This document shows positions 1 through 64,000 of a DNA stretch of 64,000 nucleotides, one piece after another; the stretch's first letter is position 1, and the number at the start of each line of letters is the position of its first letter. Made by a program: the position numbers and the translations under genes. The notes beneath the pieces were generated by a model that saw only the letters and a list, made by a program, of their open reading frames with translations, was not told the origin of the DNA and searched no databases. The DNA is from Amycolatopsis sp. 195334CR. GTDB lineage: Bacteria > Actinomycetota > Actinomycetes > Mycobacteriales > Pseudonocardiaceae. Location of the stretch: contig NZ_JAFJMJ010000001.1 in the NCBI RefSeq assembly GCF_017309385.1, positions 3,658,001 through 3,722,000 on the forward strand, written 5' to 3'.

Positions 1-1071
1 GGCCTGCCCTCGGCGACGGTGCCCGCGAACGCCCGCTTCGCCGACACCGCCACCCTGGCCAACGCCTTCGTGCTGACCAGCACCGCGGTGCTCGGCTTCA
101 CCCTCGCCGGGCTGGGGATCGTGGCGTGGTGCGTGTTCCTGTTCTGGAGCCGCCGCCGCGACGGGAGCGTGCCCGACGTGCCCGCGCGGCCGTCGGAGGT
201 CCTGCTGCGCGAGGGCGACCGCGTGTCCTTCGCCTCGCCGGACGGCGTGCTGCCCGGTCAGGTCGGCACCATCGTGGACGGCAAGGCCGACGTGGTCGAC
301 GTGACCGCCACCGTTGTCGACCTCGCCGTGCGCAACTACCTGCTGATCTCCCCGGTGCGCGACGCCGACGGCATCGCCGACTGGCGCCTGTCCCGCAAGA
401 ACGACCCGGACGACAGCCTGCACCCGTACGAGCGCGCGGTCTTCCACGCCGTGCTGCCGTCGGGCGCGGACACCGCGCTGCTGTCCGAACTGCGCTCCGG
501 GCGCGGCATCGACCTGAAACCGTTCGACGAAGCGATGTACACCGACGTCGTCGCGCGTGGCTGGTTCTCCCGGCCGCCCGGCTCCGGCCGCGGGTTCGCC
601 GGCTGGGCGGGCATCGTGCTGGCGCTGCTCGGCCTGTTGCTCACCGTGGTGCTGGCACTGTCCGAAGGGGACGCACTGCTCGGCCTCGCGCTGATCGTGT
701 TCGGCCTGGCGATCACCGCCGGCGCCCCGCTGCTGCCCCGGCGCACCGCACGCGGGCGCGCGCTCGCCGGGCAGATCCGCGGGCTCATCGGGTATCTGCA
801 CGACGTCCCGGCCGGCGAGATCCCGGAGGCGGACCGGGAGCTGGTGTTCTCCCGCTCCCTGCCCTACGCCGTGGTGCTCCGCGAAACCGAACGCTGGCTG
901 AACACCTTCGCCGACCTCGACCCGGAGGCCGACGGCGCGGCCGGGCTGTACTGGTTCGGCGGGCTGGAGGGCGAACGCGACCTCAAGCGGCTCGGCACCC
1001 ACCTGCCCGCACTGCTCACCGCGCTCGACGGTGTGCTCGCCGAGGCAGGGCACCTCCGGTCGTTGCGGTGA
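1..1071 (+). CDS. DUF2207-family membrane protein, 5' end outside window
   Basis: The frame is open from base 1, so the true start lies upstream; only the C-terminal part (about 356 codons) is present. A first membrane segment lies around residues 20-40 of the visible part, followed by a basic RRRD stop-transfer stretch. A soluble domain follows, then two close membrane helices around bases 600-740, then a soluble tail. This is the layout of DUF2207 proteins (YciQ-like predicted membrane proteins); the usual extracellular N-terminal domain would be upstream. The next gene is a complete paralogue and starts in a GTGA overlap, so the two are translationally coupled. Function unknown. The family call rests on architecture and similarity to the neighbour. 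Confidence 0.7.
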   Translation, partial: GLPSATVPANARFADTATLANAFVLTSTAVLGFTLAGLGIVAWCVFLFWSRRRDGSVPDVPARPSEVLLREGDRVSFASPDGVLPGQVGTIVDGKADVVDVTATVVDLAVRNYLLISPVRDADGIADWRLSRKNDPDDSLHPYERAVFHAVLPSGADTALLSELRSGRGIDLKPFDEAMYTDVVARGWFSRPPGSGRGFAGWAGIVLALLGLLLTVVLALSEGDALLGLALIVFGLAITAGAPLLPRRTARGRALAGQIRGLIGYLHDVPAGEIPEADRELVFSRSLPYAVVLRETERWLNTFADLDPEADGAAGLYWFGGLEGERDLKRLGTHLPALLTALDGVLAEAGHLRSLR

Positions 1072-2327
1072 TCCCGCTGGTAGCCGCGGTCCTGTTCGCG
1101 GCGGCGCCACCACTGCCGACCTTGCCGCAGAGCGCGGAGATCGAACTGCGCGTGGAGCGCGACGGCGCGCTGTCGGTCATCGAAGCGGTGGCCGCGACGG
1201 AGTCGATGACGCGCGAACTACCGCTGCGCCAGCCGGTCGGCGACCACCGGGACCGCGTGCTCACCGTGCGGGACGTGGTGGTCGAAGGCGACGGGCACGC
1301 CGAGCTGACCGCGGACTCGTTCAAGCTGGAGCTGTCCGGTACCGCGGTGGTCCGGTACACGGTGGACGGTGCGATCACCGCCACCCCGGCCGGGCCGCAG
1401 GTCTCGTGGCCGCTGGCGCAGGGCTGGAGCGAGGAGCTGAAGTTCGTCCGCGCCTCGCTGGCCGCGCCGAAGATCCCGGAGGCGGTGCGGTGCGTGGCCG
1501 GGCCGAAGCCGTGCCTGGCCGCGCAGATCGACCACGTCGGGCTGACCCGGTTCAGCCACCGCAACCTGGCGCCCGGCGACCGGATGATGATCACCGTCGA
1601 GCTGCCGCCCGGTTCGGTGCCCGCGACCGAGCGGCTGGTCCCGTCCGCGACGCTCGGCGGTGCCTTCCTGCTCACCGAGCCGGTCGCCTTGGCGTGGGTG
1701 GTGCTGGGTTTCCTCGTGCTGTGCTGGGCGTGGTTGATCTTCTTCCTGCGGCAGTGGTGGCCACGGGCGCTGACCGGCTTCCCGCCCGGGTACGCGGGCA
1801 CGCTCGCCGACGGCCGCGCGGACGCGATGGACGCCGGGCTCACCCTCGCCGACCTCCGTGACCGCGGCCACCTGTCGGTCACCGGCGCGACGCTGACGCG
1901 GGGTGAAGACGAGCCGTCGCGCCCGTTCGAACGAGCTGTGCTCAAGGACCTGTTCGCCGGTGGAGAACAGGTGGGACTCGACGACGTCCGGATCGACCTC
2001 CGCGAACTCGATCAGGCGGTTCGCGCCGACCTCCGCGCCGACGGCCTGCTGCGTGGTCCCCGGTTGCGCCGGGCCGGGATCCGGATCGTGTTCTACGGCC
2101 TCTTCCTCACCGTGTTGCTCGCGCTGACCGTCGGATACGCCCAGCTCGGCGTGGTGGTGTCGGTGGCGGGCGCGGCACTGGCGCTCGGCTCGCCCGCGCT
2201 GCCCGCCCGGACGATCAAGGGCACCCGGGTGCTGCGCGGCCTGGCCGAGGCGTACCGGCCGGGCGAGGCCGACGAGTTCGCGCTGGCCGTCGCCGGTCGC
2301 TCCCACCGTGAGCGGGCTAACCCGTAG
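1068..2327 (+). CDS. DUF2207-family membrane protein
   Basis: 419 aa from GTG at 1068, overlapping the upstream stop (GTGA). The N-terminus is a signal peptide (hydrophobic run to about residue 15). An extracytoplasmic beta-rich domain follows with the DUF2207-type phrase on a D-R-V-L-T-V-R-D core. Then come a membrane helix near bases 1680-1750, a cytoplasmic stretch, and a pair of helices near 2090-2200. It is a complete copy of the architecture seen truncated in the gene before it, so this is a tandem duplication with divergence. The role of DUF2207 proteins is not established. The start is supported by the overlap and by the signal peptide beginning right there. Confidence 0.75.
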   Translation: MIPLVAAVLFAAAPPLPTLPQSAEIELRVERDGALSVIEAVAATESMTRELPLRQPVGDHRDRVLTVRDVVVEGDGHAELTADSFKLELSGTAVVRYTVDGAITATPAGPQVSWPLAQGWSEELKFVRASLAAPKIPEAVRCVAGPKPCLAAQIDHVGLTRFSHRNLAPGDRMMITVELPPGSVPATERLVPSATLGGAFLLTEPVALAWVVLGFLVLCWAWLIFFLRQWWPRALTGFPPGYAGTLADGRADAMDAGLTLADLRDRGHLSVTGATLTRGEDEPSRPFERAVLKDLFAGGEQVGLDDVRIDLRELDQAVRADLRADGLLRGPRLRRAGIRIVFYGLFLTVLLALTVGYAQLGVVVSVAGAALALGSPALPARTIKGTRVLRGLAEAYRPGEADEFALAVAGRSHRERANP

Positions 2328-2337
2328 GGTGGCGGTC

Positions 2338-3624
2338 ATGGCCGTACCCGAGCTACACAGGTTCAAGTTGGACAACGGGCTGCGCGTGGTGCTCGCGCCG
2401 GACCCGACCGCGCCGGTGGTCGGTGTCGCCGTGCACTACGACGTGGGCTTCCGCTCCGAGCCCGAGGGACGCACCGGGTTCGCGCACCTGTTCGAGCATC
2501 TGATGTTCCAGGGCAGCGAGAGCCTGGAGAAGCTCGCCCACTTCCGGCACGTGCAGTCCAGCGGCGGGACCTTCAACGGGTCGACCCACCCGGACTACAC
2601 CGACTACTACGAGGTGCTGCCCGCCGCGGCGCTCGAGCGCGCGCTGTTCCTCGAAGCCGACCGGATGCGCGCGCCGAAGCTGACCCAGGAGAACCTGGCC
2701 AACCAGATCGACGTGGTGAAGGAGGAGATCCGCCTCAACGTGCTGAACCGGCCGTACGGCGGGTTCCCGTGGATCCTGCTGCCGCCGGTGCTGTACTCCA
2801 CCTTCGCCAACGCGCACAACGGGTACGGTGACTTCGTCGATCTCGAACAGGCCACCCTGGACGACTGCGCGGCCTTCTTCGACACCTTCTACGCCCCGGC
2901 CAACGCGGTGCTCACCGTCGCCGGTGACTTCGAGGTCGACCGGGCGCGCGAGCTGGTCGAGAAGCACTTCGGCGACGTGCCGTTCCGCCCGGCCCCGCCG
3001 CGCCGGTCGTTCGCCGAGCCGCGGCCGACCGAGGAGCTGCGCGGGTTCCACAGCGACCCGCGCGCCCCGCTGCCCGCGCTGGCGGTCGGTTACCGCATGC
3101 CGGACCCGGTCGGTGAGCTGGACGCCTACCTGGCGAACCTGGTGCTCGCCGGGGTCCTCACCGACGGCGACGGTTCGCGGCTGCAGCAGCGGCTGGTGCA
3201 CCGCGACGCCATCGTCACCGACATCGGCGCGGGTGCCGGGCTGTTCGGCCCGTTCGAGGCCCGCGACCCGGACACCTTCTCGATCACCGCGATCCACGCC
3301 CCGGACGTCACCGGCGACCGCGTGCTCAAGGCCATCGACGAGGAGATCGACCTGCTCGCGGCCACTCCGCCGGACGAGCGCGAACTGGCCAAGGTGACCG
3401 CGCGCTGGGTGGCCGGCATGCACTCCGAGCACGACCGGATGGTCTCGCGCACGCTCGCGCTGGGGTCCTTCGAGCTGCTCTACGAAGACGCGAGCCTGGT
3501 TCACGGCCTGGCCGACCGGTTCGCCGCGGTGACCGCGGACGACGTCGCCGCCGCGGCCAAGGCGCTGCGCCCCGATTCACGTGCGGTGCTGGTCGTCCAG
3601 CCCGAGCAGGGAGGAAGCAAGTGA
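2338..3624 (+). CDS. M16-family zinc metallopeptidase, catalytic subunit
   Basis: 428 aa from ATG 2338; an in-frame start at 2308 would overlap the previous gene and is less likely. The inverted zinc motif HxxEH is intact (H50-L-F-E53-H54) and a downstream acidic pair near residues 129-130 can supply the third ligand, as in pitrilysin, insulinase and processing-peptidase beta proteins. It has two M16 halves of about 200 residues each and no signal peptide, so it is probably cytoplasmic. The following gene is an M16 protein without the motif, and the two overlap by 4 bp. The pair should form a heterodimer like mitochondrial processing peptidase or the Sphingomonas M16 pair. Substrate unknown. 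Confidence 0.9.
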   Translation: MAVPELHRFKLDNGLRVVLAPDPTAPVVGVAVHYDVGFRSEPEGRTGFAHLFEHLMFQGSESLEKLAHFRHVQSSGGTFNGSTHPDYTDYYEVLPAAALERALFLEADRMRAPKLTQENLANQIDVVKEEIRLNVLNRPYGGFPWILLPPVLYSTFANAHNGYGDFVDLEQATLDDCAAFFDTFYAPANAVLTVAGDFEVDRARELVEKHFGDVPFRPAPPRRSFAEPRPTEELRGFHSDPRAPLPALAVGYRMPDPVGELDAYLANLVLAGVLTDGDGSRLQQRLVHRDAIVTDIGAGAGLFGPFEARDPDTFSITAIHAPDVTGDRVLKAIDEEIDLLAATPPDERELAKVTARWVAGMHSEHDRMVSRTLALGSFELLYEDASLVHGLADRFAAVTADDVAAAAKALRPDSRAVLVVQPEQGGSK

Positions 3625-4997
3625 CCGCCGCGACCCACCGGAGTGCCGAGGAGATCGGCCGGACCGAGCGCGGCCCGCGCGAGGTGCCGCCGCTCGGCGC
3701 GCAGCGCGCCGCCGCCGAACTGTCCCATGTGGACACCACGCTGGCGAACGGGCTGCGCGTGCTGGCCGTGCGCAAGGACACCGTGCCGCTGGTCGAGCTC
3801 CGGCTGAGCATTCCGTTCGCCGGCACCGATCCGCTGCACCCGGCCACCGCCGAGGTGCTGGCCGAGACCATCGTCACCGGCACCGCCCGCCGTGACCGGG
3901 TGGCCATCGACACCGAGCTGGCGCTGATCGGCGGCGAGCTGAGCACCGTGGTCGACCCGGAGCGGCTGGCGGTCAGCGCCAGCGCGCTGGCCAGCGGGCT
4001 GCCCACGCTGCTCGACGTGCTGGCCGACCTGCTCACCGAAGCGTCCTATGTGGACGCCGAGGTGGCCAGGGAGTCGGCGCGGCTGATCGAGCGGCTGGCC
4101 ATCGCCCGCACGCAGCCGCGCACCATCGCCCGCGAAGCCCTGCAGCGCAGGCGGTACGGCAACCACCCGGTGACCCGCGAGGTGCCCGAGGCCGAGGACG
4201 TGGCCAAGGTGGACCCCGCGGCGGTGCGGCAGCTGCACGCGAACGCCGTGCTGCCGCGCAATTCCACCCTGGTGATCGTCGGTGACGTCGATCCGGAGCA
4301 GGTGGTCGCCGATCTCGAGCGCGCGCTCGGCGGCTGGGCGTCGGACAAGTCGGCGAACGTGCTGCCGGACCTGCCCGAGTTGACCGGCGGTGACGTGCTG
4401 CTGGTGCCGCGGCCCGGTGCCGTGCAGTCGCAGCTGCGGCTGTCCGCGCAGGCGCTGCGCCGCACCGACCCGCGGTACGCGCACCTCCAGCTGGCGAACC
4501 TGGCCTACGGCGGGTACTTCTCCTCGCGGCTGGTGGAGAACATCCGTGAGGACAAGGGGTACACCTACAGCGCCCACTCCGGGTTCGAGTTCACCGGCAA
4601 CACCGCCACGCTGCTGGTCGACGCCGACACCGCCACCGACGTGACCGCGGCGGCGCTGCTGGAGACCCGGTACGAACTGGCCAGGCTCGGCCTGGTGCCG
4701 CCGACCGCCGACGAGGTGGAATCGGTGCGCCAGTATGCGATCGGCTCGCTGGGCATCTCCACCTCCTCGCAGACCGGGCTGGCCGGGCAGCTGTCCGCGC
4801 TGGCGCAGACCGGGCTCGGCTTCGAGTGGCTGGCCGGGCACCCCGAGCGGCTGGCCGCGGTCACCGCGGAGGAGGTCGCCGAGGCGGCGCTGGACTTCTT
4901 CGCCCCGCACCGGTTCACCGGCGTGGTGGTCGGGGACGCGGACACGATCGGCCGCGGCCTGGAAGCGGTCGGCGGGGTCACGGTCGGCGAAGCATGA
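3621..4997 (+). CDS. M16-family peptidase homologue lacking zinc motif
   Basis: 458 aa from GTG 3621, in a GTGA overlap with the active M16 gene. Where HxxEH should be, the protein reads HPATAEVLAET, so the zinc ligands are lost and it should not be catalytic. The C-terminal half keeps the glycine-rich YGGYFSSRLVENIRE segment typical of the non-catalytic or alpha subunit, which holds substrate. The coupled order active-inactive supports a stoichiometric heterodimer. The N-terminal 35 residues are polar and not part of the M16 fold. Confidence 0.88.
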   Translation: MTAATHRSAEEIGRTERGPREVPPLGAQRAAAELSHVDTTLANGLRVLAVRKDTVPLVELRLSIPFAGTDPLHPATAEVLAETIVTGTARRDRVAIDTELALIGGELSTVVDPERLAVSASALASGLPTLLDVLADLLTEASYVDAEVARESARLIERLAIARTQPRTIAREALQRRRYGNHPVTREVPEAEDVAKVDPAAVRQLHANAVLPRNSTLVIVGDVDPEQVVADLERALGGWASDKSANVLPDLPELTGGDVLLVPRPGAVQSQLRLSAQALRRTDPRYAHLQLANLAYGGYFSSRLVENIREDKGYTYSAHSGFEFTGNTATLLVDADTATDVTAAALLETRYELARLGLVPPTADEVESVRQYAIGSLGISTSSQTGLAGQLSALAQTGLGFEWLAGHPERLAAVTAEEVAEAALDFFAPHRFTGVVVGDADTIGRGLEAVGGVTVGEA

Positions 4998-6013
4998 CCC
5001 AGCCCTACCAGCTCGACCGGCTCCCCACCCTGTCGCGGTCCACTGTGGACCGCCAGGAGAACCTGCGCGGGGATCCGGACCGGCTGCGCGCCCGCTGGGC
5101 GAACGCGCGGGTGGTGCTGCTGGACGCCAAGTCCGGTCGCACCCCCGTGCCTCGCGACGGCGACGCGCTGGCCACCCGCAAGGCCCTCTCGTTCGGGGAC
5201 GCACCGCCCGAGGAGGCGGTCTTCCTCGGCGAGTGGCAGGACGTGGACTACTGGACGGTGCCGGGGAAACCGCCGGAGAACGGCGAGTGGGTGACGCTCA
5301 CCGGCAGCTGGGGCCTGCGTGACCAGGCCCCGCTGGCCGACGGTGAGGTCTGGGTGGACCTGCGTGGCCACGGGGATCTGCTCGACGACACCTCGGCCGG
5401 CCTGTTCACCACCGCGATGGCGTTGCGGAACTGGCACCACCGCGCGGTTTTCTGCGCGCGATGCGGGGGAAAGCCGCGGCTGGTGCAGTTCGGCTGGGCG
5501 ACCCGGTGCCCGGACTGCGGGCGGGAGGAGTACCCGCGCACCGATCCCGCGGTGATCTGCCTGGTGCACGACGACGTGGGCGTCAACGGTGAGCACGTGC
5601 TGCTGGCGCGCCAGCCGATCTGGCCGCCCGGGCGGTACTCCGTCCTGGCCGGGTTCGTCGAGGCCGGGGAATCGCTGGAAGGCTGTGTGGAGCGGGAAAT
5701 CCGCGAGGAGGTCGGCGCCGAGGTCTGGGCGATCCGCTACCTCGGCAGCCAGCCGTGGCCGTTCCCCCGCTCGATCATGCTCGGCTTCACCGCCCGCGCG
5801 GACGCCTCGAAACCGCTGGTACCGCAGGACGGCGAGATCGAGGCGGCGCGCTGGGTGAGCCGGGCGGAGGTGCTCGAAGCCTTCGAACTCGGCCGCGAGG
5901 GCCGTCCCGATCCCGAGGACCCCGGCTTCGACCCGGAGCGGCTGATCATGCCGGGCAACTCGTCGATCGCCCGCGTGATGCTGGAAGCCTGGGCGAACGC
6001 TCCCGTTTCGTGA
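4994..6013 (+). CDS. nudC: NADH pyrophosphatase (NudC-type Nudix hydrolase)
   Basis: 339 aa from ATG 4994, overlapping the M16 stop (ATGA). NudC splits NAD(H) into NMN(H) and AMP and, in other bacteria, removes NAD caps from RNA. All hallmarks are visible: a four-cysteine zinc ribbon (FCARCGG ... RCPDCG, residues about 154-175), the Nudix box GFVEAGESLEGCVEREIREE beginning near residue 220, and the family signature SQPWPFPRS near residue 252. The N-terminal about 130 residues form the usual poorly conserved domain. It shares a transcript with the M16 pair and the small gene after it. Mycobacterial homologue: Rv3199c. Confidence 0.95.
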   Translation: MTQPYQLDRLPTLSRSTVDRQENLRGDPDRLRARWANARVVLLDAKSGRTPVPRDGDALATRKALSFGDAPPEEAVFLGEWQDVDYWTVPGKPPENGEWVTLTGSWGLRDQAPLADGEVWVDLRGHGDLLDDTSAGLFTTAMALRNWHHRAVFCARCGGKPRLVQFGWATRCPDCGREEYPRTDPAVICLVHDDVGVNGEHVLLARQPIWPPGRYSVLAGFVEAGESLEGCVEREIREEVGAEVWAIRYLGSQPWPFPRSIMLGFTARADASKPLVPQDGEIEAARWVSRAEVLEAFELGREGRPDPEDPGFDPERLIMPGNSSIARVMLEAWANAPVS

Positions 6014-6519
6014 CCGTCGTCGAGAAGTTCCTCGACCGCCAGCTGGCCGAGGACGCCAGGTATGGCGGGCGGATGGACCTGGACGAGTGCCCGCCGCTGC
6101 CGCCGGCGCTCGATCGCCACCTGCGTTCCCGCGCCCGGCAGGCGGGCGCGCGGCTTCGCGCCGTCCAGGAGATCCGGGCCGCCGGGTTCGTCCGGTTGCT
6201 GGCTTACGCCTACGCCGGGATGCCGGGCTACCGGGACACCTGGCAGCCGGACTTCACCGAAGGGCCCCTGCCGGAGCGGTGGCGCGAGGAGGAGCGCCTG
6301 GCCCGCGCGGCCGCCGAGGAGGCCGGGATGGAGTTCAGCTGGCGGGAGGTCGAGCGTCAGGACGGCCAAGGCCTGGTCATCGACGGCTTCGGCCGACCGC
6401 TCTGGGAGACCGCCGTCTACCCGGAGGACGGTTTCCAGATCTCCCGCAACGGACCCGGCCGGGTGCTGCGCGAACTGGCTGCCCGGCGCGAGTTCCTGGT
6501 CCTTTCAGGACAGATGTGA
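6010..6519 (+). CDS. Conserved hypothetical protein, coupled to nudC
   Basis: 169 aa from GTG 6010, overlapping the nudC stop (GTGA). No membrane segment, signal or motif I can name. The N-terminal half is helical and charged, and the C-terminal half holds a VIDGFGRPLWETAVYPEDGFQ stretch. It might belong to one of the small actinobacterial DUF families with similar N-termini, but I cannot assign one. Its stop lies 15 bp inside the convergent RNase HI gene, so the two 3' ends overlap. Confidence 0.7.
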   Translation: MTVVEKFLDRQLAEDARYGGRMDLDECPPLPPALDRHLRSRARQAGARLRAVQEIRAAGFVRLLAYAYAGMPGYRDTWQPDFTEGPLPERWREEERLARAAAEEAGMEFSWREVERQDGQGLVIDGFGRPLWETAVYPEDGFQISRNGPGRVLRELAARREFLVLSGQM

Positions 6520-7602
6520 GATGTCGTTCGCCAGGCGGACGGAGGCGTTGCCGTCGGGGTAGAACTCGACGATCGACAGCGACGCGAGGTCCAGGTGCAG
6601 CCGGAACAGCAGCGACGGCCCGGCGTCCAGACCCAGCCGCAGCAGCGACTTGATCGGCGTGACGTGGCTGACCACCACCACGGTCCGCCCGGCGAAGCGC
6701 TCGACCAGGTCGTCGCGCACCGCGCGCACCCGCCGGTGCACGGCGTCGAAGCTCTCGCCGTCCGGCGCGGGCACCGACGCGTCGCTGATCCAGCGCGCGT
6801 GCAGGTCGGGATCGCGTTCGGCGGCTTCGGTGAAGGTGAGCCCCTCCCAGCTGCCGAAGTCGGTTTCGATCAGGCCCTGGTGCGTTTCCACCCGGCCGCC
6901 GAGCGCGTCGGCCACCGCCTGCGCGGTCTGCTGGGTGCGCAGCAGCGGGGAGGAGACGATCGGCGCGGGCTCGCCGTCGGTGATCAACCCGTCCATCGCG
7001 GCGATCCGCTTCGCCGCGGCGGCCACCTGGCGCTGCCCGTGCTCGGTGAGCGGGACGTCGCCGCGCCCGGAGTAGCGGCGGTCCACGGACATCTCGGTCT
7101 GCCCGTGGCGCAGCAGGAGGAACTTCGTCGGCGTGCCCTGCGCGCCGCTCCACTTCGCCGGGGACACCCGGTCCGCGGTCTTGGCGGCGGGTTCCTTGCC
7201 CGCCTGGGTGTCCATCGCCTCGTTGGCGAGTCGGTCGGCGTGCGAGTTGCTCGCGCGCGGGATCCACTCGTACTGCACGCGGTCGAAGTTCGCCGCCAGT
7301 TCCCGTGCCCGCGCGGCCAGCGGCTGCAGGTCCGGGTGCTTGATCTTCCAGCGGCCGGACATCTGCTCGACCACCAGCTTCGAGTCCATCCGGACGTCCA
7401 CAGTGGACGCACCGAGCTCGGCGGCGGCGGCCAGCCCGGCCAGCAGGCCGGAGTACTCGGCGAAGTTGTTGGTCGCCACGCCGAGCCCGGCCTGGCGCTC
7501 GGCGAGCACCTCCCCGGTCTCGGCGTCCTTCACCACCGCGCCGTAGCCGGCCGGCCCCGGGTTGCCCCGCGAGCCGCCATCGGCCTCGATGGTCACCCTC
7601 AC
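6505..7602 (-). CDS. Bifunctional RNase HI / histidine-phosphatase protein
   Basis: 365 aa from GTG 7602, in a GTGA overlap with the zinc-ribbon gene upstream. Residues 1-130 are an RNase HI domain with the four acidic residues visible (D8, E49, D73, D123). From about residue 160 a phosphoglycerate-mutase-like phosphatase domain begins with the catalytic LLRHGQTE (H166) and ends with a SHVTPI motif. This is the fusion known from Mycobacterium as Rv2228c, which degrades RNA-DNA hybrids and has acid phosphatase/CobC-type activity. Residues 130-158 are a linker. Gene order with the zinc-ribbon and Nif3 genes matches mycobacteria. Confidence 0.93.
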   Translation of the reverse strand: MRVTIEADGGSRGNPGPAGYGAVVKDAETGEVLAERQAGLGVATNNFAEYSGLLAGLAAAAELGASTVDVRMDSKLVVEQMSGRWKIKHPDLQPLAARARELAANFDRVQYEWIPRASNSHADRLANEAMDTQAGKEPAAKTADRVSPAKWSGAQGTPTKFLLLRHGQTEMSVDRRYSGRGDVPLTEHGQRQVAAAAKRIAAMDGLITDGEPAPIVSSPLLRTQQTAQAVADALGGRVETHQGLIETDFGSWEGLTFTEAAERDPDLHARWISDASVPAPDGESFDAVHRRVRAVRDDLVERFAGRTVVVVSHVTPIKSLLRLGLDAGPSLLFRLHLDLASLSIVEFYPDGNASVRLANDISHLS

Positions 7603-8336
7603 AGGCCGGACTCCATGGTGCGCACCAGGATCGCGTTGCAGTTCTCGCACTGCACGACCTCGTCCTCGGCCGCCGACTTGATCTCCGAGACGGTGTTGCG
7701 GTCCAGCTCCAGCTGGCACGCCCCGCAGCGGCGCGAGCGCAGCAGTGCCGCGCCGATCCCGCGCTGCGCGCGCACCCGCTCGTAGAGCTTGGTCAGCGGC
7801 TCCGGGAACTTCGGCGCCAGTTCGGCGCGGTCCTGCTCACGCCGCGCCTGGGTGGTGTCGATGTCGGCGAACGCCTCGTCGCGGCGGCGGGCCGCGTTCT
7901 CCAGCTGCCCGGTCACCTTGTCCACCTCGGCGCCGGTGCGCTGGGCGTCCAGGTCGAGCGCCTCGCGGCGTTCCATCAGCTCCAGCAGGTCATCCTCCAG
8001 CGCGGTCTGGCGGCGCTGCAGGCTCTCCATCTCGTGCTGCAGTTCGGTGAGCTGCTTGGCGCCGACCGCACCGGACTCCATCGCCTTGCGGTCCTTGTCG
8101 CTGCGGGTGCGCACGGAGTCGATCTCGCGCTCCTGCCTGGTCACCTCGCGGTCCAGGTCGGAGGCGTTGGTCTGGACCGACACCAGCGCGTCCTTCTTGG
8201 CGCGCAGCTCCTGCTCCAGCTCGGCGATCTCGGTCAGCTCCGGCAGCGTGCGGCGACGGTGGGCCAGCCGCGACAGCTCCGCGTCGACCTTGGCGAGCTC
8301 CAGCAGGCGGCGTTGCACGGCGGGTTCGGCCTTCAC
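7599..8336 (-). CDS. Coiled-coil protein with C4 zinc ribbon (DUF164-type)
   Basis: 245 aa from GTG 8336. Residues about 10-170 are a long antiparallel coiled coil rich in Glu, Arg and Gln heptads. The C-terminus carries a zinc ribbon with two cysteine pairs (CGACQLEL and CENCNAI). This matches the Rv2229c / CT398-like zinc-ribbon family, whose members have been proposed to act as chaperone or adaptor proteins; the biochemical role is open. The gene sits between Nif3 and RNase HI, as in mycobacteria, and is coupled to the latter. Confidence 0.9.
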   Translation of the reverse strand: MKAEPAVQRRLLELAKVDAELSRLAHRRRTLPELTEIAELEQELRAKKDALVSVQTNASDLDREVTRQEREIDSVRTRSDKDRKAMESGAVGAKQLTELQHEMESLQRRQTALEDDLLELMERREALDLDAQRTGAEVDKVTGQLENAARRRDEAFADIDTTQARREQDRAELAPKFPEPLTKLYERVRAQRGIGAALLRSRRCGACQLELDRNTVSEIKSAAEDEVVQCENCNAILVRTMESGL

Positions 8337-8360
8337 GGTGTCGTCACTCCCTCGGGGACT

Positions 8361-9173
8361 TCAAGCGCGGATCGTCCACGGGTCGGTGCACCGCGTGGAG
8401 ACGTGAATGTCGACGGTACCGGCAAGCGCCGCGCGCATGACGGCCGAGGCTTGCCCGCACCACGGCCATTCGCTGGCCCAGTGCGTCACGCCGACCAGCG
8501 CGGGCACCGACGGCCCGGCTTCCAGGTGCTCGCCCGCCGGGTGGTGGCGCAGATCGGCGGTCACGTAGGCGTCCACCCCGGCGGCCTTGGCGGTGGCCAG
8601 GTAGCTGTCGCCGGACCCGCCGGACACCGCGACGGTGCGGATCTCGCGGTCCGGGTCGCCGGCGCCGTAGACCCCGGGCCGGGTTTGCGGCAGGGCGGCG
8701 GACACCCGCTCGACGAAGCGCGCGAACGGTTCGGGCTCGGGGAGTTCGCCGATGCGGCCGAGGCCGGTGTCGGTGCCCGGCGCGGTGGGCGCGAGCGGCC
8801 GGAGCACGCGCAGTCCGATGGCCTCGGCGAGCGCGTCGGAAACACCGGGATTGGCGGAGTCCGCGTTCGTGTGCGCGCAGAACAACGCCACGCCCGCGCG
8901 GATCATCCGGTGCACGAGCTTGCCCTTGGTGCTGTCGGCGGGGACGCCGTGCACGCCCTTCAGCAGCAGCGGGTGGTGCGCGACGATCAGGTCGGCGCCC
9001 AGCTCCAGCGCCTCGTCGACGGTGGACTCGACCGGGTCCACGCAGACCAGCACCTTCGCCACCGGCTCGGCGGGATCGCCGCAGACCAGGCCGACCGCGT
9101 CCCACGGTTCGGCGAGCCCGGGCGGGTAGGCGGTTTCCAGCGCGGTGATCACGTCGGCGAGTTGGACGGGCAT
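8361..9173 (-). CDS. Nif3-like dinuclear metal centre protein
   Basis: 270 aa from ATG 9173. Nif3/YbgI-family metal-binding residues are visible: the VAHHPLLLKG motif, the CAHTNADS motif, and a C-terminal VGVTHWASEW region. Members bind two metal ions and have been annotated as GTP cyclohydrolase I type 2, although that activity is doubtful for most. At 270 residues this is the compact form without the long central insertion I recall for mycobacterial Rv2230c. Only 32 bp separate it from the divergent chorismate mutase gene, so their promoters must overlap. Confidence 0.9.
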   Translation of the reverse strand: MPVQLADVITALETAYPPGLAEPWDAVGLVCGDPAEPVAKVLVCVDPVESTVDEALELGADLIVAHHPLLLKGVHGVPADSTKGKLVHRMIRAGVALFCAHTNADSANPGVSDALAEAIGLRVLRPLAPTAPGTDTGLGRIGELPEPEPFARFVERVSAALPQTRPGVYGAGDPDREIRTVAVSGGSGDSYLATAKAAGVDAYVTADLRHHPAGEHLEAGPSVPALVGVTHWASEWPWCGQASAVMRAALAGTVDIHVSTRCTDPWTIRA

Positions 9174-9205
9174 GGCGGTGATCCTCGCATGTACCGTGCG
9201 GGGTC

Positions 9206-9769
9206 ATGCGCCGTCGGTTGCTGACCGTCCTGCTCGCCGTCCTGCTGCTCGGTACCGCGTCGCCCGCGGTGGCCGCCCAGCCGTCCTCGTTGCGGCCGCT
9301 GGCCGACCTGTCCGGGCAGCGGGTGCGGATCGCCGACAAGGTCGCCGCGGCCAAGTTCGGCACCACCCAGCCCATCGACGATCCGGTGCGCGAGCAGCAG
9401 ATCCTCGACGGCGTGGCGGCCAAGGCGCCGGGGCTCGGCCTCGACCCGGCCGGCGCGGTGGAGTTCTTCCGCGACCAGATCGAGGCGAACAAGGTGGTGC
9501 AGCGCGGGCTGTACGAGCTGTGGACCGCGCATCCCGAGCAGGCGCCGACCGAGCGCCCCGACCTGCCCACCGAGGTGCGGCCGGTGATCGACCGCCTCAA
9601 CGCGGGCCTGCTCGACGAGCTGGCGGCCACTTCGGACACGCGGGCGCGGCCGTGGTGCGGGGGCGCGCTGGCGGTGTCGATCGCGGTCACCGGCCACCGC
9701 CTGCACCTCGACCGGCTGCACGAGCGGGCCCTCCGCCGATCACTGGACTCGGCGTGCGAGTCACACTAG
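9206..9769 (+). CDS. Exported chorismate mutase, AroQ-gamma type
   Basis: 187 aa from ATG 9206 with a classic signal peptide (MRRRLL..., cleavage after AVAA near residue 24). The mature all-helical domain contains the AroQ pattern: RVRIADKVAAAKF, then DDPVREQQIL, then a helix with FRDQIEANKVVQ. It catalyses chorismate to prephenate. Secreted AroQ-gamma enzymes such as Rv1885c act outside the cytoplasm, where their role is unclear. Two cysteines (PWCGG and SACESH) sit where the disulfide of the mycobacterial enzyme is found. No other shikimate genes are nearby. Confidence 0.9.
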   Translation: MRRRLLTVLLAVLLLGTASPAVAAQPSSLRPLADLSGQRVRIADKVAAAKFGTTQPIDDPVREQQILDGVAAKAPGLGLDPAGAVEFFRDQIEANKVVQRGLYELWTAHPEQAPTERPDLPTEVRPVIDRLNAGLLDELAATSDTRARPWCGGALAVSIAVTGHRLHLDRLHERALRRSLDSACESH

Positions 9770-9773
9770 TGGG

Positions 9774-10238
9774 GTGAGCCTCCACCTCTGCTTCGTCTGC
9801 TCGGGCAACATCTGCCGGTCGCCGATGGCGGCACTGGTCTTCCGCGAGCAGCTGCGGCGGGCCGGGCTGGCCGACCGGGTGCGGGTGAGCAGCGCGGGCA
9901 TCGGGCCGTGGCACGTGGGTGAGCCCGCCGACGGCCGGGCGCGCGCGACGCTGACCGCCGCCGGGTACCCGGTCGACCACATCGCCGCGCAGGTCGACGC
10001 CGACCACCTCGCCGCCGATCTGCTGCTGGCCGCCGACCAGGGCCACTTCGCCGAGCTGCGCCGCAAGGTCGACGACCCCGAGCGCGTGCGGCTGCTGCGC
10101 GACTTCGACCCGTCGGCCGGGCCGGACGCCGAGGTCCCGGACCCCTACTACGGCGCCGATGACGGGTTCGGCGAGGTGCTGGGCATGATCGAACGGTCGG
10201 TGCCGGGCCTGCTCGACTGGGTGCGCGAGCGGCTGTGA
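9774..10238 (+). CDS. ptpA: Low-molecular-weight protein tyrosine phosphatase
   Basis: 154 aa from GTG 9774. The P-loop CSGNICRS starts at residue 9 (nucleophile C9, R15) and the general acid lies in VPDPYYG (D123), so the enzyme should be active. LMW-PTPs dephosphorylate tyrosine on bacterial or host proteins; mycobacterial PtpA is secreted without a signal peptide. The gene is followed by a GTGA overlap with a fructosamine kinase, another phosphate-handling enzyme. Order PtpA - SURF1 - CobD is as in Mycobacterium (Rv2234-Rv2236c), with the kinase inserted. Confidence 0.93.
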   Translation: MSLHLCFVCSGNICRSPMAALVFREQLRRAGLADRVRVSSAGIGPWHVGEPADGRARATLTAAGYPVDHIAAQVDADHLAADLLLAADQGHFAELRRKVDDPERVRLLRDFDPSAGPDAEVPDPYYGADDGFGEVLGMIERSVPGLLDWVRERL

Positions 10239-11056
10239 AGGCGGTCGAGCGGCTTCTCGGCGAGCCGGTCACCCGGTCGGCACCGCTGGGTGGCACGGCC
10301 GACCGGATCGAGACCGGCTCGCGAACGGTCGTCGCCAAGCGGGGGCCGGTCGAGGCGGAGGCCGCCGGACTGCGCTGGCTCGGTGAGCACGGGGACGTCC
10401 CGGTGCCTTCGGTGCTCGCCGCGGACGACGAATGGCTGATCACCACGTACGTCGAGAGCGGCAGCCCCGGCGTCCGCGCGGCCGAGGAGTTCGGTCGCGG
10501 GCTCGCGGCGTTGCACGCCCGTGGCGCCGAGGCGTTCGGCGCGCCGCCCCCGGGTGGTCCGGTCGACGCGTGGATGGGCCCCGAGCCGATGCGCAACGTC
10601 GCGCACGACACGTGGGCCTCGTTCTACGCCGCCGAGCGGATCACGCCGTACGTGCGGACCGCGGCCGACCGGGGCCTGTACGGGCCGGGGGAGATCGAGG
10701 TCTTTGATCGCTTGTGCGGCCGGCTGGACAAGCTGGGCGTGCCCGAGGAACCACCGGCCCGCCTGCACGGCGACGCGTGGAGCGGGAACGTGCTGTGGGC
10801 GGCCGACGGTCGCGTGTGGCTGATCGACCCGGCGGCGCACGGTGGTCACCGCGAACAGGACCTGGCGATGCTGGCGTTGTTCGGCACGCCGCGGTTGGAG
10901 CGCGTTCTCGCCGCGTACGACGAGGCCGCGCCGCTGGCCGACGGGTGGCGCGACCGGGTCGGCCTGCACCAGTTGTTCCCGCTGCTGATGCACGCGGCGG
11001 CCTTCGGTGGCGGGTACGCGGGGCAGGCGCTGGCGGTCGCACGCGGGGTTGGGTGA
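10235..11056 (+). CDS. Fructosamine-3-kinase family protein
   Basis: 273 aa from GTG 10235, overlapping ptpA. It has an aminoglycoside-phosphotransferase/FN3K fold: an N-terminal lobe with the ATP lysine region (VVAKRGPVEAEAAGLRWL), the catalytic LHGDAWSGNVLW loop, and the metal-binding VWLIDPAAHGGHREQDLAML motif. FN3K enzymes phosphorylate ketosamines on glycated proteins so that they break down. Coupling to a protein phosphatase suggests shared expression rather than a proven pathway. Confidence 0.88.
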   Translation: MKAVERLLGEPVTRSAPLGGTADRIETGSRTVVAKRGPVEAEAAGLRWLGEHGDVPVPSVLAADDEWLITTYVESGSPGVRAAEEFGRGLAALHARGAEAFGAPPPGGPVDAWMGPEPMRNVAHDTWASFYAAERITPYVRTAADRGLYGPGEIEVFDRLCGRLDKLGVPEEPPARLHGDAWSGNVLWAADGRVWLIDPAAHGGHREQDLAMLALFGTPRLERVLAAYDEAAPLADGWRDRVGLHQLFPLLMHAAAFGGGYAGQALAVARGVG

Positions 11057-11088
11057 ACGTGACGCGGGCGACCGCTTACCGTTGAGGG

Positions 11089-11979
11089 GTGCGGTTCAAG
11101 TTCCTGCTCAGGCCGAGCTGGCTGGCGTTGACGCTGGTGGTGTTCGCGTTCGCGGCCATCTGCTACACGTTGCTGGCCCCCTGGCAGTTCAGCCGCGACA
11201 GCGAGCGCGAGACGCAGAACGCGGCCCTGTCGGCGTCCTTCACCGCCGAGCCGCGGTCGGTGGAGGCCGTGCTGCCGGGTGGCGCGGCGCCCACCGAGGC
11301 CACCCAGTGGGACCGGGTCACCTTCACCGGCACCTACCTGGGTGACGCCGAGGTGATCGCGCGACTGCGGACCGTGCTGGGCGAGCCCGCGTTCGAGGTG
11401 CTCACGCCGCTGCGCACCGCCGACGGGCAGATCGTGCTGGTGGACCGCGGTGTGGTCCGGCCGGACGACCGCACGCGTGTCCCGGCGTACGCGCCGCCGC
11501 CCGCCGGTGAGGTGACCGTGGTCGCGCGGGTGCGCATCGACGAGACGGACCCGAAGGCCCGCGATGCGTTCGCCGACGAGTCCACCGACGGCAGGCTGCA
11601 CAGCTACACGGTCGACTCGCGGGTGGTCTCGCGGGCGACGGGCTTGCCGATCCGGCCGGGGTACTTCCAGCTGGACGTCGAGCAGCCGGGCGGGCTCGAA
11701 CCGCTGCCGCTGCCGAAGCTGGAGGCGGGGCCGTTCTTCTCGTACGCGCTGCAGTGGATCGCGTTCGGCACGATGGCGGTCCTGGGGTGGCTGTACTTCA
11801 CCGTGCGGGAGCTGAAGCCGGGCGGGGCGCTGGCCGGTGACCGCCCGGAGCGGCGGAAGTCGGTGGCGCAGCTGCTCGCCGAGGAGGAAGCGGAGTACGC
11901 CCGGACGGCGGAAACTTCGGCCCCGAATGGCAGATCCGAAGTATCCGAAGCCGCCGGGGACAAGCGCCCGGTCTCGTAG
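11089..11979 (+). CDS. SURF1-family cytochrome oxidase assembly protein
   Basis: 296 aa from GTG 11089. A membrane helix near residues 8-30 (LALTLVVFAFAAICYTLL) is followed by the conserved WQFSRDSE region, a periplasmic domain with TGTYLGDAEV and VDRGVVRP-type motifs, and a second helix near residues 220-240 (YALQWIAFGTMAVLGWLYF). The cytoplasmic tail is about 50 residues and charged. SURF1 helps insert haem a into subunit I of the aa3 oxidase; the matching ctaD lies at 50162 in this window. The first palindrome copy begins 22 bp after the stop and probably terminates the transcript. Confidence 0.9.
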   Translation: MRFKFLLRPSWLALTLVVFAFAAICYTLLAPWQFSRDSERETQNAALSASFTAEPRSVEAVLPGGAAPTEATQWDRVTFTGTYLGDAEVIARLRTVLGEPAFEVLTPLRTADGQIVLVDRGVVRPDDRTRVPAYAPPPAGEVTVVARVRIDETDPKARDAFADESTDGRLHSYTVDSRVVSRATGLPIRPGYFQLDVEQPGGLEPLPLPKLEAGPFFSYALQWIAFGTMAVLGWLYFTVRELKPGGALAGDRPERRKSVAQLLAEEEAEYARTAETSAPNGRSEVSEAAGDKRPVS

Positions 11980-12000
11980 CGGCCCGAGCTTCGCCCCGAT

Positions 12001-12053
12001 GCTGTGAATGTGGCTTTCACTGCCGAATCCGCAGTGAAAGCCACATTCACTGC
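12001..12053. repeat. Dispersed palindrome, copy 1 (hairpin after SURF1 gene)
   Basis: Perfect 20-bp arms GTGAATGTGGCTTTCACTGC (12004-12023) and their reverse complement (12031-12050) around the 7-bp centre CGAATCC. The same element occurs at 23205 and 49836. It lies between the convergent SURF1 and cobD genes, where it can serve as a bidirectional terminator. The outermost bases do not pair here (GCT versus TGC), unlike the other two copies. Confidence 0.9.
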
Positions 12054-12067
12054 ACTCGCCGGGGCGG

Positions 12068-13033
12068 TCAGCGGCGCCGCAGGCCCAGGATCACGGCCAG
12101 CACGGCCGAGCTGATCCCGGCCAGCCACCCCACCACGCGCGACAGTTCCACGGCTCGTGTCACGTGGCCCGCGTCCGGGTTGCGGCCGTCGCCCAGCACC
12201 GGCAGTTCCTCGACCCCGTGCGGGTAGACCGTCCGCCCGCCAAGGCGGATCTCCAGCGCACCGGCGAAGGCGGCCTCCACCCGGCCCGCGTTCGGACTGG
12301 GGTGCGCCGAGGCGTCCCGCTGCCACGCCCGCCACGCCCCCGCGGCCGAACCCCCGACCACCGGCGCGCCGCTCACCGTCAGCGCCGCGGCGACCCGCGT
12401 CGGCAGCAGGTTGACCAGTTCGTCCAACCGCACCACGACCCAGTTGAACCGGTGGTGCTCCGGCGAGGAACTCAGCCGTCGCAGCACCTTCACCGCCCGA
12501 GCGCCGAGCAGCCCCGGCGCGCCCGCGACCGCACCCCAGAACAGCGGCGACACCACCGCGTCCGAAGTGCTCTCCGCGACCGTCTCCACCGAAGCCCGCG
12601 ACAACGCGATCACGGTCAGCCCGTCGGTGTCGCGCGGGTCCAGTTCGGACAGCGTGTCGCGCGCGGCGTCCAGCCTGCCGGTCTCCAGGTCGCGCGCCAG
12701 CTCCGTGCCGTCGATGGCCAGCGCCGCGCCGCCGAGCACGGCCCACGTGGTGATCGCCGTGCCGGTGGCCTGCAGCACCGGGCTGCGCCTGCCCACCCGT
12801 TCGGTCAGCACCCCGAGCAGCACCGCGCCCCCGGCGAGCAGGCCGGCGTGCACCGCGCCCGGTACCGGGTGGTCGGCGTAGACCTTCTTCTCCAGCGCCC
12901 GCGCCAGGCGGGCGAATCCGGCCACCGGACGGCCGTCTTTCGGGTGCCCGACGATGCCGTCGGCGGCCACCCCCAGCAACAGTCCGATCGCGCGCCCCGC
13001 GCTCACCCCTGGCTCCCGTTCGCCTGGCCCCAT
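12068..13033 (-). CDS. cobD: Adenosylcobinamide-phosphate synthase CobD/CbiB
   Basis: 321 aa from ATG 13033 (ribosome-binding AGGTGA just upstream); a GTG nine codons later also has a good GGGAG and may be the real start. Integral membrane protein of cobalamin synthesis that attaches aminopropanol to adenosylcobyric acid. Visible family features: GHPKDGRPVAGF near the N-terminus, a KKVYADHPVPGAVHAG helix start, LSRASVETVAESTSDAVVSPLFW in the centre, and HPSPNAGRVEAAFAGALEIRLGG near the C-terminus. Mycobacterial order SURF1-CobD is kept. No other corrinoid genes are nearby. Confidence 0.92.
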   Translation of the reverse strand: MGPGEREPGVSAGRAIGLLLGVAADGIVGHPKDGRPVAGFARLARALEKKVYADHPVPGAVHAGLLAGGAVLLGVLTERVGRRSPVLQATGTAITTWAVLGGAALAIDGTELARDLETGRLDAARDTLSELDPRDTDGLTVIALSRASVETVAESTSDAVVSPLFWGAVAGAPGLLGARAVKVLRRLSSSPEHHRFNWVVVRLDELVNLLPTRVAAALTVSGAPVVGGSAAGAWRAWQRDASAHPSPNAGRVEAAFAGALEIRLGGRTVYPHGVEELPVLGDGRNPDAGHVTRAVELSRVVGWLAGISSAVLAVILGLRRR

Positions 13034-13108
13034 GTCACCTGTGTTGAACGCCCAGATTACTGCGCGGGTTGCCCCGGCCCGCGAGCCGCCTGTGCGAACA
13101 TGCCCGCT

Positions 13109-13594
13109 ATGACGGTCGTGGTCGTGATGGGTGTTTCCGGGTCGGGCAAAACCACCGTGGGCACCGGGCTGGCGGAGGCGCTCGGCGTGGCCTACGCCGA
13201 GGCGGACTCGTTCCACCCGGAGGCGAACATCGAGAAGATGACCGCGGGCACCCCGCTCACCGACGAGGACCGCTGGCCCTGGCTCGACGCCATCGCCGGG
13301 TGGATCCGCGAGCACCAGGAGACCGGCGGGGTGGTCACGTCGTCGGCGTTGAAGCGGCGCTACCGAGACGTGCTCCGCGGTGGTGGTGACGTCTGGTTCG
13401 TGCACCTCGACGGCCCGCGCGAGGTGATCGCGGGGCGCATGGCCGGGCGGTCCGGCCACTTCATGCCGCCGTCGCTGCTGGACTCCCAGATCGCCGACCT
13501 CGAACCGCTGGCCGAGCACGAGCGGGGCGTGGTGCTGGACATCACCGAGTCACCCGAGGCGATCATCCGGAAGGCGCTGGACTCCCTGCCCTAA
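13109..13594 (+). CDS. Gluconokinase
   Basis: 161 aa from ATG 13109 (an ATG three codons upstream is possible). A Walker A GVSGSGKTT begins at residue 8, followed by the gluconokinase signature ADSFHPEANIEKMTAGTPLTDEDR and the HFMPPSLLDSQ segment. It phosphorylates gluconate to 6-phosphogluconate, feeding the pentose phosphate pathway. No permease or regulator of gluconate use is adjacent. Its TAA stop and the TAG stop of the convergent regulator overlap within the bases CTAA, so the two reading frames overlap by 4 bp. Confidence 0.93.
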   Translation: MTVVVVMGVSGSGKTTVGTGLAEALGVAYAEADSFHPEANIEKMTAGTPLTDEDRWPWLDAIAGWIREHQETGGVVTSSALKRRYRDVLRGGGDVWFVHLDGPREVIAGRMAGRSGHFMPPSLLDSQIADLEPLAEHERGVVLDITESPEAIIRKALDSLP

Positions 13595-16398
13595 CCGGGG
13601 AAGGCCGCCGACAGGTCCGCGCGGCCGGAGATGCCGAGCTTGCGGTACGCCCCGGACAGGTGCAGTTCCACGGTCCGCCGGGTCAGGTGCAGCGCGTCGG
13701 CGATCTGCCGGTTCGTCAGCCCCTGCACGGCCATCGCGGCCACCCGGCTCTCCTGCCTGGTCAGCCCGTGCGTGCTGGTCTTCGTCTCGCTCAACGCCGA
13801 TTCGCACGACCGCAGCTCGCGCCCGGCCAGCCGGGACAGCGGTTCCGCGGCGCACTGCGCGGTCAGGTCCAGCGCCCGCCGCAGCTGGGGCACCGCCTTC
13901 TCCGGGTGCCCGCGCCGCCGCAGCAGCGAACCCAGCTCGAACAACGCTTCGGCCAGCCGCAGCTTCGCCGGGGACGCCGACAGCGATTCGATCGCGGACT
14001 GCAGCGCGTGCTCGGCCTCGTCACCGTCCTCACCGGAGATGCCGACCGCCAGCAACGCCGTGCCGACCACCCGCGGGGTGCCCCACTGCCTGGCCAGCCG
14101 CAGGTTCTCCGCGGCCAGCTCGGCCGCGGACTCCCGGTCGCCGAGCAGCAGGTGCGCGCGCACGGCCTGCTCGCGCCACGCCAGCACGGCCGGGTTGACC
14201 ACCCCGCGCTCGTCCAGCCGCCTGCCGCAGTCGAGCAGGTCGTCGAGCGCGCCCTGGCCGTCCCCGCCGGCCAGGCGGAGCTTGCCGCGCGCGAACAGCA
14301 GGTGCACGTCGGGGAACAGCTCGCCGATGGTGACGTGCGAGAGCATCGCGGTCGCCTCGTCGAGCCTGCCGAGGTCCACCAGCACCTCGGCGTACCAGGC
14401 CAGGCACAGGGTGGCCATCGGGCAGCCGCCCGCCGCGCCGGAGTCGAGGAACATGCGCACCGGCGAGGCGAAGAAGGTGCGGGCCTTGGGCAGGTCGCCG
14501 AGCAGGTGGATGGCCATGCCGTGGGCCAGCGACGCGGCGATGCCCTTGCGCAGGTGGTAGTCGTGCGGTTCGCGCATGCCCTCGACCAGCCTGCGGAACC
14601 GCTCGGCGTGCTCCGGCTCGTCCGCGAGCGCCGTGCTGAACATCGCGAACACGTACGGCTGGCCGAAGGCCGGGATCGGGTCGCCGTTGAGCGCTTCGGC
14701 CGCGTACCGGAGGAAGTCGGCGTGCGAGCCCGCTTCCCTGGCGTGCGCGAGGGACACCAGCAGCGCGTGGATGCGCCGCAGCTGCTCGGTCTCCGGGATC
14801 TCCGCGCGCAGGTCGTCGAAGACCCGCCTCGCGCAGGCGGCCGCGACCCGCGAACCACCGGCGGCGGCGAGGTAGGTGGTGTACCGCAGGCGCTGCGCGA
14901 CCTCGCGCTGGGCGGAGCCGAGCCGCGCGATCACCTCGGTGGCCACCGAGATCGCCAGCCGGTTCGCCGCGTCACCGCAGGACCCGAGCACCATCGTCTC
15001 GGCCACTTCGGCGGCGGCACCGGGGTCCTCGGCCATGGCCAGCGCGTCCCGCAGGCGGGCGCGCCCGGCTGACCGGTCCACACCGAACTCGACGTGCCCG
15101 AGTTCCAATTGGACGGCGAGCCGCCGGTCCGGTGGCAGGCGTTCGTCGAGCGCGCGCCGCAGGCAGGCGCCCGCGAGATCGGGGTTCTGCTGGTGCACCG
15201 CGCGCCGGGCGGCCCGGCGCAGCACCTCCACGCCCCACGGCAGCCGGATCGGGCCCGCTTCGAGCAGGTGCGCGGCGACGCGCTCGTCCGGCACCCCGGC
15301 GTCGAACAGCAGCCGGGCCGCGGTCGCGTGGCTGGCGGCCTGCTCGGCGACGCACATGTCGTCGAGCACGCCGTTGCGCACGTAGGAGTAGGTGAAGGCC
15401 GGGGGATAGCTGTCGGCCAGCACGTGCAGCCGGACCAGCGTGTCCACCGCGCGGAGCGTCACGCGCGGGGACAGCCCGGCGAGCGCGCCGACGGCTTCGA
15501 GCGTGGCGTCCTCGCCGAGCACGGCGACCGCGCGCGCGACGTCGGTGGTGCCGGGGATGCCGCGCAACCGCACCCGCAGGATCTCGCCGATCAGCGGCAC
15601 GGAGATGGCGCGGATCTGGTCGGCGGTCAGTTCGCCGATCTTGTGGGAGCGGTGCTGCAGGGTGCTGACCAGCGAGCGCAGCAGGTACGGGTTGCCGCCG
15701 GTGACCTCGCGGCAGGCGGCGGCGAACCCGGCGTCCTGGCGGCCGGTCGCGGCGCGCACCAGGCCGGACACGCCGGGCAGGTCGAGGCCGCCGAGTTCGA
15801 TCACCTCGGGGGTGGTGCCGGTCAGCTCCGGCAGGGTGACCTCGCTGAGCGGGGCGAGCCCGCGGTTGGCGGTGGTCGCGATGACCACCCGGTGCCCGGT
15901 GAGGCGGGGCCTGGCGTAGGCGAGGCAGCGCATCGACCAGGCGTCGGCGAGGTGCACGTCGTCCACGGCGAGGAACAGCGGCCGGCGCGCGGCGGCGGTC
16001 CTGACCAGCAGCTGGAACGATTCGAGCGCGTCGAACTCGGAGTTGGCGCGCACCGGGGCGGGCAGCGCGTTGGTGCCGTCGCTGTCGATCACCTCGAGCA
16101 GCGCGTCGGACAGCTGGTGCACGATGCCGCCGGCCAGCCGGACTTCGAGCCGGGCGCCGCGCGCGATCGCCACGGTGAAGCCCTGCGCCCGCGCCCGGCG
16201 TGCGGCGGCGTCCAGCAGCGCGGTCTTGCCGCCGCCGAACTCGCCGAACACCATCAGGTGCGCGTCGAGGCCTTCCCTGGCGCGGGCGAGCAGCCCGCCG
16301 ATGGTGTCCAGCTCCTTCTCCCTGCCGAAGAAGGGGCCGGCCCCGACCAGCTCGGCTGGTCTTCGGGCGGCGGGAGCCAGCGCGGAAGAGGTAGTCAC
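13591..16398 (-). CDS. Large ATP-binding LuxR-family (LAL) regulator
   Basis: 935 aa from GTG 16398, preceded by GGAGAA at 7-bp spacing. An N-terminal AAA/STAND-type ATPase domain has Walker A GEFGGGKT (residues 52-59) and a Walker B-like LFLAVDDVH. A long TPR-like helical middle follows, with a C-terminal LuxR helix-turn-helix (GLTRQESRVAAMAVQGLTNRQIADAL ... RTVELHLSGAYRKLGISGR). LAL proteins are ligand-gated activators, often of specialised metabolism. Its start overlaps the end of a small coupled frame that follows the anti-sigma gene, so it may be the last gene of the sigma operon. The target is unknown. Confidence 0.92.
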   Translation of the reverse strand: MTTSSALAPAARRPAELVGAGPFFGREKELDTIGGLLARAREGLDAHLMVFGEFGGGKTALLDAAARRARAQGFTVAIARGARLEVRLAGGIVHQLSDALLEVIDSDGTNALPAPVRANSEFDALESFQLLVRTAAARRPLFLAVDDVHLADAWSMRCLAYARPRLTGHRVVIATTANRGLAPLSEVTLPELTGTTPEVIELGGLDLPGVSGLVRAATGRQDAGFAAACREVTGGNPYLLRSLVSTLQHRSHKIGELTADQIRAISVPLIGEILRVRLRGIPGTTDVARAVAVLGEDATLEAVGALAGLSPRVTLRAVDTLVRLHVLADSYPPAFTYSYVRNGVLDDMCVAEQAASHATAARLLFDAGVPDERVAAHLLEAGPIRLPWGVEVLRRAARRAVHQQNPDLAGACLRRALDERLPPDRRLAVQLELGHVEFGVDRSAGRARLRDALAMAEDPGAAAEVAETMVLGSCGDAANRLAISVATEVIARLGSAQREVAQRLRYTTYLAAAGGSRVAAACARRVFDDLRAEIPETEQLRRIHALLVSLAHAREAGSHADFLRYAAEALNGDPIPAFGQPYVFAMFSTALADEPEHAERFRRLVEGMREPHDYHLRKGIAASLAHGMAIHLLGDLPKARTFFASPVRMFLDSGAAGGCPMATLCLAWYAEVLVDLGRLDEATAMLSHVTIGELFPDVHLLFARGKLRLAGGDGQGALDDLLDCGRRLDERGVVNPAVLAWREQAVRAHLLLGDRESAAELAAENLRLARQWGTPRVVGTALLAVGISGEDGDEAEHALQSAIESLSASPAKLRLAEALFELGSLLRRRGHPEKAVPQLRRALDLTAQCAAEPLSRLAGRELRSCESALSETKTSTHGLTRQESRVAAMAVQGLTNRQIADALHLTRRTVELHLSGAYRKLGISGRADLSAAFPG

Positions 16399-16907
16399 GT
16401 GTAGTTCTCCGATCCGCGGCACCTCGGCCGCTCTCGGTGTCCCCTGCGGAGTGAACGCGCGTGGGACCCGGAGAATGCACCATCTCTTCGGGCCTTGTCC
16501 AGGGCTCCGACCGTGACCGGCGGTAATACCGAAGGGCCGAACGCCCAACTCTCCGTGTTTCCTACGGTGCCTACCGTAGAGACTCGCGGACCATTCGGCG
16601 GCAGAATTGGCCCTACCCCAGTAGTGCCGGTCACCCAGGGTGCACCGGCCGAACCCGTCGAGACGGTGGTGACGCCCATGGCGCCCGGCAGCGAGGACAC
16701 CCCCGCGAGTCCGGACGGCTCGGCGAGCCCGGCCGACCCGGTAAGCGCGGCCGACCCGGTGAGCCCGGCCCACCCGGTGAGCCCGGCACGACCGATCAGC
16801 CCGGCACGACCGATCAGCCCGGTGAGCCCGGTCGGCTCGGCGCGGCCGATCAGCCCAGCGAGCCCGGCCAGTCCGGTGCGGCCGAGGACGGCCGCGGCCG
16901 CGGTCAC
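16395..16907 (-). CDS. Possible small Gly/Leu/Ala-repeat protein between anti-sigma and LAL genes
   Basis: 170 aa if translated from GTG 16907. It has GTGA overlaps at both ends: with the anti-sigma stop upstream and with the LAL start downstream. The first half (16700-16907) has strong GC-rich third positions and repeats of the type GL-T/I-G-R/W/S-AG. The second half has weak codon bias, a rare TTA codon and an inverted repeat, and reads more like regulatory DNA. Either a real low-complexity coupled protein or a spurious frame across a promoter region. Otherwise this 500-bp stretch has no gene. Confidence 0.3.
   Translation of the reverse strand: MTAAAAVLGRTGLAGLAGLIGRAEPTGLTGLIGRAGLIGRAGLTGWAGLTGSAALTGSAGLAEPSGLAGVSSLPGAMGVTTVSTGSAGAPWVTGTTGVGPILPPNGPRVSTVGTVGNTESWAFGPSVLPPVTVGALDKARRDGAFSGSHARSLRRGHRERPRCRGSENYT
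16562..16579. promoter_or_regulatory. Inverted repeat upstream of LAL gene
   Basis: CTACGGT-GCCT-ACCGTAG, a perfect 7-bp inverted repeat with a 4-bp centre, 163 bp upstream of the LAL start in an AT-richer patch. Its size and position suit an operator for a dimeric regulator, possibly the LAL protein itself. No experimental support. Confidence 0.35.
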
Positions 16908-17242
16908 CTGCTCACCAGGAGCAGCACGCGCCGCAGCCGCGACCGGCAGGACAGCAGCCGGCGCCGCAGCGGCACCGGTTCGGTCCCGCGCGCATCGGCT
17001 GCCCCGCGCACGTCCGGTGCTTCCGCCGGTGTCCGCTGGTGGGGAATGGCGTCCAGCAACGGGTTGAGCATGCCGGTCTCCGCCGCGTCGCGGAGCACGC
17101 CGAAGATCCCGGCCTCCGCGTACTCGGTCAGTTCGCCCCGGCAGCGCCCGCAGCGCGTCAAATGCCGCTCGAATTTCCTGGCTCCGCTCTCGTCCAGTGC
17201 GTCCAGTGCGTAGGCCGCGAGCGCGGAATGCCGTGAATACAT
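16904..17242 (-). CDS. Zinc-binding anti-sigma factor (HC2 type)
   Basis: 112 aa from ATG 17242, with GGGGAGG 9 bp upstream. The N-terminal half holds the ZAS motif H27-x3-C31-x2-C34 (HLTRCGRC) within an anti-sigma fold. There is no obvious transmembrane helix; the C-terminus is arginine-rich with a short LLLV run, so it is probably a soluble or peripheral anti-sigma protein. It starts 16 bp after the ECF sigma gene and should hold that sigma factor inactive until a redox or envelope signal releases it. Confidence 0.85.
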   Translation of the reverse strand: MYSRHSALAAYALDALDESGARKFERHLTRCGRCRGELTEYAEAGIFGVLRDAAETGMLNPLLDAIPHQRTPAEAPDVRGAADARGTEPVPLRRRLLSCRSRLRRVLLLVSR

Positions 17243-17258
17243 CACATCACGCCTCCCC

Positions 17259-17774
17259 TCAGGTCCACTCCTGCAGTGCATTCCTGATCAGTCGCATGGA
17301 CTTGTGCAGACGCGATTTCACGGTGCCTTCCGGAACCTGCAGAATCTTCGCCGCCTCGCGCACGGTGTGACCTTTCACATACGTTTGATAAATCGCCGCG
17401 CGCTGCTCATTGCTCAGCCTGCTGATGACATCGACTATGACCATCACCGAAAGGGATTGGTCGGTCTCGTCCGGGCAGCCCGCCATTTCCGGGCGGAGCA
17501 GTTCCACTTCCTGCGGCCGGGCCTGCCGCGAGCGCCAGCCGTCGATGACGATGCGCCGCGCGACGGTCAGCAACCAGCCCCGGAGCATGCCAGGTTCCCT
17601 GGTCAGCGTGGCGGAGTTCTGCCAGGCGCGGATCAGCGTCTCCTGCACAACGTCCTCTGTCCACTGCCGGTCATAATTCGTCAGTCGTAGTACGTGGCTG
17701 AAAAGTCTCTCGCGGAACTGGTGATACAGCATCGTCACCAGCTCTTCGTCCGGACCATTTCGGGTCATTTCCAT
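17259..17774 (-). CDS. ECF RNA polymerase sigma factor
   Basis: 171 aa from ATG 17774 (GGGAGG about 10-15 bp upstream); an ATG two codons later is an alternative. Region 2 spans residues about 14-80 (LYHQFRERLFSHVLRLTNYDRQWTEDVVQETLIRAWQ). Region 4 spans about 110-165, with the helix-turn-helix GHTVREAAKILQVPEGTVKSRLHKS. It is a typical SigK/SigL-like ECF factor paired with a zinc anti-sigma protein. It is divergent from the DUF4142-ferredoxin-reductase operon, the likely main target. Confidence 0.93.
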   Translation of the reverse strand: MEMTRNGPDEELVTMLYHQFRERLFSHVLRLTNYDRQWTEDVVQETLIRAWQNSATLTREPGMLRGWLLTVARRIVIDGWRSRQARPQEVELLRPEMAGCPDETDQSLSVMVIVDVISRLSNEQRAAIYQTYVKGHTVREAAKILQVPEGTVKSRLHKSMRLIRNALQEWT

Positions 17775-17895
17775 GAAGCGACCTGCCTCCCTGAAGGCGA
17801 GGTGAAAGAGTTCGGTACCGCGGCGCGCCGAATGCGGAGTCGGGGGAATTCGATCGCGCTCGAGCGGTGCGATCACAATACTGCATCATCCGGAA

Positions 17896-17910
17896 GTGAA
17901 CCAGGTTCAC
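17896..17910. promoter_or_regulatory. Inverted repeat GTGAACCAGGTTCAC in the sigma/DUF4142 divergent region
   Basis: Perfect 7-bp arms with a single central base. It lies 122 bp upstream of the sigma gene start and 152 bp upstream of the DUF4142 gene. It shares the GTGA-CAGG-TCAC core with the second palindrome 36 bp further on, so one dimeric regulator may bind both. Confidence 0.45.
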
Positions 17911-17946
17911 GTCCGTGATTTCGGGAGGAACGCAGCGTAACCGCAC

Positions 17947-17962
17947 TGTGATCCAGGTCACA
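17947..17962. promoter_or_regulatory. CRP/FNR-type operator TGTGATCCAGGTCACA
   Basis: Exact match to the CRP-family consensus TGTGA-N6-TCACA, as used by actinobacterial CRP/GlxR/Cmr proteins. It lies 115 bp upstream of the DUF4142 start and 38 bp upstream of a possible ECF -35 element, a position suited to activation. This would link the putative electron-transfer operon to cAMP or redox signalling. Confidence 0.55.
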
Positions 17963-17984
17963 CCATTTGCCTGAACTGCGGACC

Positions 17985-18010
17985 GAACCGGTTGCTGATC
18001 ACTGCCGTAC
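17985..18010 (+). promoter_or_regulatory. Candidate ECF promoter for DUF4142 operon
   Basis: GAACC, then 16 bp, then CGTAC reads like the AAC / CGT pattern of ECF promoters and would start RNA about 20-50 bp before the DUF4142 gene. If the neighbouring ECF factor uses it, the sigma factor controls the divergent operon. The match is short, so this is a suggestion only. Confidence 0.3.
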
Positions 18011-18061
18011 CACACAGGTGAATCCCCCGAAATGCACGAACTTTCCCCGAAGGGGCATGCG

Positions 18062-18853
18062 ATGGCCAACCCCGCCCGGTCCCGGCACGCGGTGACACCG
18101 CGCTCACGCCGGCTGCTGTCCCTGCTCGCCGCGAGCGTGGTGTTCTCCTTGCTGTTCGGCGCTTCCCCGGCGTTCGCGCAGCAGGAACTGGCGCCGACCG
18201 ACGAGGAGATCCTGGTCAAGGTGCGGCTCGCCGGGCTGTGGGAGGGCCCGATCAGCAAGCTGATCTCCGAGCGCACCACCAATCCGAAGGTCAAGGACGT
18301 CGGCGGGCACCTGTCCGACGAGCACGCGGTGCTCGACGGCGAAGTGCAGAAGACCGCCGCCCAGGTCGGCGTCAGCCTGCCCAGCCAGCCCACCGCGCAG
18401 CAGCAGGGCTGGATGGACGAGATCTCCGGCAAGACCGGCGCCGAGGCCGACCGCACCTACGTGAACCTGGCCCGCGCCGCGCACGGCACCGTCTTCCCGC
18501 TCGTCGCCACCGTGCGCGCGACCACCAAGAACGACGCGATCCGCTCCTTCGCGCAGAAGGCGGTCAACGCGGTGATGCGCCACATGACCCTGCTGGAGAG
18601 CACGGGACTGGCCAGGGCCGATTCGCTGACCGGTGCCACCGCCTCCTCGGCCACCCCGGCCGCGGCGGGCGTGGCGAACAACGTGGCCGGTTCGCGGCCG
18701 GTGACCACCACCGGCGCCGAGGCCACGGACGAGATCGGCTTCGGCGGGGTGGTGCTCGGCGTGCTGGCCGGACTGGTGGCCATCGCCGCCACGCTCGGCC
18801 TGGTGCGCTGGTTCGGCGCCTACCGCCGCGGCTCCCGCCACGCCAGCGATTAG
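18062..18853 (+). CDS. Exported DUF4142 protein with C-terminal membrane anchor
   Basis: 263 aa from ATG 18062 (GGGG 8 bp upstream); an ATG at 18032 in frame is possible. Signal peptide with cleavage after AFA in SPAFAQQ. The DUF4142 four-helix domain covers about residues 30-185, with the two characteristic helices (HLSDEHAVLDGEVQKTAAQVGV and a later AVNAVMRHM). A Ser/Ala/Thr linker, one transmembrane helix (GGVVLGVLAGLVAIAATLGLV) and a basic cytoplasmic tail follow. DUF4142 resembles ferritin-like bundles but its role is unknown. It is first in a four-gene operon with redox proteins. Confidence 0.85.
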   Translation: MANPARSRHAVTPRSRRLLSLLAASVVFSLLFGASPAFAQQELAPTDEEILVKVRLAGLWEGPISKLISERTTNPKVKDVGGHLSDEHAVLDGEVQKTAAQVGVSLPSQPTAQQQGWMDEISGKTGAEADRTYVNLARAAHGTVFPLVATVRATTKNDAIRSFAQKAVNAVMRHMTLLESTGLARADSLTGATASSATPAAAGVANNVAGSRPVTTTGAEATDEIGFGGVVLGVLAGLVAIAATLGLVRWFGAYRRGSRHASD

Positions 18854-18937
18854 CCGCCACCGCCGCGCCGCGCCGGTCACCGCCGCCCGGGCGCCGCGGC
18901 TCTCCTCGAGTTTTCCCTGATCCGGAGGCACGACTTA

Positions 18938-19762
18938 ATGCCCGACCCCCTGCTCCTGCAGGCCGCCACTTCCCCGCACGACGCCGGTGTCCGTGAGATG
19001 GCCGCCCTGTCCGCCAGGATGGCCTACGTCGCGATGTGCCTGACCCTGTGCTGGGGCGTGTTCACCGCCACCGGCTGGGTGCGCCGGCTCTCCGGGCACC
19101 ACGCCCTGCGCGGCGGCCACCAGATGCTCGCTTCGTTCACCATCGCCACCGGGGTCACCCACGCGGCCGCGTTCCCCTTCCTCGACGACATCGACTTCGG
19201 CCTGACCAAGGTGCTGATCCCGTTCGCCGACGGCGGGCTGGCCCGGCACGCGCTGGGCATCATCGGCCTGGAGCTGATGGTCGCCATCGCGCTGACCGCC
19301 GGACTGCACCGGACGGTGAAGTACCTGAACTGGCTGCGGTTCCACCAGCTGGCCTACCCGGCGGTGGCGATGACCGTGGTGCACGCCTGGTTCGGCGCCG
19401 CGGCCAACGGCAACCTGTCCCTGCTGTGGCTGGGCGGCATCACGCTGCTCGCCCCGGCGCTCACGCTCAGCGTGCTGCGCCTGATGCCGCCGAAGCACCT
19501 GGTGCGCATCGGCCTGCTCGACGCGCCGCCGGTCGGCCCGTCGAAACCGGGCAAGGCGGTGGTGATGCGGGTCAGCGTGGACAACCAGCGCTGCCGCCGG
19601 TACGGCATCTGCCAGCAGGAAGCCCCCGACGTCTTCCAGCTCCGCGAGGACGGGCGCCTGCGCTACACCCGCAATCCGAACGCCGGGCAGAACGACCAGG
19701 CGCAGGCCGCCGCTCGTGCCTGCCCGATGCGCGCCATCCAGCTCCAGGGGGTCGACCAATGA
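18938..19762 (+). CDS. Membrane domain-ferredoxin fusion protein
   Basis: 274 aa from ATG 18938. Residues about 25-190 form five or six membrane helices with histidines in GHHALRGGHQ, GVTHAAAF, RFHQLAYP and VVHAWFG, consistent with haem ligation in a ferric-reductase-like domain. Residues about 210-274 are a small ferredoxin with C219-x5-C225 (CRRYGIC) and C262 in ARACPMRAI. Three cysteines and the missing fourth suggest a [3Fe-4S] cluster as in P450-type ferredoxins. The fusion could pass electrons from the next gene's reductase to a membrane haem or an outside acceptor. It overlaps that reductase gene (ATGA). Confidence 0.8.
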   Translation: MPDPLLLQAATSPHDAGVREMAALSARMAYVAMCLTLCWGVFTATGWVRRLSGHHALRGGHQMLASFTIATGVTHAAAFPFLDDIDFGLTKVLIPFADGGLARHALGIIGLELMVAIALTAGLHRTVKYLNWLRFHQLAYPAVAMTVVHAWFGAAANGNLSLLWLGGITLLAPALTLSVLRLMPPKHLVRIGLLDAPPVGPSKPGKAVVMRVSVDNQRCRRYGICQQEAPDVFQLREDGRLRYTRNPNAGQNDQAQAAARACPMRAIQLQGVDQ

Positions 19763-21030
19763 GAGCCAGACAATCCGCCGAGCGCATCGTCATCGTCGGT
19801 GCGGGCCTGGCCGGGCTGCGCGCCGCCGAGCGCCTGCGCGAACTGGCCTTCGACGGCGAGATCGTGCTGATCGGCAGTGAACCGCTGCGGCCGTACCACC
19901 GCCCCGCGCTGTCCAAGGGTTTCCTCAGCGGCGCGATGAGCGCGGCCGACCTGCGGTTGCAGCAGTACCAGGAACTGGGCGCCATCTGGCGGCTCGACAC
20001 CACCGCGCTGCACCTGCAGCCGCGCCGCCGGGTGGTCCACCTGCCCGGCGGCGAGCAGATGACCTACGACGGCCTGATCATCGCCACCGGCGTGGAACCC
20101 AAGCGGGCGGCCAACATCCCGCACGGGCACCCGCGCGTGGTGGTGATGCGCACGCTGTCCGACGCGCAGCGGCTGCAGAAGAACCTGGCCGGCACGCGCG
20201 GCCCGGTCGCGGTGATCGGCGGTGGCTTCACCGGCTGCGAGATCGCCTCCAGCCTGCGCGAGATGGACCGCGAGGTGACGCTGATCGGCCGGTCGAAGAA
20301 CCTGATGGGCAACGTGCTCGGCGAGGACCTCGGCGAGCGGCTGACCCAGTTGCACCGCGACCACGGCGTCCGGCTGGCGCTGGGCAGTTCGATCCAGGAC
20401 TGGCTGCCCGGGCACACCGGGATGGGCATCCGGCTCTCCGACGGGCAGATGCTCGTCGCCTCCTGCGTGGTGGCGGCGGTCGGCACGGTGCCCGCGGTGT
20501 CGTGGCTGCGCGGCGCCGGGCTCCGGATCTCGGACGGGGTGGTGTGCGAATCCACCTGCCACGTGGTCGGTGCGGACGACGTGGTCGCCGCCGGGGACGT
20601 GGCGCAGTGGCCCAACCTGCGCTTCGACGCCGTGCCGCGGCGCGTGGAGCACTGGCTCAACGCGATCGAGATGGGCCGCGCCGCCGCGGAGAACCTGCTC
20701 GCCGGACCGGCCGCGGCCAAGCCGTTCACGCCGATGCCGCGGTTCTGGTCCGAGCAGCACGGGGTCCGCATCCAGGCCGCCGGGGTGCCGAAGCTCGGCA
20801 CCGACACGGTGGCCCTCAGTCCACCCGCCGGGGGCGGCCGGACCGTGACCGGATATGTCCGGGACGGCCGCCTGCTCGGCGTGGTCGGGATGAACAGCCC
20901 GTCGGCGGTGCTGGCCTGGGCGGCGGACCTGGACCGGCAGTGCCCGGTGCCGGGTGAGCTCGAAGTGCCGGACCGGCCGGAGTTCAGCACGGGTGAGATG
21001 AGCCGCGCGAGGATCCTCGCCGGCCGGTGA
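19759..21030 (+). CDS. FAD-dependent ferredoxin reductase
   Basis: 423 aa from ATG 19759, coupled to the ferredoxin fusion. Two dinucleotide-binding motifs are present: VIVGAGLAGLRAAERL for FAD at the N-terminus and VAVIGGGFTGCEIASSL for NAD(P)H in the middle. The pyridine nucleotide-disulphide reductase core is followed by the ATG and AGDVAQW motifs typical of rubredoxin/ferredoxin reductases of the BphA4/PuR type. It most likely reduces the fused ferredoxin using NADH. No P450 or dioxygenase gene is adjacent, so the electrons probably go to the membrane domain. Confidence 0.9.
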   Translation: MRARQSAERIVIVGAGLAGLRAAERLRELAFDGEIVLIGSEPLRPYHRPALSKGFLSGAMSAADLRLQQYQELGAIWRLDTTALHLQPRRRVVHLPGGEQMTYDGLIIATGVEPKRAANIPHGHPRVVVMRTLSDAQRLQKNLAGTRGPVAVIGGGFTGCEIASSLREMDREVTLIGRSKNLMGNVLGEDLGERLTQLHRDHGVRLALGSSIQDWLPGHTGMGIRLSDGQMLVASCVVAAVGTVPAVSWLRGAGLRISDGVVCESTCHVVGADDVVAAGDVAQWPNLRFDAVPRRVEHWLNAIEMGRAAAENLLAGPAAAKPFTPMPRFWSEQHGVRIQAAGVPKLGTDTVALSPPAGGGRTVTGYVRDGRLLGVVGMNSPSAVLAWAADLDRQCPVPGELEVPDRPEFSTGEMSRARILAGR

Positions 21031-21068
21031 CGAGTGGTTGACCGTGGCGGTCGGGGAAGGGGACTCGG

Positions 21069-21851
21069 GTGGCGGCTCGACATGGGGCGGGGCAGCGGCC
21101 GCGGGGCGCGGGGTCGTGGCGGGTGGCCCGCCGGGGCGCCGGCGACCTCCGCCGCGCCACCGTGCTCTGGTTGCGCGACCTCGGTGAGCTCGGCAGGCGG
21201 GCCGGGCTCACCACCACGGTGGGCAAGGTCGCGCTGGGCGCGGTGGGCGCGCTGCTGGTGGTCGGCCTGCTGAACTGGTGGAGCGAGGACGGGTCGGAGG
21301 TGCCCGCTTCGGTGGCGTCCGAGACCGCCGAGACCTCGGCGGCGCTGGTGAAACCGCCGGTGCTGGCCTCCGACGATCCGAGCGCGCGCGACCTGGCCGA
21401 GCTGGACGAAGGCGTCCAGGCCCCGGAAACCGCGCCGGAGACCACCATGCCGTTGCCGCCGGCCGGTTCGGGGCAGGCGGTGAAGCTGGTGGCCCGCAGC
21501 GTGCCGTCGATGGGCGTGACGGTGACCGACGGGAACGGGGCGGTGCTCTACCGGTTCGAGAAGGACCGGGCCGGGCCGTCGAAGTCGGTCTGCGACGCCG
21601 ACTGCGCGAAGACCTGGCCGCCGGTGCTGACCGAGCGGCAGGCCAGCGTCGAGGGCATCGCGCCGGAGCTGGTCGGCACCGTGCAGCGGGCCGACGGCAG
21701 CTGGCAGGTCACGCTGGCCGGGCGGCCGCTGTACCGCTTCGCCGGTGACCGGCTGGCCGGGGACTGGAACGGGCACGGGCGCGACGGGCAGTGGTTCGCC
21801 GTGCGCGCGGACGGTGAGCGGAACCAGCGCGCGCCCGCGGCGGGTGGGTGA
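21069..21851 (+). CDS. Membrane-anchored secreted-repeat protein (COG4315 type)
   Basis: 260 aa from GTG 21069. A basic N-terminus and one membrane helix near residues 57-70 (LGAVGALLVVGLLNWW) place the rest outside. The outer domain carries two lipoprotein-15-type repeats with GAVLYRFEKDRAGPSKSVCDADCAKTWPPVL and a second GRPLYRFAGDRLAGDWNG copy. Such repeats occur in actinobacterial envelope proteins beside ECF sigma factors; function unknown. It is the last gene of the putative electron-transfer operon and could be the extracellular acceptor or a scaffold. Confidence 0.82.
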   Translation: MAARHGAGQRPRGAGSWRVARRGAGDLRRATVLWLRDLGELGRRAGLTTTVGKVALGAVGALLVVGLLNWWSEDGSEVPASVASETAETSAALVKPPVLASDDPSARDLAELDEGVQAPETAPETTMPLPPAGSGQAVKLVARSVPSMGVTVTDGNGAVLYRFEKDRAGPSKSVCDADCAKTWPPVLTERQASVEGIAPELVGTVQRADGSWQVTLAGRPLYRFAGDRLAGDWNGHGRDGQWFAVRADGERNQRAPAAGG

Positions 21852-21867
21852 GTACCCTGGAGCGCTG

Positions 21868-22276
21868 GACGAGCTGGCAGGGCGGTCGCGTGACCCGGTC
21901 CCCTCGGGGAGCGGGTTTCGAGGAAAGTCCGGACTCCGCAGGGCAGGGTGGTTGCTAACGGCAACCCGGGGTGACCCGCGGGACAGTGCCACAGAGAACA
22001 GACCGCCCAGCCGTTCGCGGCTGGGTAAGGGTGAAACGGTGGTGTAAGAGACCACCAGCGTCCCGGGTGACCGGGACGGCTCGGTAAACCCCACCCGGAG
22101 CAAGGCCAAGAGGGAGCGCGAGCTCCTGCGCAGGCGATCGAGGGCGGCCCGCCCGATGCCTGCGGGTAGGCCGCTGGAGCCTGCCGGCGACGGCAGGCCG
22201 AGATGGATGACCGCCCACCGCGGTCCCGGTCCGCCGGGAACGCGGGGACAGGATCCGGCTTACATGCCAGCTCGTC
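21868..22276 (+). ncRNA. rnpB: RNase P RNA (class A)
   Basis: The catalytic RNA that matures tRNA 5' ends. Landmarks: helix P1 formed by GACGAGCTGGCA (21868-21879) and its complement TGCCAGCTCGTC (22265-22276); GAGGAAAGTCCGGACTCC; ACAGAGAACAGACCGCC; GGTAAGGGTGAAACGGTGGTGTAAGAG, all in the expected order; and the 3' GATGGATGACCGCCC and ACAGGATCCGGCTTACA. Length about 409 nt is normal for actinobacteria. A pyrimidine-rich tail follows. Ends are set from the P1 pairing. Confidence 0.97.
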
Positions 22277-22320
22277 CTTCCTTTCTTCCCGGCGGCCCTA
22301 CCCGGCGGTAGCCTCCGGAC

Positions 22321-23202
22321 ATGGAACTCGCTGAGGCCAAGGAAATCGCGTACCGCTGCCACCGCGTGCTGGAACCACTCCACGCGATGGTCTACTTCGC
22401 CCCGGAGGCGGAGGAACGCTTCACCGAGGTCGGGCTGCGGCCGGGCCGGATGGGTTACTTCGCCAGCCGCTCGGCGCCGATGGGCGCGGTCGGGCCGGGG
22501 CCGGTGGCCGCCACCTTCTTCAACTTCAACCCGGAGCTGGTCGCGCGCCACATCCCGCGCGCGTGGACGCTGGCCGACCCGCGTGAGGTGGTCGAAGCCC
22601 GCTTCGCCGCGGCGGACGCCGCGCTGCGGCGGTTGCTCGGAGACGAGCTGGCCGAGTCCGAAGTGGTCACCGAGGCCGCCGAGCTGGCGCGCGAGGTGGC
22701 CGACGGATGCGTGCCGGAGGGCCGTCCGCTGTACGCCGCGCACGCGGATCTGGAGTGGCCGGACGAACCGCTGCTGGTGCTGTGGCACGCGGCTTCGCTG
22801 CTGCGCGAGTTCCGCGGGGACGGGCACATCGCGGCGCTGGTCGGGGCCGGGCTGAACGGGATCACCGCGCTGGTCACGCACACCGCGACGGGCAAGGGCT
22901 TCCTGGAGCCGGCGGCGAAGAAGAGCCGCGGCTGGTCGGACGAGCAGTGGGACGCGGCCGCTGACTACCTGCGCACCGAAGGGATCCTGGACGCCGACGG
23001 GGCGCTGACCGAGCAGGGCCGCGCGGTGCGGGACGGGGTCGAGGACACCACGAACTTCTCGGCCGCGGCGCCGTGGATCCGGTTCGGGGGCGACAAGGCG
23101 GACCGGCTGCACGGCCTGGCGCGGCAGCTGAGCCGGACCGCCGTGGCGAACGGTGCGTTCCCGGGCAACGTCTTCGGCACGGGCTCGGAGAAGGCCAAGT
23201 AG
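22321..23202 (+). CDS. SCO6745-family protein
   Basis: 293 aa from ATG 22321. Soluble, helical protein with an N-terminal HRVLEPLHAMVYFAPEA motif and FFNFNPELVARHIPRAW, matching the actinobacterial SCO6745 family (annotated at times as winged-helix-like). A C-terminal stretch GWSDEQWDAAADYLRTEGIL-D-ADGALTEQG resembles a winged helix. Function unknown. A palindrome copy begins 3 bp after its stop and probably ends the transcript. Confidence 0.82.
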   Translation: MELAEAKEIAYRCHRVLEPLHAMVYFAPEAEERFTEVGLRPGRMGYFASRSAPMGAVGPGPVAATFFNFNPELVARHIPRAWTLADPREVVEARFAAADAALRRLLGDELAESEVVTEAAELAREVADGCVPEGRPLYAAHADLEWPDEPLLVLWHAASLLREFRGDGHIAALVGAGLNGITALVTHTATGKGFLEPAAKKSRGWSDEQWDAAADYLRTEGILDADGALTEQGRAVRDGVEDTTNFSAAAPWIRFGGDKADRLHGLARQLSRTAVANGAFPGNVFGTGSEKAK

Positions 23203-23204
23203 CC

Positions 23205-23257
23205 GCTGTGAATGTGGCTTTCACTGCGGAATCGGCAGTGAAAGCCACATTCACAGC
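23205..23257. repeat. Dispersed palindrome, copy 2
   Basis: Perfect 23-bp arms at 23205-23227 and 23235-23257, the same core as the copies at 12001 and 49836, around the centre GGAATCG. It begins 3 bp after the stop of the SCO6745-type gene and lies between convergent genes. The centre is the exact reverse complement of that in copy 3, so copies 2 and 3 are the same element in opposite orientations. Confidence 0.92.
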
Positions 23258-23279
23258 ACTCGTCGGGGGCGGACGTGAA

Positions 23280-23310
23280 GAGGCCCGGGGCGGCGGATGC
23301 CCCGGGCCTC
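23280..23310. terminator. Hairpin GAGGCCCGGGG / CCCCGGGCCTC
   Basis: Perfect 11-bp stem with a 9-nt loop between convergent genes at 23202 and 23409, with no T-run, as is common in actinobacteria. A probable terminator in either direction. Confidence 0.7.
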
Positions 23311-23316
23311 GTACGG

Positions 23317-23359
23317 GAAGGCCACCGCGACCGAGTCGGGGGACGCCGCGGTGGCCTTC
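23317..23359. terminator. Second hairpin GAAGGCCACCGCG / CGCGGTGGCCTTC
   Basis: Perfect 13-bp stem with a 17-nt loop, 6 bp after the previous hairpin. With the palindrome at 23205 it makes three strong hairpins within 155 bp, in front of the 3' end of the DUF1996 gene. Confidence 0.65.
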
Positions 23360-23408
23360 GCCGGTAACGGAGTGCTCGTGCAGTGAGATCCTTGGCGGGG
23401 CCTCCTTT

Positions 23409-24974
23409 CTACTCGTTGCAGGTGCGGCCGGAGTTGATGCAGTCCACGACCCGGGTCATGATCGCGTTCGACATCACGTTGGCGAAGTCGTCGTGGTCGG
23501 AGAGGGGGTTGTGGTCCTCCTCCGGGAAAGCGTCCACTTTGTACTGACCGGCGAGCTGGACCTCGCGGGGGATCTCGTAGGTCAGGCTGATCCGCAGCTG
23601 CGGCACGGCGGTGAAGCCGTCCTCGCACTGTCCGTTCTCGTTGGGGTAGACGATGTGGTCGCGGTGGTTCTCGCTGTCGATGTTCTGGCCGTCCCAGCAG
23701 CTCGGGAAGTCGTGGACGCGCATCACGTCGCTGCCCTCGGGGCAGATGGTGTACTTGTCGATGCGCACCTGGTCCTCGAAGCCGGTGCAGGTCCACGACT
23801 CCTGGGCATTGGCGGGGCCGTTGGTGGACACCTTGGCGTCGCCGTAGAGCACGCGGAGGAACTTGGGCATCGCCTCGACCTCGGTCACCGGACTGCCGCG
23901 GAACGTGATGTCGACGACGGAGGGGCGCTGGATCTCGCCCTCGTTGCCGGGGAGCTCCCCGTTCTCGTCCTGCGGGGGCAGGGCTTCGTCCTCGTTGCCG
24001 CCCTGACCCTGGTCACCTTGGCCCTGGTCCTGGCCACCCTGGCCCTCGCCTTGGCCGTCCTGGCCTTGGTCGCCCTGGTTCTGGCCGTCCTGGTTCTGGC
24101 CACCTTGGCCGTCCTGGCCCTGCCCGTCCTGGCCCTGCTCGTTCTGGCCTTGGTCGCCCTGGCCACCTTGGTCCTGACCGTTCTGGCCCTGGTCACCCTG
24201 GCCGTCCTGGCCGCCTTGACCCTGCTGGCCTTCGCCGTCCTGGTCCTGACCCTGCTGGTCCTGCTGGCCCTGGGCGCCTTGGTCCTGGGCGTCCTGGTTC
24301 TGGCCACCGTTCTGGTCGCCCTGGTTCTGGTCGCCCGGGGCCTGGCCGTCGCCCTGGTCGTCCTGGGCCTGGTCGCCGTTCTGGCCGTCGTTCTGGCCGT
24401 TCTGGGCGCCGCGCTGGCCGACTTGCCTGCCGTCCTGGTTCTGGGCGCCGCCGCGTCCGGCCTCTTCGGCCTGCGCCTCCTCGGCGTTGTCCTGCTGCTG
24501 CTCCTCCTCGCTGTCGCCCTCGGTGTCGATGCGGACGACCGGCCAGAAGTAGGCGGACTTGTCGCCGTTGGCGCAGGTGGTGCCCGCGGCCTGGAGGCTC
24601 TGGTTGTTCGAGTCGGCGTCGGTGGACAGGTTGCCGACGTAGTCGTGCAGGTGCTGGGCGCCGTTGCGGACACCGGGCTGGGCGATGAAGTTGTCCGGGT
24701 TGAAGTGCCCGTTCTCGTTGCGGCCGCAGTCGACGGTGGAGGTGCCGGTGGAGGCATCCTGCTGGGCGTCCGGTTCGTTCACGTTCGGTTCGACGGTGGT
24801 GATGTCGACGAACTGGCTCTGGTCGGGGCTGTCGGCACTGGCCTCCGGGGGTGAGCCCGTGGTCGTGAAAACGGCCAGCGCACCGACCGTGAGCACCGCG
24901 AGGCCGATGCCGCCGGTGGTCAGTTTGGCTTTGCGGGAGACGCGGTGCCTTCCCTGGAAGCGGTCTCGGGCCAT
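23409..24974 (-). CDS. Exported DUF1996 protein interrupted by a long Gln/Gly/Asp/Asn-rich insert
   Basis: 521 aa from ATG 24974, with GAGGTG 8 bp upstream. A membrane or signal segment lies at residues about 19-42 (LTTGGIGLAVLTVGALAVFTT). The DUF1996 domain starts with CGRNENGHFNPDNFIAQPG and the family hallmark HLHDYVGN, runs to KSAYFWPVVRID, and is broken at about residue 151. About 195 residues of almost pure G, Q, D, N and E follow (GQNQDGQ-type repeats, bases about 23935-24520). The domain then resumes with PSVVDITFRGSP, KFLRVLYGDA and HDFPSCWDGQN. DUF1996 proteins are secreted and of unknown function; in fungi and bacteria they are linked to the cell wall. Seven cysteines after the signal probably form disulfides. 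Confidence 0.85.
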   Translation of the reverse strand: MARDRFQGRHRVSRKAKLTTGGIGLAVLTVGALAVFTTTGSPPEASADSPDQSQFVDITTVEPNVNEPDAQQDASTGTSTVDCGRNENGHFNPDNFIAQPGVRNGAQHLHDYVGNLSTDADSNNQSLQAAGTTCANGDKSAYFWPVVRIDTEGDSEEEQQQDNAEEAQAEEAGRGGAQNQDGRQVGQRGAQNGQNDGQNGDQAQDDQGDGQAPGDQNQGDQNGGQNQDAQDQGAQGQQDQQGQDQDGEGQQGQGGQDGQGDQGQNGQDQGGQGDQGQNEQGQDGQGQDGQGGQNQDGQNQGDQGQDGQGEGQGGQDQGQGDQGQGGNEDEALPPQDENGELPGNEGEIQRPSVVDITFRGSPVTEVEAMPKFLRVLYGDAKVSTNGPANAQESWTCTGFEDQVRIDKYTICPEGSDVMRVHDFPSCWDGQNIDSENHRDHIVYPNENGQCEDGFTAVPQLRISLTYEIPREVQLAGQYKVDAFPEEDHNPLSDHDDFANVMSNAIMTRVVDCINSGRTCNE

Positions 24975-25649
24975 CGACTGTTTCACCTCTTGTTCGGGGC
25001 GGTTGGGTCTGACTGGCGCGCCGCTCGGGGATACGGGCGTTCCGCGCGCGGTGGACGAAAACGAGGCCTGTTCGTTACTCTGCCGTTATAAAGTCATCGT
25101 CGCTGCTGGGGGGCCTGCCCCCTCGGCGGCAAGATCACCGAGAAGAGCGCCGGATGACGGAAAGTGAGGGAAACCGGAGGTTTGCGGTAACCCGCGTCGC
25201 GTTCTCGCCGTTCGAACGGGTGAGCCCCGCAAATGTGAAGTCGATGTGAGGAGCCGTCACCCACTGGAGGCCGCAGAAGGGACCGAACGGGGCATGCCAC
25301 ACTGTTCCCGGCGCGATCCGCCCCCTACCTCGGCCACCTGGAGTAGTCAAAATCCTCGCGTGTGAGTGAGTCGATTCGCACACTAGGAAATCCGGGTGGA
25401 CTGGGTTAATCCTGGACGCCCCGGCAACGATGATGGAGGGGATGGGTATCGGTGAGAGTGGTCCATGCCCGCGTGGCGCGGGCGCGGGTACGGCACGGGC
25501 GCATCCGGCGCGTGCGCTTTGACCACCACATCTCGTACGGCCATCATGTTTCTCGCGCACAGTAGTAGGTTCGGCACGTTCGGCAATCACGGCGGACCGG
25601 AGGTACCGGGCCCGCCCCGGCCCCGCCCGCGGTACTCAGGAGTTAAGCG
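24975..25649. other. 675-bp intergenic region upstream of DUF1996 and T4SS-like genes
   Basis: No convincing gene on either strand: frames here have poor codon bias. The base composition is clearly less GC-biased than the neighbours. Seen: TATAAC-type -10 on the minus strand near 25086-25091, which could serve the DUF1996 gene; a GCCCGCG-TGG-CGCGGGC hairpin at 25467-25483; TTGACC at 25518-25523 as a possible -35 for the plus strand; and AGGAG just before the 25650 start. It probably holds two divergent promoters and a long 5' leader. Confidence 0.5.
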
Positions 25650-25916
25650 ATGACCACCATGACCCTCGCGGCCCTGGCCCAGGATGGCGAACTGGGCACC
25701 AAGGGCGTGCGCGACTGGATGATCGACAACATCATCCCTCTTGTCCTGCTGGCCGTCGCGTTGCTGCTGCTCTGGCTGGGTGGCGGCAAGGGTGACAACG
25801 CCGGTGTGATGCGGCGCCTGGCCGGGGTGGTGATCGCGCTGGCGATCATCGGCCTCGCGGTCAGCGGGCTCGGCGTGGACGTCGGCGAATGGATCGCCGG
25901 CTTGTTCACGGGCTGA
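25650..25916 (+). CDS. Small two-helix membrane protein, VirB2/TrbC-like position
   Basis: 88 aa from ATG 25650, preceded by AGGAG. Two membrane helices (residues about 28-45 and 56-74) are joined by a short GGGKGDNAG loop with a basic patch, the layout of VirB2/TrbC pilin-like proteins of type IV secretion systems. There is no clear signal peptide; the N-terminus is short. It stands first in a seven-gene co-directional locus with VirB3-, VirB4-, VirB6-, VirB8- and VirB1-like proteins. The assignment rests on size, topology and position, since this family has little sequence conservation. Confidence 0.7.
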   Translation: MTTMTLAALAQDGELGTKGVRDWMIDNIIPLVLLAVALLLLWLGGGKGDNAGVMRRLAGVVIALAIIGLAVSGLGVDVGEWIAGLFTG

Positions 25917-25923
25917 GGCACCC

Positions 25924-26361
25924 GTGCGCATCCGAACCGACGACGAGGTCTACCGCGTCGACGCCGTCTGGCTCGGCCCGCCGAAGGCGACCTTCCCCTG
26001 GCGGGCAAGGTACGTGGCCTGGGCCGTCGGCATTCCCGTCTTCCTCGTCGTGCTCACGATCGAACGCCAGATCGGGCTCGGCTTCGGCTTCTTCTCGACA
26101 GCTTGGGCGTTCATCGCCACCATCGTGATCACGCGGCTGATCACGGCCAAGATCAGCCACGAACGCCCGCTCAGCGCCGTGCTCACCATGTGGGTGCGGG
26201 AGCTGAACACCCCACGTGAGCGTTCCACCGGCACCGGTGGCGCGGTCAGCGCGAGCAAGGTCCGGGTGCGGACCGAACGACCCCGGCCCCGGGGTGCTCG
26301 CGGACGAGCCAGCCAAACACGAGCGCGCCGCGGTGGCACCCACGCCGTGGCGGGGAGGTAG
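25924..26361 (+). CDS. VirB3/PrgI-like membrane protein
   Basis: 145 aa from GTG 25924, 7 bp after the previous stop. Two adjacent membrane helices (residues about 31-48 and 55-72) follow a short cytoplasmic start, then a basic Arg-rich tail with SASKVRVRTERPRPRGARGRA. The small two-helix protein directly before a VirB4 ATPase is the standard place of VirB3 or PrgI in type IV secretion loci. The arginine-rich tail, about 50 residues, is unusual for the family and may contact nucleic acid, lipid or the ATPase. Confidence 0.65.
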   Translation: MRIRTDDEVYRVDAVWLGPPKATFPWRARYVAWAVGIPVFLVVLTIERQIGLGFGFFSTAWAFIATIVITRLITAKISHERPLSAVLTMWVRELNTPRERSTGTGGAVSASKVRVRTERPRPRGARGRASQTRARRGGTHAVAGR

Positions 26362-26364
26362 TCG

Positions 26365-29295
26365 TTGTCCGGTCGTAGCCGAGGTAAGCGGGACCAGCGC
26401 CCCGTCCAGCCCAAGCAGGGCAGCGGCGGCAGGCGTGGCCGCAGACTGCCCGGCGAGCAGGCGGTGCCCTCCTACACCCCGTCGATCGCCGCGCGCAGCA
26501 TCGACGGGCACCTCCTGCGCACCGGGCACGAGGTCTACGCCTGGTACCGGCTGGCGCCGCAGCGCTGGTCGTTCCGCTCGGACTCCCAGCGCCGCGACCT
26601 GATCGCGGCCATCGCCGGGCAGTACGCCGAACTGGCGGGCCGCTGGCTGCACCTGCGGGTGACCAACCGGCCGTACCCGATCCGGATGTGGGCCGAGGCC
26701 CACGTGCACAACGCGCACGACCGCCCCCGCGACGTCCCCGGCGCGCTCTCCTTCGACGACTACCTGATCGGCGAGCAGCAGCAGCTGATGGGCCGGTCGA
26801 TGGCGGAGAAGGAGGTCTACCTCGGCGTGCAGGTGCAGACCCGCCGCGCGGTGGACCGCGCGGTCGAGCGGGCCGCGCCGCTGCTGCGCAAGATCCTGCC
26901 CGAGGCCGTGGACGCCGAGCTGATGGCGCTGGACTCCGAGGTCGAGCACCTCGACCAGGTGCTCGGCTCGGCCGGGCTGGAGGGCAGGCCGGCGCACGCC
27001 GACGAGATGTCGTGGCTGATGCACCGGTCGTGCTCGCTGGGCCTGCCCGCGCCGCGGAACATGCCCGCCGTGCCGGGTGCCGCCTGGGAACCGGAGGACT
27101 TGGCCAGCTTCACCGACGCCGCCGACTTCCACGCCGACCCGTACGCCCCGACGCTGACCGTCCGCGGCCGCACCGGGTCGAACGCCGGGGTGACCCGCAA
27201 CCTCGCGGTGCTCACCGTCGGCCAGATGCACGGCCTGCAGATCCCCGAGGTCGACGACCCGTGGGTGCAGCACGCCGACCGGCTGCCCGCCTCGGTGGAG
27301 TGGTCCGCGCGGATCTACGTGCGGCGCCCCGAGGAGGTCGCCGGCGAGCTGCAACGCCAGATGAACAAGGTGCGTTCGCAGGTCAAGCACTACACCGACG
27401 AGCACGAGCTGGAGCCGCCGCAGTCGCTGGCCCGGCAGGCGTCGCGGGTGCTCGAGATCGACGACGAGATGACCTCGGGCTTCACCGCGCTGGCCACCCG
27501 CGTGCGGTCGTGGTGGCGGCTGGCGGTGTCCGGGCCGACCGAGCGCGACGCGCTGCGCCTGGCCCAGCAGCTGCTCGACCTGTACAAGCCGAAGATCGCC
27601 ATCGAGCACCCCGAGGCGCAGTACGCGATGGCCAGGGAGTTCATCCCCGGCGAGCCGCTGGCCTCCGGCGCCTACACCCGCCGCGGGTCGGTGGTCTGGG
27701 CCGCCGCCGCGGTGCCGACCGCGACCGCCGAGGTGGGCGACCGCCGCGGCATCCTGCTCGGCGAGACCTGCACCGCGACCCGTCGCCCGGTGGCCTGGGA
27801 CCCGTGGATGGCGCAGGAGATCCGCGACGGCTCCGGCCTGACCGCGATGGTCGCCGGGCTGGGTGGCGGCAAGTCCTTCCTCGGCGGCGGCATCGTCTAC
27901 AAGACGCTGCGCGCCGGGGCGCACTGGACCATCCTCGACCCGTCCGGCCCGCTGTCGCGCCTGTGCGACCTGCCGGAGATCCGGCCGTACGCGCGGCCGA
28001 TCAACCTGCTCAACGCCGAACCGGGCATCCTCAACCCGTACCGCGTGGTGGCCGAGCCGCTGCTCGAGCACTTCATGGACGAGGACGACCCCGAGCGCTC
28101 GTGGCGCCGGGAGAAGGCGCTGGCCGGTGCCACCCGGCGGCGGCTGGTGCTGGACGTGCTGACCGGCGTGCTGCCGTACGAGGTGTCGCGCATGCCGCAG
28201 AGCCGGATCGTGCTGCTGCGCGCGGTCCGCGCGGTCGGCGGCCGGTTCGACGCCGATCCCGGTCAGGTGATCGACGCGCTGCGCCGCGACTCCAGCGAGC
28301 ACCACGAGCACGCGGTGGTGGTCGCCGACTTCCTCGACGAGATGCGCGAGCGCATGTCGCTGCTCATCCCCGAGCAGAACGAGGACCCGTACTCGGACAC
28401 CCGGGACGACCGGATGACCGTGCTGACCATGGCCGGGCTGACGCTGCCCAAGGACGGTGTCGGCCGCGAGCACTGGACCGACGCCGAGGCGCTCGGCGTG
28501 GAGATGCTGAACCTGGCCGCGTGGCTGACCCAGCGGTCGGTCTACGAGCGGCCGAAGGAGTTGCGCAAGGGCGTCTGGATCGACGAGGCGTTCTTCCTCT
28601 CCGAGGTACCGACCGGGCGGGTGCTGATGAACCGCTTCGCCCGTGACTCGCGCAAGTGGAACGTCCGGGTGCTGCTGTCCTCGCAGATCCCGGCGGACTT
28701 CCTGCGCATGCAGGGCTTCGTCGCCCTGCTCGACTCCGTTTTCGTCGGACGGCTCGATGACGACGAGGCACAGGCGGACGCGCTGCGGCTGCTGAAGGTG
28801 CCGGTCGGCGTCGGCTACGAACAGGTGGTGGCCGCGCTCGGCCGCCGCCCGGGCGCCCATCGCGACACCGAACGCGACCGGGAGCCGCGGCAGTTCATCT
28901 TCGGCGACGGCGCCGGTGGTGTGGAGCGGATCCGGGTGGACTTCTCCGGTCCGCACCTGGAGCACCTGCGCCACGCGATGGACACCACGCCGGGTTCGAA
29001 GGACGCGCCAGGGCAGGTCCGGCCCGATCCCGCTCCGGCACCGGAGCCCCGCCACGTCCCGGTACCACCGGACGACGACTCCTCGAGCTACGCGGAGTCG
29101 GACTTCGAACTCGCGGCGGAGCTGGAGGTCGGGTTGACCGAGGAGCAGGTGCTGTCCGAACCGGTGCCGGGCGGTCAGCCGTCCGACGGCGCCGGTGGCG
29201 AGAACGGCAACGGCAACGGCCGGGGACCCGACGGCGGTGGTGGGGTCCGGGCTTCGGCGGGCTCCCAGGGCGGACCGGGCCGGGACGCGGCATGA
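26365..29295 (+). CDS. VirB4/TraC-like ATPase of a type IV secretion-like system
   Basis: 976 aa from TTG 26365, with GGGAGG 7-12 bp upstream. The N-terminal 450 residues match the VirB4 N-domain in layout: a substrate-free region with EVYAWYRLAPQRWSF and GEQQQLMGRSM. The C-terminal RecA-like domain has Walker A GLGGGKSF (residues about 498-504) and Walker B GVWIDEAFFL (about residue 736), with a later LLSSQIPADFL sensor segment. The last 80 residues are Pro/Gly-rich and disordered. This is the motor of the locus. No VirD4-type coupling ATPase is present in the window. Confidence 0.88.
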   Translation: MSGRSRGKRDQRPVQPKQGSGGRRGRRLPGEQAVPSYTPSIAARSIDGHLLRTGHEVYAWYRLAPQRWSFRSDSQRRDLIAAIAGQYAELAGRWLHLRVTNRPYPIRMWAEAHVHNAHDRPRDVPGALSFDDYLIGEQQQLMGRSMAEKEVYLGVQVQTRRAVDRAVERAAPLLRKILPEAVDAELMALDSEVEHLDQVLGSAGLEGRPAHADEMSWLMHRSCSLGLPAPRNMPAVPGAAWEPEDLASFTDAADFHADPYAPTLTVRGRTGSNAGVTRNLAVLTVGQMHGLQIPEVDDPWVQHADRLPASVEWSARIYVRRPEEVAGELQRQMNKVRSQVKHYTDEHELEPPQSLARQASRVLEIDDEMTSGFTALATRVRSWWRLAVSGPTERDALRLAQQLLDLYKPKIAIEHPEAQYAMAREFIPGEPLASGAYTRRGSVVWAAAAVPTATAEVGDRRGILLGETCTATRRPVAWDPWMAQEIRDGSGLTAMVAGLGGGKSFLGGGIVYKTLRAGAHWTILDPSGPLSRLCDLPEIRPYARPINLLNAEPGILNPYRVVAEPLLEHFMDEDDPERSWRREKALAGATRRRLVLDVLTGVLPYEVSRMPQSRIVLLRAVRAVGGRFDADPGQVIDALRRDSSEHHEHAVVVADFLDEMRERMSLLIPEQNEDPYSDTRDDRMTVLTMAGLTLPKDGVGREHWTDAEALGVEMLNLAAWLTQRSVYERPKELRKGVWIDEAFFLSEVPTGRVLMNRFARDSRKWNVRVLLSSQIPADFLRMQGFVALLDSVFVGRLDDDEAQADALRLLKVPVGVGYEQVVAALGRRPGAHRDTERDREPRQFIFGDGAGGVERIRVDFSGPHLEHLRHAMDTTPGSKDAPGQVRPDPAPAPEPRHVPVPPDDDSSSYAESDFELAAELEVGLTEEQVLSEPVPGGQPSDGAGGENGNGNGRGPDGGGGVRASAGSQGGPGRDAA

Positions 29296-29356
29296 GCCAC
29301 TCGGCCCGAGCGGCGGCCACGGCCGTCCGCGGGAACCCCGCTGCGGGTGACCTCGC

Positions 29357-31426
29357 ATGATCACCGTTCTCGTGCTCCTGGCGGCGGCCGGGGCCTGGCA
29401 CCACCTGCGCCGGCGCAAGCGGCGCGAGCCTTCCCCGGTGCGCCGCAAGCGGGCCGCCATGCTGATGGTGGTGGCGATCCTCGGCGTGCAGGCCGTGGTC
29501 ACCGCTCCGCAGGCACTGGCCGCCGAATGCGGTGCCGCCCCGAACCCGGAACGCCCGGGCTCCGGCATGGTCGGCGCGCTGGACCCGGCGTTCGAGACGC
29601 GGGGCATGGCGGACAGCCCGTACGACCAGTACAGCTACGCCGGCATGGTGTGGAACGTCTTCGAGACGAACTGCGGCCCGATGGCCGGCTTGACCGACCC
29701 CAACTCGACGATCGACACCTGGGGCGGCAACCAGCTGTTCAACATGGGCAAGAACATCGTCGGGGCCACCAACTCCCTGCACTACACGGTGATGGAGGGC
29801 GGCCTGCTCACGCCGCTCTACAACGCCGTCAAGACGGGCGCCGAGAAGATCTACGGCAACATCTACGCCCAGCTGTTCGGTCTTGCCGCACTGCTGCTGG
29901 CCATCATGATGTTCCGCAACATCTGGCGCGGGGACCTCGCCACGGTGAGCAAGCGCGCCCTGTTCGCGCTCGGCGGCATCTGGCTCGCCGCTTCCTCGCT
30001 GGCCTTGCTCCGGTACTTCGATCCGATCGACCAGGCGATCGTCCAGACGACGACCAACATCCAAGCCGGATTCGTGGACGACACGGAGAACACCGTGGTC
30101 CGGCACGTGCTACCGACCAACCTGCACAACCAGGTCGTCTACAACAACTGGCTGCGCGGTGAGTTCGGAGCGGCCGACTCGGTTCAGGCCGAGCAGTTCG
30201 GCCGCAAGCTCCTCGACGCTCAAGCCTTCACCCGGGATCAGCTCCGCAGTGGTGCCGACGCCGATCAAGCCGTGGTGGACGCGAAGAAGGGGGAGTTCAA
30301 GAACATCTCCACCCAGCTCGGTCCCGCCACGGGCTACTTCACCGGCGAAGACGGCAGCCGCACGGGTGCCGGTTTCCTGGCGTTCCTGCAGAGCTTGGTC
30401 TATTCGCTCTTCCAGCTGTTCGCCAAGGCCGCCGTCCTGCTGGCCCAGGTGCTGGTCCGCTTGTTCACGCTGACCGCGCCGTTGATCGGCCTGGTGGCGA
30501 TCCTGCACCACGACATCCTCCGCCGGGTGGCGAAGGTGCTCGGGGCGGTCGCGTTCAACCTGATCGTGCTGTCCGTGCTGGCCGGCGTGCACGCCCTCCT
30601 CCTGCAGGCGATCTTCGACGCGGGCAACTCGCTGTCGATGCTGGTGCAGATGGCGATGGCCGGCCTGGTCACCATCCTGCTGTTCCTGGTCGGCCGCCCC
30701 GGGCGGCGACTGTGGCAGATGGTGGAGATGTCGGTGAGCATGGTCGGCTCGGCCGTGCCGACCCCGCGCGGCGGGCTGTTCTCCCGCTTCCGCAAGCACA
30801 GCAACGAACCCAGCCCGCAGGACGAGTTCTGGCAGAACGTCCGCGACACCGACGAGACCACCGGCACCGAGCAGCGCGGCCCGATCGGCGCGACCGCCGG
30901 CGGTGGCCGCTTCCGCCCGGAGGCGACCGTGTTCGCCACCTCGCAGCGGCTGGACAACACCAGCCTCGGCAACCGCCCGGCCGCGGCCTGGTCCGGCGCC
31001 ATCCCCGGCGCTCTGCCCGGCAACGGCCACGCCGAACTTCCCCCGGGAAGCAACGGCATGCCGGTGTTCGGCGGCTTCCTGCCGGGCGGCAACCTGCCCG
31101 GCAACCAGCTCCCGCAACCGGCCAGCCGCCGGGTGGACACCTCGCCGGTGTTCGACCGGGGCTGGGACCGCGGCGACGACCCGGAGCCGGTGGTGATCCC
31201 GTCCAGGATGACCTCGGCCAACGGCACCCAGCCGGAGGCGGCCTTCGCGCCGCCGGTGGCCGTGCCGTCGACGCCGTCGGCCGCCGCCATGCCCGCACCG
31301 CGCCAGCCCCGCCGGGTGGACCCGGAACTGGTGGGCGGCAGGCCGGTGCACGTGATCTATCGCCCTTCGCGCGGGCTCGAGGTGCGCGAGGACCTTCGTG
31401 ACACCGACCGTGCCGTGAGGGGGTGA
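29357..31426 (+). CDS. VirB6-like polytopic membrane protein
   Basis: 689 aa from ATG 29357. A signal-like or first helix near residues 33-52 ends in PQALAAEC. An extracytoplasmic stretch with several cysteines follows, then helices around 175-190, 200-215 and a cluster at 345-450 (LVYSLFQLFAKAAVLLAQVLVRLFTL, LIGLVAIL, VLGAVAFNLIVLSVLAGVHALLL, LVTILLFLVG). A cytoplasmic Pro/Gly/Asn-rich tail of about 240 residues ends it. Five or more helices plus a long soluble tail in the place after VirB4 fits VirB6/TrbL or the TcpH-type channel protein of Gram-positive systems. No enzymatic motif seen. Confidence 0.72.
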   Translation: MITVLVLLAAAGAWHHLRRRKRREPSPVRRKRAAMLMVVAILGVQAVVTAPQALAAECGAAPNPERPGSGMVGALDPAFETRGMADSPYDQYSYAGMVWNVFETNCGPMAGLTDPNSTIDTWGGNQLFNMGKNIVGATNSLHYTVMEGGLLTPLYNAVKTGAEKIYGNIYAQLFGLAALLLAIMMFRNIWRGDLATVSKRALFALGGIWLAASSLALLRYFDPIDQAIVQTTTNIQAGFVDDTENTVVRHVLPTNLHNQVVYNNWLRGEFGAADSVQAEQFGRKLLDAQAFTRDQLRSGADADQAVVDAKKGEFKNISTQLGPATGYFTGEDGSRTGAGFLAFLQSLVYSLFQLFAKAAVLLAQVLVRLFTLTAPLIGLVAILHHDILRRVAKVLGAVAFNLIVLSVLAGVHALLLQAIFDAGNSLSMLVQMAMAGLVTILLFLVGRPGRRLWQMVEMSVSMVGSAVPTPRGGLFSRFRKHSNEPSPQDEFWQNVRDTDETTGTEQRGPIGATAGGGRFRPEATVFATSQRLDNTSLGNRPAAAWSGAIPGALPGNGHAELPPGSNGMPVFGGFLPGGNLPGNQLPQPASRRVDTSPVFDRGWDRGDDPEPVVIPSRMTSANGTQPEAAFAPPVAVPSTPSAAAMPAPRQPRRVDPELVGGRPVHVIYRPSRGLEVREDLRDTDRAVRG

Positions 31427-31429
31427 CCC

Positions 31430-32035
31430 ATGCCCATCAGGACCAACCGCGGCCGCGCCGCGGTGTACCGGAGGCTGTGGGGCTGGCCGCTGCGCTCGAC
31501 CACCCACCTGACCATTTCGCTGGTGGTGCTGGCCGTGTTGCTGATCGCGGCCGGCGTCCTGGTGCCGAAACTGGTGGGGGACAACGGATCGCAGCGCACC
31601 GGTCGCGCCGGGGAGATCTCGGTGAACCCGGACGACGGCAAGGCCGCGCCGCCGGCGTCGCGCGGCACCACCGGCCCGCTGCCGACGCGGCTGTCCGAGC
31701 CGAGGGAGTCGCCGACCTCGGCGGCGCCCAACGGCGACGCCATGCGCGTGGCCGAGCAGTTCGCCGCGGCCTGGGTCAACCACCCCGACGGGATCACCAC
31801 CGAGGCGTGGATGGCCGGGCTGAAACCGTTCACCACCGACGAGTTCCTGCCCACGATGTCCACTGTGGACCCGGCGAACATCGCGGCCACCCGGGTGACC
31901 GGGGCGCCGGTGCCGATCAGCTCGCTGACCAGCTCACTGGAGGCAGAGGTGCCGACCGACGGGCCCAAACTGTCCATCACCGTGGTCAGCACGAACGTCG
32001 GCTGGCGGGTTTCGGCGCTCGACCAGGCGGGCTGA
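31430..32035 (+). CDS. VirB8/TcpC-like bitopic protein
   Basis: 201 aa from ATG 31430, 3 bp after the previous stop. One membrane helix (residues about 28-48) is followed by a Pro/Ser/Thr linker, and a C-terminal domain of about 100 residues (AMRVAEQFAAAWVNHPDG ... VGWRVSALDQ) with an NTF2-like, helix-then-sheet pattern. This is the layout of VirB8 and TcpC, the structural assembly factors of type IV secretion. No motif makes the call firm; it rests on topology and neighbours. Confidence 0.65.
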   Translation: MPIRTNRGRAAVYRRLWGWPLRSTTHLTISLVVLAVLLIAAGVLVPKLVGDNGSQRTGRAGEISVNPDDGKAAPPASRGTTGPLPTRLSEPRESPTSAAPNGDAMRVAEQFAAAWVNHPDGITTEAWMAGLKPFTTDEFLPTMSTVDPANIAATRVTGAPVPISSLTSSLEAEVPTDGPKLSITVVSTNVGWRVSALDQAG

Positions 32036-32038
32036 GCC

Positions 32039-33037
32039 GTGAAGATCGGCGTGCTCGTCGGAGTGCTGGTCACCGTGTTGTTCGCCGCCGTGGTCACCGC
32101 GGGCACCGTCGCCGTGGTGGTGGACAACCAGCAGGAGCAGCAGGCGCTCGGCGTGGTCAACCTCAGCTGCGACGCGGCGATCGGCCCGAGCCAGCCGGGG
32201 CAGCAGGGCAAGGGCGCGGCGGACGCGGCCAACCTGAAGGACGAGCAGCTGCAGATCGTCACGCTGATCATCACCATCGGCAAGCAGCGGCAGCTGTCGC
32301 CGCGCGCGTGGCAGATCGCCATCCAGGCCGGGATGACCGAATCGGGCCTGCGCAACCTGAACTACGGTGACCGCGACTCGCTGGGCATCTTCCAGATGCG
32401 GCCGTCGATGGGCTGGGGCACGGTCGCGCAGGTGACTGATCCGCCGTACCAGGTCAACAAGTTCTACGACGTGCTGCTCGCGGTGAAGGGCTGGGAGACG
32501 ATGCGCCCCGGCGAGGCGGCGCAGGCGGTCGAGCGCTCGGGGTTCCCGGACCGGTACCACAAGTGGGAACCGATGGCCGTGCACCTGGTGGAGAACGTCG
32601 GCGAGGTGGTCGACGCCGCGGGCTGCGGTGAGGGCACCGGCGCGGTGCTGCCGCCGAGCCAGACCGCGGCCAAGGCGATCGAATTCGCCTTGGGGGAACA
32701 GGGAAAGCCGTACGTGTGGGGGGCGACCGGGCCGAACTCGTACGACTGCTCGGGGCTGATGCTGCGGGCCTACGAGGCGGCCGGCGTCACCCTGCCGAGG
32801 GTTTCGCGGGACCAGTACAAGGCGGGCGCGATGCTGCCGGTGGAGCAGGCCCAGCCGGGTGACCTGCTGTTCTGGGCGTACGACCCGTCGAACCCGAAGA
32901 CCATTCACCACGTGGCGATGTACCTGGGGGATGGGAAGATGGTGGAGGCGCAGCAGAGCGGCGTCCCGGTGCACACCAGGAAGGTCTCCTGGGACGAAGG
33001 CGAGCTCGTCGCGCAGGCGGTCCGGCCTGGTGTTTAA
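32039..33037 (+). CDS. VirB1-like bifunctional cell-wall hydrolase (lysozyme-like + NlpC/P60)
   Basis: 332 aa from GTG 32039. One N-terminal membrane helix (residues 4-28). The middle domain has a lysozyme-like catalytic stretch MTESGL (E101) and LGIFQMRPSMGWGT, as in soluble lytic transglycosylases. The C-terminal NlpC/P60 domain has C237 in YDCSGLM and H290/H291 in HHVAMYLG, with the usual GDLLFW motif. It should cut both glycan strands and peptide cross-links and open the wall for the secretion channel, the role of VirB1, TcpG or Orf14-type proteins. Confidence 0.88.
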   Translation: MKIGVLVGVLVTVLFAAVVTAGTVAVVVDNQQEQQALGVVNLSCDAAIGPSQPGQQGKGAADAANLKDEQLQIVTLIITIGKQRQLSPRAWQIAIQAGMTESGLRNLNYGDRDSLGIFQMRPSMGWGTVAQVTDPPYQVNKFYDVLLAVKGWETMRPGEAAQAVERSGFPDRYHKWEPMAVHLVENVGEVVDAAGCGEGTGAVLPPSQTAAKAIEFALGEQGKPYVWGATGPNSYDCSGLMLRAYEAAGVTLPRVSRDQYKAGAMLPVEQAQPGDLLFWAYDPSNPKTIHHVAMYLGDGKMVEAQQSGVPVHTRKVSWDEGELVAQAVRPGV

Positions 33038-33047
33038 GGAGTAGTGG

Positions 33048-34502
33048 GTGGCGAAGAAGTTCGGCAAGCGCGGCAAGAAGAAGGGCGCCCCGGAGGACCC
33101 GAGGAACATGTTCGGGCCGCCGATGCCGCGCCGCGGCGGGCCGCCCGCGTCGAGCACCCCGCTCGCCGATTTCCTCGACCGGGGCCCGATTCCCGGGGTG
33201 GACGAGGGGTATGTGGTGCTGCCGCGGTCCCTCGCGGAGGGCATGTCGTTGCCGTGGCAGCAGCAGACGGTGGAGCTGCTGTCGCAGTTCCACGGCACGC
33301 ACCGCGGGTTGTCGTGGCCGATCTACCGGGTGACGCCGTCGCGGTACGAGCGGCTGGTCGATCTGGACGAGGAGCAGCTCGCGGAGGCGGGCTACCTGGT
33401 CGAGATCGATATGGACGGGGACCTGGTCTACCGCGAGCGGAGCGGCAGGCGGGTGGAGAACCCGGAAAGCACGACGGTGCTGGTGGCCACCTTGGACCCG
33501 ATCGTGCGGCAGCGGCCGCCCGCGCGGCCGCGGCCGGAGGCCCCGGTGGAAGGCGCCTCGCGAGCGCCGGTGCCGATGAACCTGCCCCCTGCGCCGGTCT
33601 GGCGCACGACCCCGGCGAAGGCGGACTCGGGCGCGCCGCCGCTGCCGGTGCCGGAGCCGTCGAAGAACGTCGCGCCCGCCCCCACGCGGGAGGCACCGGC
33701 TCAGGCGCCACCCGCCGCTGCGCAGCAGGCCGCCTCCCAAACGCCGCCAGCCTCGGCCGAGTCGCCGGTGCCGCCCGCCGCGGCGCCCCAGGTATCGCCC
33801 GCCGCAGCGCAGCAGGTATCGCCCGCCGCAGCGCAGCAGGCCGCTTCCCAGATGCCGCCTGCCCCGGCCGAGTCGCAAGTGCCACCTGCCTCGGCGCCTC
33901 AGGTGCCGCCCGCCCAGGCGCAGCATCAAACGCCAGCCGAGGCTCCGAAGGCACCACCGGTACCGATCGGCTTCTCGCAGCCCGCCCCGCCAACCCAACC
34001 CGAGCCCTCAGCCCAGCCCGAGCCCTCAGCCCAGCTGCCCACCCGGCCCGAGCCCTCAACCCAGCCGCAGCCGCCCACCCAGTCCGAGTCGCCAGCCCAT
34101 CCCGAGCAGCGAACCCACCCCGAGACCTCAGCCCACCCCGGGCCGCCAGCCCAGCCGAAGCCCCCGGTCAATCCGCCGCTCGCACCCGGCGAGACCGCCG
34201 TCTCCACCTCCGGGCAGCTCCCGGCGATCCCGCCCGTCTCGGCCCGGCCGGTCACCGATCTCGACGAGCCCTTCGCCGTGCCCTCGCACACCACCGAACA
34301 CGCCACCGAACACAACACCGACAACACCGACGACACCGACACCCCGCCCCGCGGCCTCCGCCTCCCGGTCGACGACCGCGGCTGGTTCGACGAGCTGCCC
34401 GACTCGGCCTCGGCCGCCTCCTCCTCGGAACCACCCCAGGAGGAAGCGACCTTCGGCCCCAGCGGCGACCCGACCGAGATCCCCTACCGCTACCGCAAGT
34501 AG
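33048..34502 (+). CDS. Pro/Ala/Gln-rich cytoplasmic protein of the T4SS-like locus
   Basis: 484 aa from GTG 33048, with AAGGAG 6 bp upstream. Residues 1-30 are strongly basic (KKFGKRGKKKG). A folded domain at about 50-150 contains GYVVLPRSLAEGMSLPWQQQ and HRGLSWPIYRVTP. Residues 215-400 are low-complexity repeats of P-A-Q-S. A short acidic conserved C-terminus (DDRGWFDELP) ends it. No signal or membrane segment. I do not recognise the family; it could be an adaptor or chaperone that brings substrates to the VirB4-like ATPase. The 3' end lies 1 bp from the chitinase stop. Confidence 0.75.
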   Translation: MAKKFGKRGKKKGAPEDPRNMFGPPMPRRGGPPASSTPLADFLDRGPIPGVDEGYVVLPRSLAEGMSLPWQQQTVELLSQFHGTHRGLSWPIYRVTPSRYERLVDLDEEQLAEAGYLVEIDMDGDLVYRERSGRRVENPESTTVLVATLDPIVRQRPPARPRPEAPVEGASRAPVPMNLPPAPVWRTTPAKADSGAPPLPVPEPSKNVAPAPTREAPAQAPPAAAQQAASQTPPASAESPVPPAAAPQVSPAAAQQVSPAAAQQAASQMPPAPAESQVPPASAPQVPPAQAQHQTPAEAPKAPPVPIGFSQPAPPTQPEPSAQPEPSAQLPTRPEPSTQPQPPTQSESPAHPEQRTHPETSAHPGPPAQPKPPVNPPLAPGETAVSTSGQLPAIPPVSARPVTDLDEPFAVPSHTTEHATEHNTDNTDDTDTPPRGLRLPVDDRGWFDELPDSASAASSSEPPQEEATFGPSGDPTEIPYRYRK

Positions 34503-34503
34503 C

Positions 34504-35604
34504 TCACCGGGGCAGCTTCGCCCGGTGCGCCTTCGAGAACTCCTGGCCGGTGAACTTGTCCCAGTTGATCGACCACGACATCAGCCCGCGCAGGTTCGGG
34601 TACACGCCGCGCGGCTTGTACGTGCCGCAGCCCTGCGCCTTCATCAGGCAGTCCAGCGACTTGTGCACCTCGGCCACCGGGGTGAACCCGTTGCCCGCAT
34701 AGGAGTTGGCAGGCAACCCGAAGGCGACCTGGTCCTGGCGCAGCGGCGGGAACGGGTTCGCCGCGTTGCCCTCGATCGGGAACCCGGCCAGCACCATGTC
34801 GGTCATCGCGGTGTGGAAGTCCGCCACGCCCATCGTGTGGTACTGGTTGTCCAGCCCCATGATCGGCCCGGAGTTGTAGTCCTGGACGTGCAGCAGCGTC
34901 AGGCTGTCCCGCATCGCGTGGATCACCGGCAGGTACGCCGCCGCGCGCGGATCGGCGCCACCCCACTGGCCGCTGCCGTAGAACTGGTACCCCAGCTGCA
35001 CGAAGAACGTCTCCGGCGCCATGGTCAGCACGAACTCCGCGCCGTAGCGGGCTTTCAGCGACTTCAGTGCGGAGATCAGGTTGACGATCACCGGGGTGGT
35101 CGGGCTGGCCAGCGTGCGGTCGCCGGGGTTCAGCGACAGCGAGTGCCCCTCGAAGTCGATGTCCAGCCCGTCGAGGCCGTACTTGTCGATGATCGCCGCG
35201 ACCGAGCTGACGAACTTGTCGCGGGCGGCGGTGGTGCTCAGCTGGACCTGGCCGTTCTGTCCGCCGATCGAGATCAGCACCTTCTTGCCCTGCGCCTGCT
35301 TCGCCTTGATCGCCTGGGTGAACGCGGCCTCGCTCTCCACGTTCGGGCACTCTGCCGCGGGGCACAGCGAGAACCGCAGGTCACCCGAGGTGACCGAGGT
35401 CGGCTCGGCGAAGGCGAGGTTGATGATGTCCCATTCATCCGGAACGTCCTGCATCCGCACGTAACCGGAGCCGTTGGCGAAGCTGGCGTGCAGGTACCCG
35501 ACCAGCACGTGCTTCGGGAGCGCGGCCGAAGCCGTGCCGGGTGCCACCAAGAGCAGCGCGAGCATCGGCAGCAGCGCCGACAACGCCGTGAACAGTCGTC
35601 TCAT
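34504..35604 (-). CDS. Secreted GH18 chitinase
   Basis: 366 aa from ATG 35604. Signal peptide with cleavage after TASA (about residue 27). A single GH18 catalytic barrel with the DxxDxDxE motif DGLDIDFE (catalytic E152), SIGG at residue 112 and the strand motifs LTMAPETFF and VQDYN. No chitin-binding or fibronectin domain, so it is a compact ChiD- or ChiC-like single-domain enzyme. It hydrolyses chitin to oligomers. Two DasR-like operators lie just upstream, so expression should follow N-acetylglucosamine. Confidence 0.95.
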   Translation of the reverse strand: MRRLFTALSALLPMLALLLVAPGTASAALPKHVLVGYLHASFANGSGYVRMQDVPDEWDIINLAFAEPTSVTSGDLRFSLCPAAECPNVESEAAFTQAIKAKQAQGKKVLISIGGQNGQVQLSTTAARDKFVSSVAAIIDKYGLDGLDIDFEGHSLSLNPGDRTLASPTTPVIVNLISALKSLKARYGAEFVLTMAPETFFVQLGYQFYGSGQWGGADPRAAAYLPVIHAMRDSLTLLHVQDYNSGPIMGLDNQYHTMGVADFHTAMTDMVLAGFPIEGNAANPFPPLRQDQVAFGLPANSYAGNGFTPVAEVHKSLDCLMKAQGCGTYKPRGVYPNLRGLMSWSINWDKFTGQEFSKAHRAKLPR

Positions 35605-35642
35605 CCGGGCCTCCCGAAGGCTGGTGACGCAGGTCACCCTAA

Positions 35643-35658
35643 ATTGGACTAGACCAAT
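35643..35658. promoter_or_regulatory. DasR-like operator (dre) 1: ATTGGACTAGACCAAT
   Basis: Differs by one base from the dre core TGGTCTAGACCA at 35645-35656. Centred 46 bp upstream of the chitinase start. DasR is the GntR repressor of GlcNAc and chitin genes in actinobacteria. Confidence 0.75.
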
Positions 35659-35671
35659 GGGAGACTTGTCA

Positions 35672-35687
35672 AGTGGTCTGGACCAGT
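35672..35687. promoter_or_regulatory. DasR-like operator (dre) 2: AGTGGTCTGGACCAGT
   Basis: The core TGGTCTGGACCA at 35674-35685 has one mismatch to the dre consensus. Its centre is about 29 bp from that of dre 1, near three helical turns, so two DasR dimers could bind cooperatively. It is also 45 bp upstream of the SPOR-type gene on the plus strand. Confidence 0.75.
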
Positions 35688-35730
35688 TGGCGGGGTCGCG
35701 CGAGCGCGCCGGAGGTGCCAGGCTCGGGGC

Positions 35731-35928
35731 ATGGCGAAGGATCCGAACCCAGACCCCGGCTGGTACTACAACACCAGGACCAACGAGGTGGAGCACCTGG
35801 AGCGGGCGCGCTCGGTCGACCTGCTCGGCCCGTACCCCGACGAGGCGACCGCCCGGCGCGCGCTGGACATCGCCCGCGAGCGCACCAAGGCGGCCGACGC
35901 CGCCGACCGCGACTGGGACGAGGACTGA
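35731..35928 (+). CDS. Small SPOR-type protein
   Basis: 65 aa from ATG 35731. Reads WYYNTRTNEVEHLERARSVDLLGPYPDEATARRALDIARERT, which fits the short actinobacterial proteins annotated as SPOR-domain-like. No signal peptide. Acidic C-terminus. Divergent from the chitinase; the second dre lies in its upstream region, though an effect on it is unproven. Confidence 0.75.
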   Translation: MAKDPNPDPGWYYNTRTNEVEHLERARSVDLLGPYPDEATARRALDIARERTKAADAADRDWDED

Positions 35929-35973
35929 CCCCCGCGAAGAGCCCGGATCAGGCCTTGCTCGGGTTAGGGTCGT

Positions 35974-37395
35974 GTGGTGGCCCCTGTAGTGCTAGGCACG
36001 CACCCGGCCGGTGGTGACTTCGGCCGGCTGCGCACCGAGTTCGCGCTGCCCGGCGGGTTCGGCGCCGACGTGCTGGCCGAGGCCGAAGCCGCGGTGATGG
36101 ACCCGCTGCAGCTCGACGGCGACCGCGAGGACGCCACCGGCCTGCCGCTGGTCACCATCGACCCGCCCGGGTCGAAGGACCTCGACCAGGCGCTGCTGGT
36201 CGAACGCCGTCCCCGCGGCTTCCGCGTGCACTACGCCATCGCCGACCTGGCCGCCTTCGTCGCGCCCGGCGGCCCGATCGACCGCGAGGCCCGCCGCCGC
36301 GGCCAGACCCTGTACCTGCCCGACGGCAACGTGCCGCTGCACCCGCCCGTGCTCTCCGAGGACGCGGCGAGCCTGCTGCCTGGCGAAACCCGCCGCGCGG
36401 TGCTCTGGACGATCGACACCGACGCCGACGGCGAGCCGCTCTCGGTCCACGTGCGCCGCGCGCTGGTCCGGTCCACCGAGCAGTTCGACTACGAGACCGT
36501 CCAGGCCGCCGCCGACGCGGGCCGCGTGCACCCGTCCATCGAGGCCCTCCCCGTGCTCGGCCGCCTCCGCCGCGAGCTGGCCGTGCACCGCGGCGCGCTG
36601 GAACTCCAGCTCCCCGAGCAGGAGGTCAGCGCCGACGAGGAGGGGAACTGGCGGCTGACTCGCCGCCCCCGCACCGACGTCGACGCGTGGAACGCCGAGA
36701 TCTCCCTGCTCACCGGCATGAGCGCGGCGCGGATCATGATCGACGCCGGCGTCGGCGTCCTCCGCACGCTGCCCAAGGCCGAGCCGGACGCGGTGAGCTG
36801 GCTGCGCCGCTCGGCCCGCGCGCTGGGCATCGACTGGCCCGCCGAGGCCGGGGTCGCCGAACTGCTGTCCACTCTGGACCCCCGGCAGCCGGAGTCGCTG
36901 GCGCTCTACGCCGACACCACGCGCCTGCTGCGCGGCGCCGGGTACACCGCCTTCGACGGCACCGCGCCCGAGGTCAGCACCCATGCGGGCATCGGCGGCC
37001 CGTACGCGCACGTCACCGCGCCGATCCGGCGGCTGGTGGACCGGTTCGCCACCGAGATCTGCCTCGCGGTGACCGCGGACCGCCCGGTGCCGGATTGGGT
37101 GCGTGAGGCGCTGGGCCGGGTGCCCGAGCTGATGAGCGCGTCGGACACGCTGGCGGCCAGGGTCGAACGCGCCTGCGTGGACCAGGTCGAGGCGTGGATA
37201 CTGGCCGACCGCATCGGCGACACCTTCGGCGCGGTGGTGCTGCGTGCCGAGGAGACCAGGGCCGAGGTGCTGCTGGAGGAGCCGCCGGTGCTCGCCAAGA
37301 GCAGCGGCGAGGGCTTCACCGAGGGCGCGCGGGTGACCATCCGGCTGACCTCGGTGGACGTGGACAAGCGCAAGGTGAGCTTCGAGCGGGTGTGA
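35974..37395 (+). CDS. RNB-domain ribonuclease (RNase II/R-like)
   Basis: 473 aa from GTG 35974 (a second GTG follows). The RNB catalytic domain spans about residues 50-370. The acidic motif reads TIDPPGSKDLDQAL: D63, D69 and D71 are kept, but the fourth aspartate of E. coli RNase II is a glutamine (Q72). The C-terminal domain contains RVERACVDQVEAWILADRIGD and ends in an S1-like strand set. It lacks the N-terminal cold-shock domains of RNase R. A 3'-to-5' RNA exonuclease is likely, although the Q replacement leaves activity to be shown; I recall the same variant in other actinobacterial homologues. Confidence 0.88.
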   Translation: MVAPVVLGTHPAGGDFGRLRTEFALPGGFGADVLAEAEAAVMDPLQLDGDREDATGLPLVTIDPPGSKDLDQALLVERRPRGFRVHYAIADLAAFVAPGGPIDREARRRGQTLYLPDGNVPLHPPVLSEDAASLLPGETRRAVLWTIDTDADGEPLSVHVRRALVRSTEQFDYETVQAAADAGRVHPSIEALPVLGRLRRELAVHRGALELQLPEQEVSADEEGNWRLTRRPRTDVDAWNAEISLLTGMSAARIMIDAGVGVLRTLPKAEPDAVSWLRRSARALGIDWPAEAGVAELLSTLDPRQPESLALYADTTRLLRGAGYTAFDGTAPEVSTHAGIGGPYAHVTAPIRRLVDRFATEICLAVTADRPVPDWVREALGRVPELMSASDTLAARVERACVDQVEAWILADRIGDTFGAVVLRAEETRAEVLLEEPPVLAKSSGEGFTEGARVTIRLTSVDVDKRKVSFERV

Positions 37396-37399
37396 GCGC

Positions 37400-38188
37400 A
37401 TGCGGATGACCGATGACCTCGGCGAGGACGTGCCGCTGACCGGTGCGCCGGACCGGATCGTCTCGATGGTGCCGTCGCTGACCGAGGCGGTGGCGGTGAG
37501 CGCACCGGGCGTGCTGGTCGGCGTCACCGACTACTGCACGCACCCGCCGGGGCTGGACCTGCCGCGCATCGGCGGCTCGAAGTACCCGAAGGTGGACCGG
37601 ATCCTCGACCTGCGCCCGGACCTGGTGCTGGCCAACGCCGAGGAGAGCCGCCCGGAGGATGTGGAACGCTTGCGCGCCAACGGGATTCCGGTGTGGGTGA
37701 TGGCCGCCGCGGCGACCGTGCCCGCCGCGCTCGGCTCGTTGCGCCGCCTGCTCACCCAGGGCCTCGAACTCGACGAGCCGGACTGGCTGGTGCGCGCCGA
37801 GGACCTGTGGCGCGACACCCCGCCGGTGCGCGCCAAGGCGGTCGTGCCGGTGTGGCGCAAGCCGTGGGTGGTGCTCGGCCGCGAGACCTTCGGCGGTGAC
37901 GTGCTGCGCCGCCTCGGCGTGGAGCTGACCTACGCGGACCACGAGGACCGCTACCCGCGCCCGTCGCTGGACGAGCTGCGCGAGCAGTTCACGAGCGGCG
38001 CGGCGGACCTGCTGGTGCTGCCCGACGAGCCCTACCTGTTCACCGACGAGGACGGGCCGGAGGCCTTTCCCGGAGTGCCGTACGTGCTGGTCTCCGGGCG
38101 GTTCCTGACCTGGTACGGCCCGTCGCTCGTCGAGGCGCACACGGCTACAGCGGCAGCCCTGTCAGCACGGTTACCCGCTCTTCCGTGA
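37400..38188 (+). CDS. Helical-backbone metal receptor protein (BtuF-like) without signal peptide
   Basis: 262 aa from ATG 37400. Clear PF01497-type fold: RIVSMVPSLTEAV near the N-terminus, LPRIGGSKYPKVDRILDLRPDLVLA, and FPGVPYVLVSGRFLTWYGPSLVEA at the end. Normal family members are exported lipoproteins of cobalamin or haem importers. This one has no signal peptide or lipobox, so it should be cytoplasmic. It starts 4 bp after the RNB nuclease gene and runs 44 bp into the convergent aldehyde dehydrogenase gene. No permease gene is near. Confidence 0.85.
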   Translation: MRMTDDLGEDVPLTGAPDRIVSMVPSLTEAVAVSAPGVLVGVTDYCTHPPGLDLPRIGGSKYPKVDRILDLRPDLVLANAEESRPEDVERLRANGIPVWVMAAAATVPAALGSLRRLLTQGLELDEPDWLVRAEDLWRDTPPVRAKAVVPVWRKPWVVLGRETFGGDVLRRLGVELTYADHEDRYPRPSLDELREQFTSGAADLLVLPDEPYLFTDEDGPEAFPGVPYVLVSGRFLTWYGPSLVEAHTATAAALSARLPALP

Positions 38189-39554
38189 AGTCGAGCATGG
38201 CCGCGGCCGGACCTTCGCGCCCGACGCCGGAGTCCTTCACCCCGCCGTAGGGCATCTGGTCGGCGCGGAAGCTCGGCACGTCACCGATCACCACGCCGCC
38301 GACGTCGAGGCGCGCGGCGGCTTCGAACGCGGTGGGCAGGTCGCGGGTGAAGACGCCGGTCTGCAGGCCGAAGCGCGAGTCGTTGACCCGCTCGAACGCC
38401 TCTTCCACGGAGTCGACGCGGTTGAGCGTGACCACCGGGCCGAACACCTCGTCGGCGAGCACCTTCGCGTCCTCGGCCACGTTGGTCAGCACGGTCGGGG
38501 ACAGCGTCGCGCCGTCGCGGGTGACGTCGCCGCCCGCCTCGCGGACCCAGGCCTCGACCCGTTCGGCGGCGGCCGTGTTGATCAGCGGGCCGACGTCGGT
38601 GCGGTCGTCGTTCGGGTCGCCGACGCCCAGCGCCGACACCGCGGCGGTGACCTTCTCCACCAGCTCGTCGAACACCTCGGCGTGCGCGTAGACGCGCTGC
38701 ACCGAGATGCACGACTGCCCGGCCTGGTACATCGCGAAGGTGGCGATGCGCTGCGCGGCGAACTCCAGGTCCGTCCAATCAGGACAGACGATGGCCGCGG
38801 CGTTGCCGCCGAGTTCGAGCGCGACGTGCTTGCGCGGCGCGCTTTCCCGGATGCCCCAGCCCACCGGCACGGAACCGGTGAACGAGACCACCGGCAGCCG
38901 GGGGTCGGTGACCAGCCGCGCGGCCACGTCGTTGCCCGCGGGCAGGATCGACCAGCTGCCGACGGGCAGCGTGGTCTCGGCGAGCAGTTCACCGAGCAGC
39001 AGCGCGGTGAGCGGGGTGGCGGGCGCGGGCTTGAGCACGATCGGCGCGCCGACCGCGATGGCCGGGGCGACCTTGTGCGCCACCAGGTTCAGCGGGAAGT
39101 TGAACGGGGTGATGCCGAGGATCGGGCCCTTCGGCACGCGCCGCACGAGCGCCATCCGGCCGGTGCCGCCGGGATCGGTGTCGAGCCGCTGCAGTTCGCC
39201 GGTGAAGCGGCGGGCTTCCTCGGCGGCCCAGCGGAAGGTCGACGCCGCGCGGGCGACCTCACCGCGTGACCACTTGATCGGCTTGGCCGATTCCGCGGTG
39301 ATCAGGCGGGCGAACTCCTCGGCGCGTTCGGTCAGCTGCCGGGACACGTGGTCGAGCGCGGTCGCGCGCACGTGGGCCGGTGTGCGCGCGGTCTCGTCCC
39401 GCGCGTCGTGGGCCGCTTGGACGGCGGCGTCGACTTCGGCGTCGCCCGGCACGTGGTGCTCGCCGGCGGTGGAGCCGTCGTATGAGCTGCGGATCGTGGT
39501 GGTTTCGCCGCTGTGGACGGGTTTTCCGGCGATCCAGAAGGGGAAGGTGGTCAT
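38145..39554 (-). CDS. Aldehyde dehydrogenase, GABA/semialdehyde type
   Basis: 469 aa from ATG 39554. NAD(P)-dependent ALDH fold: PFNFPLNLVAHKVAPAIA, KPAPATPLTALLLGELL, SFTGSVPVGWGI, LELGGNAAAIV (Glu) and GQSCISVQRVY with the nucleophile at about C282. Coupled by an ATGA overlap to the aminotransferase gene upstream, it should oxidise the semialdehyde formed from GABA (succinate semialdehyde) to succinate. The sequence is closer to phosphorylating-type and lactaldehyde-type ALDHs than to E. coli GabD, so the substrate is inferred from context. Confidence 0.88.
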   Translation of the reverse strand: MTTFPFWIAGKPVHSGETTTIRSSYDGSTAGEHHVPGDAEVDAAVQAAHDARDETARTPAHVRATALDHVSRQLTERAEEFARLITAESAKPIKWSRGEVARAASTFRWAAEEARRFTGELQRLDTDPGGTGRMALVRRVPKGPILGITPFNFPLNLVAHKVAPAIAVGAPIVLKPAPATPLTALLLGELLAETTLPVGSWSILPAGNDVAARLVTDPRLPVVSFTGSVPVGWGIRESAPRKHVALELGGNAAAIVCPDWTDLEFAAQRIATFAMYQAGQSCISVQRVYAHAEVFDELVEKVTAAVSALGVGDPNDDRTDVGPLINTAAAERVEAWVREAGGDVTRDGATLSPTVLTNVAEDAKVLADEVFGPVVTLNRVDSVEEAFERVNDSRFGLQTGVFTRDLPTAFEAAARLDVGGVVIGDVPSFRADQMPYGGVKDSGVGREGPAAAMLDFTEERVTVLTGLPL

Positions 39555-40873
39555 TTTCCGGCCTCCGTGAGGATGGCCTGCTCCAGGACGGAAAGGCCCT
39601 CGTCGAGCAGTGCGGGGGAGAGGGACAACGGCGGCAGCAGCCGCACGACGTTGCCGTAGGTGCCGCAGGTCAGCACCACCACGCCGGCCGCGTGGCAGGC
39701 CTTCGCGATGCGGCCGGTCAGCGCCGCGTCCGGCTTGCCGCCGGTGACGAACTCGGCGGCGAGCATGGCGCCCCGGCCGCGGACGTCGCCGATGACGCCG
39801 GTGCGTTCGCCGATCGCGCGCAGCCGGGGCAGCACGGTCTCGGCGATGCCGCGGGCGGCCAAGTCCAGGCGCTCGGCGCGCAGGGTCTCGATCGAGCCGA
39901 GCGCGGCGGCGCAGGCGATCGGGTTGCCGCCGTAGGTGCCGCCGAGGCCGCCGGACGGCACCGCGTCCATCAGCTCCGCGCGCCCGGTGACGGCGGCGAG
40001 CGGCAGGCCGCCGGCGATGCCCTTCGCGGTGGCGATGAGGTCCGGCACCACGTTCTCGTGGTTGGACGCGAACCAGTCGCCGGTGCGGCAGAAGCCGGTC
40101 TGCACCTCGTCGGCGACGAAGACCACGCCGTTGCGCGCGCACCAGTCGGAGAGGGCGGGGAGGAAGCCGGGTGCGGGCTCGATGAAGCCGCCCTCGCCCT
40201 GGATCGGTTCGAGCACCACGGCGGCGACCTGGTCCCCGCCGATCTGCTTCTCGATCCGGTCGATGGCGGCGGCCGCGGCCTCGGGGCCGGTCAGGCCGTC
40301 GCGGTAGGGGTAGGAGCCGGGGACGCGGTAGACCTCGGGGGCGAAGGGGCCGAAGCCGTGCTTGTACGGGACGGACTTCGCGGTCAGCGCCATGGTCAGG
40401 TTGGTGCGGCCGTGGTAGGCGTGGTCGAACACCACGACGGCCTGGCGGCCGGTGGCGGCGCGGGCGATCTTGACCGCGTTCTCGACGGCTTCGGCGCCGG
40501 AGTTGAAGAGGACCGAGCGCTTGGCGTGGTCGCCGGGGGTGAGGTCCTGGAGTTCCTCGCACACCCGGACGTAGCCCTCGTACGGAGTAACCATGAAACA
40601 CGTGTGGGTGAACTCGGCAGCCTGCGCGCGGACGCGGTCGACCACGGCGGGGGCGTTGTGGCCGACGTTGGTGACCGCGATGCCGGAGCCGAGGTCGATC
40701 AGGGTGTTGCCGTCGGCGTCGGTGAGCAGGCCGCCATCGGCGGAGGTGATGTAGACGGGCAGCACCGAGCCGACGCCCGCGGCGACCGCGTCGGCGCGGC
40801 GTTGCTGCAGGGCGCGGGAGGCCGGGCCGGGGATTTCGGTCAGCAGCCTGCGCTGCGTGGTCTGGGCGGTCAT
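39551..40873 (-). CDS. gabT: 4-aminobutyrate aminotransferase
   Basis: 440 aa from ATG 40873; an upstream in-frame ATG at 40924 would run into the divergent regulator's leader and is less likely. Class III aminotransferase: LIDLGSGIAVTNVGH, LFNSGAEAVENAVKIARAATGR, VVFDHAYHGRTNLTMALT, VVLEPIQGEGGFI, VFVADEVQTGFCRTG and a PLP lysine in IATAKGIAGGLPL (about K284). It moves the amino group of GABA to 2-oxoglutarate, giving succinate semialdehyde and glutamate. It is the first gene of a two-gene operon with the aldehyde dehydrogenase, divergent from a PucR regulator. Confidence 0.93.
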   Translation of the reverse strand: MTAQTTQRRLLTEIPGPASRALQQRRADAVAAGVGSVLPVYITSADGGLLTDADGNTLIDLGSGIAVTNVGHNAPAVVDRVRAQAAEFTHTCFMVTPYEGYVRVCEELQDLTPGDHAKRSVLFNSGAEAVENAVKIARAATGRQAVVVFDHAYHGRTNLTMALTAKSVPYKHGFGPFAPEVYRVPGSYPYRDGLTGPEAAAAAIDRIEKQIGGDQVAAVVLEPIQGEGGFIEPAPGFLPALSDWCARNGVVFVADEVQTGFCRTGDWFASNHENVVPDLIATAKGIAGGLPLAAVTGRAELMDAVPSGGLGGTYGGNPIACAAALGSIETLRAERLDLAARGIAETVLPRLRAIGERTGVIGDVRGRGAMLAAEFVTGGKPDAALTGRIAKACHAAGVVVLTCGTYGNVVRLLPPLSLSPALLDEGLSVLEQAILTEAGK

Positions 40874-40947
40874 GGCTTCAGGATGCGGTGGGGGGCTGGT
40901 TTGGTCAGGTGCCAGTTTGGACATCGGGAGCGGTAAGATTCGCCAAC

Positions 40948-42900
40948 ATGGCACTTTCGCTCGGTTCGCTGGCTGCTGCTGAAGGCCTGCCCGTCCTGGC
41001 GGGCTCGGGCGGCTTGGGGCGGGTGATCGGCTGGGTGCACCCGACGGAACTGGTGGACCCCACCGCCTTCCTCGACGGCGGCGAACTCCTCCTGACCACG
41101 GGACTGGCTTTCGAACTCGAGGCTGCCGCCCCAACCACAGCCGACGACTCCGCCTCGACTTTGGCTGCGGCCGCCGATTCTGCCTCCGCGCTGGCCGCGG
41201 TTGGTGAACCTGCGTCCGCTTCGGGCGCCGCTGGCGATCTTTCGCCCGCTTCAGGCACGGCCGATGATCTTGCGTCCGCATTGGGGAAGGCTGGTGATCC
41301 TTCGTCGACTTCGGGCGCGGCTGGTGATCCTGCGGCCGCCACGGGGGCGGCTGGTGATTCTGGGTCGGCTTCCGGTGCGGCTGGCGGTCCTTCGTCCGCT
41401 ACGGGGGCGGTCGGTGGGCTTTCGTCGGCGCGGGGTGTGGCTGGTGGTCCCGGGGTGGCGGCCTCTGCGGCATATGAGGCCTATGTGGAGCGGCTGGCGC
41501 AGGCTGGGGTGGCCGGAATCGGGTTCGGGAGCGGGGTGATCCACGATCAGGTGCCGCCGGGCCTGGTCGCCGCCGCGGAAGCCGCCGGGTTGCCGTTGCT
41601 GGAGGTGCCGCACGAGGTGCCGTTCATCGCGATCACCAAGGCGGTTTCGGCAGCGGTGGCGGCCGACGAGTACGCCACCGTCGTGCGGACCGGGCGCGGC
41701 CAGCAGGAACTGACCAGGGCGGCGGTCGGCCGGGGCGGGCCGGGCGCGGTGGTGCGCCGCCTGTCTCGGCTGGTCGACGGGTGGGTGCTGTTGCTGGACT
41801 CGGGCACTCCGGTGGAAGGCGTCCCCGGCACGGGCACCCCGGTGGAGGCCTTCCCCGCCTCGGCGCGCACGCATGCGGCTGCGCTCGACGTCTCGGGTTT
41901 GCGGGGAACGCGGGGCACCCGGCTCGCATCGGGGGATGAGGTCGTTCTGCACTCGCTGGACTCGCGGACGGTGCTCGCCGTGGGGCGCGAGGTGGAGCTG
42001 GACGCGGCGGAGCAGTTCATCGTGAACACGGCGGCGTCGCTGCTTTCGCTTGCGCTGCAACGAAACCGGGAACAGAGCGGGGTGCTCGGTCAGTTGCGTT
42101 CGGGCTTGTTCGACCTGCTGCTGGCCGACGAAGACCTCGCGGTGGCGACGATCCGGAGGCTGTGGCCCGCCATGCCGGAGCCGCCCTGGCGGATCGCGGT
42201 CGTGGTGGGCTCCGGGGCCGCCAGGCGCGCTTTCGCCGAGGCTTTGGGGGAGGCGTTCTGCGTGGTGCGGGACTCGGATGTAGTGGTGGTCGCGCCGGAG
42301 GTCGAGGCGGTGGAGGCACTGGTGCGTCGGCTTGGGCTGCACGGTGGGATTTCTTCTGCCGGTGGCAACCCAGCCGCCGTCGGCGGGTCCGGTAGCTCTG
42401 CCAGCTCAGCGGCCGTTGCCAGCCCCCGTAGCTCTGCCCGCTCGGCTGCCGCTGGCTCGGCTGCCGCCGCTGGCTCGGCTGAGGCTGCCGGCTCGGCGGG
42501 GGCTGCTGGCTCGGCCTCCGGTGGCGGAGAGCGGGCCGTTGGTGCGGCTACTGCGCTTCGGCAGGCTGTGCGGGTGGCGCAGGCTGCTCGCGCCCAGCAT
42601 CAGCCCTGGCTTGGGTTTGACGAGTACACCGGCTCTGGGTTGTTGGCACTGCTTCCGAAAGAGAGCGGTGCTCTCTTTGCGGATGCGGTGCTCTCGCCGT
42701 TGAGCGGTGATCTTGTGGAGGCGCTTCGCTGTTGGATTGAGGAGCATGGCCACTACGACGCCGCCGCCACCCGGCTGAACATTCATCGGCACACTCTTCG
42801 CAAGCGTTTGCGCAAAGTGGAAGAGTTGACGGGGCGGAGCCTTGCTTCGCCTGGCACCCGCGCGGAGTTTTGGGTGGCGCTGGCCATCGCTGGGCGGTGA
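40948..42900 (+). CDS. PucR-family regulator with two Ala/Ser/Gly-rich expansions
   Basis: 650 aa from ATG 40948. The N-terminal PucR domain (MALSLGSLAAAEGLPVLAG ... WVHPTELVDPTAFLDGGELLLTTGLAF) is interrupted at about residues 59-173 by an Ala/Ser/Gly/Asp expansion (bases 41121-41465), then resumes with AAYEAYVERLAQAGVAGIGFGSG. A GGDEF-like linker follows, then a second expansion at about residues 471-531, and the C-terminal helix-turn-helix HYDAAATRLNIHRHTLRKRLRKVEELTG. PucR proteins regulate nitrogen and GABA genes (GabR of Corynebacterium is one), so it most likely controls the divergent gabT operon. Family members are usually about 500 aa. Confidence 0.9.
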   Translation: MALSLGSLAAAEGLPVLAGSGGLGRVIGWVHPTELVDPTAFLDGGELLLTTGLAFELEAAAPTTADDSASTLAAAADSASALAAVGEPASASGAAGDLSPASGTADDLASALGKAGDPSSTSGAAGDPAAATGAAGDSGSASGAAGGPSSATGAVGGLSSARGVAGGPGVAASAAYEAYVERLAQAGVAGIGFGSGVIHDQVPPGLVAAAEAAGLPLLEVPHEVPFIAITKAVSAAVAADEYATVVRTGRGQQELTRAAVGRGGPGAVVRRLSRLVDGWVLLLDSGTPVEGVPGTGTPVEAFPASARTHAAALDVSGLRGTRGTRLASGDEVVLHSLDSRTVLAVGREVELDAAEQFIVNTAASLLSLALQRNREQSGVLGQLRSGLFDLLLADEDLAVATIRRLWPAMPEPPWRIAVVVGSGAARRAFAEALGEAFCVVRDSDVVVVAPEVEAVEALVRRLGLHGGISSAGGNPAAVGGSGSSASSAAVASPRSSARSAAAGSAAAAGSAEAAGSAGAAGSASGGGERAVGAATALRQAVRVAQAARAQHQPWLGFDEYTGSGLLALLPKESGALFADAVLSPLSGDLVEALRCWIEEHGHYDAAATRLNIHRHTLRKRLRKVEELTGRSLASPGTRAEFWVALAIAGR

Positions 42901-42911
42901 CCCAAGCAAGC

Positions 42912-43865
42912 TCACCGAAAGCGGTCCGTAGCCGCCCTCAGCCCGGCCAGGACGCCCAGGTCGTTCACCGCATGCCCAGCCGTGTTCAGCAGGTGCAGCT
43001 CCGAACCCGGCCAAGCCTGGTGCAACTCCCAAGCCGTCGTCGGCGGGCACACCACGTCGTACCGCCCCTGCACCAGCACCCCCGGAATCCCGCTCAACTT
43101 CGCCGCGTCCCGAATCAACTGTCCATCATCGAGCCACGCGCCATGACTGAAGTAGTGCAAAGCGATCCGCGCGAAGGACAGCGCGAACCCCGGCCGGCTG
43201 TAGTTCTGCAGATAACTCGGCTGCGGCACCAGCGAGACGATCGCGCCTTCCCAAGCGCTCCAAGCGATCGCCGCGGCCTCGCGCACCCCGCGCTCCGGGT
43301 GGTAAACGAGCCGGTGGTACGCCGCCAGCGGATCATCCCGCGAAGCCTCCGCGAGCGGCGCGAGGTAAGCACCCCAAGCATCCGGGTAAAGCCGCGAAGC
43401 GCCGTCGCGGTAAATCCAGTCCAGTTCGCTTTGCCGCGCTGTGAACACCCCGCGCAACACGATCTCGCTGACCCGCCCCGGATGCGTTTCGGCATACGCG
43501 AGCGCGAGCGTCGCCCCCCACGAACCGCCGAAAACCTGCCACCGGTCGATCCCCAGGTGCGCGCGCAACAGCTCCAGATCGGCCACCAGGTGCCAGGTCG
43601 TGTTCGCCGACAGGTTCACCTCGGGCTCGGTGATGCTCGGCGTGCTGCGCCCCGAACCACGTTGGTCGAACTGCACGATCAAGTACGCCGACGGGTCGAA
43701 ATGCCTGCGGGACAACGGAGTCAGCCCGCTACCCGGCCCGCCGTGCAGCACCACCACCGGTTTGCCGTCCGGATTGCCGGAGGTTTCCCAGTGCACCAGG
43801 TGCCCGTCGCCGACCTCGAGCAGTCCGGTCCGGAACGGCTCGATCGCCGGGTACAGCTCATCCAT
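42912..43865 (-). CDS. pip: Prolyl aminopeptidase (alpha/beta hydrolase, S33)
   Basis: 317 aa from ATG 43865; two GTG codons at 43874 and 43871 in frame have a better-placed GAGG and could be the real start. Family S33 features: LHGGPGSGLTP oxyanion loop, the FDQRGSGRST motif, the nucleophile elbow GGSWG (S115), and a C-terminal GRYDVVCPP and AGHAVND with the acid and histidine. It releases N-terminal proline from peptides. A leader frame and alternative hairpins lie upstream on the same strand, so expression may be controlled by attenuation. Confidence 0.93.
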   Translation of the reverse strand: MDELYPAIEPFRTGLLEVGDGHLVHWETSGNPDGKPVVVLHGGPGSGLTPLSRRHFDPSAYLIVQFDQRGSGRSTPSITEPEVNLSANTTWHLVADLELLRAHLGIDRWQVFGGSWGATLALAYAETHPGRVSEIVLRGVFTARQSELDWIYRDGASRLYPDAWGAYLAPLAEASRDDPLAAYHRLVYHPERGVREAAAIAWSAWEGAIVSLVPQPSYLQNYSRPGFALSFARIALHYFSHGAWLDDGQLIRDAAKLSGIPGVLVQGRYDVVCPPTTAWELHQAWPGSELHLLNTAGHAVNDLGVLAGLRAATDRFR

Positions 43866-43917
43866 GCGCACCACTGTGCCTCATGCGCGGGCACAGCGGT
43901 GCGCACGGACGGAAGGT

Positions 43918-43965
43918 GGGGGCTCGCTCCCGCCGCCAGACTGAACGAGCCCCCGGTCCGGGGGG
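43918..43965 (-). promoter_or_regulatory. Two mutually exclusive hairpins between leader frame and pip
   Basis: On the minus strand, CCCCC (43964-43960) can pair with GGGGG (43954-43950) in a small hairpin with loop GGACC. The same GGGGG begins a 12-bp stem GGGGGCTCGTTC (43954-43943) with GAGCGAGCCCCC (43929-43918), one GU wobble, 13-nt loop. Only one can form at a time. There is no T-run after the long stem. The layout fits an attenuator controlled by ribosomes on the leader frame just upstream. Confidence 0.5.
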
Positions 43966-43968
43966 ATT

Positions 43969-44043
43969 TCAGGGAGCGAGGACCCGGCGAAGGGCACGGG
44001 ATGAGCCCGAGATGTCTGTGTTCGCGGCGCGCGGTACGCGCAT
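43969..44043 (-). CDS. Putative leader peptide upstream of pip
   Basis: 24 codons from ATG 44043 to TGA 43969, with an unusually strong ribosome site AGGAGGAAACG right before the ATG. The peptide begins MRVPRAANTD, carries two Arg-Arg/Arg-Ala stretches and ends in LAP-stop. The stop lies 5 nt before the first arm of the alternative hairpins. A C-terminal proline before the stop is a known cause of slow termination (as in TnaC), which makes a proline-related sensor for a prolyl aminopeptidase conceivable. It is too short to judge by codon bias. Confidence 0.5.
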   Translation of the reverse strand: MRVPRAANTDISGSSRALRRVLAP

Positions 44044-44083
44044 CGTTTCCTCCTCGTCGAGGACCCGTGGCGGCGGTGGGTAA

Positions 44084-44112
44084 ACGCTAAGCCACGGACT
44101 GAATACAGTCAA
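44084..44112 (-). promoter_or_regulatory. Promoter TTGACT-N17-TAGCGT for leader-pip transcript
   Basis: -35 TTGACT at 44112-44107, 17-bp spacer, -10 TAGCGT at 44089-44084. The start of RNA would fall near 44077, about 34 nt before the leader ATG. It is the best sigma-70-type promoter I see in the window. Confidence 0.65.
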
Positions 44113-44150
44113 GCATGTGACCTGCATTCATATACCTGAACGACGAGGGC

Positions 44151-45026
44151 TCAGTGGAAGGAGTGCTCCGGACCGGGGAACTCGCCGCGCCGCACGTCCT
44201 CGGCGAAGGCGGTGGCCGCCGACGAGAGCGCACCCGCCACATCCGCGTACCGCTTCACGAAGCGCGGCGCCTTGCCCCGCCGCAATCCCGCCATGTCCTG
44301 CCACACCAGCACCTGCGCGTCGCAGTCCGGACCCGCGCCGATGCCGATGGTCGGGATGCGCAGCGAGTGCGTGACCTGCTTGGCCGCCTCCGCCGGCACC
44401 ATCTCCATCACCACCGAGAACGCCCCGGCCTCCTGCAGCGCCAGCGCGTCGGCGACCAGTTCCTCCCCGGCCGCGCCACGCCCCTGCACGCGGTACCCGC
44501 CCAGGTTGTGCTCGCTCTGCGGGGTGAACCCGATGTGTCCCATCACCGGCACCCCGGCCGAGGTCAGCGCCTCCACGTGCGGCGCGAACTTCCGCCCGCC
44601 CTCCAGCTTCACCGCGTGCGCGCGGCCCTCCTTCATGAACCGGACCGCGGTCGCCAGCGCCTGCTCCGGGGACAGCTGGTACGAGCCGAACGGCAGGTCG
44701 GCCACCACGAGCGCGTACTTCACCGCCCTGGTCACGCCGCGCACCAGCGGCAGCAGCTCGTCCACCGTCACCGGGAGCGAGGTGTCGTAGCCGAACACGT
44801 TGTTGGCCGCGGAATCACCGACGAGCAGCACTGGGATCCCGGCTTCGTCGAACAGCTCCGCGGTGTACATGTCGTAGGCGGTGAGCATCGGCCACGCCTC
44901 GCCGCGCTCCTTCAGCTCCCGCAGGTGGTGCACGCGGACCTTCCTGCGCGGCGCGGCTTCCCTGGCCGAAGGACCGGAGCCGTACGGTGCGGCCAGTTCG
45001 CCGCCATCAGTGCCGGGGGCAGACAT
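44151..45026 (-). CDS. panB: 3-methyl-2-oxobutanoate hydroxymethyltransferase
   Basis: 291 aa from ATG 45026 (AAGGGACGG upstream). Pantothenate pathway: adds a hydroxymethyl group to 2-ketoisovalerate. Features: [31 protein letters not shown] with metal-binding [39 protein letters not shown] and [19 protein letters not shown]. The N-terminal 35 residues with [22 protein letters not shown] are typical of actinobacterial PanB. No panC or panD is near. Confidence 0.95.
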
Positions 45027-45274
45027 CGTCGTCGACCGTCCCTTCGCTCGTGGACCCGGTTCCGGGTGGATGAACCAGCCTGACACCACGCCCGGGCGCC
45101 CCCAAGCGGGCTGCGACCAGCTTCACACCGGTACCGTCGGGCCGCTACCGGCGGATCCCCCGTTCGACGGAAGGATCGAGCCCGGCGGTCAGACTCGCGG
45201 ATGATGTCGGATGACCGATGGCGCGGGTTGAGTAAGAACTCCAGATGCCGGCGAGAACGACTGGAAGCCCGACC

Positions 45275-48200
45275 GTGAGCAAGCCACCCGTGCCCAGATG
45301 GCAGGCGAGGACCGCGGGCCTCGTCGCCACCGTGGTGCAGCTCGGCGCCTTCTCCTCCCTGCTGCTCCTGCTGCTCGGTGACGACGGGCGCTGGCTGCGC
45401 CACGTCCTCGCCGGGGTGTTCTGGCTGCTCAGCATCCCCGCCGACGCGAACCTGGTGATCGCGCTGGTGCTGGTGGTGCTCGGCGCCGCGCTGCGCCGCC
45501 GCAAGCGCGCCGCGCTGTACACGCTGGTGCTGTTCCAGGTCACCGGCCTGGTGATCATGCTCGCCGGGCAGGCGCTGCTGCTGTGGGCGCCCGACCTGGT
45601 CGACCTGCGCCCGGAGGAGTACGCCCAGGTACCCGAGATCGTCGCCGCGATCGGCGGGCTGGAACTGGTCTCCGTCGCGCTCACCGCCCTGCTGCTCGCA
45701 CTGCGCCCCGCCTTCCCGGCCCGGCTGGCGCCCGGCGCCTTCGTGCGCGGCTTGCTGGTGCTGTTCGCCGGCATGGCCACGGTGACCGTCGGTGGCTGGA
45801 TCCTCGCCGAGATCTTCCCCGGCACGCTGGCGAGCAGCTGGGAGCGGTTCGTCTGGGCGGCCAACCACTCCACCGGTGAACTGCTGCGGCTGGGCCGGTT
45901 CGGCGTCGGGCACGGGCCGGACTGGCTGGACGTGCTGCTCGACCTCGGTGGCACGTTCGCCACGGTCGCCGCGCTCTTTGTCTTCTTCCGTGGTGTGCGC
46001 ACCCGGCACCTGCGCACCGACGAAGAGGAACTGCGGCTGCGGGAACTGCTCGCCGAACACGGCGAACCGGATTCGCTCGGCTATTTCGCCACGCGACGGG
46101 ACAAAAGCGTGGTTTTCGCGCCGTCCGGACGGGCAGCGGTCACCTACCGCGTGCTCGGCGGCACGAGCATCGCCAGCGCGGATCCGGTCGGCGACCCCGA
46201 GGCGTGGCCCGCCGCGGTGCGGGAATGGCTGGCCGAAGCCCGGCGGTACGGCTGGGTTCCCGGTGTGCTCGGCGCGAGCCGCCGGGGTGCCGAGGTGTAC
46301 ACCGCGGCCGGGTTGAAGGCACTGGAAATCGGCGACGAAGCCATTCTCGACGTCCGTGACTTCAGCCTGAGCGGACCCGATCGGCGAACCGTGCGGCAGG
46401 CGGTGAGCCGGATCGAGCGCGCCGGGTTCTCCAGCCGCGTCCGCCGCCATTCCGAGATTTCCCATGAGGAAATGGCGTCGCTGTTGAAAAAGGCCCAACA
46501 ATGGCGTGGCGGGGAAAGCGAACGCGGGTTCTCCATGGCGCTCGGGCGGCTCGGCGACCCGTCCGACGGCCGGTGCGTGATGGTCGAGGCCTTCGACGCC
46601 GACGGTGAACTCCGCGGCCTGCTTTCCTTTGTGCCGTGGGGACGTCGCGGGCTTTCGCTGGACCTGATGCGCCGCGACCGCGACGCGGGCAACGGGCTCA
46701 ACGAGTTCCTGCTCGCCGAACTGGTCGCCGCGTGCTCCCGCCTTGGCGCACAACGGATTTCGCTGAACTTCGCGATGTTCCGCGCGGTGTTCGCCGGCGG
46801 GGAGCGGATCGGGGCCGGGCCGGTGCTGCGGGCGTGGCGTGCGGTGCTCAGCGTGTTCTCGCGGTTCTTCCAGCTCGAATCGCTGTACCGCGCGAACGCC
46901 AAGTACGGGCCGGAATGGGAGCCGCGGTTCCTCTGCTACGCCTCGGCGCGGCGGTTGCCGAAGGTCAGTCTGGTCGCCGGTGCGCTCGAAGGGTTCGTGC
47001 CCAGCGTCGGCGCGCATCGCGCGCTGCGGCTGGAAACCGTCACCGACGACTTCGTCGGCGAGGTGCGGCGGATCGAAGAACGCGCGGCGGCCACGGTCGC
47101 GGTGAAACCGGTGCGGCGCCCGGAACAGGTCCGCGTGCGGATCGCCAAGCTCGACCGGTTGCGCGCGGCCGGGGTGGAGCCTTACCCGGTCGGGTTCGAG
47201 CGCGACTCGGTGCTCGGCGACGTGGTGACGAAGTTCGCCGGCCTGGAACCGGACCACCACACCGGCGAACGCGTGCGCGTGGCCGGGCGGGTGGTCGCGC
47301 TGCGCAACCTCGGTGGGCTGTGTTTCGCGCGCCTCAAGGACTTCAGCGGGGAACTGCAGCTGATGCTCGCCGCCGACGTGCTACCGCTGGACGACTGGCG
47401 GTCCGGAGTGGACCTCGGCGACCACGTCGGCGTGACCGGCGAGGTGGTCACGTCCCGTCGCGGCGAGCTTTCGGTGCTCGTCACCGAGTGGACCGTCACC
47501 GCGAAGTGCCTGCACCCCCTGCCTGACCGCCGCAAGGGCCTGGCCGATCCCGAGGCCAGGGTGCGCAAGCGCTACCTCGACCTGGCGGTCAACCCCGATT
47601 CGGCGGCCATGCTGCGGATGCGCGGCACGGTGGTCCGCGCCCTGCGGGAACGCCTGTACCAGCGCGACTTCCTCGAGGTCGAGACGCCGATGCTGCAGAC
47701 CGTGCACGGGGGTGCCAACGCCCGCCCGTTCGTCACCCACATCAACGCCTACGACATGCGGATGTACCTGCGGATCGCGCCGGAGCTGTACCTCAAGCGG
47801 CTGTGCGTGGCCGGGGTCGAGCGCGTCTTCGAGCTGAACCGCAACTTCCGCAACGAGGGCGTGGACGCCACGCACAACCCCGAGTTCACCATGCTGGAGG
47901 CGTACCAGGCCTACGCCGACTACAGCACCATGCGACGGCTGATGCGGGAGCTGGTGCAGTGCGCCGCCGAGGCCGCGTACGGCAGCCAGGTGGTGCGGCG
48001 GCCGGGCCTCGGTGAGGTCGACATCTCCGGGGACTGGCCGGTGATCACCGTGCACGACGCGGTGTCCGAGGCGTTCGGGGAACGGATCGACGCGGGCACC
48101 ACGGTGACCGAACTGCGGCGGTTGTGCCGCCAGGCCGGGGTCCCGCTCGACGGCGCCGACGAGCTGGGTCAGGGCGACCTCGTGCTCAAGGCACACGAGC

Positions 48201-48583
48201 ACCTGGTCGAGCCGCACACCACCAGCCCGGTCTTCTACACCGACTACCCGACCGAGGTCTCCCCGCTGACCCGGCGCCACCGGGTGGACCCGCGGCTGGC
48301 CGAGCGCTGGGACCTGATCGCCTTCGGCGCCGAGATCGGCACCGCCTACAGCGAGCTGACCGATCCGCTCGAACAGCGGCGGCGGCTCGAAGCGCAGTCG
48401 CTGCGGGCGGCCAGCGGGGACATCGAGGCGATGGAACTGGACGAGGACTTCCTGCTCGCGCTGGAACACGGCATGCCGCCGACCGGCGGGCTGGGCATGG
48501 GCGTCGACCGGCTGTTGATGCTGCTCACCGGCGCGTCGATCCGGCAGACGGTGGTCTTCCCGTTCGTCCGGGCCAGGGCCTGA
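45275..48583 (+). CDS. lysX: Bifunctional lysylphosphatidylglycerol synthase / lysyl-tRNA synthetase
   Basis: 1102 aa from GTG 45275 (GGAAG 7-11 bp upstream); ATG 45245 in frame lacks a ribosome site. N-terminal part: six or seven membrane helices (residues about 15-240), then a cytoplasmic MprF-type lysyltransferase domain (GGTSIASADPVGDPEAWP, GFSMALGRLGD, LSLDLMRRDRDAGNGLNEFLLAEL). From about residue 620 a lysyl-tRNA synthetase: anticodon-binding OB domain, then class II core with motif 1 FLEVETPML, motif 2 FRNEGVDATHNPEFTMLEAY and motif 3 GLGMGVDRLLMLL. It makes Lys-PG, lowering membrane negative charge and giving resistance to cationic peptides. Matches Rv1640c. Confidence 0.97.
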   Translation: MSKPPVPRWQARTAGLVATVVQLGAFSSLLLLLLGDDGRWLRHVLAGVFWLLSIPADANLVIALVLVVLGAALRRRKRAALYTLVLFQVTGLVIMLAGQALLLWAPDLVDLRPEEYAQVPEIVAAIGGLELVSVALTALLLALRPAFPARLAPGAFVRGLLVLFAGMATVTVGGWILAEIFPGTLASSWERFVWAANHSTGELLRLGRFGVGHGPDWLDVLLDLGGTFATVAALFVFFRGVRTRHLRTDEEELRLRELLAEHGEPDSLGYFATRRDKSVVFAPSGRAAVTYRVLGGTSIASADPVGDPEAWPAAVREWLAEARRYGWVPGVLGASRRGAEVYTAAGLKALEIGDEAILDVRDFSLSGPDRRTVRQAVSRIERAGFSSRVRRHSEISHEEMASLLKKAQQWRGGESERGFSMALGRLGDPSDGRCVMVEAFDADGELRGLLSFVPWGRRGLSLDLMRRDRDAGNGLNEFLLAELVAACSRLGAQRISLNFAMFRAVFAGGERIGAGPVLRAWRAVLSVFSRFFQLESLYRANAKYGPEWEPRFLCYASARRLPKVSLVAGALEGFVPSVGAHRALRLETVTDDFVGEVRRIEERAAATVAVKPVRRPEQVRVRIAKLDRLRAAGVEPYPVGFERDSVLGDVVTKFAGLEPDHHTGERVRVAGRVVALRNLGGLCFARLKDFSGELQLMLAADVLPLDDWRSGVDLGDHVGVTGEVVTSRRGELSVLVTEWTVTAKCLHPLPDRRKGLADPEARVRKRYLDLAVNPDSAAMLRMRGTVVRALRERLYQRDFLEVETPMLQTVHGGANARPFVTHINAYDMRMYLRIAPELYLKRLCVAGVERVFELNRNFRNEGVDATHNPEFTMLEAYQAYADYSTMRRLMRELVQCAAEAAYGSQVVRRPGLGEVDISGDWPVITVHDAVSEAFGERIDAGTTVTELRRLCRQAGVPLDGADELGQGDLVLKAHEHLVEPHTTSPVFYTDYPTEVSPLTRRHRVDPRLAERWDLIAFGAEIGTAYSELTDPLEQRRRLEAQSLRAASGDIEAMELDEDFLLALEHGMPPTGGLGMGVDRLLMLLTGASIRQTVVFPFVRARA

Positions 48584-48620
48584 CCACGCCCGCGCTGACT
48601 GGCGTGTCACTCTGTGGCGC

Positions 48621-49250
48621 GTGAGGGGATTCCGGCTGGTCCGCCTGGTGGCGATGGCGCTGCTCGCGCTGGCCGTCGCCGCCTACTCGGCGTGGGTGCT
48701 GGAACTGGTGGTGCCGACCGGGCTGTCCGTGCTGCGCTCGCCGGTCGACGAGTTCGCCGCGCGGGACCAGCCGTACGGCGAGCTGTTCCGGACCGCCGAG
48801 GTGATCGCCGGGGCCGCGTTCATCGCGGCGGTGCCCCCGCTGAACCGGCTCGCCCCGACGCACTGGGTGTCGCGGCTGTCGGTGGTCGCCGTCGGGGTGT
48901 TCGGGGTGGCGCTGATCGTGCACGCGGCGCTGCCGCTGGACTGCGCGAGCTCGGTCAACGAGCTGTGCGTGGGCACCACCCCGGCGCACCACGCGCACGT
49001 GGTGCTCACCGAGGTGCTGACCGGGATCTACCTGGTCGGCGCGGCGAGCCTGATCGTCTGGTGGCCGCCGCGGTGGCGGGCGGTGGCGATCGTGGTGTTC
49101 GTGCTGGTCGCGGGCAGCGAGGTGGGGGTGCACCTGGTCGAGCCGGTGGCCGGGCTGGCCACCCGGGTGCAGGCGCTCGCGATGGCGGCGCTGCTGCTGG
49201 TCGGCGCGGCTTATCTGAGTGATGCCGAACGGCTCCGCCGGGTGGCATGA
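48621..49250 (+). CDS. DUF998-like membrane protein downstream of lysX
   Basis: 209 aa from GTG 48621, 37 bp after lysX. Six membrane helices covering almost the whole length, with a small loop carrying two cysteines (LDCASSVNELCVG) and a TPAHHAHVVLTEVL histidine cluster. DUF998 proteins resemble a rhomboid or CAAX-like fold but have no known function. Co-transcription with lysX suggests a lipid or envelope role, perhaps flipping or modifying Lys-PG. Confidence 0.75.
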   Translation: MRGFRLVRLVAMALLALAVAAYSAWVLELVVPTGLSVLRSPVDEFAARDQPYGELFRTAEVIAGAAFIAAVPPLNRLAPTHWVSRLSVVAVGVFGVALIVHAALPLDCASSVNELCVGTTPAHHAHVVLTEVLTGIYLVGAASLIVWWPPRWRAVAIVVFVLVAGSEVGVHLVEPVAGLATRVQALAMAALLLVGAAYLSDAERLRRVA

Positions 49251-49260
49251 TGCGCTCGTG

Positions 49261-49842
49261 ATGGATGCCAACGCCGGTCCGGTGGCCGACGAACGCGAAG
49301 GCCTGCTCGCCTTCCTCGAACAACAGCGGCGCGTGCTGCGCATCGCCGCGCACGGTCTCACCGACGAGGAGGCCCGGCGGGCGCCGAGCCGCAGCGCGCT
49401 GACCGTCGGCGGGCTGGTGAAGCACGTGGCGGTCACCGAGCGGAACTGGATCGACCTGATCGAGTTCGACGATCCGCCGCAGCCCGCGATGGAGGACTAC
49501 GCTGACGCGTTCACCCTGCGCGAGGACGAGACGCTGGCCGGGGTGCTCGACCTGTCCGCCGAGGTGGCGGCGCGGACCGCGCGCGTGATCGGCGGCGTGG
49601 CCGACCTGGGGCAGCCGGTGCCGGTGCCGAAGGGTGTGCCCTGGTACCCGGACGGCCTGGAGGCGTGGTCGGTGCGGTGGGTGCTGCTGCACCTGATCGA
49701 GGAGGCCGCGCGGCACGCCGGCCACGCCGACATCGTGCGCGAACACCTCGACGGCGCCACCGCCATGCCGCTGCTGGCCGCCGCCGAGAACTGGCCCGCG
49801 AGCCCGTGGCTGCAACCCTGGACCCGCTCCCAGCCGCTGTGA
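49261..49842 (+). CDS. DinB/DUF664-family protein (mycothiol-transferase type)
   Basis: 193 aa from ATG 49261 (GTG 49258 possible). Four-helix DinB fold: LLAFLEQQRRVLRIAAHGLTDEEARRAPSRSALTVGGLVKHVAVTERNW near the N-terminus supplies the first metal histidine, and VRWVLLHLIEEAARHAGHADIVREHLDG at the C-terminus the other two. This pattern fits metal-dependent mycothiol-S-transferases of actinobacteria. The stop codon lies inside the third palindrome copy, so the palindrome is probably its terminator. Confidence 0.9.
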   Translation: MDANAGPVADEREGLLAFLEQQRRVLRIAAHGLTDEEARRAPSRSALTVGGLVKHVAVTERNWIDLIEFDDPPQPAMEDYADAFTLREDETLAGVLDLSAEVAARTARVIGGVADLGQPVPVPKGVPWYPDGLEAWSVRWVLLHLIEEAARHAGHADIVREHLDGATAMPLLAAAENWPASPWLQPWTRSQPL

Positions 49843-49888
49843 ATGTGGCTTTCACTGCCGATTCCGCAGTGAAAGCCACATTCACAGC
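49836..49888. repeat. Dispersed palindrome, copy 3
   Basis: Perfect 23-bp arms at 49836-49858 and 49866-49888 around centre CGATTCC; the arms are identical to copy 2. The TGA stop of the DinB-type gene (49840-49842) is within the left arm. The next gene, ctaD, is on the same strand, so this copy is not between convergent genes. Confidence 0.92.
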
Positions 49889-49891
49889 GCG

Positions 49892-49925
49892 TCGGTGCGT
49901 CTCGGTGCGCCTCGGTGCGCCTCGG
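49892..49925. repeat. 10-bp tandem repeat TCGGTGCGCC, about 3.4 copies
   Basis: A short direct repeat (TCGGTGCGTC, TCGGTGCGCC twice, then TCGG) right after palindrome copy 3. The following stretch to 50161 has no gene; it contains TACGAT at 50088-50093 as a weak -10 for ctaD and the strong AGGAGG before the ctaD start. Confidence 0.6.
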
Positions 49926-50161
49926 CGGGGTGAGGGAGGCCACAGTGCCGCCACCTCTCCCCGAAACGGGTGGTCGAGCGTGGTTCCCGGCGGTGTGACC
50001 AGCCGGATTCGCGCGGGTCAGCGCCGGTGCGCCCGCCCGATCCCGCGATCTTGCCAGCCGGTGCGCGCCCCCCTGGCGGGTGCGGGCTACGATCCCGGTA
50101 GCCACTCGGCCGTGGCCTGTCCGCGGCCGGGACCACCACAAGAGCAGTGCAGGAGGCAGGA

Positions 50162-53992
<3,831 letters not shown>

Positions 53993-54003
53993 AGGAGGAG
54001 CGC

Positions 54004-54408
54004 ATGGGGCTCGAGGTGGAGCGGATCGGTGAGCACGTGTTCGCCGGTCGCAACGAGCGGGGCGCCGAGGTGCGGATCGGCCGCAAGGGGCAGGAGGACG
54101 TGTTCTCGCCGGCCGAACTGCTGCAGATCGCCGCGGCGGGCTGCGCCGCGGTGACCGCCGAGGACCTGGTGGTGCGGCGGACCGGTGAGGACGCGAAGTT
54201 CCGCGTCGAGGTGACCGCCGACCGCAACGAGGCCGCGTCGGAACTGGACGCCATCCACGTCGCCTTCGACCTCGATCTGTCCTCTGTGGACGCCGAACGC
54301 CGGGCGGCGCTGGCGGTCGCGGTGGACCGCGCGATCGAGCGGCTGTGCACGGTGAGCCGCACGCTGAAGAAGGGCATCCCGGTCACGGAGTCCTTCCCAG
54401 CAGAGTGA
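54004..54408 (+). CDS. OsmC/Ohr-family peroxiredoxin-like protein
   Basis: 134 aa from ATG 54004 with GAGGAGG just upstream. Short OsmC fold with the redox cysteine in the helix AAAGCAAVTAEDL (C47) and the second in ERLCTVSRTLKKG (about C113). It should reduce organic hydroperoxides. Its 3' end overlaps the convergent TetR gene by 26 bp. Confidence 0.88.
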   Translation: MGLEVERIGEHVFAGRNERGAEVRIGRKGQEDVFSPAELLQIAAAGCAAVTAEDLVVRRTGEDAKFRVEVTADRNEAASELDAIHVAFDLDLSSVDAERRAALAVAVDRAIERLCTVSRTLKKGIPVTESFPAE

Positions 54409-54928
54409 CCAGCAGCGCGACGCGTTCCTCGCCGAGGCCGTCGCGCAGCCTGCTGTGCCGGGTGAGCAGGACGAGCCCGTGCATCGCGCTCCAGGCGACC
54501 TCGGTGAAGGTCTCCGGGTCCTGATCGCCCGCCTGCGGTGCGAACACGCGGTACAGCAGCCCGAACGCCTGCTTGAGCGACTCGGGCGCGTTCGGCCCGA
54601 ACTCCAGCTCCGTGCGGAGGGTGAACATCGCGTCGTAGAGCACCGGGTGGTCGAAGGCGAAGTCGGTGTAGGCGCGGACCAGCTCGGCGACCGAACCGGC
54701 GCCGCGCAGGGCCGCCGCCAGCTCGTCGACGCCCTGGAGCGCGACCGCGGTGACGATGGCGTCCTTGCCGGCGAAGTGGCTGTACAGCACGGGCTGGCTG
54801 TAGCCGATCAGCTGGGACAGCCGCCGGGTGGTGACCGCGTCCCAGCCCTCCTGCTCGGCCAGCTCCCGAGCGGTGCGGATGATCAGCTGGTGGCGTTCGG
54901 CGCGCTCCCGCGCCCGGCGATCGGACAT
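54383..54928 (-). CDS. TetR-family transcriptional regulator
   Basis: 181 aa from ATG 54928. The N-terminal helix-turn-helix RELAEQEGWDAVTTRRLSQLIGYSQPVLYSHFAGKDAIVTAV is a classic TetR domain; the C-terminal ligand domain is TetR_C-like. It lies divergent from a DUF4267 gene, with two GCTAGC-type palindromes between them, the likely operators. It probably represses both genes. Confidence 0.93.
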   Translation of the reverse strand: MSDRRARERAERHQLIIRTARELAEQEGWDAVTTRRLSQLIGYSQPVLYSHFAGKDAIVTAVALQGVDELAAALRGAGSVAELVRAYTDFAFDHPVLYDAMFTLRTELEFGPNAPESLKQAFGLLYRVFAPQAGDQDPETFTEVAWSAMHGLVLLTRHSRLRDGLGEERVALLVTLLGRTP

Positions 54929-54937
54929 GACCCGGAT

Positions 54938-54952
54938 GCTAGCAGCGCTAGC
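54938..54952. promoter_or_regulatory. TetR operator candidate 1: GCTAGC-AGC-GCTAGC
   Basis: Perfect 6-bp inverted repeat, 10 bp upstream of the TetR start. Shares the GCTAGC half-site with the longer palindrome 130 bp away, consistent with autorepression. Confidence 0.55.
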
Positions 54953-55084
54953 TTTCCGCTCGCGGTTCGCCGAGCCACAGCTGACCGCGCGTGGTCCTCG
55001 GGAGGCGCGCCGCCCGGCCGCCGGGCCCGGCACGCCCGCGGGCGCCCACAGTCGCAGCATGCTGCCATCGGGGCGGAACTCGTG

Positions 55085-55115
55085 CTAGCGTTGCTAGAAA
55101 ATCTAGCAACGCTAG
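55085..55115. promoter_or_regulatory. TetR operator candidate 2: 31-bp palindrome upstream of DUF4267 gene
   Basis: Perfect 14-bp arms CTAGCGTTGCTAGA (55085-55098) and TCTAGCAACGCTAG (55102-55115) around AAA, 17 bp upstream of the DUF4267 start. Right size and place for a TetR dimer pair blocking transcription. Confidence 0.7.
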
Positions 55116-55132
55116 TTCCTGGGAGGGCTCTG

Positions 55133-55540
55133 ATGGGTCGCAAGATCGCCAACGGCATCGCACTGCTGGTCGGCCTCGGCATCATCTACGTCGGCGCGAA
55201 TTTCCTGCTGGCGCCGGTGGACGCCGCGGCGGGCTACGGCGTCGCGGCGCCGGGGGACGAAGGTGCCTACTTCTCGGTGAAGGGCATCCGGGACATCGCG
55301 TCCGGGCTGGTCGTGCTGACCTTGCTCGCGCTGGGACAGCGGCGCGCGCTGGGCTGGGTGCTGCTGGCGATGACGATCATCCCGCTCACCGACGGGTTCA
55401 TCGTGCTGAGCCACGGCGGTTCGGCCGTCTCAGCGTTCGGCTGGCACTTCAGCACGGCCACGCTGATGCTCGTGGGCGTCTCCCTGTTCCTGAAGACGCC
55501 GGACGCGGTCGTGCGGCAGCCGAGCCTCCAGCGCGGCTGA
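55133..55540 (+). CDS. DUF4267-type small membrane protein
   Basis: 135 aa from ATG 55133 (GGGAGG upstream). Four membrane helices (residues about 5-22, 45-62, 70-87, 98-118). Carries GAYFSVKGIRDIASGLVVLTLLALGQRR, which fits the DUF4267 family. Function unknown. Likely under control of the divergent TetR protein. Confidence 0.8.
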   Translation: MGRKIANGIALLVGLGIIYVGANFLLAPVDAAAGYGVAAPGDEGAYFSVKGIRDIASGLVVLTLLALGQRRALGWVLLAMTIIPLTDGFIVLSHGGSAVSAFGWHFSTATLMLVGVSLFLKTPDAVVRQPSLQRG

Positions 55541-55551
55541 CCGTGAGAGGC

Positions 55552-55899
55552 TCAGGCCTCGTCGCCGGTGGCCTTCCAGACCACGTACGCCTCGTCCGCG
55601 TCCGTGGTCATGGCCTCGACGAACTTGTCGTTGTCGAAGCCGGGCAGGGCCTGGAGGCGTTCGATCAGTGCGTCGGCCGCCGGGTCACCGCTGGGGATCG
55701 CGGTGCCCTTGCCGTCGGCACCGGCCAGCATGATGAACACGTCCTCTTTCCAGGGCCCCTCGGGAATCACCCTGATCACCACGGCGGACAGTTCGGCCCA
55801 GGTGACGGACTCCTCGGTGCCGTCGGCGAGCTGGCGACGGACTCCGGTGTCGTCGACGCCGACCGTACGGGACTGCGCGTGGGTTGAGTCCTGGGACAA
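55552..55899 (-). CDS. Conserved hypothetical protein
   Basis: 115 aa from TTG 55899, with GAGGAG 7 bp upstream, which supports the unusual start. Small soluble acidic protein: ADGTEESVTWAELSAVVIRVIPEGPWKEDVFIMLAGADGKGTAIPSGDPAADALIERLQALPGFD. It reads like a known actinobacterial family but I cannot name it. It ends 11 bp from the convergent DUF4267 gene. Confidence 0.75.
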   Translation of the reverse strand: MSQDSTHAQSRTVGVDDTGVRRQLADGTEESVTWAELSAVVIRVIPEGPWKEDVFIMLAGADGKGTAIPSGDPAADALIERLQALPGFDNDKFVEAMTTDADEAYVVWKATGDEA

Positions 55900-55955
55900 C
55901 TACGACTCCTCAGTCTTTGCGTTCCGTTTACGGTACTGCCGCGGAGTACGAGGGT

Positions 55956-58043
55956 TCAGGCGGGGGCGGCGGCGTCGAGCCTGCGCAGTGCCGCTCTGGC
56001 CACTTCCGGGTCCGTGGTCGGCCAGAACGGCGGCAGCGAAGCCCGCAGGAAACCGCCGTACCGCGCGTTCGCCAGCCGTGAGTCGAGGATGGCCACCACG
56101 CCCCGGTCGCTGGTCGACCGGTGCAGCCGCCCGACGCCCTGCGCCAGCAGCAGCGCCGCGTGCGTGGCGGCGACGGTGAGGAAGCCGTTGCCGCCACGGG
56201 CCTCCACCGCGCGCTGGCGGGCCGAGGACACCGGGTCGTCCGGCCGCGGGAACGGCAGCCGGTCCACCAGCACCAGCTGCAGCGACGGGCCGGGCACGTC
56301 CACGCCCTGCCACAGCGACAGCGTGCCGAACAGGCAGGTGCGCGGGTCCTCGCTGAACTTGCGCACCAGCAGCGAGGTCGAATCGTCGCCCTGGCAGAGG
56401 ATCGGGTGCTTGATCCGGTCCCGCAGCTCCTCGGTGGCCTGCTTCGCCGCCCGCATCGAGGAGAACAGGCCGAGCGTGCGCCCGCCCGCCGCGTCGATCA
56501 GCTCGGCGATTTCGTCCAGCGTGCGCTCGGCGAGCCCGTCCCGGCCGGGCGTGGGCAGGTGCTTGGCCATGTAGAGGATGCCGTTCTTGCGGTGGTCGAA
56601 CGGCGAACCGACGTCGAGGCCGGTCCAGCGGATGGTCTCCTTGTCCGACGGCGCCGCCTTCTCGGTGGCCGTGCCGGGGTCGGCCTTGCGCTCGGCCGCC
56701 TGCGACGGCGGCAGCCCCCACTGCCTGGCCAGCGTGTCGAAGGTGCCGCCGAGCGCGAGCGTGGCCGAGGTGAGCACCGTGGTGGTCGCGCCGAAGACCC
56801 GTTCGCGCAGCAGCCCGGCCACGCTCAGCGGGGCCACGTGCAGCGCGGGCGGGCGCGGGTTCGACGAGTACGGGTCGCCGCTGAGCCACACCACGTCCGG
56901 CCGGTGCGCCTGGTCCTCGTCGAACGCCTCCAGCAGCCGGACCGCGGTGTCGTGGATCTCCTCCAGCAGGGTGCGCGCGAGCTTGCGCGCGGTGGCTTCG
57001 TCGGCGCCGTCGTCCTTGCGATCGGAACCGAGCGAGCTCAGGCAGGTGTGCGCGGCGTCGCGAACCGCGGGCAGCGCGCCCTTGAGCGCCTGCGGCAGCG
57101 AGTCCAGCCGTCCGGCCGGGAGGTCGTCGAGCACCAGCGCCAGCCCGTCGCTGGCCTCCATCAGCCGGTCGGCGACGTCGGCGTCGATCAGCTTCCCGCA
57201 GCGGCGCCCGGCGGTGGAGACCATCGCGCTGGTCAGTTCGGCGGTGGCCACCGAGGTGACCCGGTCGACCAGCTCGTGCGCCTCGTCGATGACCACCAGG
57301 TCGTGCTCGGGCAGCACCTGGTAGCCCTGCAGCGCGTCGATGGCGAGCAGCGCGTGGTTGGTCACCACCACGTCCGCGCGCCCGGCCTCACCCCGCGCGC
57401 GCTCGGCGAAGCAGTCGGTGCCGATCGGGCAGCGGGACACGCCGAGGCATTCGCGCGCGGACACCGACACCTGCCGCCACGCCTGGTCGGAGACCCCGGG
57501 CACCAGCTCGTCCCGGTCGCCGGTCTCGGTGTCCGACGACCACTCGTGCAGCCGTTTGACCTCCTTGCCCATGCGCGAGACGGCGAACGGGTCGAACAGG
57601 CCCTGGTCCTCCGGCTCCTCCGGGGCGCCGGTGTCGAGCCGGTGCAGGCAGAGGTAGTTGCGGCGGCCCTTGAGGATGGCGAAGGTCGGTTCGCGGCCGA
57701 GCGGCTTCTTCAGCGCCTTCGCCAGCCGGGGCAGGTCCCGGTCGACGAGCTGCCGCTGCAGCGCGATGGTCGCGGTGGAGACCACCACCGTGGTGCCCTT
57801 CTGCACCGCGTGCCGGATCGCGGGCACCAGGTAGGCGAGCGACTTGCCGGTCCCGGTGCCCGCCTGCACGGCGAGGTGCTCGCCGGTGCGGATGGCGCGG
57901 CCGACCGCGTCGGCCATCTCCACCTGACCGGCGCGCTCGGCCCCGCCCACCGACTCCACGGCGTGCGTGAGCAGCTCCAGCACCCCCGGAAAGCTGTCCT
58001 TGCGTGCGGCGGTGAGTTCAGCGGGCTTCGGCACGAGGAGCAA
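55956..58043 (-). CDS. dinG: DinG-like XPD-family ATP-dependent DNA helicase
   Basis: 695 aa from TTG 58043 (GTG 58034 also possible). Superfamily 2 helicase: Walker A QAGTGTGKSLAYLVPA, motif Ia VVVSTATIALQRQL, DEAH box VIDEAH, and C-terminal motifs LFSSMRAAKQATEEL and QGVGRLHR. Four cysteines between motifs Ia and II (NYLCLHRL, ARECLGVSRCPIGTDCF) provide the [4Fe-4S] cluster typical of XPD and DinG. It unwinds R-loops, forks and G-quadruplexes. Same place beside pncB as in Mycobacterium (Rv1329c). It lacks the N-terminal exonuclease domain. Confidence 0.93.
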   Translation of the reverse strand: MLLVPKPAELTAARKDSFPGVLELLTHAVESVGGAERAGQVEMADAVGRAIRTGEHLAVQAGTGTGKSLAYLVPAIRHAVQKGTTVVVSTATIALQRQLVDRDLPRLAKALKKPLGREPTFAILKGRRNYLCLHRLDTGAPEEPEDQGLFDPFAVSRMGKEVKRLHEWSSDTETGDRDELVPGVSDQAWRQVSVSARECLGVSRCPIGTDCFAERARGEAGRADVVVTNHALLAIDALQGYQVLPEHDLVVIDEAHELVDRVTSVATAELTSAMVSTAGRRCGKLIDADVADRLMEASDGLALVLDDLPAGRLDSLPQALKGALPAVRDAAHTCLSSLGSDRKDDGADEATARKLARTLLEEIHDTAVRLLEAFDEDQAHRPDVVWLSGDPYSSNPRPPALHVAPLSVAGLLRERVFGATTTVLTSATLALGGTFDTLARQWGLPPSQAAERKADPGTATEKAAPSDKETIRWTGLDVGSPFDHRKNGILYMAKHLPTPGRDGLAERTLDEIAELIDAAGGRTLGLFSSMRAAKQATEELRDRIKHPILCQGDDSTSLLVRKFSEDPRTCLFGTLSLWQGVDVPGPSLQLVLVDRLPFPRPDDPVSSARQRAVEARGGNGFLTVAATHAALLLAQGVGRLHRSTSDRGVVAILDSRLANARYGGFLRASLPPFWPTTDPEVARAALRRLDAAAPA

Positions 58044-58061
58044 CGGTACCGGGGGCCACCG

Positions 58062-58664
58062 TCAGTTCTGGCGGCGGAAGCGGTTCACCAGCGCCCAGGT
58101 GACCGGCAGCAGCCCGGCGGCCACCACGATCTTCAGCGCGTCGCCGATCAGGAACGGCAGCACGCCCTTGTCGAAGGCGGTGCCGAGGTCCATCGAGGCG
58201 GCGGCCATCAGCCACGGCACGCCGACCGCGTAGATCACCAGGTTGCCGAGCACCATGGTGCCCGCGGTGCGCAGCGGGGTGCGGTCACCACCGCGCCCGG
58301 CCAGCGCGCCGACCAGCGCACCGGCGAGCACGAAGCCGGCGATGTACCCGGCGCTCGCGCCGAACATGCCCGAGGTGCCGCCGTTGAACCACGGCACGCC
58401 CGCCGCGCCGACGAGCAGGTACAGCAGCATCGCGGCACCACCGCGCTGCCAGCCCAGCGCCGCGCCGACGAGCAGGGCGGCGAAGGTCTGCCCGGTCATC
58501 GGCACCGGGCTGCCCGGCACCGGGATGACCAACTGCGCGGCCAGGCCGGTGAAGCCGGCGCCGGCGGCGACCAGGGTGAGGTCGCGGGCCAGCGCACCGG
58601 GGATGAGATCCGCCAGCACCGGACGGCGGGCGGCGAGGGACAGCGTCGACAAGGCGGCCTCCAC
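58062..58664 (-). CDS. bioY: Biotin transporter substrate-binding subunit BioY
   Basis: 200 aa from GTG 58664; no good ribosome site is seen, so the start is uncertain. Five or six membrane helices with the BioY signature VPGSPVPMTGQTFAALLVGAALGWQRG and YLLVGAAGVPWFNGGTSGMFGASAGYIAGF. The S-component binds biotin and delivers it with an ECF energy module; no ATPase (BioM) or BioN is in the window, so it acts alone or with a shared module. A long palindrome lies 24 bp upstream. Confidence 0.93.
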   Translation of the reverse strand: MEAALSTLSLAARRPVLADLIPGALARDLTLVAAGAGFTGLAAQLVIPVPGSPVPMTGQTFAALLVGAALGWQRGGAAMLLYLLVGAAGVPWFNGGTSGMFGASAGYIAGFVLAGALVGALAGRGGDRTPLRTAGTMVLGNLVIYAVGVPWLMAAASMDLGTAFDKGVLPFLIGDALKIVVAAGLLPVTWALVNRFRRQN

Positions 58665-58687
58665 GAAAGCGTTGTGCCAAGGGCTTA

Positions 58688-58744
58688 AGAGGGTGCGCAA
58701 ACAGGGCGCGGCGGGCGCCGCCATGCCCTGTTTGCGCACCCTCT
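58688..58744. repeat. 57-bp palindrome between bioY and secreted-protein gene
   Basis: Perfect 20-bp arms AGAGGGTGCGCAAACAGGGC (58688-58707) and the reverse complement (58725-58744), with a 17-nt centre that itself contains GCGGCG-GG-CGCCGC. Sequence is unrelated to the three-copy palindrome elsewhere. It could be a terminator, a protein-binding site in front of bioY, or one copy of another dispersed family. Confidence 0.8.
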
Positions 58745-58911
58745 GAGGCAGGCTAACGCCGGTGGACCGGCAATTTCCCTCTAAGTCGGGTAGCTCACTG
58801 TCCGGCGCTGTCCACTCTTCCGGGTGGTAGCCGCCCGGCGGGGTTCGGCTGTTGATCTCCCCGGCCGATGTCGATGAAGGGACATTCACGTTTTGGGTGG
58901 AGGGAGACCCC

Positions 58912-59568
58912 GTGTCGAAGTTGAGGAAGGCCTGGCTGGCCGCGGTGGTGGCGGGTGCCTGCGGTGGACTGCTGCTCCCGGCGGGCGTGGCGCAGGCGGA
59001 ACCGGTGGCCGTCGCGTCGGCGAGCGCGGGCACGGTCGACGTGACGGCCGGCGCGCAGACCGTGCAGGAGGGCCCGATCGCCGAGTGCAGGCTGGGCGAG
59101 CAGGACAGCGCCAGTTCACCCGGGGTCGAGGCCGGGACCACGAAGTTCGGCAAGAGCGAGTCCCAGTGCTCGCGGGCGGCCGACACCGGGTTCGCCACGT
59201 CGATGGTGCGCGGGCAGCGCTTCGAGACCAAGGTGCTGCGCAAGTACGGCGGCCCGGTGCTCAAGGTCCGCTCGTTCAGCGCGCGCTGCGACACCACCAC
59301 CAACGGCGCCAGCGGCCTGGTCGAGCTGAGCGACGTCACCGGGATCGAGGTGCCGCCGTCCATCCCGGCCGGGTACACCGTGGACGTGCCCGGCCAGGAC
59401 GGCAAGCCGGTGGCCAGGGTGGTGCTGAACGAGATCGTCGTGCCCGACCCGCCGGACGGCAGCCTGACCACGCACGCCATGCGCGTCGAGCTGTTCCCGG
59501 ACGGCGGCCCGGTCAGCGGCGAGATCCTGGTCGGCTCGGCCAGCTGCGCCCCCTACGGCTGGGACTGA
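58912..59568 (+). CDS. Secreted choice-of-anchor P-type protein
   Basis: 218 aa from GTG 58912 (GGAGG upstream). Signal peptide with cleavage after AQA (about residue 29). The mature beta-rich domain has five cysteines, AECRLGEQDSASSPGVEAGTTKF and VLKVRSFSARCDTTTNGASGLVELSDVTGI, as in choice-of-anchor P proteins of actinobacteria. No sorting signal or lipobox. Cell-surface or released; function unknown. Confidence 0.8.
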   Translation: MSKLRKAWLAAVVAGACGGLLLPAGVAQAEPVAVASASAGTVDVTAGAQTVQEGPIAECRLGEQDSASSPGVEAGTTKFGKSESQCSRAADTGFATSMVRGQRFETKVLRKYGGPVLKVRSFSARCDTTTNGASGLVELSDVTGIEVPPSIPAGYTVDVPGQDGKPVARVVLNEIVVPDPPDGSLTTHAMRVELFPDGGPVSGEILVGSASCAPYGWD

Positions 59569-59586
59569 CCAGCGGGTCCCCGGTGG

Positions 59587-60159
59587 TCAGCCGCTGACCA
59601 CCGGGGTGCCGGTCAGTTCCGCGCCCGCGGTGCGCAGCTCGGCCAGCGCGTTGTCCACGGTGGACCGCGAGACGCCCGCGGTCAGGTCCAGCAGCACCCG
59701 CACGGCGAACCCGGCCCCGGCGGCGTCCAGCGCGGTGGCCCGGACGCAGTGGTCGGTGGCGATGCCGACCACGTCGACCCGGTCCACGTCCCGCGCCCGC
59801 AGCCAGTCCGCCAGGGTGTCGCCGGTGTCGGTGACGCCCTCGAAGCCCGAATACCCGTCGCTGTACTGCCCCTTCGAGAAGACCGCCGAGATCGGCGCCA
59901 CGTCGAGCGCCGGGTGGAAGGCGGAGCCGGGGGTGCCCGCCTCGCAGTGCCGCGGCCACGAGCGCACGAAGTCCGGTTCGTCGCTGAAGTGCGCGCCGGG
60001 GTCGATGTGGTAGTCCCTGGTGGCCACCACCTGGTCGTAGACGTTCTCCCGCAGGAAGGCGGAGATCCGCGAGGCCAGTTCGGCCCCGCCCGCCACCCCC
60101 AGCGCGCCGCCCTCGCAGAAGTCGTTCTGCACGTCCACCACGATCAACGCGTTCGCCAT
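59587..60159 (-). CDS. pncA: Nicotinamidase
   Basis: 190 aa from ATG 60159. Isochorismatase fold. Catalytic triad D9, K96 and C138 and the metal ligands D49, H51, H57 and H71 are all present at the same or nearly the same positions as in M. tuberculosis PncA, so it should hydrolyse nicotinamide to nicotinate and also activate pyrazinamide. It lies 14 bp after pncB, the next enzyme of NAD salvage. Confidence 0.96.
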   Translation of the reverse strand: MANALIVVDVQNDFCEGGALGVAGGAELASRISAFLRENVYDQVVATRDYHIDPGAHFSDEPDFVRSWPRHCEAGTPGSAFHPALDVAPISAVFSKGQYSDGYSGFEGVTDTGDTLADWLRARDVDRVDVVGIATDHCVRATALDAAGAGFAVRVLLDLTAGVSRSTVDNALAELRTAGAELTGTPVVSG

Positions 60160-60173
60160 CGCAGGCGCCCCTT

Positions 60174-61469
60174 TCAGCGGAAAACGGTGGGCACGGCGGG
60201 CTCGCCGTGCGACAGCTTGAGGCCTTCCCACGGCAGGCTGACCAGCCCCTTGCGCAGGAGTTGCCGCGCGTCGTCCAGGGTGGGCAGGTCCTCGGCCCGC
60301 TGTCCAGCCCGGACCAGCGGGATCTGCAACTCGCGGTCGTCGGGGCCGAGTTCGGGCGCGGGCCCGTCGGCCGGGTAGACGACCTCCTCCAGCGCGGTGC
60401 CGGTCGGCTTGTGCCTGCGGAACGCGCCCTTGCGGCCGCCGCGCGACTCCTTGTGCGTGCTGCGCTTGGCGACCGGGCGGCCGTCCACCTCGACCAGCTT
60501 GTAGACCATGCCCGCGGTGGGCGCGCCGGAGCCGGTGACCACCGAGGTGCCCACGCCGTACGCGTCCACCGGCTCGGCGCGCAGGCCCGCGATGGCGTGC
60601 TCGTCCAGGTCGCCGGAGACGACGATGCGGGTGTCCTTGGCGCCGAGCGCGTCGAGCTGCTCGCGGGCCTTGCGGGCGAGCACGCCGACGTCACCGGAGT
60701 CGATCCGGATGGCACCCAGCTCGGGGCCGGCCACGCGGACCGCGGTCTCGATGCCCGCGGTGATGTCGTAGGTGTCCACCAGCAGCGTGGTGTCCGCGCC
60801 GAGCTTGTCCACCTGCGCGCGGAAGGCCTCTTCCTCGCTGTCGTGCAGCAGCATGAACGCGTGCGCGACGGTGCCGCGGGTGGGGATGCCGTAGCGGCGG
60901 CCCGCCTCCAGGTTCGAGGTGGTGGCGAAGCCGGCCAGGTAGGCGGCCCTGGCGGCGGCGACCGCGGCGTACTCGTGCGTGCGGCGCCCGCCCATCTCGA
61001 TGATCGGCCTGCCGTGCGCGGCCCCGGCCATGCGCGCGGCCGCCGAGGCGATCGCGCTGTCGTGGTTGAGGATGGACAGCACCAGGGTCTCCAGCACCAC
61101 GGCCTCACCGAAGCTGCCCCGGACGGAGAGGATCGGCGACCCGGGGAAGTACAGCTCGCCCTCGGCGTACCCGTCGACGTCCCCGGAGAACTCGTAGTCG
61201 GCCAGCCAGGACAGGGTCGGCTCGTCCACCACCGCGGTCGACGCCAGCTGCTCAATCTCGGCGTCGGTGAACCGGAAGTCCCCGATCGCGTCGACCACCC
61301 GCGCGGTGCCCGCCACCACGCCGTAGCGGCGGCCGTCGGGCAATCGCCTGGCGAACACCTCGAAAACGCACGGCCGGTCGGCGGTGCCGTCGGCGAGCGC
61401 GCTGCCCAGCATGGTCAGCTCGTAGTGGTCGGTGAGCAGTGCGGTGCTGGCGGTTCGCGTACTGGCCAT
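60174..61469 (-). CDS. pncB: Nicotinate phosphoribosyltransferase
   Basis: 431 aa from ATG 61469. Type II PRTase fold with [11 protein letters not shown] at the N-terminus, [58 protein letters not shown] (phosphate and PP sites) and [12 protein letters not shown]. It converts nicotinate, PRPP and ATP to nicotinate mononucleotide. With pncA it gives a two-gene Preiss-Handler salvage unit. It is separated by 55 bp from the divergent clpS. Confidence 0.97.
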
Positions 61470-61524
61470 GGTTCAACCCTATGGGCTGACCTGCCGAACC
61501 ACCGGAAGTGGGCGACGTGACACC

Positions 61525-61827
61525 ATGGAGGCCATGAGTACGCCTGCCGCCGAACCGATGGTGGAGCCGTCCGCGGCCGACCTGGGGGCTGAGGACAAAC
61601 CGTGGCAGACCGTGGTCTGGAACGACCCGGTGAACCTCATGTCGTACGTGACCTACGTCTTCCAGAAGCTGTTCGGGTACAGCCGCGACCACGCCACCAA
61701 GCTGATGCTGGACGTGCACCACAAGGGCAAGGCCATCGTCTCGTCCGGGGGCAAGGAGAAGGTGGAGACCGACGTGGCGAAACTGCACGCCGCGGGGCTC
61801 TGGGCGACCATGGAGCACCCGTCGTGA
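61525..61827 (+). CDS. clpS: ATP-dependent Clp protease adaptor
   Basis: 100 aa from ATG 61525; ATG 61534 has a GGAGG but too close. The core fold is clear: [70 protein letters not shown]. ClpS gives N-end-rule substrates to ClpC1-ClpP. Coupled by GTGA to the DUF2017 gene after it, in the same order as mycobacterial Rv1331-Rv1332. Confidence 0.97.
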
Positions 61828-62381
61828 AGCCGTGGCGCCGCAAGGGCGCGCGCCTGCAGGCGGGCTTCGAGCAGCAGGAGGCCGCGGTGCTGCGCGGCCT
61901 GATCAGCCAGGTCGACGACATGCTGCGCGCCCGGTCGGAGGAAGCTCCGCAGGACGAGCTGGCCGAGCTGACGGGCATCCGCACCGGCCCCAGCGAGGCG
62001 CCGAGCGACCCGGTGCTGTCGCGGTTGCTGCCCGACTTCCACCGCCTCGACCCGGACGCCCCGGCCAAGGAGGACCTCGACTCCGCCGCCGCGCTGCGCT
62101 CGCTGCACGAGCCGGAGCTGCTGGACGCGAAGGTCGGCGTGGCCGCGGTGGTGCTGGAGACGCTGTCACCCGACGGCGGTGAGGTGCGGCTGAGCTTCGA
62201 GCAGGCCGACGCCTGGCTGTCCGCGCTGAACGACGTGCGCCTGGCGCTGGGCACCGCGCTCGACGTCACCGAGGACATGCCCGACGAGCTGCCGCCGGAG
62301 GACCCGCGCGCACCGCACCTCGGCGTCTACCACTGGCTGACCTGGGTGCAGGAAAGCCTGGTCCAGGCGCTGACCGAGTGA
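61824..62381 (+). CDS. DUF2017-family protein coupled to clpS
   Basis: 185 aa from GTG 61824, overlapping clpS. Helical protein with [20 protein letters not shown] near the start and [27 protein letters not shown] and [15 protein letters not shown] at the end. Conserved next to clpS across actinobacteria (Rv1332), so a role in Clp-dependent proteolysis is plausible, but unproven. Confidence 0.9.
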
Positions 62382-63379
62382 ACGCGCTGACCGACGTGCC
62401 CGGCGTGCTGGTCGGGCACCACCAGCGGGTCGGCGACGGCTGGGCCACCGGCACCACGGTGGTGCTGGTGCCCGACGGCGCGGTCGGCGCGGTCGACCAG
62501 CGCGGTGGCGCGCCCGGCACCCGCGAGACCAACCTGCTCGAGCCGGAGAACCTGGTGCAGCGGGTCAACGCGGTCTGCCTGTCCGGCGGGAGCGCGTACG
62601 GGCTGGCCGCGGCCGACGGCGTGATGCGCTGGCTCGGCGAGCGGTCGAAGGGCTTCCCGGTGGGGGCCCAGCCGCACGAGGTGGTGCCGATCGTGCCCGC
62701 CGCGGTGCTGTTCGACCTGCCGCGGAGCGAGTGGGGCAACCGGCCGGACGCCTCGTTCGGCTACGCGGCCTGCGAAGCCGCCGCTTCGGGTGAATTCGCG
62801 CAGGGCACGGTCGGGGCCGGCGCCGGGGCGGCGGTCGGCTCGCTCAAGGGCGGCATCGGCACGGCGAGCGAGCGCGTCGGTGAGTTCGTGGTCGGCGCGC
62901 TGGCCGCGGTGAACGCCTCCGGTGAGGCCGTCGACCTGAGCACGGGCCGGGCGTTCGCGGCGGACCACGAGGTCGATGGCGAGTTCGGGGTGCGCTGGCC
63001 GGACCGGCCGGGTGAGGTTTCCGCCGCGCCGACCGACCTGAACACCACGATCGGCGTGGTCGCGACGGACGCGGCGCTGTCGAAGGCCGAGGCCCGGCGG
63101 CTGGCCGTCGCCGCGCAGGACGGGCTCGCGCGGGCCGTGCGGCCGGCGCACACCATGTTCGACGGCGACACCGTGTTCGCGCTGGCCACCGGGGCGCGGC
63201 AGCTGCCGGTGGTGGAGGGCCCGTTCGCCGACGCTTCGCGCGCGGGCGCGCTGGACCAGCTGTGCTCGGCCGCCGCGCGGGTGTTCGCCAGGGCGATGGT
63301 GCACGGCCTGCTGGCCGCGACCGGCGCCGGTGGCCTGAAGGCCTACCGCGAGGTGTGGCCGGAGGCCTTCCCCGGCTGA
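62378..63379 (+). CDS. P1-family (S58) peptidase / L-aminopeptidase DmpA-like
   Basis: 333 aa from GTG 62378, overlapping DUF2017 (GTGA). DmpA/BapA fold: VLVGHHQRVGDGWATGTTVVLVP, NAVCLSGGSAYGLAAADGVM, GTVGAGAGAAVGSLKGGIG, and LNTTIGVVATDAALSK, the region of autoproteolytic cleavage (before the Thr) that would give alpha and beta chains. It should be an N-terminal nucleophile aminopeptidase. Matches Rv1333 in position. Confidence 0.92.
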   Translation: MNALTDVPGVLVGHHQRVGDGWATGTTVVLVPDGAVGAVDQRGGAPGTRETNLLEPENLVQRVNAVCLSGGSAYGLAAADGVMRWLGERSKGFPVGAQPHEVVPIVPAAVLFDLPRSEWGNRPDASFGYAACEAAASGEFAQGTVGAGAGAAVGSLKGGIGTASERVGEFVVGALAAVNASGEAVDLSTGRAFAADHEVDGEFGVRWPDRPGEVSAAPTDLNTTIGVVATDAALSKAEARRLAVAAQDGLARAVRPAHTMFDGDTVFALATGARQLPVVEGPFADASRAGALDQLCSAAARVFARAMVHGLLAATGAGGLKAYREVWPEAFPG

Positions 63380-63445
63380 GGTCAAGCACCCGAGGCCTCG
63401 GTCTCACTAGGTGGACGCCCGTTGTCCAGCACATAGGATGTGATC

Positions 63446-63856
63446 GTGCTTCGGATCCGCCGTGACCTAGTCGACGAGATCATCGCGCACGCCCGCCGGG
63501 ACCACCCGGACGAGGCGTGCGGGGTGATCGCCGGGCCGGACGACGGCTCGGGCCGCCCCGAGCGGTTCATCCCCATGCTGAACGCGGCGCGCTCGCCGAC
63601 GTTCTACGAGTTCGACTCCGGTGATCTGCTCAAGCTGTACCGCGAGATGGACGCCAACGACGAGGTGCCCGTGGTGATCTACCACTCGCACACCGCCACC
63701 GAGGCCTATCCCTCGCGCACCGACGTGTCCTACGCCTCCGAGCCGTTCGCGCACTACGTGCTGGTCTCCACCAGGGACCCCGAGGTGCACGAACTCCGGT
63801 CGTACCGGATCGTCGACGGTGAGATCACCGAGGAGCCGGTCGAGATCGAGGAATAA
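63446..63856 (+). CDS. mec: CysO-cysteine peptidase Mec (JAMM protease)
   Basis: 136 aa from GTG 63446 (AGGA at 7-bp spacing; GTG 63440 also possible). JAMM motif complete: E23, H80-S-H82, S90, D93 in YHSHTATEAYPSRTD. It removes cysteine from the CysO carrier, an alternate cysteine pathway in actinobacteria. cysO follows, and cysM should lie beyond the window. Same order as Rv1334-Rv1336. Confidence 0.96.
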   Translation: MLRIRRDLVDEIIAHARRDHPDEACGVIAGPDDGSGRPERFIPMLNAARSPTFYEFDSGDLLKLYREMDANDEVPVVIYHSHTATEAYPSRTDVSYASEPFAHYVLVSTRDPEVHELRSYRIVDGEITEEPVEIEE

Positions 63857-63913
63857 CGGCACTCGCCCGAACGTCAGCCCACTACGAGAGATCCCTAGCG
63901 GAGGTAAAGATCC

Positions 63914-64000
63914 ATGGCCGTGAACGTGTCCATCCCGACCATCCTGCGCACGCACACCGGCGGCGAGAAGTCCGTCGAGGCGAGCGGCAAGACGGTGCTC
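63914..64000 (+). CDS. cysO: Sulfur carrier protein CysO, 3' end outside window
   Basis: The first 29 codons of a ThiS/MoaD-type ubiquitin-like carrier, from ATG 63914, preceded by the strong GGAGGTAAAG. VSIPTILRTHTGGEKSV matches CysO (Rv1335). The C-terminal Gly-Gly that carries the thiocarboxylate is beyond the edge. It starts 57 bp after mec. Confidence 0.95.
   Translation, partial: MAVNVSIPTILRTHTGGEKSVEASGKTVL

Follow-up and report, generated by a model that had tools for sequence, protein, structure and literature searches.

Chromosomal type IV secretion systems (T4SS) without a relaxase, the MOBless T4SS, have been argued to serve mostly protein secretion, and the accessible sections of the same paper record few T4SS in actinobacteria (Guglielmini et al. 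2011, PMC3158045). In Streptomyces, SCO4127-4129 of the cmd locus resemble SLP2.21-23 of the linear plasmid SLP2, CmdB requires lysines 90 and 404 and was described as a homolog of VirB4-like proteins from Frankia, among others, and cmd deletion affected sporulation but not SLP2 transfer, as reported in the available portion of that study (PMC2782261). The locus described here is, like the MOBless systems, a chromosomal T4SS lacking a relaxase, but in contrast to the sparse actinobacterial picture in those sections of PMC3158045, it occurs in every sampled Pseudonocardiaceae genome. It shares with Gram-positive channels of the Tn916/pCW3/pIP501 type a VirB4 (TcpF match 4.1e-17), a weakly matching TcpE-like protein, a predicted TcpC fold and a CwlT-type hydrolase, whereas it differs from them in having neither a relaxase nor a coupling protein within the locus, in being chromosomal and in being family-wide. 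We consider it probable that the locus is a T4SS-like channel belonging to the vertically inherited core of the Pseudonocardiaceae, descended from a linear-plasmid mating channel and no longer conjugative.

Make-up of the locus

Seven tightly spaced genes lie on the plus strand at 25650-34502 of the window, the whole 64,000-nt stretch of Amycolatopsis sp. 195334CR DNA that was analysed. The initial annotation had read them as seven co-directional T4SS-like genes, and this reading was confirmed.

25519..25547, + strand: candidate promoter-like site 5' of g1 (consensus scan only, 9/12)
25650..25916, + strand: g1, VirB2/TrbC-pilin-like, 88 aa, two hydrophobic segments
25924..26361, + strand: g2, VirB3/TcpE-like membrane protein, 145 aa, weak TcpE matches
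26365..29295, + strand: g3, VirB4-type ATPase, 976 aa, AAA_10 3.6e-19
29357..31426, + strand: g4, polytopic VirB6/TrbL-like protein with a soluble tail, 689 aa, weak profile matches
31430..32035, + strand: g5, VirB8/TcpC-like, 201 aa, one hydrophobic segment and an NTF2-like domain
32039..33037, + strand: g6, VirB1/CwlT-like, 332 aa, muramidase-like domain and NlpC/P60 peptidase
33048..34502, + strand: g7, soluble Pro/Ala/Gln-rich protein, 484 aa, matching no known family

For the window proteins, two families alone, AAA_10 and NlpC/P60, passed the curated Pfam/NCBIfam cut-offs. The g3 protein scores 69.5 bits against AAA_10 (cut-off 27.5), as expected of a VirB4/TcpF ATPase, its profile finds VirB4 (4ag5) as the best match in the PDB, and a search for its relatives in phages found none. 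Walker A (residues 498-504) and the Walker B stretch (735-743), described earlier as intact, are kept in 79/79 sequences, with one Walker A position alternating between Gly and Ala. The g6 protein has the bifunctional CwlT-type architecture (NLPC_P60 4.3e-25; 8b2e muramidase 1.2e-21; CwlT-type 4hpe 2.1e-27), and the catalytic residues, which the initial annotation saw retained in both hydrolase domains, are present in 77/77 sequences; the lysozyme-like half was not called by Pfam SLT.

TrbC matches in 5 of 16 members of the g1 family reach 0.039 at best, which is below the cut-off; the gene itself was found in 79/80 relatives. Weak TcpE matches occur in 2 of 17 members of the g2 family (best 0.008). 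The g4 protein matches CD3337/EF1877 at 6.8e-8, again below the cut-off, and the TrbL profile matches 2 of 14 g4 homologs, the window protein not being one of them; PDB profile searches with g4 and g2 gave nothing useful. Foldseek returned no match at E<=0.001 for the g5 model (best 2.7e-3), and the VirB8/TcpC assignment comes from VIA re-ranking of Foldseek's own matches on this predicted model, which suggests a VirB8/TcpC fold with a single transmembrane segment (residues 21-52) and an NTF2-like extracellular domain. Zero Pfam/NCBIfam matches were obtained for g7, whose conserved N-terminal domain (~1-160) is followed by a variable Pro/Ala/Gln-rich tail, and its model (mean pLDDT 72.6) has no PDB fold match at E<=0.001; the gene is present in 76/80 relatives.

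Linear-plasmid relatives and VirB4 phylogeny

The nearest relatives elsewhere are linear-plasmid modules, from Rhodococcus, Gordonia, Pseudonocardia, Nonomuraea and Streptomyces. Ten plasmids, a hand-picked, non-random set among the 90 plasmid records listed, were compared: Rhodococcus pNSL1, an R. qingshengii plasmid, Pseudonocardia p1, Gordonia pSMJS1.2, Nonomuraea NBC_00507, and Streptomyces 891-h, NBC_01304, NEAU-S7GS2, SN-593 pRVR2 and FR-008 pSSFR2. Records of the animal pathogen Prescottella equi are also among those listed, and one Nonomuraea "plasmid" record, at 11.85 Mb, is presumably a chromosome. All ten examined plasmids are linear and carry homologs of g2, g3, g4 and g6 in the same order, giving the arrangement small-small-VirB4-VirB6-VirB8-hydrolase that is also seen in the locus. 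The plasmid VirB4 proteins are 34-43% identical to g3 over 84-87% of the query; a g5 homolog is detected by profile in 9/10 and a g1 homolog, at E<0.05, in 8/10. Judged by their gene content, these would be transfer modules, and common ancestry with the locus is nearly certain on this comparison. They differ from it in being plasmid-borne, in having a ParA-like gene annotated near most of them and in having a clear FtsK-type gene nearby in 8/10, although four of these eight clear matches are sequences contained in the profile itself; in the other two (L140, L178) the FtsK-type match is weak and Pfam finds no FtsK. A further difference is g7, whose domain gave no tblastn match on the plasmids and whose profile, built from 51 of the 76 relatives, found a single plasmid homolog (3e-10) among the ten modules.

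In the VirB4 tree, the chromosomal clade is supported at 100/100 and groups with the Pseudonocardia, Gordonia and Rhodococcus plasmids at 99/96, with the Streptomyces and Nonomuraea plasmids outside. A second tree gave the same picture of a chromosomal clade nested among plasmids; from the 47 rows in an initial tree, the first leaves out 11 and the second 19 (long or redundant), and the second adds 8. The nesting rests on long plasmid branches, and the p-AU of 0.018 against a single plasmid clade is moderate, for a group named after a tree had been viewed.

Conservation and genomic neighbourhood

The VirB4 gene was found in 100/100 sampled Pseudonocardiaceae genomes, covering 46/46 genera, and in 80/80 genomes of the genus, the present one included. 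All seven genes occur in order at 76 of 80 named loci, these being the best 80 of 286 related stretches, and of the remaining four, L083 and L104 are interrupted by assembly gaps, L106 and L124 by contig ends. Among 16 further family loci, one genus lacks a g6 homolog between g5 and g7 (2/2 loci), and two divergent genera carry the block without its usual neighbours, with g7 in 2/6. The coding sequence is under purifying selection: dN/dS against the three nearest genomes is 0-0.05 for g1, 0.04-0.15 for g2, 0.09-0.10 for g3, ~0.2 for g4, 0.19-0.33 for g5, 0.03-0.06 for g6 and 0.12-0.37 for the aligned part of g7.

The position of the block is recurrent. Of eight housekeeping anchors, one or more were found at 73/80 loci, with anchors on both sides at 48, and the seven loci without any are short and cut by contig ends. 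Two anchors lie in the window:

35974..37395, + strand: RNB-domain ribonuclease, downstream anchor (Pfam RNB 2.5e-49), downstream in many relatives
6505..7719, - strand: RNase H / histidine phosphatase gene, upstream anchor (Pfam, tblastn)

The upstream anchor is inverted and more distant in this genome. The scanned window ORFs contain no relaxase, the only one lying in a separate cluster, and the 16 scanned flank ORFs contain no integrase; att-like repeats and tRNA genes were likewise not found at the locus. The initial annotation had also seen no relaxase, integrase or att repeat. A relaxase-integrase pair just outside, which would have spoken against that annotation, was not seen either: the block is surrounded by recurrent housekeeping genes. 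An integrated element was rejected on the missing repeats and tRNA, a GC content like that of the surroundings, family-wide presence and recurrent neighbours; instead of the att repeats and sporadic distribution expected of an ICE or plasmid, the locus shows presence in all sampled family genomes and a recurrent position.

Coupling proteins, competing readings and cmd

As the initial annotation had noted, no VirD4-type coupling protein was found at the locus, and no plasmid-type FtsK was detected there or beside the 80 loci. No ortholog of the plasmid-type FtsK was detected in the 80 genomes of the genus (best 63 bits, 14 candidates scored per genome); a broader FtsK-domain profile matches in 5/80 flanks, 5-8 kb upstream of g1. 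The search for a distant VirD4 or relaxase, which covered the strain's own genome, located an ICE-like cluster ~2.8 Mb away with a relaxase of the Replic_Relax type (2e-53) and a coupling protein resembling TraG. The latter is the only TraG-D_C protein of the genome and was matched by PF12696 where PF02534 gave none, so the genome as a whole is not free of coupling proteins.

This cluster speaks for a locus that still serves conjugation or mobilisation with its relaxase and coupling protein encoded elsewhere, together with the 35/90 plasmid records with a related VirB4 that are typed mobilizable and the chance of a coupling ATPase of another type acting in trans. We consider this improbable: the ICE-like cluster comes with a VirB4, a PrgI and a wall hydrolase of its own, TraG-D_C is present in 50/80 congeners and absent from 30/80, all of which have the VirB4 gene, the plasmid FtsK was detected in none of the 80, and a helper for sporadic elements is not expected to be a core locus. 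As a partner of the locus, the cluster is therefore a weak candidate. Decay of an integrated plasmid would explain why no DNA-processing genes were found at the locus, but it is scarcely credible for a VirB4 gene kept in all sampled family genomes with conserved ATPase and hydrolase motifs and low dN/dS. A more serious competitor, though still unlikely, is a chromosomal system that was ancestral, was captured by linear plasmids and was never a plasmid machine; two chromosomal loci of the same order (f3) fall outside the plasmid-plus-chromosome clade, and trees this deep are hard to root. The f3 loci, however, also have an FtsK-type gene nearby, and the chromosomal Pseudonocardiaceae form one tight clade between two plasmid groups, so that a plasmid-to-chromosome direction is the likelier one.

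Since the block persists in the whole sampled family yet includes neither relaxase nor coupling protein, it is best read as a non-conjugative machine, and we hold loss of conjugation to be very likely; the earlier suggestion of a protein-exporting or differentiation machine agrees with this, with substrate and function inferred. A plasmid-like channel without its DNA-pumping part has probably turned into a cellular export or growth machine. In such a machine, g6 would open the peptidoglycan, g1, g2 and g4 would form the membrane conduit, g5 may be its scaffold in the wall, and g3 would power assembly and transport, with g7 as a putative cytoplasmic adaptor feeding substrate in the place held by FtsK on plasmids. 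We lean slightly towards protein, not DNA, as the cargo, or towards a part in differentiation or the growth of hyphae. If correct, an entire family of actinomycetes of industrial importance would have a core machine for secretion or morphogenesis that has not been described so far, and nature would provide a clear example of a conjugation channel converted into a housekeeping device; in the open-licence literature searched (subscription papers and preprints being outside this scope), no title describing the locus was seen.

The initial annotation likened the locus to Streptomyces cmdA-F (SCO4126-SCO4131), and this kinship was not supported. Each of the two is a chromosomal cluster with a likeness to transfer genes of linear plasmids, and the published sporulation phenotype and VirB4-like label of CmdB would suit a cmdABCDEF ortholog that acts, as cmd does, in sporulation and chromosome segregation. 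The comparison was made through SLP2, a linear plasmid whose transfer cluster also has a chromosomal counterpart; the 729-aa ATP/GTP-binding protein of SLP2 is taken, by annotation and size, to be SLP2.21 and hence the presumed relative of CmdB. SLP2 has a related hydrolase (5e-24) and a distant FtsK (2e-11), but its ATPase has no detectable similarity to g3 (-1.5 bits against the g3 profile, no AAA_10 match), its sole P-loop found by pattern is at residue 58 rather than 503, and the gene order differs; no VirB8-like protein or wall hydrolase is described for cmd in the available portion of PMC2782261. The modules clearly related to the locus form a different class of linear-plasmid module. 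Judged on this presumed relative, g3 is not an ATPase of the SLP2/CmdB kind, and cmd orthology, with cmd represented by its SLP2 relative, was rejected as very unlikely. A remote common origin is possible, given the authors' VirB4-like label for CmdB. More tentatively, every member of this major antibiotic-producing family may possess a dedicated non-conjugative type IV machine of linear-plasmid origin, with g7 replacing the coupling ATPase and with protein export or construction of the hyphal envelope as its task; counting Streptomyces cmd, there would then have been two independent domestications. A locus from a genome with 96.8% 16S identity to a Streptomyces record (L169) was not used as cmd because its ATPase, a 999-aa AAA_10 protein, does not match CmdB, whose lysine is at position 90; this ATPase is distantly related to g3 (profile 3.3e-15).

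The fixed locus in Pseudonocardiaceae chromosomes

The seven-gene block is a fixed, not a mobile, locus. Relatives of its VirB4 ATPase gene (g3) were collected by scanning named genomes, which gave 286 stretches, and the best 80 of 286 were retained; their record titles are Pseudonocardiaceae genera in the NCBI list, except for two general titles ("Actinomycetes bacterium" and "Pseudonocardiaceae bacterium"). Gene order and strand are identical in 76 of these 80 loci; in the four without the full run, an assembly gap (L083, L104) or the end of the contig (L106, L124) cuts the block short. The block and its recurrent housekeeping neighbours (anchors) are as follows.

25650..34502, forward strand: VirB2/TrbC-like (g1), VirB3/TcpE-like (g2), VirB4 ATPase (g3), VirB6/TrbL-like (g4), VirB8/TcpC-like (g5), muramidase plus NlpC/P60 hydrolase (g6), Pro/Ala/Gln-rich soluble protein (g7)
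Upstream anchors: Nif3, zinc-ribbon and RNase H/phosphatase genes
Downstream anchors: RNB, periplasmic-binding-like, prolyl-aminopeptidase-like, NADP-reductase-like and panB genes

In keeping with the initial annotation, which saw no relaxase or integrase beside the locus, what flanks it instead is at least one of the eight housekeeping anchors in 73/80 loci, with anchors on both sides in 48/80; the seven anchor-less loci are short and contig-cut. The window holds seven of the eight, its upstream set lying ~16 kb off and inverted. No tRNA at the locus, no flanking att-like repeats and no marked GC shift were detected. The g3 gene is present in 80/80 genomes of the genus and in 100/100 family genomes sampled, covering 46/46 genera. 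A class-wide draw matched g3 in 24/197 genomes, the window's own genome counted, and in 0/14 of the genomes it listed for family f2. Comparison with three near relatives gave low dN/dS values for g1, g2, g3 and g6; those of g4, g5 and g7 were higher.

Linear-plasmid relatives and the origin of the channel

The best matches found outside the family are plasmids (90 of 72,556 plasmid records, all <60% identity). All ten of the 90 that were examined are linear, and in each of them the g2, g3, g4 and g6 homologs follow the gene order of the block; profiles found g5 in nine, g1 in eight and g7 in one. A clear FtsK-type gene lies close to the module in 8/10, although four of these eight matches are sequences from which the profile was built, leaving four independent ones (E 6e-115 to 5e-160). 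Weak matches in L140 (8e-12, some 5 kb from the module) and L178 (8e-9, adjacent) showed no FtsK domain by Pfam. MOB-suite typed nine plasmids as non-mobilizable and one, L181, as MOBP.

In maximum-likelihood VirB4 trees, the chromosomal clade has support of 100/100 and groups with Pseudonocardia, Gordonia and Rhodococcus plasmids (99/96), and the Streptomyces and Nonomuraea plasmid VirB4s (98/96) fall outside this group. A single plasmid clade was rejected (p-AU 0.018), the constrained group having been chosen after an earlier VirB4 tree was seen. Five divergent family loci, when added, were sister to the remaining chromosomal rows and left the picture the same. Because the plasmid branches are long, these trees are moderate, not strong, evidence that the chromosomal channel derives from a plasmid.

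Two chromosomal loci outside the family, in genomes of the same taxonomic order (L152, L153), are VirB4 modules (40% identical) that lie on large contigs and still have an FtsK-type gene nearby; they are possibly intermediates or a separate capture. More distant VirB4 clusters (VirB4 27–31% identical) occur in another family of the class, f18 (L155–L166); in several of them, genes resembling those of VirB6, VirB8 and the hydrolase follow in order. A further gene adjoins the block:

23409-24986, reverse strand: DUF1996 protein containing a long repeat tract rich in Gln, Gly and Asp

It was found in 1/80 relatives; the Pseudonocardia linear plasmid L140 likewise has a DUF1996 gene, ~14 kb from its module.

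DNA pump, coupling protein and putative cargo

At a threshold of E<=1e-3, the plasmid FtsK profile had no match beside the block in the window or beside any of the 80 loci. Across 80 genus genomes, with 14 candidates scored per genome, its best score was 63 bits, in one genome; the recurring best of ~52 bits came mostly from frames of 820–880 aa, which we take for the housekeeping FtsK. A broader FtsK-domain profile gave scattered matches in 5/80 flanks, where they lie 5–8 kb upstream of g1; the window had none. VirD4 (PF02534) had no match in the window's own genome. A TraG-D_C coupling protein occurs in 50/80 congeners; that of the window's genome lies inside a separate ICE-like cluster (L171):

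C1:858001-878000: PrgI, own VirB4-like ATPase, TraG-like (TraG-D_C) coupling protein, Replic_Relax relaxase, NlpC/P60 hydrolase, then KAP NTPase and TatD-like protein

PMC2782261 describes SCO4127–4129 of the Streptomyces cmd cluster as similar to SLP2.21–23 of linear plasmid SLP2 and CmdB as homologous to VirB4-like proteins; cmd deletion disturbed sporulation and left SLP2 transfer unchanged (data not shown there). Two SLP2 proteins resemble those of the modules studied here: the hydrolase (5.4e-24) and, more distantly, the FtsK (1.9e-11). The SLP2 ATPase, in contrast, which from annotation and size would be SLP2.21 and hence a relative of CmdB, showed no similarity to the g3 profile (-1.5 bits) and no Pfam match. 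The initial annotation likened the make-up of the locus to that of cmdA-F, but kinship is not supported; from the comparison with SLP2, the two appear to be parallel cases and not orthologs, and g3 and CmdB-type ATPases may share a remote common origin.

The computational results establish the composition of the locus, its conservation, its usual position, its kinship and the lack of a detected DNA pump. In the proposed machine, g6 would open the wall, g1, g2 and g4 would form the conduit, the VirB8-like g5 its scaffold and g3 the motor, with g7 as a putative cytoplasmic adaptor. Since MOBless T4SS are argued in PMC3158045 to be mostly protein secretion systems, protein is our first guess for the cargo by analogy; a putative role in hyphal growth comes second.

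Variation within the family

Sixteen additional family loci, picked for divergence or odd VirB4 frames, all retain g1–g5, with g6 in 14 and g7 in 12. At two loci of one genus (L193, L206), g7 directly follows g5 and a permissive search found no g6-like frame; the wall-hydrolase gene has either been lost or has a replacement at another site. In two genera, six loci (L196–L201) have VirB4 just 63–65% identical, 0 anchors within the stretch read and g7 in 2/6. Therefore, VirB4 is universal in this sample; the hydrolase, g7 and position are not.

Four of the 100 family genomes (L192–L195) carry 362–395 extra in-frame residues in g3 right after the Walker A lysine. The insert ends in His-Asn, followed by the Walker A serine, which we take to be an intein-like signature, and L195, the sole one of the four scanned, matched LAGLIDADG_3 (3.1e-8). 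The insert is probably an intein at the P-loop.
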